Part shown: piece by piece, positions 1 to 39,879 of the stretch
Numbering within the stretch: position 1 is the stretch's first letter
Layout of the letters: each line of letters begins with the position of its first letter
NCBI GenBank assembly: GCA_012523305.1
Contig: JAAYIV010000147.1
Location: 1 to 39,879 of the forward strand
Source: Spirochaetales bacterium
Lineage (GTDB): Bacteria > Spirochaetota > Spirochaetia > Sphaerochaetales > Sphaerochaetaceae
Reading direction: 5' to 3'
DNA: 39,879 nucleotides
Program-made: the position numbers and the translations under genes
The notes under the pieces: model-generated
Told to the model about the DNA's origin: nothing
What the model saw: only the letters and a program-made list of their open reading frames with translations
The model's database searches: none

Positions 1-1145
1 TCAAATCCCACGCATCCTTCGATCTCAGGAAGTGCGATTGCATCCGGTCGGTCATATTCTTCTTCAGTATCAAGAAATTCAAACACTCGTTCCGCCGCAG
101 CTGCAGAAGACTGGAACATTCCTGTCACTTGTGCTGTTTGCCCGATCTGTTGGCTAAAATTCCGCATATATTGTATGAAAGCCTGGATATTGCCCACCGT
201 GATCGTACCGTTGATGACAAGCACTCCCCCCAGTAAGGCAATCGCTACATATCCGATATCGCCGGTCCCATGCATGATCGGACCCATCAACCCGGAGAAA
301 AACTGTGATTTCCAAGCTGATTCATATAACTTTTCATTGATCTGGAGTAATTTCTCTTCCATCATCGGTTCCGCATTGAAAGCTTTGACGACATCGTGTC
401 CCCCATAGACTTCCTCTATCAAGGCATTTGCTTCTCCTAGGGCAGCTTGTTGTTTTACGAACAACTTTTGCGATCGCTTTACGATTGCGGATATAATTAT
501 CAAAGAGAGCGGTAGCAACAGCAGGGCGATCAAGGTCATGAGCCAACTGATGCGCAACATCATCACTATGACACCGATAATGGTGGCGACAGAAGCCAAT
601 GATTGGATCAGGCCTTGCCCGAGAGTCTGTCCCAATGTGTCGATATCGTTGGTAACCCTTGAAAGGATTTCTCCATGGGTAATCGTATCAAATGCTTTGA
701 TAGGAATCCTGTCCAGTTTCTCAGAGATTTCTTTTCTCAGCGTATAGGCGATGTTCTGAACGACGGAAGACATCAAGTATCCTTGCAAAAACATGAGCGT
801 CGAACTGGCTAAGTAGAGTAATGCCAATGTCAATAAGATTCGAATGAGCAGCTGGAAATCCATACCTCCGACACCGGCAATTTTCGCTTGAATTCCATTA
901 AAAATCGCAGTGGTCGCTTCTCCTGCCAAGGATGGTCCAACAATTGCGAAGATGGTACTTCCGATCGTTGCTATGAGAGAAATGATGATGGAAACTTTAA
1001 ACGGCGCAAGGCGTTTTGCCAATTTTTTCACGGTACCCTTGAAGTCCTTCGGTTTTTGTCCGCTGATGAATCTTCCACCTGGTCTGGGACCGAATGAGCG
1101 GGGCATCGATGGACTTTTTTGAGGTGATTGCTGTTGGTTGCTCAT
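1..1145 (-). CDS. ABC exporter half-transporter, second subunit (partial, 3' end outside window)
   Basis: Probable ATP-driven exporter subunit, partner of the gene just upstream. Only the N-terminal membrane domain lies in the window. The reading frame is open to the window edge. It begins with a polar, proline- and glutamine-rich leader (MSNQQQSPQKSP...), then hydrophobic spans separated by the typical coupling-helix text (RKEISEKLDRIPIKAFDT, then GEILSRVTNDIDTLGQTLGQ), as in MsbA/LmrA-type exporters. The ATP-binding domain should lie beyond base 1. The start is ATG at 1145, which overlaps the stop of the upstream exporter gene in an ATGA, so translation is probably coupled. With its neighbour it should form a heterodimeric exporter of the LmrCD or TM287/288 type, and this subunit would be expected to carry the intact catalytic residues. 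Substrate unknown. Confidence 0.93.
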   Translation of the reverse strand, partial: MSNQQQSPQKSPSMPRSFGPRPGGRFISGQKPKDFKGTVKKLAKRLAPFKVSIIISLIATIGSTIFAIVGPSLAGEATTAIFNGIQAKIAGVGGMDFQLLIRILLTLALLYLASSTLMFLQGYLMSSVVQNIAYTLRKEISEKLDRIPIKAFDTITHGEILSRVTNDIDTLGQTLGQGLIQSLASVATIIGVIVMMLRISWLMTLIALLLLPLSLIIISAIVKRSQKLFVKQQAALGEANALIEEVYGGHDVVKAFNAEPMMEEKLLQINEKLYESAWKSQFFSGLMGPIMHGTGDIGYVAIALLGGVLVINGTITVGNIQAFIQYMRNFSQQIGQTAQVTGMFQSSAAAAERVFEFLDTEEEYDRPDAIALPEIEGCVGF

Positions 1146-3151
1146 AAGTCCATCTCCTTTTCAGATAATTGGGAGGATGCAATTTGTCGGTATACCGCGC
1201 AAGAGGCAAGCAGCTCTTTGTGCTTGCCGTCCCCTACAATTTTTCCATCTTCGAGAACCAAAATCCTGTCAGCATGTACAATAGTACTAATCCTTTGGGC
1301 AACGATGATGACGGTTGTCTGTGACAACGCTCGTTTGAGAGTTTTTCTCAATGCCGTATCGGTTCTGTAATCCAGTGCTGAAAAACTGTCATCAAAGATT
1401 AAAATAGGGCGTTTGGCTGCAATCGCCCTGGCGATAGCGACGCGTTGGCGCTGCCCTCCCGATACGTTGGTTCCTCCTTGTGAAATCGATGCCTGATATG
1501 TATTGGGCATCTGCCCTATGAACTCAGAAGCTTGGGCGATGGTAGCAGCACGCTGTATTAATTCCGGATCTTCTTCGATTCCGAATGCGATATTGGATGC
1601 CACGGTCCCCGAAAAAAGAATAGCTTTTTGCGGAACATAGCCGATTCGAGACCGTATGTGACGTGGTGAAAGAGTTTTTATGTCTTGGCCTTCAACCATC
1701 ACCGTCCCTTCGGTTGTATCATAGAACCGGACCAACAGGTTCAAAAGCGTTGATTTACCACTACCAGTACTTCCTATGATCGCCAATGTGGTTCCGGGTG
1801 TGGCTTTGAATGAAATGTCATCAAGAGCCTTGGAATCGGCTTCGGGGTAGCTGAACCCTACATGTTTGAACTCCACGACACCTTCTTGTGAGCCATCAGG
1901 AACAAATGTTGTCTCTGGATCAGTAATCGACAGAGGAGTTTCCAAGACCTCTTGAATTCTTGTTGCTGAAACCGAAGCTCTCGGTAACATGATGCTGAGC
2001 ATGGTTATCATCAGAAACGACATGAGAATTTGCATCCCGTACTGCATGAATGCCATCATATCCCCGACTTGCATCATTCCCGCATCGATCTGATGCGCTC
2101 CGTTGTACAAAATCAACACCGTAATGATGTTCATGACCAACATCATCAATGGCATCATCGCTGACATGGCCCTGTTAACGAACAACGATGTTTCGGTCAC
2201 CTCTTTATTAGCTTTGTCAAAACGTCTTTGCTCATGACGATATGTTCCAAAGGCACGGATTACCTGCAAACCGGAAAGACGTTCGCGCATGACGAGGTTT
2301 GTCTTATCAATCAAAGTCTGTAATTTTTTGAATTTCGGCATGACGAAAGCGAATAAGATACCGACAATCGTGAATATTGCAGCCACCCCCACGCCGATGG
2401 TCCATGCCAAGGTGGTCTGGACACTCAAGACTCTCAGAATGCCTCCTATGGCCATGATGGGAGCGAAAAACACGATCCGAAGAAGCATGACCGATGACAT
2501 CTGGATTTGCTGCACATCGTTCGTGCTACGGGTAATCAATGATGCGGTTGAAAATGTATCCATCTCAGGACGGGAGAATGAGAGGATCTTTGCAAACTGA
2601 TCAGCTCGCAATTCTTTACCGAGCTTAGCTGCAACTCTGGCTGCGATGAATGATACGAGTATGGATAACACTATGCTGGTGAATGCAAGAGCAAGCATTT
2701 TTAAACCACTGATCAAGATATAACGAAGACGCATCGTATCAACATCCACACCTAACGATGCATATTCTTTGGCAATGGAAGCAATCACTGCTTGAGTAGC
2801 GAGATCTTCATCCATAGTGGTTAACATTGCGAATGCGTTTACGGTGATTCGTTCTATTTCGGCTCTGTCGGAAAAGTCGTTAAGGTAATAGATCGAACCG
2901 GAACGATTATACGCATCGGAAAACCGAAGCCCCTGCTGTTCATCGAGCATAAAGATTATCTTTTGATACGTGGTCTCGCCTAGTTGTTCAAAAATAGCAT
3001 GTTCGATTCCTTGTTGTTGGATTCCCACGTTGACTATGTTGGACGTATAACTCGGTAAGGCAAGATCGGCGATCGCCTTGCCCATCAACAACAATATGAT
3101 CAGTAATACAAACATTTTAGAGTGAGACAAATAGTTTAGTAACAGCCGCAT
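1142..3151 (-). CDS. ABC exporter half-transporter, first subunit, degenerate ATPase site
   Basis: Exporter with fused membrane and ATP-binding domains, 669 residues. Walker A is GSTGSGKST (460-468), the signature is NVSGGQRQR (about 563-571) and Walker B is ILIFDDSFSALD. The catalytic Glu after Walker B is Asp (D588) and the H-loop His is Gln (VAQRIS). Such changes are known from the non-catalytic half of heterodimeric exporters, which fits the pairing with the overlapping downstream gene. Between the first two membrane spans there is an unusually long outside loop of roughly 110 residues (about 35-145), which makes the protein longer than the usual 580-600. The gene overlaps the upstream marR by 16 bases and the next exporter gene by 4, so all three should be one operon. 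Multidrug export is the family guess; the substrate is not known. Confidence 0.93.
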   Translation of the reverse strand: MRLLLNYLSHSKMFVLLIILLLMGKAIADLALPSYTSNIVNVGIQQQGIEHAIFEQLGETTYQKIIFMLDEQQGLRFSDAYNRSGSIYYLNDFSDRAEIERITVNAFAMLTTMDEDLATQAVIASIAKEYASLGVDVDTMRLRYILISGLKMLALAFTSIVLSILVSFIAARVAAKLGKELRADQFAKILSFSRPEMDTFSTASLITRSTNDVQQIQMSSVMLLRIVFFAPIMAIGGILRVLSVQTTLAWTIGVGVAAIFTIVGILFAFVMPKFKKLQTLIDKTNLVMRERLSGLQVIRAFGTYRHEQRRFDKANKEVTETSLFVNRAMSAMMPLMMLVMNIITVLILYNGAHQIDAGMMQVGDMMAFMQYGMQILMSFLMITMLSIMLPRASVSATRIQEVLETPLSITDPETTFVPDGSQEGVVEFKHVGFSYPEADSKALDDISFKATPGTTLAIIGSTGSGKSTLLNLLVRFYDTTEGTVMVEGQDIKTLSPRHIRSRIGYVPQKAILFSGTVASNIAFGIEEDPELIQRAATIAQASEFIGQMPNTYQASISQGGTNVSGGQRQRVAIARAIAAKRPILIFDDSFSALDYRTDTALRKTLKRALSQTTVIIVAQRISTIVHADRILVLEDGKIVGDGKHKELLASCAVYRQIASSQLSEKEMDL

Positions 3152-3603
3152 GATGACCCCTCTGATGCAATATGCTCCTGAAGTAAGTTGTTTCGCATCC
3201 TCGTAGCATAATCGAGCATGGTTTCAAGCTCATCTGCGGAAAATCCATCAAACAACTTATCATCAGCTGTCTTCATGTTATTACATGCTATCTTAAGCAA
3301 CGCTCTGCCTTTTTCTGTGATACTGATTTTGTTAAGACGTTTATCGTGTTCGTCTCGGGTGCGTTTGAGTATTCCCGTCGAAGCCATGCGAGAAACCATT
3401 ACGGTAACAGTGGATGGTTTGATAAAAAGCAATGAAGCCAATTGAGCTTGGCTCATGCTCGCTCGTGAAGCAATTAATGTTAGTAGGTGTAACTGCCCCG
3501 GATGAAGACCCACGTCATGCACGAGAGCATGGGCGTGGCTAAACCGTAGGCGCATCAATTGAGAAAAAACAGAAATCAATTCGGTTGATATGGATCGGTT
3601 CAT
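3136..3603 (-). CDS. MarR-family transcriptional regulator
   Basis: Winged-helix regulator of 155 residues, typical MarR length. The DNA-binding part is seen in MSQAQLASLLFIKPSTVTVMVSRM followed by the wing region (LKRTRDEHDKRLNKISITEKG), both characteristic of MarR. I chose ATG at 3603 because GGAG lies five bases upstream; a GTG at 3609 is in frame but abuts that site. It is the first gene of a marR-ABC-ABC operon and probably represses it until a toxic ligand binds. A palindrome lying between the -35 and -10 boxes of its own promoter is the likely operator. The C-terminus ends in SCGCY; nothing more can be said about that from sequence. Confidence 0.92.
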   Translation of the reverse strand: MNRSISTELISVFSQLMRLRFSHAHALVHDVGLHPGQLHLLTLIASRASMSQAQLASLLFIKPSTVTVMVSRMASTGILKRTRDEHDKRLNKISITEKGRALLKIACNNMKTADDKLFDGFSADELETMLDYATRMRNNLLQEHIASEGSSCGCY

Positions 3604-3630
3604 CGTCACTCCAAAAGATTAGACGGCTAA

Positions 3631-3659
3631 TTATTAATACTATTAGCCCATTTGGTCAA
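3631..3659 (-). promoter_or_regulatory. marR-ABC operon promoter with internal palindromic operator
   Basis: Minus-strand TTGACC (3654-3659), a 17-base spacer and TAATAA (3631-3636) form a good vegetative promoter. An inverted repeat GGCTAAT...ATTAGCC (3625-3648, seven-base arms, ten-base centre) covers the -10 box and most of the spacer. A MarR dimer bound there would exclude RNA polymerase, so simple autorepression is the expected mode. The expected transcript start is near 3624, about 20 bases before the ATG, leaving room for the GGAG ribosome site. Confidence 0.7.
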
Positions 3660-3672
3660 CAGGAAGATGCTG

Positions 3673-4848
3673 CTACCGATTTAAGACGGACAAACAGGCA
3701 AGGTACATTCTCGGTATGTGAAACGGTCCTTTAAACATATTGCCTTTCAATTGAGTCGATACGCTGCCGTCCCGATGAAGATAGCCAAACCATTCGCCGA
3801 AGTCCTTGTCAGCGAAATGTGTGTGTACATAACTATCCAGCTGATAAAAACGATCGAGATATCGAGCGGCTCCCGTAAGTGAGTAAGCTGTCAAATTGGC
3901 AATGATCGCTTCATTGTGCGGCCACCAGAATTTCATGTCATGCCAATAATCAAAAAGACTCTTTTTCAACGCATCTCTAACATAGAACAATCCGCCGTAT
4001 TCAGTGTCCCACCCGACATTCCACATCCAATCGAGCATATCGCATCCTAATCGAATCAAGTCTGCATCATTGTTCCTGTACCGTGCTTCGTTTAGGATGA
4101 ACCAAGCACCTTCAATGGCATGTCCGGGATTCAAGAGCCTTCCTTCAAAGTGGTCAGCTTGTAAAGATCCGTCCAATGCGCACTGTTCTAGCACCAGCTC
4201 CAACTCAGGGCGTACGAAGTAGGTTCTGATCTCTTTAATAAAGTCGTCGATGACAGTATTCAACCATTCTTCTTCAGGGCAGGCTTTGCGCAATTCCTGG
4301 GCAGTGTTTAATAATATCATCGGTAGCCCGAAGTGGCGTGAAGCTCTGGTTTCAGGCATGAATTTAGGAATGAGCAGTCTCACATCGTCTTTCCATTCAA
4401 GGACCTTTCTGAACAATGCCAAAGCTTTTTGTGCGTATGCTTTTTGACCTGATGCTCGGCTATAAGAGGCAAAGCCAATAACGGCAAATGTTTCACTGAA
4501 GATATAGCGGATACGTTTGACCACCGGTTTGCCATCGATCGTGACCCGGAAGAACATTCTTCCATCAGTATCAAAGCAGTGCTGTTCTAAGAACGACACG
4601 CATGAAGAAGCAACTTCAAGATACACCGGATTTCTTTTGAATTCATTGTAAGCAGTGGAAAATGTCCACAGAGAGCGTCCCTGGAACCAAACGGATTTAT
4701 CAGTTTCAAGAATACTTCCATCCCTATCGAGTCCAGTAAGCATCCCGGCATGGGTTCTGTCATACCCGTGGTCGATCCAGAACGTTAATATTGAATCATT
4801 AAGAGTAGTTTCATAACGTTGTTGTATGAGTTCTAGTTCATCCGGCAT
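3673..4848 (-). CDS. N-acylglucosamine 2-epimerase (AGE) family protein
   Basis: Sugar epimerase/isomerase of the (alpha/alpha)6-barrel AGE family, 391 residues, close to the usual 390-420. Family signatures seen are WFQGRSLW near the N-terminus, NPGHAIEGAWF in the middle, KFWWPHNEAIIANL and EWFGYLHRDGSV...GPFHIPR near the end. The closest remembered match is to GlcNAc 2-epimerase/renin-binding protein; mannose-type isomerases share the fold, so the substrate stays open. I start at ATG 4848 (MPDELELIQQ) because an upstream ATG at 4899 would read straight through a strong terminator hairpin. The GGGGG seven bases before this ATG belongs to the 3' arm of that hairpin. Alone between the psp operon terminator and the marR operon; no other amino-sugar genes adjoin. 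Confidence 0.9.
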   Translation of the reverse strand: MPDELELIQQRYETTLNDSILTFWIDHGYDRTHAGMLTGLDRDGSILETDKSVWFQGRSLWTFSTAYNEFKRNPVYLEVASSCVSFLEQHCFDTDGRMFFRVTIDGKPVVKRIRYIFSETFAVIGFASYSRASGQKAYAQKALALFRKVLEWKDDVRLLIPKFMPETRASRHFGLPMILLNTAQELRKACPEEEWLNTVIDDFIKEIRTYFVRPELELVLEQCALDGSLQADHFEGRLLNPGHAIEGAWFILNEARYRNNDADLIRLGCDMLDWMWNVGWDTEYGGLFYVRDALKKSLFDYWHDMKFWWPHNEAIIANLTAYSLTGAARYLDRFYQLDSYVHTHFADKDFGEWFGYLHRDGSVSTQLKGNMFKGPFHIPRMYLACLSVLNR

Positions 4849-4852
4849 ACAA

Positions 4853-4891
4853 AAGCCCCCTTCAGGTATACTGATTACCCGAAGGGGGCTT
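4853..4891 (-). terminator. Terminator of the pspA1 operon, overlapping the AGE ribosome site
   Basis: Arms AAGCCCCCTTC and GAAGGGGGCTT (4853-4863 and 4881-4891) pair perfectly over 11 bases, with a small inner GGTA/TACC pairing in the loop. On the minus strand the hairpin is followed by a short T-run (CTTTTG), so it should end the psp operon 16 bases after the DUF4097 stop. The same 3' arm supplies the purine-rich sequence before the AGE ATG at 4848. Confidence 0.8.
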
Positions 4892-4906
4892 GTCAACATT
4901 TACCCC

Positions 4907-5782
4907 TTAGTCTCTGAAAGAAATCGATCCGGAAGTAGTAGATATTTCAATGAAATTATTTCCATTGCCGATCACATACGTCGTCGAGCGTTTGTCAGTG
5001 CTTTCGATGCCCGCGTTTGAAAGCTTGGCAGAGACACTCCCGCTTACGGTCTTGGTAACCAGTTTTCCGTTGAAATCTTTAGGAATAACGAATTGGATCG
5101 ATCCGCTGACACTTTCAATATTCGCATTGTATGCATTCGACTTGGCCAGTTCGATTCGTCCTGATACACTTTCGGCCCGCAAGTATCCGTCAATGGCAAC
5201 ATCAATGTTTTGAACGGTAATGCCACCGCTTACAGTATCAATTTCCAAATCGTCAGCGCTGATCGACTGCCCGGAAATAGCTCCTGAAACAGATTTCAAA
5301 TATCCCTTGCGACTGATGTCCAGATCGTCAAATCGAAGTGCTCCTGAAACCGTCGATAGATCTGCCGATTGCAATTCCAACGGTGAATTGATATGCAAAG
5401 CTCCTGAAACGACTGACACGTCTAATGACCCGTTTTTCCACTCTTTCGGTAATGAAACATGCAACGCAGCCTGGAAATCCGTCAAGGGATTGATCGTCCA
5501 TTTTTTCTTTTTCTTCACTTCGATCGTGAGATTCCCACCCGATTCGCTGACAGAAAAGTCATATTGATTACGGCCGCTACCGGAAAGAATGACCTTGCCA
5601 TTATCTTGGCTATCGGTTTGAACTATGGTCACCGAAGGCGCGTCAGACTTGATGCGAACAGTACCTTGCCTATCGAGTGATTTGATCCTGCTCTCATAAT
5701 TATTATCAGAAATACCGTTTGCGAACACCGAAGATGCGGTTGCGTAAAACAATAATGCTATTAGAGAAATTATCAATTTCAT
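4907..5782 (-). CDS. DUF4097 (LiaG-like) secreted beta-repeat protein
   Basis: Exported protein of 291 residues. A signal peptide (MKLIISLIALLFYATASSVFA) is followed by a chain of short beta repeats, each centred on [ST]VSG: TVSGALRF, SVSGAISG, TVSGGITV, SVSGRIEL, SVSGSIQF, TVSGSVSA, TTSGSISF, about 19-20 residues apart. This is the DUF4097 pattern, seen in LiaG of the Firmicutes Lia envelope-stress operon. No lipobox cysteine. Start at ATG 5782, with GAGGA six bases before and ATGA overlap with the upstream pspC. It is the last gene of pspA-pspB-pspC-DUF4097, so it should act outside the membrane in the same stress response; its biochemical role is unknown. Three copies of an 11-base DNA motif 60 bases apart (from 5280, 5340, 5400) come from the protein repeats. 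Confidence 0.85.
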   Translation of the reverse strand: MKLIISLIALLFYATASSVFANGISDNNYESRIKSLDRQGTVRIKSDAPSVTIVQTDSQDNGKVILSGSGRNQYDFSVSESGGNLTIEVKKKKKWTINPLTDFQAALHVSLPKEWKNGSLDVSVVSGALHINSPLELQSADLSTVSGALRFDDLDISRKGYLKSVSGAISGQSISADDLEIDTVSGGITVQNIDVAIDGYLRAESVSGRIELAKSNAYNANIESVSGSIQFVIPKDFNGKLVTKTVSGSVSAKLSNAGIESTDKRSTTYVIGNGNNFIEISTTSGSISFRD

Positions 5783-6153
5783 TTTACATCCTCGTGAAAA
5801 CGCTGATCCCAATCACGTTCTTTGTCAAAAATTTGTTCTTCCATGCCTTCTACTTTTCTCTTCAATGACTCGAACGTCCTGCGCAGATCTTCTCGCGTGG
5901 TAGTGTTGTATCGATAATTCTCTTTGCTGCTTCTTCCATCATGAGAGTAACTAGTACCATATTCCGGTTCCAACGGGAGCAAGAGTCCCAATAATGCATA
6001 GATTGCCAGGCCGGGAAATACTCCGGTTACAATAATCGTAATTGCTACGATCAACCGCAGGGTGTCGACAGGTAAGTCCCTCCAATCGGCAATTCCCTGA
6101 CATACCCCGAATATTTGCCCCCTGCGTGATCTATACAGTCTCTTAGTTGCCAT
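5779..6153 (-). CDS. pspC: PspC domain protein with C-terminal coiled coil
   Basis: Inner-membrane phage-shock protein, 124 residues. The N-terminal PspC motif is intact (LYRSRRGQIFGVCQGIADWRDLPVDTLRLI), followed by a membrane span (IVAITIIVTGVFPGLAIYALLGLLLPL) and a charged, probably helical tail (about 85-124: REDLRRTFESLKRKVEGMEEQIFDKERDWDQ). In enterobacteria PspC and PspB sense membrane stress and draw PspA away from PspF. The gene follows pspB by 8 bases and overlaps the DUF4097 gene by 4. Start ATG 6153 has AGGTGG upstream. A second, different PspC lies at 8449-8721. Confidence 0.9.
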   Translation of the reverse strand: MATKRLYRSRRGQIFGVCQGIADWRDLPVDTLRLIVAITIIVTGVFPGLAIYALLGLLLPLEPEYGTSYSHDGRSSKENYRYNTTTREDLRRTFESLKRKVEGMEEQIFDKERDWDQRFHEDVK

Positions 6154-6161
6154 AACGCCAC

Positions 6162-6404
6162 CTAATCCTTTCCTTCAGTGTTATTATTTCTGTTGCGAAG
6201 TATGATTTCTAAATTCTCAATTCGCTTTTCCAGATCCATGATACCCTTGGCGAGTTCGCGGTCAAAGTCTTCGCTTTCCCGGCTGTGGCTATCTTTTAAT
6301 TTCCGTTTACGTTCTTTTGAACGTACCCCCATGCTTATAACCCATCCTGCAAACAGAAATGGAGCCACAATCGCAATTACCGCGACAAAATCATTCCCAC
6401 TCAT
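6162..6404 (-). CDS. pspB: PspB-like membrane protein
   Basis: Small protein of 80 residues, with one N-terminal membrane span (FVAVIAIVAPFLFAGWVISMGV), a basic stretch (RSKERKRKLKD) and a C-terminal coiled coil (about 45-70: FDRELAKGIMDLEKRIENLEIIL). Length, topology and place between pspA and pspC match PspB of the phage-shock operon, although sequence identity is not obvious by eye. Expected to sit in the inner membrane with PspC and to help transmit stress to PspA. AAGGAG lies about ten bases before the ATG. An unrelated small membrane protein in this slot cannot be excluded. Confidence 0.75.
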   Translation of the reverse strand: MSGNDFVAVIAIVAPFLFAGWVISMGVRSKERKRKLKDSHSRESEDFDRELAKGIMDLEKRIENLEIILRNRNNNTEGKD

Positions 6405-6425
6405 TATTCCGACACTCCTTGGTTA

Positions 6426-7091
6426 CTATTGCTTTGACCCTTTGGCCTCTTTGCGTAGTGCCTCCAGTTCAGCCTCAATCGCTTCCATTTCTTCCAAGTC
6501 TGCAAATCGAGATTCAACCGTGTCGGCTCCAGACTTACTCATACCGGCTTGGGCTTCCATCCGATCAACTTGTTGCTCCATCTTATCGAATCTGCTGAAA
6601 GCTTCATGATCGGTGGCTTTTCGCATTGTTTCGCTGGCAGCTTGCTGCTCGCGAATCCGTGTCGCACGTTCAACAATCGCCTGGTATTTGTTACGTAATG
6701 ATTGAAGCTTTTCTTCCAACTTGGAAATATCGTCCTTACTCTTCTTGATGATCTCTTCATAGCGAGCGATATCTTCTACCAGCTGGTCAAAATTGGTTGC
6801 AGCCTTGCGTTTTTCCAGTAATGCCTCCCTGGCTAAATCTTCACGATTTCTCTCCAAGGCGAGCTCGGCTCTTTTTTTCCAGCGCTCTAAAAGTGCTTCA
6901 ACTTCATTGCGATTCCGATCTAATTTGGTTTTAGTCGCAATCTTAGCCGCACAAGCAGATTTCAGCTCGATCAGGGTATCTTCCATCTCCTGCATCATGA
7001 GTTTGATCATCTTCTCAGGATCTTCAGCTTTATCGAGCAGAGCGTTGATGTTTGCATTTACAATGTCCATGAATCGAGAGAATACTCCCAT
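6426..7091 (-). CDS. pspA: Phage shock protein A (first copy)
   Basis: Peripheral membrane coiled-coil protein of the PspA/IM30/ESCRT-III superfamily, 221 residues. The N-terminal amphipathic helix (MGVFSRFMDIVNANINALLDKAEDPEKMIKLMMQEME) is the family hallmark; the rest is heptad-rich helix with a C-terminal acidic segment (EEMEAIEAELEALRKEA). PspA is known both to stabilise stressed membranes and to inhibit PspF. Start at ATG 7091, since GGAGG lies five bases upstream; an ATG at 7106 in frame lacks a ribosome site and lies just before it. First gene of the pspABC-DUF4097 operon, reading away from pspF, driven by the sigma-54 promoter at 7143-7159. Confidence 0.95.
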   Translation of the reverse strand: MGVFSRFMDIVNANINALLDKAEDPEKMIKLMMQEMEDTLIELKSACAAKIATKTKLDRNRNEVEALLERWKKRAELALERNREDLAREALLEKRKAATNFDQLVEDIARYEEIIKKSKDDISKLEEKLQSLRNKYQAIVERATRIREQQAASETMRKATDHEAFSRFDKMEQQVDRMEAQAGMSKSGADTVESRFADLEEMEAIEAELEALRKEAKGSKQ

Positions 7092-7142
7092 CGTTTTTTC
7101 CTCCATATCCGATGCTATGCATCGTGTTCTCTACTCGTATTC

Positions 7143-7159
7143 ATGCAAGTTCCATGCCA
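7143..7159 (-). promoter_or_regulatory. Sigma-54 promoter of the pspA1 operon
   Basis: Minus-strand TGGCATG-N4-TTGCAT matches the sigma-54 consensus TGGCACG-N4-TTGCW at all but one of the key positions, with the GG and GC doublets at the correct spacing. The transcript should start near 7133, about 40 bases before the pspA ATG. The neighbouring pspF gene encodes the matching enhancer-binding activator. Confidence 0.9.
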
Positions 7160-7223
7160 ACCTTATCGATCAGGACATCTATTTAAGAAGAACCTTCTAT
7201 TTGTCAGTTGAATACCAAGTTAC

Positions 7224-7239
7224 TCTGATGTCAATCAGA
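7224..7239. promoter_or_regulatory. Palindrome between pspA and pspF, candidate activator site
   Basis: TCTGAT-GTCA-ATCAGA, six-base perfect arms, centred about 98 bases upstream of the predicted sigma-54 transcript start. That is a usual distance for an enhancer site, but no equal copy is seen before the second pspA operon, so the assignment to PspF is weak. Confidence 0.35.
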
Positions 7240-7288
7240 CTTTATCATAAATATGTATCGAATTGAAGATATTTCATAGTATGCGAAT

Positions 7289-7323
7289 ATGGTAAAAATG
7301 ACCCATCGATGGTAAAATCCACC
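7289..7323. promoter_or_regulatory. Pair of TGGT-N7-ACC sites abutting the pspF start, candidate PspF enhancer sites
   Basis: Two copies of TGGT-N7-ACC begin at 7290 and 7310, 20 bases (two helical turns) apart: TGGTAAAAATGACC and TGGTAAAATCCACC. The same motif and spacing recur at 9589-9620 upstream of the second sigma-54 promoter. The second copy ends two bases before the pspF ATG and also contains the likely pspF -10 box (TAAAAT, 7313-7318), so a protein bound here would shut off pspF. This matches the known autoregulation of PspF in enterobacteria. Confidence 0.5.
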
Positions 7324-7324
7324 T

Positions 7325-8353
7325 ATGAGCGAAGAACAAAAAGCAGTAATGCAAGCTCCTTTAGGAGAATCAGAAGCATTTCTTGATTTTCAGCAGGCTT
7401 TGAGCAGAGCGGCAAAAGTGGATCGAAGTGTCTTGGTAGTCGGAGAACGTGGAAGCGGGAAGGAGATTGCCGCAACACGGCTTCATTATCTTTCCAAACG
7501 TTGGCAACACAACCTTATCACTGTCAATTGCGCAGCTTTGCCCCCCTCTTTGATCGAAACAGAATTGTTCGGTTATGAAGCTGGAGCGTTTACCGGTGCG
7601 ATGAAAACCAGAAAAGGCCGGTTTGAAGAAGCTGAAGGCGGAACTCTTTTTCTCGACGAGATCGGTTTGATTCCCCTTGAAGTTCAGGAAAAGATCCTCA
7701 GGGTGGTCGAGTATGGTACGTTTGAACGTGTGGGATCTTCAAAAACCCATGAAGTTAATGTCAGGATCGTAGGGGCCACCAACACAGATTTGCCAGCGTT
7801 GTGCGCGGAAGGGAAATTCAAGGAAGATCTTTTAGATCGACTTTCTTTTGAAGTACTTTTTTTACCGCCGTTACGTAAACGAGGAGAAGATATTCTTTTA
7901 CTGGCAAATTATTTTGCTGCAAAGATGGCATTGGAATGCCAACTCAGTGAAATGCCAGTGCTTTCACAGGCCGTCCAGGATCAATTGATGGCGTATTATT
8001 GGCCTGGAAATGTCCGGGAGTTGAAAAATGTTATTGAACGGGCTGTCTACAGGTCTCCGACTTCAGAAATCACTTCGATAATACTTGATCCGTTTGACAA
8101 TCCTTTTGATAAAGAAGACCAAGATGTTTATGAACATGAACAAACAGAAAAAATAACTAGATCAGGGGTACTTGAGACGGCTCCTTTGGAAAGCTTTGAT
8201 GAAGTCCGACAGCAAGTCGATATTCTATTTATAAAAAGAGCTCTTGAATTTCATGAAGGCAATCAAAAACTCGCGGCAAACGCATTGCGCCTTACCTATG
8301 ATCAATTCAGAGGGTTGTACAGGAAGTATAAATCACAATTAGCCGAAGAGTAA
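7325..8353 (+). CDS. pspF: PspF, sigma-54 activator of the phage-shock response
   Basis: AAA+ enhancer-binding protein of 342 residues, with no N-terminal receiver or sensor domain, as in PspF. It opens sigma-54 promoter complexes by ATP hydrolysis. Seen: GESEAF start of the AAA domain (14-19), Walker A GERGSGKE (40-47), the sigma-54 contact loop GAFTGA (87-92), Walker B GGTLFLDE (105-112), WPGNVRELKN near 237, and a C-terminal Fis-type helix-turn-helix (GNQKLAANALRLTYDQFRGLYRKY). The Trp in LSKRWQHN corresponds to the PspF tryptophan that contacts PspA. Flanked by two sigma-54 promoters, each feeding a pspA copy. No Shine-Dalgarno; TAAAAT ends six bases before the ATG, suggesting a leaderless message. 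An ATG eight codons in (7349) is an alternative. Confidence 0.95.
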   Translation: MSEEQKAVMQAPLGESEAFLDFQQALSRAAKVDRSVLVVGERGSGKEIAATRLHYLSKRWQHNLITVNCAALPPSLIETELFGYEAGAFTGAMKTRKGRFEEAEGGTLFLDEIGLIPLEVQEKILRVVEYGTFERVGSSKTHEVNVRIVGATNTDLPALCAEGKFKEDLLDRLSFEVLFLPPLRKRGEDILLLANYFAAKMALECQLSEMPVLSQAVQDQLMAYYWPGNVRELKNVIERAVYRSPTSEITSIILDPFDNPFDKEDQDVYEHEQTEKITRSGVLETAPLESFDEVRQQVDILFIKRALEFHEGNQKLAANALRLTYDQFRGLYRKYKSQLAEE

Positions 8354-8358
8354 AAAGA

Positions 8359-8387
8359 GAGGACGTCCGTTTTCAGCGAACGCCCTC
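8359..8387 (-). terminator. Terminator after the second pspA-pspC operon
   Basis: As minus-strand RNA, GAGGGCGTTCG pairs with CGGACGTCCTC over 11 base pairs (two G-U wobbles) around a seven-base loop, followed by TCTTTTA. On the plus strand the two wobbles become A-C mismatches and no T-run follows, so it mainly serves the minus strand and lies just past the pspF stop. A second small hairpin (GTGGAC/GTCCAC, 8402-8416) sits between it and the pspC stop. Confidence 0.65.
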
Positions 8388-8448
8388 AAAAGAGACTGCA
8401 CGTGGACAACGTCCACGACCAACACTTCGGTCAAGAATGCCCAGCCCC

Positions 8449-8721
8449 TCAATCCTCCGGTTTCATGATGATCGCAGCCAATAGGTATGCTACCCCTGCC
8501 GGGTAAAATCCTGTTGCGATCAATGCTATGATCATTGCTACCCTAAGCGGCCAGGCTGGAATTCCAAGCCATTCGGCAAAACCTTGGCACACTCCTAACA
8601 CAATGCCCCTTCTTGAACGGCGCAACACTCTGCAGGGCCGTTCACATTCCCATTCACGACGGTATCCTTTATATTCTGAGCGCATATACTCCTTATATCC
8701 GCAATCTCCACTGCAACTCAT
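8449..8721 (-). CDS. Second PspC domain protein with cysteine-rich N-terminus
   Basis: Small membrane protein of 90 residues. The PspC motif (CRVLRRSRRGIVLGVCQGFAEWLGIPAWPLRVAMI) and one membrane span (about 63-86) are clear. Unlike the first PspC it has no coiled-coil tail but carries a 30-residue N-terminal extension with two CxxxC pairs (C3/C7 and C26/C30), absent from the first copy. These could bind a metal or form disulphides; that is inference. It follows the second pspA by 19 bases and shares its sigma-54 promoter. The start at 8721 has AGAGGT eleven bases upstream; ATG 8685 is an alternative that would lose the first Cys pair. Confidence 0.88.
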   Translation of the reverse strand: MSCSGDCGYKEYMRSEYKGYRREWECERPCRVLRRSRRGIVLGVCQGFAEWLGIPAWPLRVAMIIALIATGFYPAGVAYLLAAIIMKPED

Positions 8722-8740
8722 AACCTTTTCTTACCTCTAA

Positions 8741-9412
8741 TCAATTAGTCTGTTTCTTTGTATGCTTCGCCTTCAGTTTGGCGAGTTCGGCCTCAATGGC
8801 CTCGTTGTGTTCCATGTCGACAAACTCTTGTTCTTTGCTTTTTGCTCCGGTGAACCCTGCCATTTCAACATCCGCTTCCATGCGTTCGATCTTTTCTTCA
8901 AGTTCATTGAATTTCCTGCAAGCTGCAGAACAGTCGATGTTTTTCAGAATCTCAACGACCTTTTGTTTTTCTTTTGCATGATACGCCCGTTCAATCAGCA
9001 TCCTCTGCTTGTCCCTGATTTCCTGACGTTTTGTTTCAAGCTTGGAAATCTGGTCTTGCATCGAACTGATGATTCCGTCCATCTGGGCAAGTTCCCCTTC
9101 GAGATTTTCGACTCTCCTTGTTACCCGGGTCTTCTCTATCAATGCTTCTCTGGCTAGATCGTCGCGACCTTTTTCAACAGCGAGCGAAGCACGATTATTC
9201 CAGCGTTCCATAGCTGCTTTTGCTTGCTTCAACTCTTCTTCGATCACGGTACGATTTGCCATCCTCTCAGCTGTTGCTGTTTTGGCATCAACTAGTGTTT
9301 CATCAAGTTCGGAAAGCATAAGGCGAATCATTTTCTCAGGGTCTTCGAGTTTATCCAATTTTGCATTTACATTGGCATTGATGATGTTCTTAAATCGTCT
9401 AAAAGTCTTCAT
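8741..9412 (-). CDS. Phage shock protein A (second copy)
   Basis: Second PspA/IM30 family protein, 223 residues. The N-terminal amphipathic helix (MKTFRRFKNIINANVNAKLDKLEDPEKMIRLMLSELDETLVDAKT) parallels the first copy closely, and the body is long coiled coil. It differs around residue 160, where KNIDCSAACRKF puts a CxxxC into the hinge, and in the tail. Start ATG 9412 has AGGAG seven bases upstream. Transcribed from its own sigma-54 promoter (9477-9492) with the second pspC. Two PspA copies under one PspF suggest divided labour, for instance one as PspF inhibitor and one as membrane effector, but sequence does not tell which. Confidence 0.94.
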   Translation of the reverse strand: MKTFRRFKNIINANVNAKLDKLEDPEKMIRLMLSELDETLVDAKTATAERMANRTVIEEELKQAKAAMERWNNRASLAVEKGRDDLAREALIEKTRVTRRVENLEGELAQMDGIISSMQDQISKLETKRQEIRDKQRMLIERAYHAKEKQKVVEILKNIDCSAACRKFNELEEKIERMEADVEMAGFTGAKSKEQEFVDMEHNEAIEAELAKLKAKHTKKQTN

Positions 9413-9476
9413 ATCGGCTCCTTCTGTGTTTCTGGTTTCTCACGTACCAGGTTTTATTTTTTCTCGATTACATCAA

Positions 9477-9492
9477 TGCAATAGTCGTGCCA
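9477..9492 (-). promoter_or_regulatory. Sigma-54 promoter of the second pspA operon
   Basis: Minus-strand TGGCACG-ACTA-TTGCA is an exact match to the sigma-54 consensus. The transcript should start near 9466, about 54 bases before the pspA ATG. It faces the same way as the first psp promoter and lies upstream of the second pspA-pspC pair. Confidence 0.93.
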
Positions 9493-9587
9493 ACTTGCCA
9501 ATAAACAGTAAAAAGAGCTTGAATTTTGATGATTTCTCTACTTTTCTCTATTGAAAAAATAGATACACGCGATATGGTTTTGCTAAA

Positions 9588-9621
9588 ATGGTAAAAAATA
9601 CCATTGTATTGGTATGACCAA
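9588..9621. promoter_or_regulatory. Tandem palindromes upstream of the second psp promoter, overlapping the rsmI promoter
   Basis: ATGGTA-N5-TACCAT (9588-9604) contains TGGT-N7-ACC, the motif also found twice before pspF. TTGGT-ATG-ACCAA (9609-9621) follows with its TGGT 21 bases from the first. They lie 130-150 bases upstream of the predicted sigma-54 start, fitting enhancer sites, and also cover the -35 box and spacer of the rsmI promoter. Confidence 0.5.
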
Positions 9622-9632
9622 ATGGCTAGAAT
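9604..9632 (+). promoter_or_regulatory. rsmI operon promoter, predicted leaderless
   Basis: TTGTAT (9604-9609), 17 bases, TAGAAT (9627-9632), then only six bases before the rsmI ATG at 9639. The expected transcript start falls on or next to the ATG, and no Shine-Dalgarno sequence is present. Confidence 0.6.
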
Positions 9633-9638
9633 AACGCC

Positions 9639-10349
9639 ATGAATACCTTATATATGGTGGCGACACCGATTGGGAATTTGGATGATATCACTATAAGGGC
9701 ACTCCAGGTATTAAAGGATGTCGATATCATCGCATGCGAAGACACTCGCCATACCCGAATCCTTTTAAACAAGTTCTCCATCGACAAACGTTTGATAGCC
9801 TGCCATGCCCATAATGAAAAGGCGTCCGCCGATGGTATCGTGGCATTACTGCAACAAGGTAACGACGTTGCCTATGTTTCTGATGCAGGAACCCCGGGAA
9901 TCAGTGATCCGGGTGCCAAAGTGGTCGAAACCGTATCCTCTGCCGGTTTCAATGTTGTTCCCATTCCTGGGGTTTCGGCAGTAACCGCGCTCATTTCAGT
10001 AGCTGGCCCGGTTGGAAAATCTTTTTTATTCGAAGGCTTTACCAGTTTTCGAAAAGGTCGAAGAGTAGCCCGCCTGAAAGAACTGCTCGGAAGGCAAGAA
10101 GCCTTCGTATTGTATGAATCACCGTTTCGCATCTTGAAACTTCTTGAGGATATCCATGCAATCGCACCCGGACGGCAGCTTGTTGTCGGGAGAGAACTGA
10201 CAAAGATCTATGAAGAAATCTTACGGGGAACCGCTGGCCAAGTTTCGGAAATACTGGTGAAGAAGCCTTCTGTGAAAGGCGAATTTGCAATCTGTGTAAT
10301 ACCCGAACGCATTAAAGATGATGCTGAACCGGGACAAGATGAGCAATGA
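9639..10349 (+). CDS. rsmI: 16S rRNA (cytidine-1402 2'-O)-methyltransferase RsmI
   Basis: SAM-dependent methyltransferase of the tetrapyrrole-methylase fold that modifies C1402 in the ribosomal decoding centre. Family text is strong: LYMVATPIGNLDDITIRALQVLKDVDIIACEDTRHTRILL at the N-terminus, VAYVSDAGTPGISDPGAKVV (about 77-96), PGVSAVTALISVAGP, FLFEGF and YESPFRILKLLEDI. At 236 residues it is shorter than the usual 270-290 and lacks the C-terminal extra domain of the E. coli protein. First gene of rsmI-SpoU-MATE; the next gene overlaps its stop by 4 bases. No ribosome site; see the promoter entry for the likely leaderless start. Confidence 0.95.
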   Translation: MNTLYMVATPIGNLDDITIRALQVLKDVDIIACEDTRHTRILLNKFSIDKRLIACHAHNEKASADGIVALLQQGNDVAYVSDAGTPGISDPGAKVVETVSSAGFNVVPIPGVSAVTALISVAGPVGKSFLFEGFTSFRKGRRVARLKELLGRQEAFVLYESPFRILKLLEDIHAIAPGRQLVVGRELTKIYEEILRGTAGQVSEILVKKPSVKGEFAICVIPERIKDDAEPGQDEQ

Positions 10350-11134
10350 TTACAATAAATAAGTTGCAACGGTTGCCTGAAAAGACCCGTTTACGTAAAT
10401 TCGAAAGGCTCTTTCATGGATTCTCCATCGATATTGTTCAACAGCGGCCTGTCGATTATCAGTATATCATGCGATTAGGGCAGGTTCTGGCCAATGATCC
10501 TTCGGAATTGGTTGATCAATCATTAAGAGATAAAGCTTCTCTTATGGCTAAGAATGAACATCTTGCATGGTATTGTGCCGACATATCATTGATGCTTGGC
10601 CAGGTTTTGAATATTGATCAGGCAGATTGGGATATGGTTGATCAATCAGGTGCGAACCTTGATAAAAACGCTCGTACGATATATCCGCTCGATGTGATAC
10701 TGGATGGGATTCGTTCACCGTTCAATATCGGCTCGATATTCAGGAGTGCCGATTCATTTGGTGTGCGTTCGATAAAACTGTTACAACCTACTGCGCTTCC
10801 AGAGCATCCAAGGGCGATCAGGAGCGCCCGAGGATGTACCGAAACAGTTGCCTGGGAAAAAGTATCGTTTGAGACCCTCGTTGAACAGATACGGGCAAAG
10901 CCCATATTTGCCCTGGAGACAAAAGGTATTCCGATAGACGAGTTTGAATTCCCATCAGAAGGATGTGTGGTGATAGGGTCTGAAGAGTTGGGAACGAGTC
11001 CACAGATGTTGCGATTGGCCGATGCTTCACTGGGCAGGGTATCAATCCCGTTAAGCGGCACGAAAGGATCGTTGAACGTATCAGTGGCTTTCGGCATCAT
11101 GATGCAGCGGTGGTTTTCTTGTATTGCTCGTTGA
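10346..11134 (+). CDS. SpoU/TrmH-family RNA 2'-O-methyltransferase
   Basis: SPOUT-class RNA ribose methyltransferase, 262 residues. The three family motifs are present: motif 1 LDGIRSPFNIGSIFRSAD (about 119-136, with the catalytic Arg), motif 2 VVIGSEELG (about 205-213) and motif 3 IPLSGTKGSLNVSVA (about 233-247), which make the knotted SAM site. About 110 helical residues precede the domain and do not look like the usual L30e-type substrate-binding domain of RlmB. The target RNA cannot be given. Start overlaps the rsmI stop in ATGA, so the two RNA methyltransferases are probably translated together. Confidence 0.9.
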   Translation: MITINKLQRLPEKTRLRKFERLFHGFSIDIVQQRPVDYQYIMRLGQVLANDPSELVDQSLRDKASLMAKNEHLAWYCADISLMLGQVLNIDQADWDMVDQSGANLDKNARTIYPLDVILDGIRSPFNIGSIFRSADSFGVRSIKLLQPTALPEHPRAIRSARGCTETVAWEKVSFETLVEQIRAKPIFALETKGIPIDEFEFPSEGCVVIGSEELGTSPQMLRLADASLGRVSIPLSGTKGSLNVSVAFGIMMQRWFSCIAR

Positions 11135-11165
11135 CACCAAGAGGAAGAGGCTCTACCATCAGCGT

Positions 11166-12587
11166 ATGCTTAGACTAAAAAAGTTATCTCCTGATGAAAA
11201 TTACAAGCGAATGACCGAGACGCCGGTATCACGACTTGTAAGTAAATTGGCGATACCAACGATCATTTCAATGCTGGTAACTTCATTTTATAATCTTGCG
11301 GATACTGCATTTGTAAGCCAGCTCGGAACGCAGGCTTCCGGTGCTGTCGGCGTGGTGTTTTCTCTGATGGCGTTTATCCAAGCACTCGGATTTACCATGG
11401 GGCTTGGTTCTGGGAACTTCAATTCACGTTTATTGGGTGCGAAGGAACGATCGAAAGCCAACATGGTGATCTCAACGACTTTTTTCACGGCATTTGTCGT
11501 GGGATTATTAATAACAATTTTTGGCCTTATCTTCCTAAGACCATTCATGCGTTTACTCGGTGCTTCGGAAACGATTTTACCTTATGCGATCGATTATGCC
11601 CGAATTATTTTACTCGGTGCTCCTATCATGGCAGCTTCATTCGTAATGAATGCCAATCTTCGCTTTGAAGGCAACGCATTCCTCGGAATGAGGGGGATCG
11701 CGACGGGTGCCGTGCTCAATGTCCTTTTAGACCCTTTATTCATATTTGTATTCGGTATGGGAATCAAAGGAGCTGCTATTGCGACTTTGTTGAGTCAGGC
11801 AGTAAGCTTTTCAATTTTACTTTATGCATTCTTGACCAAACAGAGTAATCTTCACATCCATATCAAACATGTACGGCTTAAATGGTGGATTTATAAAGAG
11901 GTAATACGTACGGGGATGCCTGCCTTTTATCGTCAAGGGACAACTTCACTAGCCTCGGTATTGTTAAATATCAGTGCAAGAGGATTTGGAGATGCCGCTC
12001 TCGCATCCATGGCTATCGTTAATCGAATCATGATGTTCTTGTATTCGATGTTGATCGGCTTTGGCCAAGGATTCCAACCTGTAGCCGGTTTTAATTGGGG
12101 TGCCCAACAAGTAGGGAGGGTGAGGAAAGCCTATTGGTTTACCTTCACGGTAGGAGTGATCGGCTTTGTGATCTTGGGTACGGTCGGATATATCGGCGCA
12201 CCGATAATAATGAAATTATTCATTCGGACTGACCCTGATGTTGTTACCATCGGGTCTCTTGCGATGCGGCTTCAATGTCTTACCATGCCCATTCAGGCAG
12301 TGAGCGTTGTCAGTAGCATGTTGTTCCAATCGGTAGGGCGTAGTACGGATGCCTCGGTAACCGCGTTAAGCCGGCACGGGTTGTTTTTTATCCCGCTGGT
12401 GCTCGTTTTACCAAACACATTCGGTATACTGGGACTTCAAGCAACCCAGCCTTTGGCTGATGTAGGCACATTCTTGCTGACATTGGTATGTATTTTCAGG
12501 TTTTTGCGTAAACTACGCGAAATGCCACAAATACCGCATAAGAGCAATGATTCCGAGCAACTTGCAATCATGCAATCAGAATCTTAA
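11166..12587 (+). CDS. MATE-family multidrug/sodium antiporter
   Basis: Twelve-span cation-coupled efflux protein. The opening MTETPVSRLVSKLAIPTIISMLVTSFYNLADTAFVSQLG and the repeated half around YRQGTTSLASVLLNISARGFGDAALASMAIVNRI...GFGQGFQPVAGFNWGA are MATE hallmarks of the NorM/DinF-like bacterial branch. 473 residues from ATG 11166, normal length. The frame is open back to a TTG at 11124 inside the preceding gene, but neither candidate has a good ribosome site (AGGAAGAGG is 15 bases before 11166), so the start is uncertain. Third gene of the rsmI operon; its stop overlaps the stop of the convergent Lon-like gene. Confidence 0.93.
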   Translation: MLRLKKLSPDENYKRMTETPVSRLVSKLAIPTIISMLVTSFYNLADTAFVSQLGTQASGAVGVVFSLMAFIQALGFTMGLGSGNFNSRLLGAKERSKANMVISTTFFTAFVVGLLITIFGLIFLRPFMRLLGASETILPYAIDYARIILLGAPIMAASFVMNANLRFEGNAFLGMRGIATGAVLNVLLDPLFIFVFGMGIKGAAIATLLSQAVSFSILLYAFLTKQSNLHIHIKHVRLKWWIYKEVIRTGMPAFYRQGTTSLASVLLNISARGFGDAALASMAIVNRIMMFLYSMLIGFGQGFQPVAGFNWGAQQVGRVRKAYWFTFTVGVIGFVILGTVGYIGAPIIMKLFIRTDPDVVTIGSLAMRLQCLTMPIQAVSVVSSMLFQSVGRSTDASVTALSRHGLFFIPLVLVLPNTFGILGLQATQPLADVGTFLLTLVCIFRFLRKLREMPQIPHKSNDSEQLAIMQSES

Positions 12588-14656
12588 TTCTGAGGTCGTG
12601 AAATCTCATAGAGGGCCTTCAAACGATCTTCGATTGCCCTGTTTGCCGTATCCATCGGGAAATGTCCTTTCTGATTTCTTACCCCTGCCGGTCGATCGGT
12701 AAGGATTTGCATGCCTTCGTCGATAGTTTCCACAGGATAGATATGAAATTCACCTCTCTCGATGGCTTCAATTATTTCATACGGTAAGATAAGACTCTTG
12801 ATATTCTGCATAGGAATGATGACACCAGGATGGTTTGAAAGCCCAAGACGTTTTGAAACCTTGAAATAACCGGAAATCTTTTCATTGATTCCGCCCACCG
12901 GCTGAATTTCGCCCATCTGGTTGACTGAACCGGTAACTGCAATATCTTGGCGAACCGGAACTTCTCCGATCGCTGAAAGCAGGGCATACAGTTCACTTGA
13001 AGAAGCTGAGTCGCCGTCTACTTCCGCATACGATTGTTCGAATGCTATTCCTGAATAGATTGAGAGTGGAAAATTCCGTGCATAGCGTTTTCGTAAATAA
13101 CCTTCGAGTATCAACAGCCCTTTATCATGGATTTCTCCTGAAAGGCCTGCTTCATGTTCGATATTTACGATTCCTTCCGTTCCCGGAGCAACCGTCGCAC
13201 TGATAACGGTAGGAGTTCCGAATGATGAGGATCCTCTGTCGAGGATCGCCAGACCATTAACGACTCCGACTTTGTACCCAGAAAGTGAAATAATCATTTC
13301 ACCGTTGGCGATTTCATCTGAAATCCTACTTTCAGTAAGGCTCGATACGTAATCTCTTTCCGTCATCGCCTTTAACACGACATCTTTATCAATCTGCGCC
13401 TTGCCCTCTTTTCTAGCCCAGAAATCAGCTTCACGCAATACGTCTGCGATAAGGGAAAGCTGGGTCGTAAGTAAATCCCTTGATTCTGCGACCGATGCGC
13501 TGTATCGGAGCAACTCGGCAATACCAGAAGGAACCGCTTCTAACAAATGTTCTTCTTTTGCCGTCATGCGGATAAATCCGATGCACCCGGCAATATTTTC
13601 AGATGTTGCCGGCATGGTATAATCAAATTCCGCTGATATCTTGAACAATTTTAAGAAATCGGGATCATGCTCACAGAATGCATCGTAGGAATCTTCGCTT
13701 CCAACAAGGATGACCTTCAAAGAAAGGGGGACGCTTTCGGGACGGATTCCCGCAGCGTGCGAGCCATGGATCGTCGAATTTTGGATTACTAGCGTACTCG
13801 TAGTCAAAAAGCGCTTGAACGCTTCCCAGAGCCCTTCTTGGGTCAACATTTCTTCAGCACTGATGACGAGGTATCCTCCTGCGGCTTCCAAGATCGATCC
13901 TGCATGAATAGTTAAAAACGGAAGATATGATTCGTCTCTGTTTTGTGTCAGGGGAAGATCGAGCGACCCGAAAAGGTTAGCGAAGGTCGGATGGCTTTCA
14001 AATACCAACGGACGCGTGCAGGTCTCGCTATGGTCGATCAGAAGGTTTACGTTATAGCGTTGGAAAAAGATATGGTTATGGAGTTTGGAAATCTCACAGT
14101 GATCCAATACGTAGGCATGTTCGACCAGATCGGTTCTAATTCGTTGTATGTGAGCGGCAACAGCTTTCGAAGGAAACCTCTGTCGTATTGATTCCAGGAC
14201 TTTTCCCACGTGTTCAAGTAAGGTGTTTCCATCGACATGAGCGTGAGCCGACCGGATGGAAAGGACTGCTTCGATAAGAGTTCTGATAAAGCCTTTCATA
14301 GCAGCGAGAAACGCCCGGCCTTCTTTTGGAATGAAATCCAAGGCTATAGGAGTGTCAGGACGCATGAAGTTGTGTACGTAGGCGATATCACGTAACTGGG
14401 ACAGATCATTGGCATATTGGCGGGTGGCAATCTGAATCGCGGTGGTCCTTCCCGTGCCGGGATCTCCGCTTACGAAAATATTATATCCTTTGCCATTGAT
14501 GGAAAGCCCCATCTCCAATGCCCGGAGGGCTCTTGGCTGGCCTACGATTTCAGGAGATTCGGGTATTGTCCCGCATGTATCGACTATTGATTCAGGATAG
14601 GAGAAACTGGCTTGTGCCGCAGTGAGCTCCCTCCTGGTAAAGTTCAGATCTGCCAT
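12584..14656 (-). CDS. Lon-like ATP-dependent protease (AAA_32 plus S16 peptidase)
   Basis: Protease with an N-terminal AAA-like region and a C-terminal Lon Ser-Lys peptidase domain, 690 residues. The P-loop reads SGDPGTGRTT, so the usual Walker lysine is Arg. GGYLVISAEEML stands where Walker B is expected. The peptidase dyad is complete: Ser550 in DGDSASSSE and Lys593 in GGINEKISG. This is the YcbZ/LonC-type branch, whose ATPase is often weak, and differs from housekeeping LonA by lacking its N-domain. I start at ATG 14656 (MADLNFTRREL), not the in-frame TTG 14692, because TTGACA-N17-TATAGT ends seven bases before this ATG. The message is then leaderless. Divergent from the Nif3-like gene. 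Confidence 0.9.
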   Translation of the reverse strand: MADLNFTRRELTAAQASFSYPESIVDTCGTIPESPEIVGQPRALRALEMGLSINGKGYNIFVSGDPGTGRTTAIQIATRQYANDLSQLRDIAYVHNFMRPDTPIALDFIPKEGRAFLAAMKGFIRTLIEAVLSIRSAHAHVDGNTLLEHVGKVLESIRQRFPSKAVAAHIQRIRTDLVEHAYVLDHCEISKLHNHIFFQRYNVNLLIDHSETCTRPLVFESHPTFANLFGSLDLPLTQNRDESYLPFLTIHAGSILEAAGGYLVISAEEMLTQEGLWEAFKRFLTTSTLVIQNSTIHGSHAAGIRPESVPLSLKVILVGSEDSYDAFCEHDPDFLKLFKISAEFDYTMPATSENIAGCIGFIRMTAKEEHLLEAVPSGIAELLRYSASVAESRDLLTTQLSLIADVLREADFWARKEGKAQIDKDVVLKAMTERDYVSSLTESRISDEIANGEMIISLSGYKVGVVNGLAILDRGSSSFGTPTVISATVAPGTEGIVNIEHEAGLSGEIHDKGLLILEGYLRKRYARNFPLSIYSGIAFEQSYAEVDGDSASSSELYALLSAIGEVPVRQDIAVTGSVNQMGEIQPVGGINEKISGYFKVSKRLGLSNHPGVIIPMQNIKSLILPYEIIEAIERGEFHIYPVETIDEGMQILTDRPAGVRNQKGHFPMDTANRAIEDRLKALYEISRPQN

Positions 14657-14663
14657 GCGCCTA

Positions 14664-14692
14664 ACTATAGGTGGTGGAATAATTGCTGTCAA
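14664..14692 (-). promoter_or_regulatory. Promoter of the Lon-like gene, predicted leaderless
   Basis: Minus-strand TTGACA (14687-14692), exactly 17 bases, TATAGT (14664-14669), then TAGGCGC and the ATG at 14656. A near-consensus promoter whose start point coincides with the start codon. Confidence 0.8.
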
Positions 14693-14697
14693 TACTT

Positions 14698-14703
14698 TAT
14701 AAT
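14698..14703 (+). promoter_or_regulatory. -10 box of the Nif3-like operon, predicted leaderless
   Basis: A perfect TATAAT ends six bases before the ATG at 14710. No convincing -35 box lies 16-18 bases upstream (TGGAAT at 14675). The box sits back to back with the -35 of the Lon-like gene in a 53-base divergent gap. Confidence 0.55.
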
Positions 14704-14709
14704 AACCCC

Positions 14710-15471
14710 ATGAAAATAGAAGATTTGGTTACGTATACGAGTAACTTGCTCGAGCTGGAAACATACCGCGAGGTTGATGCTTCATTGAATGGTTTGCAAG
14801 TAGGAAGACCGGGGAAAGAAATCCACAAGGTTTGTTTTGCGGTTGATGCTTCGTTACGGACATTCAAAGCAGCTGCCCGCAAGGGTGCTGACGCGGTCTT
14901 TGTCCATCACGGATTGTTTTGGGGGACACCGTTATCCGTGACCGGCAGTCATTACGAACGCATTCGATTTTTACTGGAACATGACATGGCGTTGTTGGCA
15001 GCCCATTTACCGTTGGACGCACATGCCAAGCTGGGCAACAATGCAACGATGGCAAGATTGTTGGACCTTCAAGATATCCAACCGTTTGGCATGTACCACG
15101 GCCTTCCGATTGGATTCAAAGGGACATTAGTAACACCCGAGAGCGCTATTGGAATGGCTGAGAAGTTGCATCTTTCAAATGAACAAGGATTGCACATTCT
15201 GGCATTCGGACCTGAAAAGATCAGTACTGTCGGGATTGTCTCGGGTGGTGCCACTTTCGAAGTAATGCAAGCTATCGACCAGAAATTAGATGCTTACATA
15301 ACCGGAGAAGCAGGTCATTCAGTGTATGCAGCCTGTGAAGAAAACCACATCACGATGATCTGTGGCGGGCATTATGCCACTGAAGTGTTCGGTGTCCAAC
15401 AACTGGCAAGCCACTTTGCAAAAGAATTGAAGCTTGAGACCGAATTTCTTGCCCTGCCCACATCTCTATAG
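14710..15471 (+). CDS. Nif3-like dinuclear metal centre hexameric protein
   Basis: Member of the NIF3/YbgI (DUF34) family, 253 residues. Metal ligands are visible in VFVHHGLFWG and LAAHLPLDAH near the N-terminus and GGHYATEVFGVQ near the end; GLQVG and SGGA(T) are further family marks. The proteins form hexameric toroids with two metals per subunit; a GTP cyclohydrolase I-type label in databases is not well supported. Start at ATG 14710 rather than TTG 14683, since the family begins MKIEDLV..L. No ribosome site; TATAAT lies six bases upstream. First gene of an operon with lspA. Confidence 0.92.
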   Translation: MKIEDLVTYTSNLLELETYREVDASLNGLQVGRPGKEIHKVCFAVDASLRTFKAAARKGADAVFVHHGLFWGTPLSVTGSHYERIRFLLEHDMALLAAHLPLDAHAKLGNNATMARLLDLQDIQPFGMYHGLPIGFKGTLVTPESAIGMAEKLHLSNEQGLHILAFGPEKISTVGIVSGGATFEVMQAIDQKLDAYITGEAGHSVYAACEENHITMICGGHYATEVFGVQQLASHFAKELKLETEFLALPTSL

Positions 15472-15472
15472 T

Positions 15473-16039
15473 ATGATAGTCACCACGATGAAACCAGAAG
15501 CAAAAGTATCCAGGGCTTTACCATTCATAGTAACCGTTGTGATTTTGGTCCTTGACCAGCTGACAAAAGCATGGGTCGTGGCAAATATTCCCCAAAACAC
15601 CATATACAATAGTTATTTAGGTGATTTTATCAGTATCTGGCATGTCCGTAATACGGCAATCGGATTCAGTATCGGCGCATCGTTACCGATGGTGGCAAAG
15701 GTGATCCTATTCATTGTCGTACCGGCATTGTTATTAGTGGCGATGTGTGTCTTTGTATACCGGACCAAAGAATTGACCACTTTCCAGCGTTGGACGGTAG
15801 CTGCTCTTATCGGAGGAGGCGCGGGTAATATTATCGATAGGATATTCCGATCAGATTGGGTTGTCGACTTTATCAGTTTGAAGGTATATGGCCTTTTCGG
15901 ATTTGAACGCTGGCCTACATTCAATGTTGCCGACAGCACGGTGGTTGTTGCCGGTATTCTTTTGATAATAAGCATTCTGTTCGGTAAGAAACCAGATCGA
16001 AATTCTGTTGTAGATAAGAAGGAGCACCAAATAAAATAA
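15473..16039 (+). CDS. lspA: Lipoprotein signal peptidase (signal peptidase II)
   Basis: Inner-membrane aspartyl protease that cleaves prolipoproteins after lipidation. 188 residues with four spans. Both catalytic aspartates are present: D122 in GGGAGNIIDRI and D154 in FNVADSTVVV, as well as the conserved DQLTKAW and HVRNTAIGFS segments. The start may be ATG 15473, one base after the Nif3 stop, or ATG 15488 five codons on; neither has a ribosome site, so coupling to Nif3 translation is likely. The stop overlaps the next ATG by one base (TAATG). Confidence 0.95.
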   Translation: MIVTTMKPEAKVSRALPFIVTVVILVLDQLTKAWVVANIPQNTIYNSYLGDFISIWHVRNTAIGFSIGASLPMVAKVILFIVVPALLLVAMCVFVYRTKELTTFQRWTVAALIGGGAGNIIDRIFRSDWVVDFISLKVYGLFGFERWPTFNVADSTVVVAGILLIISILFGKKPDRNSVVDKKEHQIK

Positions 16040-16329
16040 TGAATAAGAAAGCCAATACCGCAATTTTTATTCTCGTGGCAACCATTTTCAACATCATTAT
16101 CATGTTGTTATTATTCACTCTATTTCTCTATCTTTTGGCGAGGTTTGTTGACCCCGAATCCGAATTGATGTTCATGTGGATTGGTTTATTATTTATCGTG
16201 TCCATCGGTGGAAGTTTCTTTATCTATACGATGATGGTAAAGCTCATCATGAAGAAATTTGATTTGGAGAAACATCTTGACCCGATTTTTTCAAAAAAGA
16301 AAAAAGGAACGAGAGATAGGCTTGATTAG
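16039..16329 (+). CDS. Small membrane protein, two spans, function unknown
   Basis: 96 residues. Two hydrophobic segments (about 8-35 and 44-67) are separated by a short loop with RFVDPESE, and the tail is strongly basic (KKFDLEKHLDPIFSKKKKGTRDR), so both ends should be cytoplasmic. No family recognised. It starts on the last base of the lspA stop and is followed two bases later by the glycosidase-like gene. The tight coupling to lspA hints at a link with lipoprotein maturation, but nothing in the protein shows this. Confidence 0.8.
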   Translation: MNKKANTAIFILVATIFNIIIMLLLFTLFLYLLARFVDPESELMFMWIGLLFIVSIGGSFFIYTMMVKLIMKKFDLEKHLDPIFSKKKKGTRDRLD

Positions 16330-16331
16330 AG

Positions 16332-17351
16332 ATGCAAATTCAAAGAGAACAGCCGATAGACCAACTGCCTAATTGCTCATGGTTCCCCTTTTCAGATGAA
16401 CCCGTGTTGCAAGGTCTTTGGTATGTTCCCAGATTAGAAGATCCTGCTTTTTTATTTCCTGAAGAATCAACCGATGGAAAGTGGCATTTGTTCGCCCATT
16501 CATGGTTGGGAATTCATCATTTCATTTCAAGTTCAGGAATCGTCTGGGAGCCTTCGCGTTTATTACAAATCCGCGGACGTTCGCCATCTGTCTATCGCGA
16601 AAAAGGGGTATACTATCTTGTCTATGAAAAACATGGGATTCCTCTTCCATTTATCGATCACGGTAAGAAAAACAAGCATATTCCAAAGACTAGCCATATC
16701 GAGATGCGTAGTTCCAATGATTTGATCGTATGGAGCGAACCGAGATTACTTTTGGATTCTAAAGATGTGCCACAAGCCTCTGATTATAGGAAAAACCCCA
16801 TACTTTCATTTCCTCGTTTAGCAATATGCGATGCAGGGTATCGCCTCTATTTCGGTTCTTCAGAAATGAAGTTGGAAGATAGCGGTGAAAAGGTACATCG
16901 ATACATCTGCAGCGCAATCTCATTGGATCTTTCGGGACCATATGAGATTGAATCGGTATCTTCGATGATGGAAAGCATCCCGAATGACAAATGGAGAAAT
17001 CTTGCCTGCGGGAATTTGGCTGTAATTGCCGGCAAGAAAGGCTATGCGGGATTCCAGACAGGAATATATTGGGATCAAGGTAAAACAAAATCAGCTTCTG
17101 CGATCGTTTATCTTATCAGTGAAGATGGTAAAACCTGGCAACTTGGAAACGAAAAGGCAATTCTGGTTCCAGCGGACAATGGGTGGGCTTCAGATTATAT
17201 TACTGCATGCGATGTGCGATACAAAGAGGATGAAGATTGCTGGTATTGTTACTTTTCGGCTAGCGGAGGCACAACCTTTGGATTCAAACGCGGATCAATC
17301 GGATTATTGATCGGAAAGGACCCGACTCCCAAAAAACCGATTACCATCTGA
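16332..17351 (+). CDS. Beta-propeller glycosidase-like protein (GH43/GH32 fold)
   Basis: 339 residues with the repeated blade text of five-bladed propeller glycosidases: LEDPAFLF...GKWHLFAHS, GRSPSVYREKGVYYLVYEK, SFPRLAICDAGYRLYFGSS, SASAIVYLISEDGKTWQ and ITACDVRYKEDEDCWYCYFSAS. The DPA near residue 37 and the ASD before YITACDV resemble GH43/GH32/GH68 acids, but I cannot fix a catalytic triad, so hydrolase activity is not certain. No signal peptide, hence cytosolic. It follows the small membrane protein by two bases and converges with the esterase gene, leaving a two-base gap. Substrate unknown. Confidence 0.75.
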   Translation: MQIQREQPIDQLPNCSWFPFSDEPVLQGLWYVPRLEDPAFLFPEESTDGKWHLFAHSWLGIHHFISSSGIVWEPSRLLQIRGRSPSVYREKGVYYLVYEKHGIPLPFIDHGKKNKHIPKTSHIEMRSSNDLIVWSEPRLLLDSKDVPQASDYRKNPILSFPRLAICDAGYRLYFGSSEMKLEDSGEKVHRYICSAISLDLSGPYEIESVSSMMESIPNDKWRNLACGNLAVIAGKKGYAGFQTGIYWDQGKTKSASAIVYLISEDGKTWQLGNEKAILVPADNGWASDYITACDVRYKEDEDCWYCYFSASGGTTFGFKRGSIGLLIGKDPTPKKPITI

Positions 17352-17353
17352 TA

Positions 17354-18445
17354 TTACTCTTCGACGCCAACTGTTATGATTTGCTTTCCAGTTTTACTCA
17401 TACTCTTTAATTCTTCCCTGTTTTGTTTACGTAGTTGTTTAGCACTTAGCAATTCGATTTGTTCGATTGGCTTGCCGGCAATGAATTGGATGAGTGCGGA
17501 TTCTGTTTCTTCAGTACCGTCGGCTGCGGGGAAATTTAAGAATCCATGGACCGTAGCTTTGCATTCTAGATATTTCACCGGAGTATCCGCTGATTTCAAT
17601 GCCTCCGCATATAATTTGCCATCATCTAGCAACGGATCATACTCAGCCGTGATGATGAGCGTTGCGGGTAATCGTGAATGATCTTTTGCCAACAGCGGAG
17701 AAAAGTTAGGATTGAGAATATCTTTGGGCTCTTTTTGATAGCTCTTGATATAGAAGTTCATCTCTTTAGCTGTCAGAGTAGGGGTTTCCTTAAAGTCACT
17801 ATACGATTGGGTTCGCATTCTTCCGTCGGTTACAGGGTAGATTAATATCTGGCCTGCAATGTTCGGCCCTCTTCGGTCCCTAGCCAGTCGACTGACCACC
17901 GCTGCCAAATTTCCGCCTGCACTGTCACCCATCAGAAAAATCCGCTCCGGATCTACCTTCCAATAACGGGCTCCTTGCGCTGCCCATAGGAGCGTGTTGT
18001 AACAATCTTCGACAGCTGTGGGAAACTTATGTTCCGGAGCCAGACGATAATCGACCGAGAGGACCGTTGCATCGGTAATCGAAGCGATCCGAGAGCACAA
18101 GAATGAATAAAGGGCCATATTCCCCCAGATCCAACCACCGCCATGAAAAAATAATATCAATGGCCTTACGTTCGAAATACGTTTCATCGACTCGCTTCGG
18201 GGTTGGAAAAAGTATCCGGTAACCACACCGTCTTCTACGGGAATGATGAATGAATTCGACTCGACCTTTCGTGCTGGTTTGCGTAGAAGTCTCCTGGTAA
18301 GCCAATTGTTAGGAATCGAGATTTTATTGATTTCATTGATCTGTGTTTCAGACAATTCAGAACTATCGGTATGAGCCCCTGCTAGTTTCGTAGATAAGTA
18401 GATGATCCGTTGAAGTCGTTTTGAAATTTTGATGGTTGGTTCCAT
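17354..18445 (-). CDS. HSL-family alpha/beta hydrolase (esterase)
   Basis: Carboxylester hydrolase of the hormone-sensitive-lipase family (family IV), 363 residues. The oxyanion motif HGGG is at 101-104, the nucleophile Ser173 in GDSAGGN, Asp268 in ITAEYDPLLDDG and His298 in VHGF, a complete triad. About 95 residues precede the HGGG, somewhat long, and the C-terminal 35 residues (ending EELKSMSKTGKQIITVGVEE) are an extension. No signal peptide. It lies 79 bases downstream of the aroE-like gene on the same strand, so may be the tail of that transcript. An acetyl or short-chain esterase is likely; a link with the carbohydrate genes next to it is possible. Confidence 0.9.
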   Translation of the reverse strand: MEPTIKISKRLQRIIYLSTKLAGAHTDSSELSETQINEINKISIPNNWLTRRLLRKPARKVESNSFIIPVEDGVVTGYFFQPRSESMKRISNVRPLILFFHGGGWIWGNMALYSFLCSRIASITDATVLSVDYRLAPEHKFPTAVEDCYNTLLWAAQGARYWKVDPERIFLMGDSAGGNLAAVVSRLARDRRGPNIAGQILIYPVTDGRMRTQSYSDFKETPTLTAKEMNFYIKSYQKEPKDILNPNFSPLLAKDHSRLPATLIITAEYDPLLDDGKLYAEALKSADTPVKYLECKATVHGFLNFPAADGTEETESALIQFIAGKPIEQIELLSAKQLRKQNREELKSMSKTGKQIITVGVEE

Positions 18446-18524
18446 AATCTTCTACCCATCCTCAAGTACTTGCATACTATCCTGGAACAGACGGAACCAA
18501 AATGCCGTCTTGTCTACCCAAGTA

Positions 18525-19454
18525 TTAATTCTCGAATGCTTTTTCCAACGCGATTCGCATTGCTTCATGGTCTGCGGTTTCACCAGTCCATTGCTCAATT
18601 GCAATTGCTCCTTGTTGGACCAACATTCCCAATCCGTCTACTGTTTTTGCACCGGCAGACGCGGCTATGCGAAGAAATTTCGTCTCAACCGGATTGAACA
18701 CGACATCTGCTGCAATTGCTTTTGTTCCTTTTTCCCATTCGACCTCCAATGAGGATAGCGGATCAAACAAACCGACACTGGTAGCTTGCACCACCAAATC
18801 ATAATGGTTTGAGATGAGAAAGGGAACTGTCAACTCAATTGCTTCTAATTTGGTTGGTAGCACAGATTGCATGTCGTTAACGATCTTCTGTGCCTTGTTC
18901 ACTGTTCTGTTTGCAATTGTAATCTGTCTGGCATTATTCAAACCCAATTGTGCAATAATCGCTCTTGAAGCACCGCCCGCACCGAAAACTAACACGTTCA
19001 TGTCTTTGATATCGGCAATCTTCGCGATGGAACGGGCAAAACCTTTCCCGTCGGTATTGTCACCGATCATCCGTCCGTTTGTGATCGTGATGCAGTTGAC
19101 CGCCGAAATAATGGTTGCTGACGGTGTCAGTTCATCCATGAAACGAACCACTTCAACCTTATGTGGAGCGGTTACATTTGCTCCTGAAAATCCTAAAGCT
19201 TTTAATCCTTGAATTGCCAAGGCCAATTTGCTGGCATGAACGGTACATGTCAGATAACGGCCACCTAGAGAACAGGCTCGTAATGAAGCTTCCATCATCA
19301 ATTGAGAAGGATTGCCTATTACCGGGTCTCCGATGCAACAGAATAACTTTTCAAGCGGTCCATGCATGAGGGCCTGCCGCGCTATCGTCTCATATGAATG
19401 TGGCAACATGCTGACAGTATATGACAAATCAAGTGAAAAGTCATTGATATTCAT
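18525..19454 (-). CDS. Shikimate dehydrogenase family protein, divergent
   Basis: NAD(P)-dependent oxidoreductase of the AroE family, 309 residues. Clear marks: NVTAPHK with catalytic Lys99, GDNTDGKGF (131-139), nucleotide loop GAGGASRAI (158-166), NRT after it, and DGLGMLVQQGAIAIEQWTG near the end. Odd: the N-terminal shikimate-binding motif, normally HS.SP, reads GNPSQ, so the first of the two substrate serines is Asn48 (Ser50 kept), and about 35 residues precede the usual start. It could be a paralogue acting on quinate or another cyclic polyol rather than the biosynthetic enzyme. Downstream of the LacI-mgl genes on the same strand, 123 bases after lacI. Start ATG 19454 has GGA nearby; ATG 19409 is an alternative. 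Confidence 0.88.
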   Translation of the reverse strand: MNINDFSLDLSYTVSMLPHSYETIARQALMHGPLEKLFCCIGDPVIGNPSQLMMEASLRACSLGGRYLTCTVHASKLALAIQGLKALGFSGANVTAPHKVEVVRFMDELTPSATIISAVNCITITNGRMIGDNTDGKGFARSIAKIADIKDMNVLVFGAGGASRAIIAQLGLNNARQITIANRTVNKAQKIVNDMQSVLPTKLEAIELTVPFLISNHYDLVVQATSVGLFDPLSSLEVEWEKGTKAIAADVVFNPVETKFLRIAASAGAKTVDGLGMLVQQGAIAIEQWTGETADHEAMRIALEKAFEN

Positions 19455-19577
19455 GATTCCAAAACACTCCTGTTGGAAGCGGTGTTTGATTTATTCGTAT
19501 CCGCCGATTTGGTATGAAATTTTGGATTGACGAGGTGAATAATAATGCCTGTGATCTAATCTTATGTATTAATCGCT

Positions 19578-20579
19578 TTATGTATCGCGAACTACAAGAT
19601 GAGGCTCGATCATGATAGTGTAGGGGGTAATTGGAGTCTCTGATTGCATTTGTTTATATAGCATGGTGATGACCGAACGTGCTTTTTTCTTTTTATCCGC
19701 TCCTACGGAAGTTAGCCGTATCGGCACGTTGAAGTCGGACAAGATGTCATCGACTCCGACCACAGGTACTGAAATGCCGGCGATTCGTAACATATTGAGA
19801 GCTGTGAATGCAATGAAATCTGAAAATGCGAAAATTGCATCAAACTCAATATTGGCTTTCAATATCGTCTCAATGCAATCACAATGACCCGTTTCGAGAA
19901 TATTTGCTTCAACGACAAGATGTGAGTCGATTTGAATATGATTGTCATAAAGACATTGAACATAGCCTGCCAGGCGATCTACTGACGAAGAGATATGGGA
20001 AGGACCATTTAGAAATAGGATTCGCCGTTTACCCTTTGAGATCAGGTATTCGGTTGCCTGATACCCTGATTGGATATCATCCCACAACACATTGAAAAGA
20101 TTTTTATGGGGAAATCTTCGTGCGAAAATTACATACGGCAACGAATTATCTTCCATAAGCTTGAAAATATCTTCTCTACGCTGAGTAGGGCAGATTATAA
20201 TACCGTCTACTTTTCTGCTTATTGCGGTTTTCACTGCTTCAAGTTCCAAATCCCCGTTTTCCTCAGTATCGAAAATAATCGATGTATATCCTTTAGATCG
20301 AAGCAATCGGTTGAATTCTTTTACCTGTGATGAAAAAAAAGGGTTGGCGATATCTGGAACAATTATTGCAACGGTATGAGTTTTCCCATAACGCATGGAG
20401 ACTGCCACCATGTTTGCCAGATATCCCATCTCTTCAGCTTTTTTCTTAACCAACATCTTTGTTTTTGTGGAGATGTCTGCCTTATCCTTCAATGCCCGAC
20501 TTATGGTATTAATTGAGAAACCAGTTGCAATGGCGAGATCTTTCAGAGTTACATGCTTCGAGTTCGCGGAATCCGACAT
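19578..20579 (-). CDS. LacI-family transcriptional regulator
   Basis: 333 residues: N-terminal helix-turn-helix (VTLKDLAIATGFSINTISRALKDKADIS, about 10-37) with the hinge EEMGYLANMVAVSMRYGKT, then a periplasmic-binding-protein-like sensor domain (VAIIVPDIANPFFSSQVKEF onward, ending with VVGVDDI...LTSVGADK). Sugars usually relieve repression. GGAGAT lies six bases before ATG 20579. It follows mglC by 158 bases on the same strand, so it most likely controls the mglBAC genes. A perfect-centre LacI-type operator sits in the mglB promoter (24540-24555). Confidence 0.94.
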   Translation of the reverse strand: MSDSANSKHVTLKDLAIATGFSINTISRALKDKADISTKTKMLVKKKAEEMGYLANMVAVSMRYGKTHTVAIIVPDIANPFFSSQVKEFNRLLRSKGYTSIIFDTEENGDLELEAVKTAISRKVDGIIICPTQRREDIFKLMEDNSLPYVIFARRFPHKNLFNVLWDDIQSGYQATEYLISKGKRRILFLNGPSHISSSVDRLAGYVQCLYDNHIQIDSHLVVEANILETGHCDCIETILKANIEFDAIFAFSDFIAFTALNMLRIAGISVPVVGVDDILSDFNVPIRLTSVGADKKKKARSVITMLYKQMQSETPITPYTIMIEPHLVVRDT

Positions 20580-20737
20580 GAATTCATCTCCATGCTGTTA
20601 ATCTTTGATATGATCGAATTCAATAGTGTATCAACTCATACAATACTACAATAATTATGCGTTTCATCATACGCTTTGGATATGCAAACAATAACAATAC
20701 AAAAGATGCCGTAACCGGTGAGCCTGAGATTCTCCTA

Positions 20738-21754
20738 TTAACGTTTTACCAGATATTTTCTCACATCGATTGCAACCGCCAATACAATGATGAGTCCACG
20801 AATAATGTATTGCAAGTACGCATTGACTCCCAAAAAGTATAATGAGTAGTTGATCGCTTGCAAGATTATCGCACCGATGACCACACCTTGGATGGTGCCA
20901 ACCCCTCCACTGAATGAGACTCCTCCTATAACACAGGCAGAAATTGCGTCGAGTTCATAGTTGATTCCGGTATTGGCTCCGACCGATTGTATTCTCGCTG
21001 CTTCAAGAAAACTTGCGATTCCGTATAGTATTCCTGCTAATATATATACAAACATGATTGTTTTGGTGACATTTACACCAGAAACTGCCGCAGCTTCGGT
21101 ATTACCGCCAACGGCGAACATATTTTTTCCTAGTTTTGTCTTATTCCATATCACCCACATCAAGATTGCCAATAGTGCAAAATAGATAATCACATAGGGA
21201 ATCCGGACTGTTCCGATGATGAGGTTCCCTGCTGCCTTGTCCAAAAAATTCCTGTCAAAGGTCGATAAGGCCTGGGCAGAACCCGAGGGTTGTGATTCTA
21301 TGTAGATACAGTTGGCTCCGTATGCGATTAATTGGGTTCCCAACGTGATAATGAACGCATGCATGTGTAATTTTGATACGCCAAATCCGTTTATCGAAGA
21401 AATTAATACGCAGATGGCAATAGCTGCCAATAGCGGAACGATCAATGGAAGTTGTTCTGTCATATTCATGTAATACCGTGAAGCATAATTCACAGATTGA
21501 ACTAATGAGGCCGTGATAGCTGCAGCTAATCCTAATGTTCGCCCTATAGAAAGGTCTGTTCCTCCCAATACGATGATACCGGCACAACCAAGGGCGAGAA
21601 TTCCTTTGGTGGACGCTTGCTTCATGATGTTTAAGATATTGTTAAGTGCAATGAAGTTTGGTCGAATAATACTGACTGTCACCAAGATTGCCCCTAGTAA
21701 AATATAGAGTGCATAGTTTAGTAAGAATTCACCTATTTTTTTACTTTTTTCCAT
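20738..21754 (-). CDS. mglC: Galactose/methyl-galactoside ABC transporter permease MglC
   Basis: Sugar importer membrane subunit, 338 residues, about nine to ten spans. It tracks E. coli MglC closely: ALGCAGIIVLGGTDLSIGR, WNKTKLGKNMFAVGGNTEAAAVSGVNV, YELDAISACVIGGVSFSGGVGTIQGVV and LGVNAYLQYIIRGLIIVLAVAIDVRKY. GGGAAGG stands five bases before the ATG. It follows mglA by 11 bases. Substrate is D-galactose or a related hexose by family; spirochaete Mgl systems may also take glucose. Confidence 0.95.
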   Translation of the reverse strand: MEKSKKIGEFLLNYALYILLGAILVTVSIIRPNFIALNNILNIMKQASTKGILALGCAGIIVLGGTDLSIGRTLGLAAAITASLVQSVNYASRYYMNMTEQLPLIVPLLAAIAICVLISSINGFGVSKLHMHAFIITLGTQLIAYGANCIYIESQPSGSAQALSTFDRNFLDKAAGNLIIGTVRIPYVIIYFALLAILMWVIWNKTKLGKNMFAVGGNTEAAAVSGVNVTKTIMFVYILAGILYGIASFLEAARIQSVGANTGINYELDAISACVIGGVSFSGGVGTIQGVVIGAIILQAINYSLYFLGVNAYLQYIIRGLIIVLAVAIDVRKYLVKR

Positions 21755-21765
21755 ATATGCCTTCC

Positions 21766-23286
21766 CTATATATATGTTCCTGCAAGCTTGAGGATATGTT
21801 CCTGCTCACCTTGAATACCGCCAAAATCCTTTCCTCTTTCAACAATACCGGCCAATCGTCCATTTGACATGACGAGAATTCGATCGCAGATTCCTAATAA
21901 CTCCGGCATTTCCGACGAAACCATTATGATTCCTTTGCCATCATTTGCCAAATTGATGATGAGCTGATAAATTTCGAATTTTGCTCCGACATCGATTCCG
22001 CGGGTAGGTTCATCAAGGAGCAATATTTCGGGACTGGTGAGCAACCACCGACCGATGATTACTTTTTGTTGGTTTCCACCGGATAAGCTTCTGATGGCTG
22101 TCTTGGCAGTCGGTGTTTTCACCTTCAAATTGTCAATTGATTTTCTCGTGTCATTCGAGATTTTTTTCTTCGAAAGGAGAAGTTTCCCATACCTGTCGAT
22201 ATTGGCGATTATTGTGTTGAAGTAGATGTTCATCAGAGGGAACAATCCAGTAGCCCGTCGTTCTTCGGTAATCAAGGCAAATCCGTTTCGTATCGCAACA
22301 ACAGGTGATGAATTATTGATCTCTTCACCATTTACCTTTATTTCACCGGATTCTTTCGTAAACACTCCGAAGATAGTGTTGAGCAACTCAGTTCTTCTTG
22401 AACCCACCAAGCCAGCTATACCAAGCACCTCTCCTTTACGTAAGGTAAAACTGACATCATGAAACGTTGGTTCATATTTCCCCGACAAATTTGATACCGA
22501 CATCATCACCCCTGACGGTTTGTTTGTCTTTTCTGGAAAGCGATGGGTAAGGTCGCGGTTTACCATCAACCTGATCAGTTCATTATTATCGAGTTCCGTC
22601 GCAGGTTTCGTGGTTATCCACTGACCGTCGCGCATGACAGTGATATCATCGGATATTCTCAAAATTTCATCTATTCTGTGCGAAATATAGATTATTCCGA
22701 CTCCTTGCATCGTCAATTTCCTGATGATCCTGAATAAATGTTCAACCTCTTTTTCAGTAAGAGATGAAGTCGGTTCATCCAACACCATTATCTTTGCGCC
22801 ATACGAGACTGCTTTGGCAATTTCAACCATTTGTCGTTGTGATACAGAAAGAGTCCCGATAATTGCAGTAGGACTGATGTGTATCTCCAACTCGTTGAAT
22901 ACTTTCTGAGTTTCTTTATACATTAATTTTGAGTCGACCAAACCATATTTTTTCAATGGAAGCCGACCGAGCCACACATTTTCCATGACATTACGGTGCA
23001 ATACTTGGTTCAATTCTTGGTGAACCATCGCAACACCGCTGTCCAATGCATGTTTCGGACTAGTGAAATTAACTTCTTTTCCTTCGATACGAACAATGCC
23101 GGAATCTTTTTTGTAGATTCCGAACAGACATTTCATCAGTGTGGATTTGCCGGCTCCATTTTCTCCCATCAGAGAATGTATCGTTCCCGGGCGTAGTCTA
23201 AGTTGTGCTCTGTCCAATGCATGCACTCCAGGGAATGTCTTGTCAATGTCGATCATTTCCAACAAATACTGATTTTGAATGTCCAT
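21766..23286 (-). CDS. mglA: Galactose/methyl-galactoside ABC transporter ATPase MglA
   Basis: Double-cassette sugar ATPase, 506 residues. First cassette: GENGAGKST (about 42-50), [14 protein letters not shown] and VLDEPTSSL. Second cassette: [11 protein letters not shown], the degenerate P-loop typical of MglA (E. coli GLVGAKRT), then [15 protein letters not shown] and [15 protein letters not shown]. The [11 protein letters not shown] segment between them is also MglA-like. Start ATG 23286 has AGGA upstream. Middle gene of mglB-mglA-mglC. Confidence 0.96.
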
Positions 23287-23315
23287 GGGTTCCTACTGTT
23301 TCAATCTGTTTTTAT

Positions 23316-23347
23316 CTGAAGGAGGTGCATCCTCGCACCCCCTCCAG
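23316..23347 (-). repeat. Hairpin between mglB and mglA
   Basis: CTG..GGAGGTGC and GCACC(CC)CTCC..CAG form a strong stem with a two-base bulge around a six-base loop. On the minus strand no T-run follows, so it is more likely an RNA-stabilising or processing structure at the 3' end of mglB than a full terminator. This would give more mglB than mglA message, as is common for binding-protein genes. Confidence 0.6.
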
Positions 23348-23386
23348 CCAAGAATGGTATCTTGAAGGAATAATGAACTTTTAAGC

Positions 23387-24436
23387 TTATTTGACTTCAG
23401 TAATCATAGCATACGGGATGCGGATACAGTTAAAAGCATCCTCGGTGGTATATGTGTATTCGGTACCATCGAGCCATTCTTTTCCCATTGCTCCGTTATA
23501 AGCGATTCGAATGTTCGCTTTACCCATAGCATCACCATCTTGTTGTACTGTTGCGGTCATGCCACCATTCTTAATTGATTCCAAAGCGGCATCGATAGCA
23601 TCAACGCCGATAACCACGACTTCTGGATCGCCAGCTTTACCGGTATTGAATCCATAAGCGTTAAGCGCAGCGACAGCGCCAAGTGCCATCATATCGTTGT
23701 TGGCAAAGATTACTTCAATCTTGTTCCCGACACTTGCCCAAGTAGCGGTCATGGCTTCTTGAGCCAATGCTTGGTCCCAGTTACACACCAGGGTGTCCGA
23801 AACGGCTTCCAGTTTGAGTCCGAGTTCTTTTGCGGTTTCTACTGAATATCGGGTCCGGGCGATTGCTTCATCATTATTGGGTTCGCCCATGAACATGATG
23901 TATTGCAACACGCCGTCTCCATTCTTATCGATTGATTTGTCGGCATTGTAGAGATCGTAAAGAATCTGTCCTTGCATGTCTCCAGCTTGGCGAGCTAGCG
24001 TTCCGATAAAAATCGTACCGGTATCTTCCAATACCGCTTTTGTCGTTTCAGCCGCAGGCTGCTTGTTGTAGAACAAGAAAGGAATATCATTTGCCTGGAA
24101 CATATCGACAAGTACTTGCCCATTGGCAACTTCCGCTAGGTTGATGATAACAAAATCTGGTTTGTCGCCGACAATTATCGTGGCTTGTTCGATCTGTTTC
24201 GCCATATCATCAGCGGCATCATACATGGTGAGCTTGATTTCCTTGCCTAACTCTTGAGAGTAGTGCTTTGCCCACTTGTCCATAGCAGCACGCACTGTTG
24301 AACCATACGTGTCGTCATACTTCCATACGAGCACACGGATATCGAGCGCATCGTCGGATGTTGTCTCTTTTGAACCTCCCGCAAACAAGCTGAACGTAAC
24401 AGCTAATAGACACAAAATTAATCCCAATTTTTTCAC
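23387..24436 (-). CDS. mglB: Galactose/glucose-binding protein MglB
   Basis: Periplasmic sugar-binding protein, 349 residues. Signal peptide LGLILCLLAVTFSLFA then GGSKE; no cysteine at the cleavage point. The mature part has the hinge-and-lobe text of this class (FVIINLAEVANGQVLVDMFQANDIPFLFYNK, IFANNDMMALGAVAALNAYG, VVVIGVDAIDAALESIKNG). The EF-hand-like calcium loop of galactose-binding protein is present as DKNGDGVLQ (170-178). The start is GTG at 24436, set by AGGAGGT six bases upstream. First gene of the mgl operon, under the promoter and operator at 24530-24558. Confidence 0.95.
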   Translation of the reverse strand: MKKLGLILCLLAVTFSLFAGGSKETTSDDALDIRVLVWKYDDTYGSTVRAAMDKWAKHYSQELGKEIKLTMYDAADDMAKQIEQATIIVGDKPDFVIINLAEVANGQVLVDMFQANDIPFLFYNKQPAAETTKAVLEDTGTIFIGTLARQAGDMQGQILYDLYNADKSIDKNGDGVLQYIMFMGEPNNDEAIARTRYSVETAKELGLKLEAVSDTLVCNWDQALAQEAMTATWASVGNKIEVIFANNDMMALGAVAALNAYGFNTGKAGDPEVVVIGVDAIDAALESIKNGGMTATVQQDGDAMGKANIRIAYNGAMGKEWLDGTEYTYTTEDAFNCIRIPYAMITEVK

Positions 24437-24745
24437 TTTGTACCTCCTAAGAAAAAAATGGCGATTCTTTGAGGATTGCCTTTACCTTTACCTCCGGATG
24501 AAAAGGTTTGGCAGTATCCTGATGACAGTATTGTACTTTACATTAACGTTACTGTAAATCTTTTTTTTAAGCAGATTAATGAATTACTGAATTATGGAAA
24601 TTTGATTTGGTTTTTATGTGTTCTACATGAGAATGCTTTTATATTAAAGGTTGAATTTGTTAATTTCTTGAAAGAATCTTGGTAGGATGAATGTGTATCG
24701 CACGGTATTTTTTCTCAAACCGATGATATGGACGGCACACCATCA
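24437..24745 (-). other. mglB leader and upstream region, no gene
   Basis: 309 bases without a credible gene. It holds the mglB ribosome site (AGGAGG), an 87-base untranslated leader and the promoter/operator listed separately; beyond these it is AT-rich, with nothing else recognised. The thiamine pyrophosphokinase gene ends at its far side, on the same strand. Confidence 0.6.
24530..24558 (-). promoter_or_regulatory. mglB promoter with LacI-type operator
   Basis: Minus-strand TTTACA (24553-24558), 17 bases, TACAAT (24530-24535). Within it ACATTAACGTTACTGT (24540-24555) is a 16-base palindrome with one mismatched pair and the central CG typical of LacI-family operators. It overlaps the -35 box and spacer, so binding should block transcription. 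The transcript would start near 24523. Confidence 0.8.
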
Positions 24746-25366
24746 TCACAGCTTTGACACTATCGATAAAAAAACCGGAGGCCCTTCGACTTGAAGGGTG
24801 ATAGGAGGATTGAGTACTTTATTTGAAATACTCATCGACGATGATGAAATCTCATAATCTTTCACATCCCACACTAGATTGTTCGATGTTACGCTGCTTT
24901 TTCCCGAGATGAGTGCCGGAACTATGGAAACGGTGGTGTTGAATCTTAACGGTAAGCTTATCGAATTTTCGACCAACAACATATGTTCCCGGCATGTAAT
25001 CCAGTGTAACGGGGGACCATAACTTTCGAACAGTGAATACATGTGCAACAAGTGGTCGAAACGTCTGCCACCGCCGCCGAGGAGGATATAGGGCAGGTTT
25101 TGTTGTTTGATGTGGATAAGCAATAATTCTGTATCAGTGTAATCCTTGTCGGTCGGATACATGTCGTATGTGATTTCTGATAAAGATGCCACATCTACGA
25201 TGGAATCAAAATCTCCTATGGCAAAGTCAGGTTTCAATCCTAATGAAAGCGCAAGATCGACTCCGCTGTCCGCCGCACATATGCATGAAGGTTCTGGAAG
25301 AGAGTGTAAATCAAAATCATTTGTCGGGCCTTCGCCTCCGGTACATACCCATGCGACCGAATTCAT
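24746..25366 (-). CDS. Thiamine pyrophosphokinase
   Basis: Makes thiamine diphosphate from thiamine and ATP. 206 residues from ATG 25366, chosen because GGAGGT lies upstream; the longer open frame to 25441 adds 25 residues with no family match. Seen: CICAADSGVDLALSLGLKPDFAIGDFDSI (the catalytic acidic DFDS), YPTDKDYTDTELLLIH and GGGGRRFDHLL, the standard order of thiamine pyrophosphokinase motifs, then a poorly conserved C-terminal beta domain. Stands alone with its own promoter, divergent from the AEC transporter. Confidence 0.92.
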   Translation of the reverse strand: MNSVAWVCTGGEGPTNDFDLHSLPEPSCICAADSGVDLALSLGLKPDFAIGDFDSIVDVASLSEITYDMYPTDKDYTDTELLLIHIKQQNLPYILLGGGGRRFDHLLHMYSLFESYGPPLHWITCREHMLLVENSISLPLRFNTTVSIVPALISGKSSVTSNNLVWDVKDYEISSSSMSISNKVLNPPITLQVEGPPVFLSIVSKL

Positions 25367-25397
25367 GTGACCTCCATCACGCTTAATCTGGCAACGC

Positions 25398-25426
25398 ATC
25401 GTATCACGGCACATTACAAGCTGCAA
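25398..25426 (-). promoter_or_regulatory. Promoter of the thiamine pyrophosphokinase gene
   Basis: Minus-strand TTGCAG (25421-25426), 17 bases, TACGAT (25398-25403). The transcript would start near 25391, leaving about 25 bases with a GGAGGT ribosome site before the ATG. No room for a thiamine riboswitch. Confidence 0.55.
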
Positions 25427-25511
25427 CTGAAACGTTATCACATATTGCTGGATTGATAATTACCGTTTACCATGGAACTGTACACACGTCGTTCCTTATT
25501 CGAGGTATGCA

Positions 25512-26441
25512 ATGATTGAACATCTTTTGCCGGTCGTTCCATTATTACTTTTGTTTTTGTTGGGCTATTTGCTACAACGAACAACATTTTTTACCAGTGA
25601 ATCACTGTCGCACGTGAAGAGGATTGTTTCAGATCTAGCATTGCCAGCCTTGTTGTTTCAAGCATTTTCATCAATTGAATTGGAGCGTAGTTACCTCATT
25701 TTGGTCATTCTGATTTTTCTAGTCTGCGTGGGACTGGTAATCCTTGGCAGCTACTTGGGAAAGGTATTGAAGATTAATAGTCCGTACTTCCCTTATATGA
25801 TGACGGGCTTTGAAATGGGGATGTTCGGGTATGCAGTGTTCGTCTCGTTCCAAGGAGAAGCACAACTTGGAAAGATTGCACTAGTAGATTTAGGGCAGGT
25901 GGTCTTCGTCTTTACTGTCCTGATGGCATTGTTGGTCAAGCATCGGGATGGGATGGCAAAAAGCAGGGATTTGCTTAAAAGAATAGCAACCAGTCCTGTA
26001 ATTATTGCGATCATTGCCGGTTTGGTAACTAGTATTATTTCCCCTCATGTCCAAAGTTCTGTTCTGTGGGATACACTTGGAGAGTGCATCGATCTGTTAG
26101 CTAGCGTGACGGTTCCGCTCATCGCAATCACGATTGGGTATGGAATTCATATAAAGAAGGATTTGATTGGTAAATCATTAAAGACGATAGTTGTAAGGCG
26201 GGTGGTCCTTACCATCCTTGCTTTACTGATCAATTATCTAGTAGTAGATACATTGTTGGGTATGGATAAGATGTACGAGATAGCGTTGATGACAATGTTT
26301 CTCACACCTCCGCCGTTTGTCATTTCGATTTATATGCGTACGGACGAAAAGGAACAGTCTGATTATGTTGACAACACATTGTCGCTGGATACGCTTGTTT
26401 CAATCGTCGCTGTCATGATTGCATCCGCACTCTACGCATAG
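25512..26441 (+). CDS. AEC (auxin efflux carrier) family transporter
   Basis: Membrane transporter of 309 residues, ten predicted spans in two halves with a charged middle loop (KHRDGMAKSRDLLKRIATSP). The opening (LPVVPLLLLFLLGYLLQR.TFFTSESLSHVKRIVSDLALPALLFQAF) and the start of the second half (PVIIAIIAGLV) are typical of AEC carriers such as malate or malonate transporters. Substrate unknown. GAGGT lies six bases before the ATG. It ends directly against the guanine-deaminase-like gene, so the pair may handle a common compound, for instance a purine or its breakdown product. Confidence 0.9.
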   Translation: MIEHLLPVVPLLLLFLLGYLLQRTTFFTSESLSHVKRIVSDLALPALLFQAFSSIELERSYLILVILIFLVCVGLVILGSYLGKVLKINSPYFPYMMTGFEMGMFGYAVFVSFQGEAQLGKIALVDLGQVVFVFTVLMALLVKHRDGMAKSRDLLKRIATSPVIIAIIAGLVTSIISPHVQSSVLWDTLGECIDLLASVTVPLIAITIGYGIHIKKDLIGKSLKTIVVRRVVLTILALLINYLVVDTLLGMDKMYEIALMTMFLTPPPFVISIYMRTDEKEQSDYVDNTLSLDTLVSIVAVMIASALYA

Positions 26442-26462
26442 ATGAAAGTAAAGGAACTCCTG

Positions 26463-26942
26463 ATGGAAAAACACGAACATTCTGAATACATGCGCAAAGC
26501 CATCGAACGCGCGAAACAAACGATGGAATTAGGTCATGGCGGACCTTTTGGTGCCGCAATCGTAAAAGATGGCAACTTGATCGCGGTCTCAAGCAACAGT
26601 GTGCTTAAAGATTGCGATCCGAGTGCGCATGCAGAGGTAAATGCCATCCGAGCCGCAGGTAAAGTATTGGGAACCCACGATTTGTCCGGATGCGAATTGT
26701 ATGCCACGGGGTATCCTTGTCCCATGTGTTTGTCAGCCATCATTTGGGCGAATATCAGCACGGTGTACTATGGCTGTGATCCAACAGACGCAGAGGCCAT
26801 CGGATTCAGGGACGATTTTATCTACCGTTATCTTGAAAACGGAAGGCAAGAGCCGTCACTCATAACATTCAAACAGCTTGAACAAGACCGTTGCAAAGCT
26901 CTTTTTAATGCATATCAGAACAATAATCATACTGTTTATTAG
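26463..26942 (+). CDS. Guanine deaminase-like cytidine-deaminase-fold enzyme
   Basis: Zinc deaminase of 159 residues. Zinc and catalytic residues: His56 and Glu58 in AHAEVNAI, Cys86 and Cys89 in PCPMC. The whole run resembles Bacillus subtilis guanine deaminase (GGPFGAAIVKDG, DPSAHAEV, YPCPMCLSAIIWA, TDAEAIGFRDDFIY), including the domain-swapped C-terminus. tRNA adenosine deaminase TadA is less likely because its RNA-binding tail pattern is missing. ATG 26463 is chosen since AAGGAA lies six bases upstream; an ATG at 26442 directly follows the AEC stop. Followed by a bidirectional terminator. Confidence 0.88.
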   Translation: MEKHEHSEYMRKAIERAKQTMELGHGGPFGAAIVKDGNLIAVSSNSVLKDCDPSAHAEVNAIRAAGKVLGTHDLSGCELYATGYPCPMCLSAIIWANISTVYYGCDPTDAEAIGFRDDFIYRYLENGRQEPSLITFKQLEQDRCKALFNAYQNNNHTVY

Positions 26943-26950
26943 GCAATAAA

Positions 26951-26985
26951 CAAAAAAAAGGCAGATAATTGACAATCTGCCTTTT
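26951..26985. terminator. Bidirectional terminator between the deaminase gene and tRNA-Ala
   Basis: GGCAGAT...ATCTGCC (26960-26966 and 26975-26981) with an eight-base loop, flanked by an A-run before and TTTTC after. It can end the deaminase transcript on plus (TTTT) and the tRNA transcript on minus (eight T). Confidence 0.85.
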
Positions 26986-27006
26986 CAAATCATGATCCAT
27001 CCTATC

Positions 27007-27080
27007 TGGAGGTAAGGGGATTCGAACCCCTGGCCTATAGATTGCGAACCTATCGCTCTAGCCAACTGAGCTATACCCCC
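27007..27080 (-). tRNA. tRNA-Ala (anticodon CGC)
   Basis: Complete cloverleaf of 74 bases. Acceptor GGGGGTA pairs with TACCTCC and carries the G3-U70 wobble that marks alanine tRNA. Anticodon arm ATAGG-TTCGCAA-TCTAT gives CGC, which reads GCG. T arm AGGGG-TTCGAAT-CCCCT is perfect. The discriminator is A73 and the CCA end is not encoded (GAT follows), so it must be added by an enzyme. Confidence 0.96.
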
Positions 27081-27095
27081 ATAGACAAAGATAAC

Positions 27096-29111
27096 CTACA
27101 GCAGAGGTGGATTTTGGTCAAGTAGAGGCAGTTCAGAGTGCTTGGAATTTATCCAAAGACGCATGAATTCTTGTTCATCAACCGGTTGTGAATACACATA
27201 GCCTTGAATAAGAGTGCACCCGAGGCTTTGAAGGTATTCAACTTGTTCCATCGATTCAACGCCTTCGGCTATCACTTTTGCTCCTGTGAGTGTAATCGCG
27301 GTTATCAATGCATGTATGAAGCGTCGACCATTTTCATTTACCATAACATCGCCAATCAATGAACGGTCCAGTTTGATTGCCTCAAAGGGTAGGTTTGCCA
27401 CAGAAGATAAATTTGAATATCCTGTACCAAAATCATCAAGGTTAAAATGAATACCCTCATCAATCAAGGTTTTCATCACTTTGAAAATTTCGGGATACGA
27501 TGAACCTAAAAACGTCGTTTCGGTAATCTCTAATTTGATACATCCGTCTGGTATGCCATATCGTCTATAAACATCCAAGATTCTTTCAGCCGGAGTATCC
27601 AAGAAGAACTGACTGCCGGAAATGTTAACCGAAAGTATCGGTGGGGGAACGTTATTAGCAATGAATTTATTCACTACCATGCAAGCCTGTTCAAATACCC
27701 AGAGTCCGATATCGCTGATTACTCCCAATTCTTCGGCCAATGGAATGAATTCGTTCGGCGAGACATCGTTGAGAATCGGATCTTTCATTCTGAGTAAAGT
27801 CTCAGCCATGACAATCGAACCATATTCGGATTCATATATCGGTTGGAACTCAACATGATACACCGAGTCGATCATACCAGCCTTCAATCGTTCCATAATG
27901 AGATTTCGACGACGAATCTCAGTATAAATCGAAGCATCCAGTTCAATAACTTGCGATCGCCCTTTGTTCTTTGCCATCCTCATGGCAAAATCAAGAATCG
28001 TAATCGGGTGGGTTTCAACATCGCTATCGAGAGGAATAGTCATACATACTATTGATGCATCGAGTCTGGTCTGCACACCGCCAACTGATATCGGGTGTGC
28101 GAAGGTCTTGATTATGGATGCGATAATGCTTTTTGAATCGTGATGCTTATCATCCGATGCCATGATGATGGCAAATTCATCACCACCGAATCTAAAAACC
28201 TGATCGTCGGGGAACAAATCTTTGAGCATATTTGAACATTCTATAAGGAAAGCATTGCCCTTTTCGCGACCAAAGATATCATTAACCATTTTGAAATCAT
28301 CAAGGCTGACAAGGATTACAGCAGCATTTTTATTACGGCGAATCGCTAATTGCAGGTATTTTGTAAAGGACTCCCTGTTTGCCAGCTTGGTAAGCACATC
28401 TTCTGTGATTTTTCTATTCTGGAAATTCAGATAGACAGCCAAGATGGCCACCATCATCGCTGTCCCTGAAAGCATCAGCGTCCTATAGATTTGCTGGATG
28501 AGAAGTATCGCGACCGACAAGAACGGAAACCACCATATGATTTTGAGAAGAAACGGATCAATAAATCTCTTTTCTATGATTACCAAAACAAATCCGATGA
28601 CAATAGTGTAGATGACCAAATAGAACGACCATCTATTCAATGTTCCTCTGACATATTCAAACTGTTCGTTGAACGAGAACAAAACGCCGGTCCAGATATT
28701 GGTTATGCTGAGAATAATATTGATCAGAATCGAAATACCGATGAACCACAATCCGATCTGCAATCTCACCTTATGGTGCTCCGGAACATCTTCGAACATC
28801 AAAAGCATAAGGTAGATGATGAACAAACTGGACATTAATGGATAGATAATAAAATAGACAGTATTTAATGCAATATTGAACCATAAGGGTATGTGTGATG
28901 CATACTCTATGGCAAACACAGAAGCTGAGTTAATAATCAAACAGACAGCTGAAAACCAGAGGGTCAGCTTGAACATCCGATTACGTGCGGAAGGGATTGA
29001 ATAAGCCCCGCTGGAATTGATAATGAGAATGATGATTACTGTAGCAGCAATCAGCTCGGGAGCTGCGTTCCAACCCAATTTATAATCTCCACTAAAATCG
29101 TAAATGTACAA
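27096..29111 (-). CDS. Membrane-bound GGDEF-EAL protein (cyclic di-GMP enzyme)
   Basis: 671 residues. About seven N-terminal membrane spans (15-230) form a sensor of unknown ligand. The GGDEF domain has an intact RFGGDEF (307-313), so diguanylate cyclase activity is possible; no RxxD inhibitory site lies before it. The phosphodiesterase domain reads ETL (437-439) instead of EAL but keeps the metal-binding Glu, NISG, EITET, DDFGTG (559-564), KLDRS (580-584) and EGVES (616-620), so it is probably active. Start is TTG at 29111, with GGAG just upstream; no ATG is available before the first span. Ends 16 bases upstream of the tRNA, same strand. No partner genes nearby. Confidence 0.93.
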   Translation of the reverse strand: MYIYDFSGDYKLGWNAAPELIAATVIIILIINSSGAYSIPSARNRMFKLTLWFSAVCLIINSASVFAIEYASHIPLWFNIALNTVYFIIYPLMSSLFIIYLMLLMFEDVPEHHKVRLQIGLWFIGISILINIILSITNIWTGVLFSFNEQFEYVRGTLNRWSFYLVIYTIVIGFVLVIIEKRFIDPFLLKIIWWFPFLSVAILLIQQIYRTLMLSGTAMMVAILAVYLNFQNRKITEDVLTKLANRESFTKYLQLAIRRNKNAAVILVSLDDFKMVNDIFGREKGNAFLIECSNMLKDLFPDDQVFRFGGDEFAIIMASDDKHHDSKSIIASIIKTFAHPISVGGVQTRLDASIVCMTIPLDSDVETHPITILDFAMRMAKNKGRSQVIELDASIYTEIRRRNLIMERLKAGMIDSVYHVEFQPIYESEYGSIVMAETLLRMKDPILNDVSPNEFIPLAEELGVISDIGLWVFEQACMVVNKFIANNVPPPILSVNISGSQFFLDTPAERILDVYRRYGIPDGCIKLEITETTFLGSSYPEIFKVMKTLIDEGIHFNLDDFGTGYSNLSSVANLPFEAIKLDRSLIGDVMVNENGRRFIHALITAITLTGAKVIAEGVESMEQVEYLQSLGCTLIQGYVYSQPVDEQEFMRLWINSKHSELPLLDQNPPLL

Positions 29112-29166
29112 TATCTCCAGTATAAATTTTTCGCAAGTATTTGGAACGGTGATAAAAATAAAAAAA

Positions 29167-29213
29167 GTTAGGTTTTTTTAGTTACTGATAATCACTAGTA
29201 TGCTAAACCTGAC
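29167..29213. repeat. Inverted repeat upstream of the sugar importer
   Basis: GTTAGGTTT (29167-29175) and AAACCTGAC (29205-29213) pair over eight of nine bases with a 29-base loop that itself contains TGATAATCA. It lies between the divergent GGDEF-EAL and importer genes and might be a regulatory site; no protein can be assigned. Confidence 0.35.
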
Positions 29214-29270
29214 GTAGAGGTTATCAACGTAAGGAATTTGATATATTTAAAAGAATTATGACGAAAAATA

Positions 29271-29299
29271 TTGTCAAAAGTAAATCATTTTCATACTAT
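29271..29299 (+). promoter_or_regulatory. Promoter of the UgpA-like operon, predicted leaderless
   Basis: TTGTCA (29271-29276), exactly 17 bases, TACTAT (29294-29299), then seven bases and ATG 29307. No Shine-Dalgarno sequence precedes the ATG. The -35 box supplies a TTG that is in frame with the gene but should not be translated. Confidence 0.7.
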
Positions 29300-29306
29300 C
29301 GTTCGT

Positions 29307-30197
29307 ATGAACAACGCAGATGGAATCAAAAAACCTAGAAAGAGAAAAAACCAGATAAGCGGATTTTTGTACATATTGCCCGCTCTTTTTATCGCATTGT
29401 TATTCTCCTACCGACCATTCGTGAAAACGATCATCAATAGTCTCAGTATCGTGAATTATTCAGGGACCATCATTGATGTTGCGGGCTTAGATAATTTCAA
29501 ACGCCTTTTTGCTGATCGTAACTTCCTTACCAGCCTGACAAATACGTTTAGATTTGCCGTGATGTTTGTTCCATTGAACCTTCTCGTTTGTATCATCCTG
29601 GCTCTTTTGGTATACAGAAAGCGAAAAGGCACCGCATTCAATGAATCGCTATTCATCATGCCCTTGTCTGTGGCAATGTCATCTGCTGCAATAGTGTTTC
29701 AAGCACTGTTCAACCCTACCATCGGCGTCATAAATTTTCTGTTCAATGTCCAGGTGCAATGGTTCAACGACCCGAAGTGGGCAATGTGGGTGATTGTCAT
29801 ACTATGCATTTGGATGGCGATGGGCTTGGATTTTCTCTTATTGGTAGGAGCTTTACGTTCAATTCCCAAAGAAGTGCTCGAAGCAGCAGAGCTGGACGGC
29901 AGCAATAGATTGCAGACCTTTTTCCATATTCAAATACCGCTTATCTCACCGACATTGATGTTTGTCATTGCCAATCGTTTGCGGGATAGTATGTTGCTAA
30001 GTGGACCGGTATTGGTCATGACCGAAGGCGGACCGTTTAGATCGACTCAGACTTTGGTGTACCAGATGTATGTGGAAGGCTTCAAATCAGGAAACTATAG
30101 TATGGGTTCTGCAATAAGCGTAATCGTATTTCTCTTATCCTTGGCAATGATTGCCGTTTCATTCAGGTTTGAACGTAAAGGGGTATTCTACCAATGA
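29307..30197 (+). CDS. Carbohydrate ABC transporter permease, UgpA/MalF type
   Basis: Importer membrane subunit of 296 residues, six spans. The N-terminus is basic (KKPRKRKNQ), then SGFLYILPALFIALLFSYRPFVKTIINSL as in UgpA-like permeases. The ATPase-contact EAA motif is EVLEAAELDGSNRLQTFFHIQIPLISPT. ATG 29307 is chosen over the in-frame TTG 29271, which forms part of the promoter. Overlaps the next permease by 4 bases. Glycerol-3-phosphate or an oligosaccharide are the likely substrates; no enzyme nearby fixes it. Confidence 0.92.
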   Translation: MNNADGIKKPRKRKNQISGFLYILPALFIALLFSYRPFVKTIINSLSIVNYSGTIIDVAGLDNFKRLFADRNFLTSLTNTFRFAVMFVPLNLLVCIILALLVYRKRKGTAFNESLFIMPLSVAMSSAAIVFQALFNPTIGVINFLFNVQVQWFNDPKWAMWVIVILCIWMAMGLDFLLLVGALRSIPKEVLEAAELDGSNRLQTFFHIQIPLISPTLMFVIANRLRDSMLLSGPVLVMTEGGPFRSTQTLVYQMYVEGFKSGNYSMGSAISVIVFLLSLAMIAVSFRFERKGVFYQ

Positions 30198-31018
30198 AAC
30201 GTCTAACCGGTACAAGAACTATTGTGGTAATGATATTGGCAACTATATTCGGCCTGGTCGTGACGTTCCCGATCTATTACATGGTGGCGGGTTCGTTCTT
30301 TTCAATCAGAGAGTTTTCAAGCTTTCCACCGACAATCGTTCCATCAACTATCAGATTACACAATTTTCAAAGAGCGATTAACGAATCTCCCTTAATCCGA
30401 TTCATGCTCAATTCTTTGATCAGTGCATCTGTCGGAGCAATCTTACGTATAGCAATTGCAACATTAAGCGCATTCGCATTCGTATATAAGGAATTTAAAG
30501 CGAAGAAGCTATTGTTCATCGTAATCTTGGCCACCATGTTACTTCCCGCCGATGCATTGATACTGGAAAACTATATTCTGATCAGCCGTTTGGGTTTGAT
30601 AGATACCTATCTTGGAATCATATCAATCCATCTTCTTGCTCCTGTGCAAATGTTCATGCTTCGTCAGATTTTTAAATCAATTCCGATCACATATCGTGAA
30701 GCTGCTTCGATTGACGGGTGTGGAGATGTCAGATTTTTGATCCGTATCGTTACTCCGATGTCGCGATCAATCATGTTAATATTCTTGCTTCAATCGTTCG
30801 TTACCATCTGGAACTCCTATCTATGGCCATTGTTGGTGACAAATGATACTACGATGCGTACTGTCCAGGTTGGGATCACATTGCTCAGTTACGCGGAAAA
30901 TCTTGATTTCGGTCCGGTATTTGCAGCGATTTCATTAGTAGTGTTGCCGTCGATTCTTTTATTTCTGGTATTCAGGAAACGGATCGTTGAAGGAGTCGTT
31001 TCAGGTTCGTTGGGATAA
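30194..31018 (+). CDS. Carbohydrate ABC transporter permease, UgpE/MalG type
   Basis: Second membrane subunit, 274 residues, six spans. Family marks: TFPIYYMVAGSFFSIREFSSFPPTIVPS near the N-terminus and the EAA loop YREAASIDGCGDVRFLIRIVTPMSRS. Start overlaps the UgpA-like stop in ATGA. The C-terminus ends VEGVVSGSLG, close to the usual G(ltmGAvKG) ending of MalG-type permeases. Followed 21 bases later by the binding protein. Confidence 0.93.
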   Translation: MKRLTGTRTIVVMILATIFGLVVTFPIYYMVAGSFFSIREFSSFPPTIVPSTIRLHNFQRAINESPLIRFMLNSLISASVGAILRIAIATLSAFAFVYKEFKAKKLLFIVILATMLLPADALILENYILISRLGLIDTYLGIISIHLLAPVQMFMLRQIFKSIPITYREAASIDGCGDVRFLIRIVTPMSRSIMLIFLLQSFVTIWNSYLWPLLVTNDTTMRTVQVGITLLSYAENLDFGPVFAAISLVVLPSILLFLVFRKRIVEGVVSGSLG

Positions 31019-31039
31019 ACATATCGGGAGGATAATGAT

Positions 31040-32419
31040 ATGCAAAATAAGTTACGTGGTAACGCGATGATACTTTTAATAATGGTGCTTTTACTCACGT
31101 TATTTCCGCTCTTCTCCAAGGGACAGGGCGAAACAAAGAAGACAACTATGCAAGAAGTAGTATTCTGGCATTCAAACAGTGGCTTGCAACAAGAAGCGAT
31201 GACCCTTTTAGTACAAACATTCAATGATACCATCGGCCGAGAAAATTCCGTCGTGGTACGGGAAATCTATCAAGGAAAAGCTGCCGATGTTGCAACGAAA
31301 TTACGGGCGAGTCTTCAGTCTGGCCGTAATAAAGATCTTCCAGATATAGCCCAATTGGATGCAACCGGAGTGATGGATGTTCGAGATTCGGTTTTTCTGG
31401 TCCCGGCGTCCGATTTGGCAGATGCTGATGCGAGCTTTGATTTTTCTCAACTGCAACCCGGGGCAGTTCTGTCTACCACCTATAAGAACAAGGTGATAGG
31501 CATGCCGTTCAATTGCTCAACAATCGTTTTGTATTATAACAAGGATGCGTTTATCGAAGTCGGGCTAGATCCTCAACATCCTCCTCGCACACTTGCCGAA
31601 TTAGCTGATTATACCGGGAAGCTAGCCAAATATTCAGCTGACGGGAAATCGATAGAACGCTATGGCTTTGCAGGAATTCCGACGACATATGAGCTGGTTT
31701 CATGGATCGGCCAACAACATGGACTTTCCTATATGACCGATATGGCCAATGGCCATGAAGGAAATCCGACCCGCGTTGTTTTTGATGAAAACGATACCAT
31801 GGCTACTTTCTTAACAGAGTGGCGTAAAGTGTATGAAAGTGGAGGATTGGGAAACCTCAGTGCAAATATCCGTCAGGAGTTCTCTGCAGGTAAAGTAGCG
31901 ATGCATGTCGCCTCCACAAGCGGACTATCCACACTATTGGCCTCGATCGACGGAAGATTCGAGTTGGGTGTCGGTTTTTTCCCGAAGGTAAATGATCAAG
32001 CTACAGGAGGAGTAAATATTGGTGGCGGTGCGCTATTTGCATTTGACAATGGCAATGATCCTGGGAAGAAAGCAACATGGTTATTTTTAAAATTCTTGAT
32101 GAACAGCGAGTCCCAATTTGCTTGGCACAAGGCCACAGGATATTTCCCGGTAAATTTAGAAACGTACGAATTACCACAGTTCAAAGAACATGTTGTGGAA
32201 AATCCATTATTCCAAGTCGCAATAGATCAATTGAACGCGAGTAATCCTGAAATTCAAAGTGTGTGGTGGCCTAACGCCTATCAAGCCTATTATGAGATAC
32301 AGAACCGGATATTGGAAATGCTTGAGCAGTCTCTTGGTGTTGAACAGACGGTTTCGTCTCTAGCGTCGGTTCTCAACCAATATATGGCAAATTACAATCG
32401 GATGAATCCTTCAATGTGA
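31040..32419 (+). CDS. Extracellular sugar-binding protein, UgpB type
   Basis: Solute-binding protein of 459 residues with a signal peptide (MILLIMVLLLTLFPLFS, then KGQGETK); no lipobox cysteine. Mature text resembles UgpB: EVVFWHSNSGLQQEAMTLLVQTFN, GMPFNCSTIVLYYNKDAF, FSAGKVAMHVASTSGLSTLL, GGGALFAFDNGNDPGKKATWLFLKFL and the closing WWPNAYQAYYEIQNRIL. GGGAGG lies eight bases before the ATG. Third gene of the importer operon. The order permease-permease-binding protein and the absence of an ATPase gene mean a shared ATPase from elsewhere must power it. Converges with the MerR gene. Confidence 0.92.
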   Translation: MQNKLRGNAMILLIMVLLLTLFPLFSKGQGETKKTTMQEVVFWHSNSGLQQEAMTLLVQTFNDTIGRENSVVVREIYQGKAADVATKLRASLQSGRNKDLPDIAQLDATGVMDVRDSVFLVPASDLADADASFDFSQLQPGAVLSTTYKNKVIGMPFNCSTIVLYYNKDAFIEVGLDPQHPPRTLAELADYTGKLAKYSADGKSIERYGFAGIPTTYELVSWIGQQHGLSYMTDMANGHEGNPTRVVFDENDTMATFLTEWRKVYESGGLGNLSANIRQEFSAGKVAMHVASTSGLSTLLASIDGRFELGVGFFPKVNDQATGGVNIGGGALFAFDNGNDPGKKATWLFLKFLMNSESQFAWHKATGYFPVNLETYELPQFKEHVVENPLFQVAIDQLNASNPEIQSVWWPNAYQAYYEIQNRILEMLEQSLGVEQTVSSLASVLNQYMANYNRMNPSM

Positions 32420-32425
32420 AAGATA

Positions 32426-32893
32426 CTATTCGATCAACGGGATTTCTTGGTAAAAATCGCACCGATTCTTGAACAGACAATCATGACAAGCCTTGCCCGG
32501 GCAATGTTGGAAGGCCTCCTTGACGGTTTCAAGTTGGCGTACATGCCAAGCGAGTTCTTCCAACAACCGTTCAAGTTCTTGTTTTCGGTGCGTTACCAAA
32601 GAAATTTGTTTCCGATACTGTTTAAGTAATTCGATACGGCGTTTCTGCCCGGTAGCATCATCAGATCCCATGCGGATGATCTTGCTTATCTCATCCAAGC
32701 TGAAACCTAAGCGTTTCAATTGGAGAATGCGTTTGATATACACTACATCGGCATCGTTGTAATAACGTTGTCCGCCATCGCTGCGATCTTGAGTCTTCAA
32801 TAATCCCAAAGATTCCCAATATCGAACTGTTCGGACGGTTACTCCGGTTTTTTCTGCCAAGGTTCCTATCCTAAAAGTTTTTTCTCCGTTCAA
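32426..32893 (-). CDS. MerR-family regulator with C-terminal cysteine cluster
   Basis: 155 residues. The N-terminal MerR helix-turn-helix is clear (FRIGTLAEKTGVTVRTVRYWESLGLLKTQDRSDGGQRYYNDADVVYIKRI), then the dimer helix (about 85-127) and a tail with C131-x4-C136-x2-C139-x5-C145, likely to bind a metal or an iron-sulphur cluster; compare the CX2CXCX5C of SoxR. I chose TTG at 32893 because AAAGGAGA, directly after the aminotransferase stop, sits nine bases upstream; the longer frame to 32983 would overlap that gene. It follows the aminotransferase by 16 bases and is probably co-transcribed. Target genes are not evident. Confidence 0.85.
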   Translation of the reverse strand: MNGEKTFRIGTLAEKTGVTVRTVRYWESLGLLKTQDRSDGGQRYYNDADVVYIKRILQLKRLGFSLDEISKIIRMGSDDATGQKRRIELLKQYRKQISLVTHRKQELERLLEELAWHVRQLETVKEAFQHCPGKACHDCLFKNRCDFYQEIPLIE

Positions 32894-32909
32894 TGGTAGA
32901 CTCTCTCCT

Positions 32910-34205
32910 TTATGCGCCAAACACCTCATCGGCTCCCTTATACACCAGAGTAACCAAATCTTCGATATCTTCGAGGTCCACACTGGAAAAGGCCAGCCTC
33001 AGGTAGGTACCTTGAATGGAAATCGTACCAACTTTATATGTATCTAGCAAGTGAATGCGCAAGGCTTCGGCATCTCCGGCACAAACAAACGCCATGAAAT
33101 ATCCGGAGTTGAACGGAAGTGGCACGAGGTGCTTGTTATGTGCGTACTTGCCCAATGCTGTTTTCAACAAATGGTATCGTTTGGCCAATTGTTTTACATT
33201 CATTTCTTTTTCTTCAAGACGATGAGGACTTTGCATCGCTTTTATCAGAAGGTTTTGACTCGGTTTGCTACAAGACGACACGCTGCCTCGAATCAATCCC
33301 ATTGTTTTCTTAGTCAAAGCTTCATAGTGACTGTCGGTCAAGCCTTTTGCACCGAATGTGAGAAAACCGATTCGGAAGCCCCATACCATTTCTTCTTTCG
33401 TCGCCGCATCGCCTTTTACCGCAAACAGATGTTCATGGGCATCGCACAACATGCTGAAAAGAGACTCTCTATACAAATTCTCCTCATAGAACAAATCGAA
33501 GTATGCATCATCGAGAAGAACAAGAAGATGCTTCCCTTCAAAAGCTTTTTTCGTTAGCATCTCACACAATCGTTGGGCTTCGGATATCTTCGGCGAATAC
33601 CCTGAAGGGTTGTTGGGGAAGTTGAGGATAAGATTGATTTTTTGTGAATCAAGCGAATCAATCGCCTTCTCCAGACCGTCGATATTAAGAGCCTCATTAC
33701 TGAAGAGGGGGAACTGGATCATTTTCGCTTCACGCTGTTCAACAAATGTCAGATTATAATTTCCCCAATACATGTCGGGAACAAGAATGGTATCGTTCTT
33801 TTCAAGGAAAAGAGATGCGACAAGACTGATAGAATGTGTTAATCCGCTTGTAACGATAGGCAGTGATACCTTCTTATCCTTCATCGTCGGGTTCTTTCGA
33901 AGCATATCCTCGTACCAGAGTTTTCTCAATTGCATCTCCCCGGCAGTAGGAGCATATGGGAATATCTCATTTTGAGTGAGTCCGTCATGTGCAAACATCG
34001 AATAAATCGAAGGCAGATACATCGGTGACCCAGATTCTGTGGCAATCCCGATGGTAGCATTGTATTTTGTTGCTTTTTGCTTTGCCTCTGCGGATTGTGA
34101 GATGATGCCTTTCGGGAAATACATCCGTCGGCCATAATCGGAAAGCAATTTATCTACTATCGTACCTTCAAGGATTCTGTTGAGTTCTTGTGCCAATGGA
34201 TTCAT
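32910..34205 (-). CDS. PLP-dependent class I/II aminotransferase
   Basis: Fold-type I aminotransferase, 431 residues. PLP site: NFPNNPSGY (195-203), DDAYF (232-236), probable Schiff-base Lys270 in AVKGDAATKEEMVWGFRIGF with Arg278 binding the phosphate. YAPTAGEMQLRKLW near residue 84 is the substrate-loop motif of the class. The GDAATKEEMVWGFR form is distinctive and I do not recognise the exact subfamily; an amino-acid transaminase is likely, with aspartate- or alanine-type specificity unknown. AGGAG lies seven bases before the ATG. Leads the MerR gene; divergent from the repair genes. Confidence 0.9.
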   Translation of the reverse strand: MNPLAQELNRILEGTIVDKLLSDYGRRMYFPKGIISQSAEAKQKATKYNATIGIATESGSPMYLPSIYSMFAHDGLTQNEIFPYAPTAGEMQLRKLWYEDMLRKNPTMKDKKVSLPIVTSGLTHSISLVASLFLEKNDTILVPDMYWGNYNLTFVEQREAKMIQFPLFSNEALNIDGLEKAIDSLDSQKINLILNFPNNPSGYSPKISEAQRLCEMLTKKAFEGKHLLVLLDDAYFDLFYEENLYRESLFSMLCDAHEHLFAVKGDAATKEEMVWGFRIGFLTFGAKGLTDSHYEALTKKTMGLIRGSVSSCSKPSQNLLIKAMQSPHRLEEKEMNVKQLAKRYHLLKTALGKYAHNKHLVPLPFNSGYFMAFVCAGDAEALRIHLLDTYKVGTISIQGTYLRLAFSSVDLEDIEDLVTLVYKGADEVFGA

Positions 34206-34234
34206 AGATACTCCTGAATTGAGGATATTGACAC

Positions 34235-34263
34235 ATAGTACATGTTTGTATCAGTAATGTCAT
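34235..34263 (-). promoter_or_regulatory. Promoter of the aminotransferase-MerR operon
   Basis: Minus-strand ATGACA (34258-34263), 17 bases, TACTAT (34235-34240). Both boxes differ from consensus by little. The transcript would start near 34228, 23 bases before the ATG. The spacer is 17 bases, not the 19-20 bases of promoters that MerR proteins twist, so direct MerR-type activation is not suggested here. Confidence 0.6.
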
Positions 34264-34346
34264 CAGGTTGAGAATGACAACTCATCCTGTAATGGCATAT
34301 GCTTGAATAGAGAAGTCCCAGCATATATCATTTGTATGGAGAAATT

Positions 34347-34847
34347 ATGGTGTGCAATGATTATCAAACCCTATATGGAGTATCGGTCGATTCGCCGATG
34401 GGTCCCATAACTCTGATGGCAAACGATACCGCGATAGTAAAAACGTTCTTCGGATCCTTACCTCGAGATGTTCCCGAGGGCGATGTGCCATTACTTCAGT
34501 TAGCTAAGATCCAAATGGAAGAGTATCTGGCAGGAAAGAGATTCATCTTTGAGTTACCTCTCGCACCTGAGGGAACAGTTTTTCAGCAATCAGTCTGGCG
34601 CGCATTGCTTGCCATTCCATACGGTGAAACAAAAAGTTATGGACAAATAGCTGAAAAGATTGGAAATCCCAAAGCTTGTAGAGCCGTTGGAATGGCCAAT
34701 AATCGCAACCCGATTGGCATCATCATCCCTTGTCACCGAGTAATCGGTGCCAATGGAGATTTGGTCGGATATGCCGGAGGATTGGAATATAAACAATTTT
34801 TATTGAAATTGGAAACGACATATGCACTGTATAGAAACAACAAGTGA
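34347..34847 (+). CDS. ogt: Methylated-DNA--protein-cysteine methyltransferase
   Basis: Suicide repair protein that takes alkyl groups from O6-alkylguanine onto its own cysteine. 166 residues, Ogt size, without an Ada domain. The acceptor is Cys129 in IIIPCHRVI; the helix-turn-helix YGQIAEKIGNPKACRAVGMANNRNP and the Arg finger in it are intact. ATG 34347 has GGAG six bases upstream; the in-frame TTG 34332 is not needed. The next gene starts 26 bases before its stop. Confidence 0.95.
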   Translation: MVCNDYQTLYGVSVDSPMGPITLMANDTAIVKTFFGSLPRDVPEGDVPLLQLAKIQMEEYLAGKRFIFELPLAPEGTVFQQSVWRALLAIPYGETKSYGQIAEKIGNPKACRAVGMANNRNPIGIIIPCHRVIGANGDLVGYAGGLEYKQFLLKLETTYALYRNNK

Positions 34848-35424
34848 AGCCATATCATATCTTTCAGCAAAAGATAAAGCATTACATAAAGCGATGGAAC
34901 AAATCGGACCGATTTCACGCAATGGAGATCCCGATGTTTTCACATCACTGATAAGTGCTATCGCGAGCCAACAGATTTCAGGAAAAGCAGCCCGTACGAT
35001 TTGGGCAAGGTTGGAAGAACGATTGGATGGTATCACTTGCCATTCAATCGCACAAACCGATGAAACTGTGATTCAGGCATGCGGTCTATCATTTAAAAAA
35101 GTATCCTATATGAAAAGTTGTGCGGCTGCGGTACTAGAGGGACGATTGGATCTTGAGAAGCTTCATGATATGGAAGATGAAGAAATCATCCGGAATCTTG
35201 TTGCATTGCCCGGCATAGGGGTATGGACAGCAGAGATGATTCTCATCTTTTCATTGAATCGCCCCGATGTGCTTAGCTATAACGATTTGGGGATTCGAAA
35301 AGGACTCATGAAATTGTATCATCACACTTTCATCGATAAAAAGCGTTTTGAACGGTATAGGAAACGGTACAGCCCTTATGGAACGACAGCTTCTCTGTAT
35401 TTATGGGAATTAGCAATAACATAG
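34822..35424 (+). CDS. DNA-3-methyladenine glycosylase, AlkA type
   Basis: HhH-GPD base-excision glycosylase, 200 residues. The helix-hairpin-helix is LPGIGVWTAEMIL (about 129-141) and the catalytic Asp is D155 in SYNDLGIRKG. AIASQQISGKAA (47-58) is the conserved N-terminal helix. It lacks the extra N-terminal domain of E. coli AlkA, as in the small archaeal-type and Mag-type enzymes. GGAAA lies before the ATG, which is inside the ogt gene. Overlap with ogt couples two routes of alkylation repair. Confidence 0.93.
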   Translation: MHCIETTSEAISYLSAKDKALHKAMEQIGPISRNGDPDVFTSLISAIASQQISGKAARTIWARLEERLDGITCHSIAQTDETVIQACGLSFKKVSYMKSCAAAVLEGRLDLEKLHDMEDEEIIRNLVALPGIGVWTAEMILIFSLNRPDVLSYNDLGIRKGLMKLYHHTFIDKKRFERYRKRYSPYGTTASLYLWELAIT

Positions 35425-35674
35425 GTAATTCGATACATAAAAATCATTTTCATACTTGTACGCAAACACTTATGTGACGTGCGGCTGGATATCAGCGACT
35501 TCCTTTATGTATATCATAACGTGCCAGTCGGAACGACTGGCACACTCAAGAGGAGAGATAGTCTTTCATATCACGCAACAAGGACTCGAAGCTATTATGT
35601 ATTTTGGTCATCGGGGATCAGTTTATGCAAACTTATAGCTCGACAACAACCGTTTTTATGATCATGATCCGAAA
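35425..35674. other. Gene-free stretch with a perfect hairpin
   Basis: 250 bases between the convergent glycosylase and FbpB-like genes. No credible gene is seen; short open frames here have no recognisable content. It holds the 10-base-pair hairpin listed separately and a GATCATGATC palindrome near 35660. Confidence 0.5.
35521..35543. repeat. Perfect 10-bp inverted repeat
   Basis: GTGCCAGTCG-GAA-CGACTGGCAC, ten perfect pairs and a three-base loop. No T-run follows on either strand, so a normal rho-independent terminator is not supported, though it may protect or end convergent messages with help. Confidence 0.7.
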
Positions 35675-37342
35675 CTACATTGTCACATCCTTGTCTTTTG
35701 AAAATAGCATGAAAACCGTAAGCGAAATAATCGTGAACAACGAAAGAACCGTTGCGACTGCCGCGGCTTGCCCGTCGGAACCACGGGAGACGAAAACATA
35801 GGTGAATACCGTTAGCGTTTGGCTCTTTGCAGTGTACAGGATTATCGATGTCGATAATTCTGTAATAATCGTGACCCAACTGAGGAGGGCTCCGGAAATT
35901 ATTCCATTTCCCATCATTGGAACCGTTATTCCGAAGAACGTTTTGATCTTATTACTTCCGAGGCTGATTGCAGCTTCCTCCATGGAAATAGGAATCTGTC
36001 CGAGAATTGCAACAGAGGATCTGATTGTATACGGTATTCTTCTGATGACCATTGAAATGACTATGATCGCGACAGTACCGGTAAGGATCAGTGGTTTCGT
36101 ATTGAATGAAGATATTAATGCGATTCCAACTACGGAGCCAGGAAGAACGTACGGGATCATCGACATGGTATCGATGAGTTGGCTTTTGAAACTCCTTCTC
36201 CTTACAACCAGGTACGATACGAAAATTGCCAGAATCAGGATGATAGCTACTGCAAGAAATCCTACGACAGCAGTGTTTCTGATGGAAGTATCGAGACCTC
36301 TCTTCATGACTTCCCTATAGCTCATCAACGAATATCCATCAATGAAGACGTTCCCGCTTTTACTGGTATTCTTGAACGATGTGTACCAAAGATATACTTG
36401 AGGTAACATTGCGACAGAGACGAGAAGGTAAGAATAGAAGTGAATGAAAACATTGAGTCCGGGTTTTGCTTTCTTTGATTCAATGGTGTGCATCGCATTG
36501 ATGGTGAAGCTGAATTTGCTTGTTGCCCACTTCTGGATGAGGAATACTATCGCGGTGATTGAGATTGCCACGATACTGATCGCAGCTGCGAATCCAAAGT
36601 TCTGTCCGACTTCTCCTACGTAGGCATTGTAGATTTCGACAGGGAAGGTCCTGAACCCTTCACCGATCATCAAAGGCGTGCCAAAATCTGCCAAAGCCCT
36701 CATAAAGACAATCAGTGATGCTGCCAAAATTGAAGGCATGCAAAGTGGAACTATGACCTTGAAGAACATTTTCACACCTTTGATCCCGAGATTCTGGCTG
36801 GCTTCGATGAGTGAATTGTCTATGCTCTTCAGCGCTCCTGAGGTGTAAAGGAATACCATGGGAAACAATCGTGATGTCAGAGATATCACGATACCTTTGA
36901 AACCATAGATATTCGGCATGGTGAAGTGAAAGATGCTTTCAAGGAATCTTGTGATTACACCGTTTCTGCCAAGTACCAAGATCCAAGAATATGCGCCAAT
37001 AAATGGAGCGGACATGGAACAAAGGATGATGACAACCTGAAGGAATTTTTTCCCTTTCATCTGATACATGTTGTAAAAGTAGGCGAGCGGTACTCCGAGA
37101 ATAAGGGAAAAGAACGTTACTACGATCGATACTTGAAAACTATTTACCAATGTTTTGAAATAGTAAGGATCGCTAAAGAAACGTTTGAAGTTTCCCAAAC
37201 TTCTGGTCCCATCCGGCATATCGAGTGACGACCGAAGAATCTTGATGAGTGGAAAGATCAAAAATATCAGATACAAAGCAACAATAAGATAAGCAATCAG
37301 GTTCCATATCTCAAGCTTGCTTTTTCTTCGAAGCTGATTCAT
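35675..37342 (-). CDS. FbpB-type ABC transporter permease (fused double permease)
   Basis: 555 residues, two permease halves in one chain, about twelve spans. Each half has an ATPase-contact EAA loop: EASQNLGIKGVKMFFKVIVPL in the first and EEAAISLGSNKIKTFFGITVPM in the second. This double structure is typical of ferric iron (FbpB/AfuB/SfuB) and related phosphonate or thiamine importers. ATG 37342 has GAGAGG five bases upstream, which itself follows the FbpC-like stop directly; a GTG at 37348 is in frame. Last gene of fbpA-fbpC-fbpB order. Confidence 0.92.
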   Translation of the reverse strand: MNQLRRKSKLEIWNLIAYLIVALYLIFLIFPLIKILRSSLDMPDGTRSLGNFKRFFSDPYYFKTLVNSFQVSIVVTFFSLILGVPLAYFYNMYQMKGKKFLQVVIILCSMSAPFIGAYSWILVLGRNGVITRFLESIFHFTMPNIYGFKGIVISLTSRLFPMVFLYTSGALKSIDNSLIEASQNLGIKGVKMFFKVIVPLCMPSILAASLIVFMRALADFGTPLMIGEGFRTFPVEIYNAYVGEVGQNFGFAAAISIVAISITAIVFLIQKWATSKFSFTINAMHTIESKKAKPGLNVFIHFYSYLLVSVAMLPQVYLWYTSFKNTSKSGNVFIDGYSLMSYREVMKRGLDTSIRNTAVVGFLAVAIILILAIFVSYLVVRRRSFKSQLIDTMSMIPYVLPGSVVGIALISSFNTKPLILTGTVAIIVISMVIRRIPYTIRSSVAILGQIPISMEEAAISLGSNKIKTFFGITVPMMGNGIISGALLSWVTIITELSTSIILYTAKSQTLTVFTYVFVSRGSDGQAAAVATVLSLFTIISLTVFMLFSKDKDVTM

Positions 37343-37351
37343 ATGCACCTC

Positions 37352-38464
37352 TCATTCTTTCTTATCATTCTTGACACCGAGAAGGATGTTCTCACTGCCA
37401 TCGGCTGTGAAAATGTTGATTTTTTCCTTCTTGATTTGAAGTGAAACCTTCATGCCTTTCTCAATAGTGGATTGTATTGAGGACTCCTGAATGATCTCAA
37501 CTTCTTCTCCGGTTGCAAGCGTAACGTTGTAGTGTGTGTTTAATCCAAGGAAAATGTTGTCCGTCACCGTTCCTTTCAATCCAGGTTCATTTTCGTCATA
37601 TAACACGAATTCTTCTGGTCTGATCGATACCTGAACATCCATATCGTTCATATGCTCGGATTTAACACCCTCGATATTGATTTCAAATCCTCCGGGTAAA
37701 CACAGATAAGGTTTTTTGGCTTTTATGACCAGTTCTGCCTTGAGCATGTTCGTTCTCCCGATGAAGCTCGCTACGAACACATTCGCTGGTCTTTGGTAGA
37801 CATTCTTCGGACTTCCGATATGTTGTATTTCTCCTTCATTCATAACGGCGATTCTATCAGAAACAGCCATTGCTTCTTCTTGATCGTGGGTGACATAGAT
37901 GGTTGTTATCCCAACATCGCTGTGAATCTTCTTGATTACCCCTCTCATTTCAACCCTTAACTTGGCATCGAGGTTTGAAAGCGGCTCGTCCATCAGAAGC
38001 ACGTCGGGGGCGATTACCAATGCCCTTGCAAGGGCGACTCTCTGTTGTTGGCCTCCGGAAAGGCGTTCGGGAATTCTGTTGGCATACTCATCAACATGGA
38101 CCAACTTCATGAACTTATCTGTTAACTCCTCTATCTGATCCTTGGGGAATTTCTTGTTCTTGAGTCCGAAAGCAACATTTTTCCTAACGGTCAGATGAGG
38201 GAAGATTGCATAGTTCTGGAACACCATGCCAATATTTCTCTTGGCTGGATCAAGATCATTGATTCTCTTTTCGTTGAAGTAGAAATCTCCGCCTTCGATG
38301 GTGTTGAATCCGGCAATCATTCTTAAAAGTGTCGTCTTTCCACAACCTGACGGTCCCAAAAGTGTGAAGAATTCACCTTCCTGTACGTCAAGGCTAAGAT
38401 CCGGGATGATTGTGTTATTTCCAAATCTTTTTACTGCATTTTTAATGTGAATGTTTACGCTCAT
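37352..38464 (-). CDS. FbpC/PotA-type ABC transporter ATPase
   Basis: Importer ATPase, 370 residues: Walker A GPSGCGKTT (about 37-45), Q-loop VFQNYAIFPHL, signature LSGGQQQR, Walker B VLLMDEPLSNLD, switch His in VTHDQEEA. After residue 240 comes a regulatory TOBE-type beta domain (VSIRPEEFVLY, GTVTDNIFLGLNTHYNVTL). I do not see the extra features that would separate iron from polyamine or phosphonate systems. Separated from the binding-protein gene by 378 bases and tightly coupled to the permease gene. Confidence 0.93.
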   Translation of the reverse strand: MSVNIHIKNAVKRFGNNTIIPDLSLDVQEGEFFTLLGPSGCGKTTLLRMIAGFNTIEGGDFYFNEKRINDLDPAKRNIGMVFQNYAIFPHLTVRKNVAFGLKNKKFPKDQIEELTDKFMKLVHVDEYANRIPERLSGGQQQRVALARALVIAPDVLLMDEPLSNLDAKLRVEMRGVIKKIHSDVGITTIYVTHDQEEAMAVSDRIAVMNEGEIQHIGSPKNVYQRPANVFVASFIGRTNMLKAELVIKAKKPYLCLPGGFEINIEGVKSEHMNDMDVQVSIRPEEFVLYDENEPGLKGTVTDNIFLGLNTHYNVTLATGEEVEIIQESSIQSTIEKGMKVSLQIKKEKINIFTADGSENILLGVKNDKKE

Positions 38465-38842
38465 ATTTTTATTCCTGTCTTAGGATTATGTTTCTGATAA
38501 AAAGTAATCGGTCTGAAAAGAGATTCTTACCAATAACGTGTTACAGATGAACAATATATCGTTTGGTATACAGTGCTTTGATATAACGACATCACTTATA
38601 TTATCACCCAAATCCCATTAATTGGTCTTCAACGTGGAATTCTATCTCGTCACTTATTCTGAGGTTTTGCATACCGTCACTGTCAATTGATTCAGAAGAT
38701 GGCTCAACCTTTCTATGAAAGAAATTTATGATCGTATCCTGATCATCAGATAGTGGTTTTTATATGCCCTCTTTCAGTCATTACCCATATTGGAAAATTA
38801 TTCAGCATCCTGCAGAATTCACAGGATGCTGATGGAGAATGA
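38465..38842 (-). other. Gap between binding protein and ATPase genes
   Basis: 378 bases with no credible gene on either strand. It starts with a strong hairpin after the binding-protein stop (listed separately). A minus-strand TTGACA at 38681-38686 has only a poor -10 candidate (CAGAAT, 19 bases on), so a separate promoter for the ATPase-permease genes is possible but not clear. AT-rich; no riboswitch recognised. Confidence 0.5.
38803..38831 (-). terminator. Terminator-like hairpin after the binding-protein gene
   Basis: CAGCATCCTG and CAGGATGCTG pair perfectly over ten bases around a nine-base loop, eleven bases after the stop. The minus strand continues AATAATTTTCC, a weak T-run. Partial termination would give an excess of binding protein over ATPase and permease. 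Confidence 0.7.
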
Positions 38843-39879
38843 TTACTTGCTGTATTTTGCCCAGATGGCTTCCCAGCGAGCTACGATTTCTGCTCTATGC
38901 TCTGCGAGATACTGTTCGTCACGATACATGAGTTTGAGGTTTTCCATTGGGATTCTGAAATCAACAGTTGTTGGTAAATTCAAGTTTGCCTGACGGTGTG
39001 AACCGTTCTTTTCCATATGCTTCTGAGTTTCATCGTCTATGAGATGATCCATGAAAAGCTTTGCGTTATCAAGATTCTTGCAGTCTTTGATGATTCCATT
39101 TCCGTGGAATGAAGCAGTTGTGCCTTCTTCCATGTATACGAGTTCCACCTTGTCGCCCTGTCCGGATTTAATATACTCGATACATGGGGCTTCATAGGTA
39201 ACACCAACAACATACTCACCATTGAGAACGTTTTTATAGACTCCTGATGAAGATCCGCTGATCTTGCCGTCGAGTTGCTGGGTGAACTTTTCAACATAGG
39301 TCCAGCTTTCTTCCGATCCAAGACCACCCATTACAACGAGCATTGTAACGAGCTGGTCCCAAGCTGAGGATGAATTGGATGGGTTTGCAGCAGTTATTTT
39401 GCCTTTGAGTTTTGGATTGAGAAGGTCGTTGTATCCTTTTATTTCAACTCCGAGATTATTGGCAAGTTGTTTGTTGACAAGGAGATTTACGCACTGGGCG
39501 ACTTGGTAGGTCAGATAGCCGTCGGTAGTTTCTCCACGAGCATCCTCCGGCATCGCAGCATTGTTCTTTGCGATATACGGCTGTAAAAATGGCTTCATCT
39601 CATTATAGTCAGAGTAGGTGATACCCGTAATAATATCGCCCTGTGGATTAGCTGCCTCTGCTTTTACTCTCGCTTTGAGTTCGCCTGCACCGCCTTCAAC
39701 AAGTTGGACATCGATTTGCGGATACTTTTCTCTAAAAGAATCGATAAGAATCTGTTGCAAGTCATTTGAATATGATGTGTAGATAATCAATTCACCAGAC
39801 GGTCCACCACCAGTCGCAGCCTTTTCTCCAACACCGCTTGCAAATGTAAAAGCGGACAACAAAAAAAGGACAACGAGCA
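38843..39879 (-). CDS. FbpA-type periplasmic binding protein (partial, start outside window)
   Basis: Solute-binding protein of the iron(III)/AfuA class, at least 345 residues, missing only its first few. The frame stays open to the window edge through a signal-peptide core (LVVLFLLSAFTFA, then SGVGEKA), without a lipobox cysteine. Mature text: GELIIYTSYSNDLQQILIDSFREKYPQIDVQLVEGGAGELKARV, the opening of this class, then PQGDIITGITYSDYNEM, VGVTYEAPCIEYIKSG and FHGNGIIKDCKNLDNAKLFMDHL. I cannot identify a tyrosine pair for ferric iron with certainty, so other ligands (phosphonate, thiamine, sugar phosphate) are possible. First gene of the importer locus. Confidence 0.9.
   Translation of the reverse strand, partial: LVVLFLLSAFTFASGVGEKAATGGGPSGELIIYTSYSNDLQQILIDSFREKYPQIDVQLVEGGAGELKARVKAEAANPQGDIITGITYSDYNEMKPFLQPYIAKNNAAMPEDARGETTDGYLTYQVAQCVNLLVNKQLANNLGVEIKGYNDLLNPKLKGKITAANPSNSSSAWDQLVTMLVVMGGLGSEESWTYVEKFTQQLDGKISGSSSGVYKNVLNGEYVVGVTYEAPCIEYIKSGQGDKVELVYMEEGTTASFHGNGIIKDCKNLDNAKLFMDHLIDDETQKHMEKNGSHRQANLNLPTTVDFRIPMENLKLMYRDEQYLAEHRAEIVARWEAIWAKYSK

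Follow-up and report, generated by a model that had tools for sequence, protein, structure and literature searches.

A predicted periplasmic DUF4097 toastrack protein encoded behind PspC in PspF-type psp loci of spirochaetes

It has long been asked which signal PspB and PspC of the psp response perceive, and on which side of the membrane they do so. A conserved gene product that is encoded alongside PspC and looks exported presents a concrete candidate for the outside input. A gene of this kind was found in a 39,879-nucleotide stretch of contig JAAYIV010000147.1 (hereafter the window) from a member of the Sphaerochaetaceae (assembly GCA_012523305.1), and the question raised by the locus is what a LiaG-like protein with a DUF4097 domain does at the end of a psp unit.

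The gene at 4907-5782 on the minus strand encodes 291 amino acids and is the final gene of a pspA-pspB-pspC-DUF4097 unit. Profile searches kept its product in the family to which the original prediction had assigned it: PF13349 matched with an E-value of 1.8e-24 and 86.9 bits (cut-off 22.9), and the NCBIfam model of LiaG (NF049997) matched at 1.4e-28 over nearly its full length, residues 3-288 lying on positions 9-285 of 286, with a score (99.9 bits) far under the curated cut-off of 285 for a LiaG equivalog. DUF4097, DUF2154 and DUF2807 have been merged under the name Toastrack and described as a recurrent PSP partner (Ravi et al. 2024, PMC11237479); we use the name in this sense. A structure model of the protein alone (m0b0a376c66ec) reached a pLDDT of 91.9 and displayed the predicted toastrack fold, its structural matches being 3lyc (Z 17.7), 4opw (Z 16.7, 201 residues) and 4qrk (Z 13.7, 160 residues), of which the latter two are example structures of the fold according to Ravi et al. 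(PMC11237479). The TM-scores given by Foldseek were low, 0.26-0.49 by query length (16 matches, E <= 0.001), and a PDB search with the sequence gave 3lyc as single match (E 0.0067). By profile and fold taken together, the protein is firmly a member of DUF4097. The model was also aligned to 7muc_AM, a chain from the map of the Legionella Dot/Icm secretion system, with Z 12.6 over 221 residues and an rmsd of 4.0.

The genes ahead of the toastrack on the minus strand are pspC1 (5779-6153; PF04024 8.1e-13; TIGR02978 1.4e-19 over residues 4-120, under its cut-off), which extends C-terminally beyond the PspC domain, a pspB-like gene (6162-6404) and pspA1 (6426-7106, likely start ATG at 7091; PF04012 2.2e-38), the product of which scored 7e-68 and 228.6 bits with TIGR02977, slightly below the cut-off of 242.95. 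The regulatory gene pspF (7325-8353, plus strand) adjoins pspA1 in the opposite orientation, as pspF of E. coli is divergent from its psp operon. With 447.1 bits (3.9e-134), its product exceeds the cut-off of 443.55 of the PspF model TIGR02974. In a survey of the phylum this model matched in 197 of 198 genomes, and only G000 exceeded the cut-off, there being no other family member in the draw; the survey tells little, because the model catches sigma-54 activators generally. An enterobacterial pattern had been claimed for PspF, PspB and PspC; of these, PspB is divergent in sequence and a weak match, below both curated cut-offs (PF06667 0.01, 16.3 against 25.6 bits; TIGR02976 3.5e-4, 20.8 against 51.7 bits). 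A counterpart of the pspB-like gene with 64 and 58% identity occupies the equivalent position in L003 and L004. Likewise, the statement that all four genes form one operon with overlapping stop and start codons needs amendment: pspB, pspC and the DUF4097 gene are co-directional, but pspF is not among them and the fourth gene is pspA; the pspC stop and the toastrack start overlap by four bases (ATGA, 5779-5782), but the pspA-pspB and pspB-pspC gaps measure 21 and 8 bases. What stands on profiles and coordinates is a psp unit of proteobacterial style that adjoins pspF and has a DUF4097 gene behind pspC.

Beyond pspF, a second pair follows on the minus strand, consisting of pspA2 (8741-9412; PF04012 1.2e-42) and a short pspC2 that ends just past the PspC domain (8449-8721; PF04024 2e-12). 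Such a second pair is also seen in many of the loci L074-L131, and in many relatives the second PspC is short as well.

For the transcription of the unit, the candidate start is a sigma-54 (-24/-12) promoter-like site, TGGCATGGAACTTGCA, upstream of pspA1 at 7144-7159 on the minus strand with one mismatch to the generally known consensus that was used in the scans; a further site, TGGCACGACTATTGCA, lies upstream of pspA2 (9477-9492, minus strand) and has no mismatch. Three such sites were found in the whole window against 1.09 expected, and their number alone is weak evidence because 12 of 100 shuffles reach three. The comparison of the relatives is strong at the level of sequence: among 60 named loci, 58 have a site with at most two mismatches within 220 bases upstream of the pspA that scores best, 172 of 4800 background stretches taken from these loci have one, and 23 of 36 other pspA copies in the named relatives have a similar site. 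The source genome contains rpoN, and both the promoter, as far as the consensus can tell, and the sigma-54 gene of a PspF-type operon are therefore represented. At the other end, the toastrack stop codon is followed by an intrinsic-terminator-like hairpin with a 16-pair stem and a T-rich stretch (4853-4891, minus strand; -32.4 kcal/mol, z -4.76, equalled by none of 200 shuffles), which was absent from the listing of the initial promoter and terminator scan. Hairpins of this type stand behind the toastrack in 13 of 31 relatives (31 of the 35 toastrack-positive loci described below), the other 18 having none, as compared with 20 of 930 random stretches. Promoter site, spacing and terminator fit a co-transcription of pspA, pspB, pspC and toastrack. 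Another terminator-like hairpin lies after pspC2 (8359-8387, minus strand), the two sites in the scan total being below the shuffle mean of 5.6. A gene resembling N-acylglucosamine 2-epimerases (3673-4899, minus strand; 345 bits, cut-off 600) is flanked by the toastrack on one side and by a MarR gene on the other. It probably lies outside the unit, because the strong hairpin directly follows the toastrack stop; the first ATG of its reading frame is upstream of the hairpin, and its true start is therefore probably a later one, MPDEL, as judged by eye.

Whether the toastrack belongs to the psp genes or stands behind them by chance was addressed through named relatives, which were found with a PspA alignment and comprise Sphaerochaeta, other Sphaerochaetaceae and other Spirochaetales; the toastrack protein as single query on the named genomes detected no relative, whereas the PspA alignment did. 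A locus was considered testable if it held a complete pspA-pspB-pspC with at least 500 bases beyond, as 48 of the 60 did. A Pfam-supported DUF4097 gene was located downstream of pspABC on the same strand in 35 of these 48, a tally made by hand and then rechecked; at 30 of them the two genes pspC and toastrack overlap or are at most five bases apart. The positives include L127, where the toastrack lies 384 bases past pspC with an uncertain start, and L114, where the second and third copies were scored since the first failed Pfam; L131 with a weak match (0.015) was excluded. Twelve loci were set aside, with pspB or pspC missing or cut by a contig end (L081, L087, L088, L096, L109, L129), pspB not found (L094, L112, L121, L123) or pspC not found (L132, L133). 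The four that have pspC with at least 500 bases beyond and lack pspB carry no toastrack behind pspC either, and including them gives 35 of 52. At least two pairs, L094/L132 and L109/L115, probably derive from the same genome, judging by contig-name stems.

In a class-wide draw of 148 genomes, DUF4097 was found in 56, PspC in 54 and both in 30, and in 12 of these 30 a DUF4097 gene follows PspC in the same direction at a distance of up to 1 kb. The draw overlaps the named set, L075, L090, L106 and L120 having been judged the same contigs as G006, G010, G015 and G001. That 44 of the 56 DUF4097 genomes show no such placement would suit an unrelated DUF4097 gene that merely happens to follow pspC, but the 35 loci sharing the arrangement diverge widely in sequence, and this gene is the only DUF4097 match in the whole source genome (a 2.56 Mb draft in 187 contigs). 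A chance neighbour is hardly credible, and is refuted unless the loci go back to one recent transfer.

The association is not strict. Thirteen of the 48 loci, initially judged with a custom six-sequence profile, have no toastrack behind pspABC, nor does G301 (L136), so that the gene is dispensable. In the whole genomes of these 13 and of the four loci lacking pspB, a Pfam search finds DUF4097 in 7 of 17, apparently never behind pspC by position and strand, with contigs and accessions only partially matched. Compared with the two nearest relatives, the toastrack displays 41 and 39% identity, as against 74 and 69% for PspA and 79 and 64% for PspC; together with the PspB values given above, this makes it, on sequence, the least conserved gene of the unit. 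In Bullifex porci (L114, 6418-8746) three toastrack-like genes follow pspC in a row, two of them Pfam-supported and one weaker, and L125 (6374-8646) has three in a row, all Pfam-supported.

Residues 1-21 of the source toastrack (5720-5782, minus strand) resemble a signal peptide ending V-F-A, according to hydropathy and with the cleavage site placed by eye. The hydrophobic segment covers residues 3-21 and is the only one; the model reveals a helix at 2-21, followed by pLDDT values below 50 at residues 22-24. The protein looks exported, as originally predicted, and the N-terminus looks cleavable, which would yield a soluble periplasmic protein; where LiaG has its N-terminal membrane segment, hydropathy and charge indicate a segment here too, though one that resembles a cleavable signal more than an anchor. 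Of the 41 toastrack-like proteins in alignment A3, 37 were then surveyed for export by hydropathy and charge, with the relatives' start codons picked by script; the first copy of L114, two further copies of L125, and L131 were excluded. In every one of the 37, a strongly hydrophobic segment precedes the domain, in 36 close to the N-terminus (in L127 at 142-154, the start being probably wrong). A net positive charge stands before this segment in 36, the exception being L107 with a doubtful start, and a second hydrophobic segment is absent from 36, the exception being the second copy of L114. Since the segment is universal here and the preceding charge nearly so, the toastrack domain should face the periplasm in the spirochaete set. 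Many relatives have an N-terminus that looks like an uncleaved anchor, and in a few a lipid anchor possibly takes its place.

This placement would contradict a published prediction. Ravi et al. (2024, PMC11237479) consider the domain intracellular, arguing from the topology of fusions and a lack of extracytoplasmic regions, a view repeated for Listeria (PMC12791056), and on that basis the protein could be a cytoplasmic scaffold beneath the membrane. For the spirochaete proteins, we regard this as improbable in view of the N-terminal segments and charges; moreover, the domain of LiaG has been called extracellular (Popp et al. 2022, PMC9239133), and in the solved Bacteroidetes relatives the alignment begins at residues 30-36, which would fit a removed export signal. 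The spirochaete toastracks would then be a counterexample to the intracellular prediction. That an exported partner of this kind is common, as originally suggested, agrees with the signals within this spirochaete group, but as a general statement it meets the conflicting views of Ravi et al. and Popp et al.

With respect to known systems, Ravi et al. (2024, PMC11237479) name toastracks in psp operons of Alphaproteobacteria, and in section 17 they already report toastrack genes in PspF-type operons "in a few spirochaetes". As far as that account goes, PspF, PspA, PspB, PspC and toastrack occur together there as in our locus; it mentions PspB/PspC fusions, whereas the source locus has separate pspB and pspC genes and an export-like signal on the toastrack. 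The proposed bridge between two envelope-stress designs is therefore a real arrangement, but one already in print. A search of the literature, without most subscription journals, found no more detailed account of spirochaete psp-toastrack operons; new here are the frequency, the promoter and terminator anatomy, the export reading against the published prediction, and a PspA-free PspC-toastrack remnant described below. In the description of B. subtilis liaIH-liaGFSR (PMC9239133), LiaG is membrane-anchored with an extracellular DUF4097 domain and, like the source toastrack, encoded with a PspA homologue; the LiaG model matches the source protein over nearly its full length. Its setting is LiaRS, whereas ours is sigma-54/PspF, with a score far below the LiaG cut-off; furthermore, the source toastrack follows pspC, and the B. 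subtilis PspC homologue is encoded in an operon separate from that of liaG (PMC9239133). No LiaF, LiaS or LiaR was found at 3136-9412, where nine proteins were scanned with Pfam and eight with NCBIfam. Operons yvlABCD of B. subtilis (PMC9239133) and lmo2487-2484 of Listeria (PMC12791056) encode a DUF4097 protein with a PspC protein, as here, but a PspA or PspF gene is named in neither description. The E. coli genes pspF and pspABCDE (PMC3068692) share PspF, sigma-54 control and the order pspA-pspB-pspC with the source locus, which adds a toastrack, of which the description of the E. coli genes makes no mention, and the nearby second pspA-pspC pair.

As to the partner of the toastrack, three genomes of genus g124 in the same family have eroded psp loci. 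G301 (L136) retains pspABC. In G284 (L134), PspC and an anchored toastrack are encoded with ATGA overlap, and no PspB or PspF lies within the surrounding 8 kb; in G329 (L135), the toastrack stands alone and its start is lipobox-like. Profile and protein queries found PspA in neither the G284 nor the G329 genome, and PspC in that of G284 and not in that of G329; rpoN is present in both. An apparent stepwise loss of the locus emerges within the genus. PspC emerges as the most probable partner, because the PspC-toastrack pair outlives PspA in G284 and because PspC-toastrack fusions are published from PspA-free settings (Ravi et al. 2024, PMC11237479). PspC of G284 lacks, as seen by eye, the C-terminal stretch of PspC1; in E. 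coli, a leucine zipper in that region is required for contact with PspA, and the PspC C-terminus has been proposed to face the periplasm (PMC3068692). The same source gives evidence for a possible change of topology, with the C-terminal part contacting PspA, so that a periplasmic face of PspC is not assured; a literature search on dual topology of PspC in Yersinia gave no match. PspC cannot be the only use of a toastrack, because that of G329 stands where neither PspC nor PspA was found. Nor is the picture otherwise simple, considering the 13 toastrack-less loci and the B. subtilis two-hybrid data, in which LiaG bound LiaH weakly and YvlB bound PspA and LiaH strongly (PMC9239133). A counterpoint to PspC as partner is also the short pspC2, which accompanies pspA2 despite the missing C-terminal stretch.

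We consider the chances about even that the toastrack is an exported accessory of the PspB/PspC sensor and binds PspC on the periplasmic side. Transcription of the unit, from the site at 7144-7159 to the terminator at 4853-4891, would be carried out by sigma-54 RNA polymerase with PspF from the divergent gene, presumably upon envelope stress as in E. coli, and the start of the toastrack would be coupled to the stop of pspC. The N-terminal signal would place the toastrack beta-helix in the periplasm, where it could bind PspC on the outward surface of the inner membrane and, as scaffold or sensor, gate or stabilise the signal from PspBC to PspA; PspA and PspF themselves, both being cytoplasmic, would hardly be its partners. 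More tentatively, PspC and a periplasmic toastrack might constitute a separable envelope-sensing module, in which the toastrack reads the outward side of PspC, the tie to PspA is optional, and PspA-free running occurs as in G284.

The rather less likely alternative is a stress effector: the toastrack would reinforce the envelope as a structural protein of the periplasm, and PspF and sigma-54 would do no more than induce it along with the other genes. The last position in the unit, a faster variation than that of its neighbours, the multiplied copies of L125 and L114 and the lone gene of G329 all agree with an effector, but the overlap or tight spacing with pspC in 30 of 35 loci, the pair kept in G284 and the published fusions (PMC11237479) speak for the accessory of PspBC. 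A link of toastrack retention to a weak cell wall was also considered and dropped: transpeptidase PF00905 had no match in G006, G284, G301 and G329 and one in each of the other 8 of 12 genomes, and psp-linked toastracks are both present and absent among the genomes lacking it. As a further observation, the toastracks of G284 and G329 adjoin a gene that by eye resembles rsmI, and a similar gene lies near the psp genes of the source.
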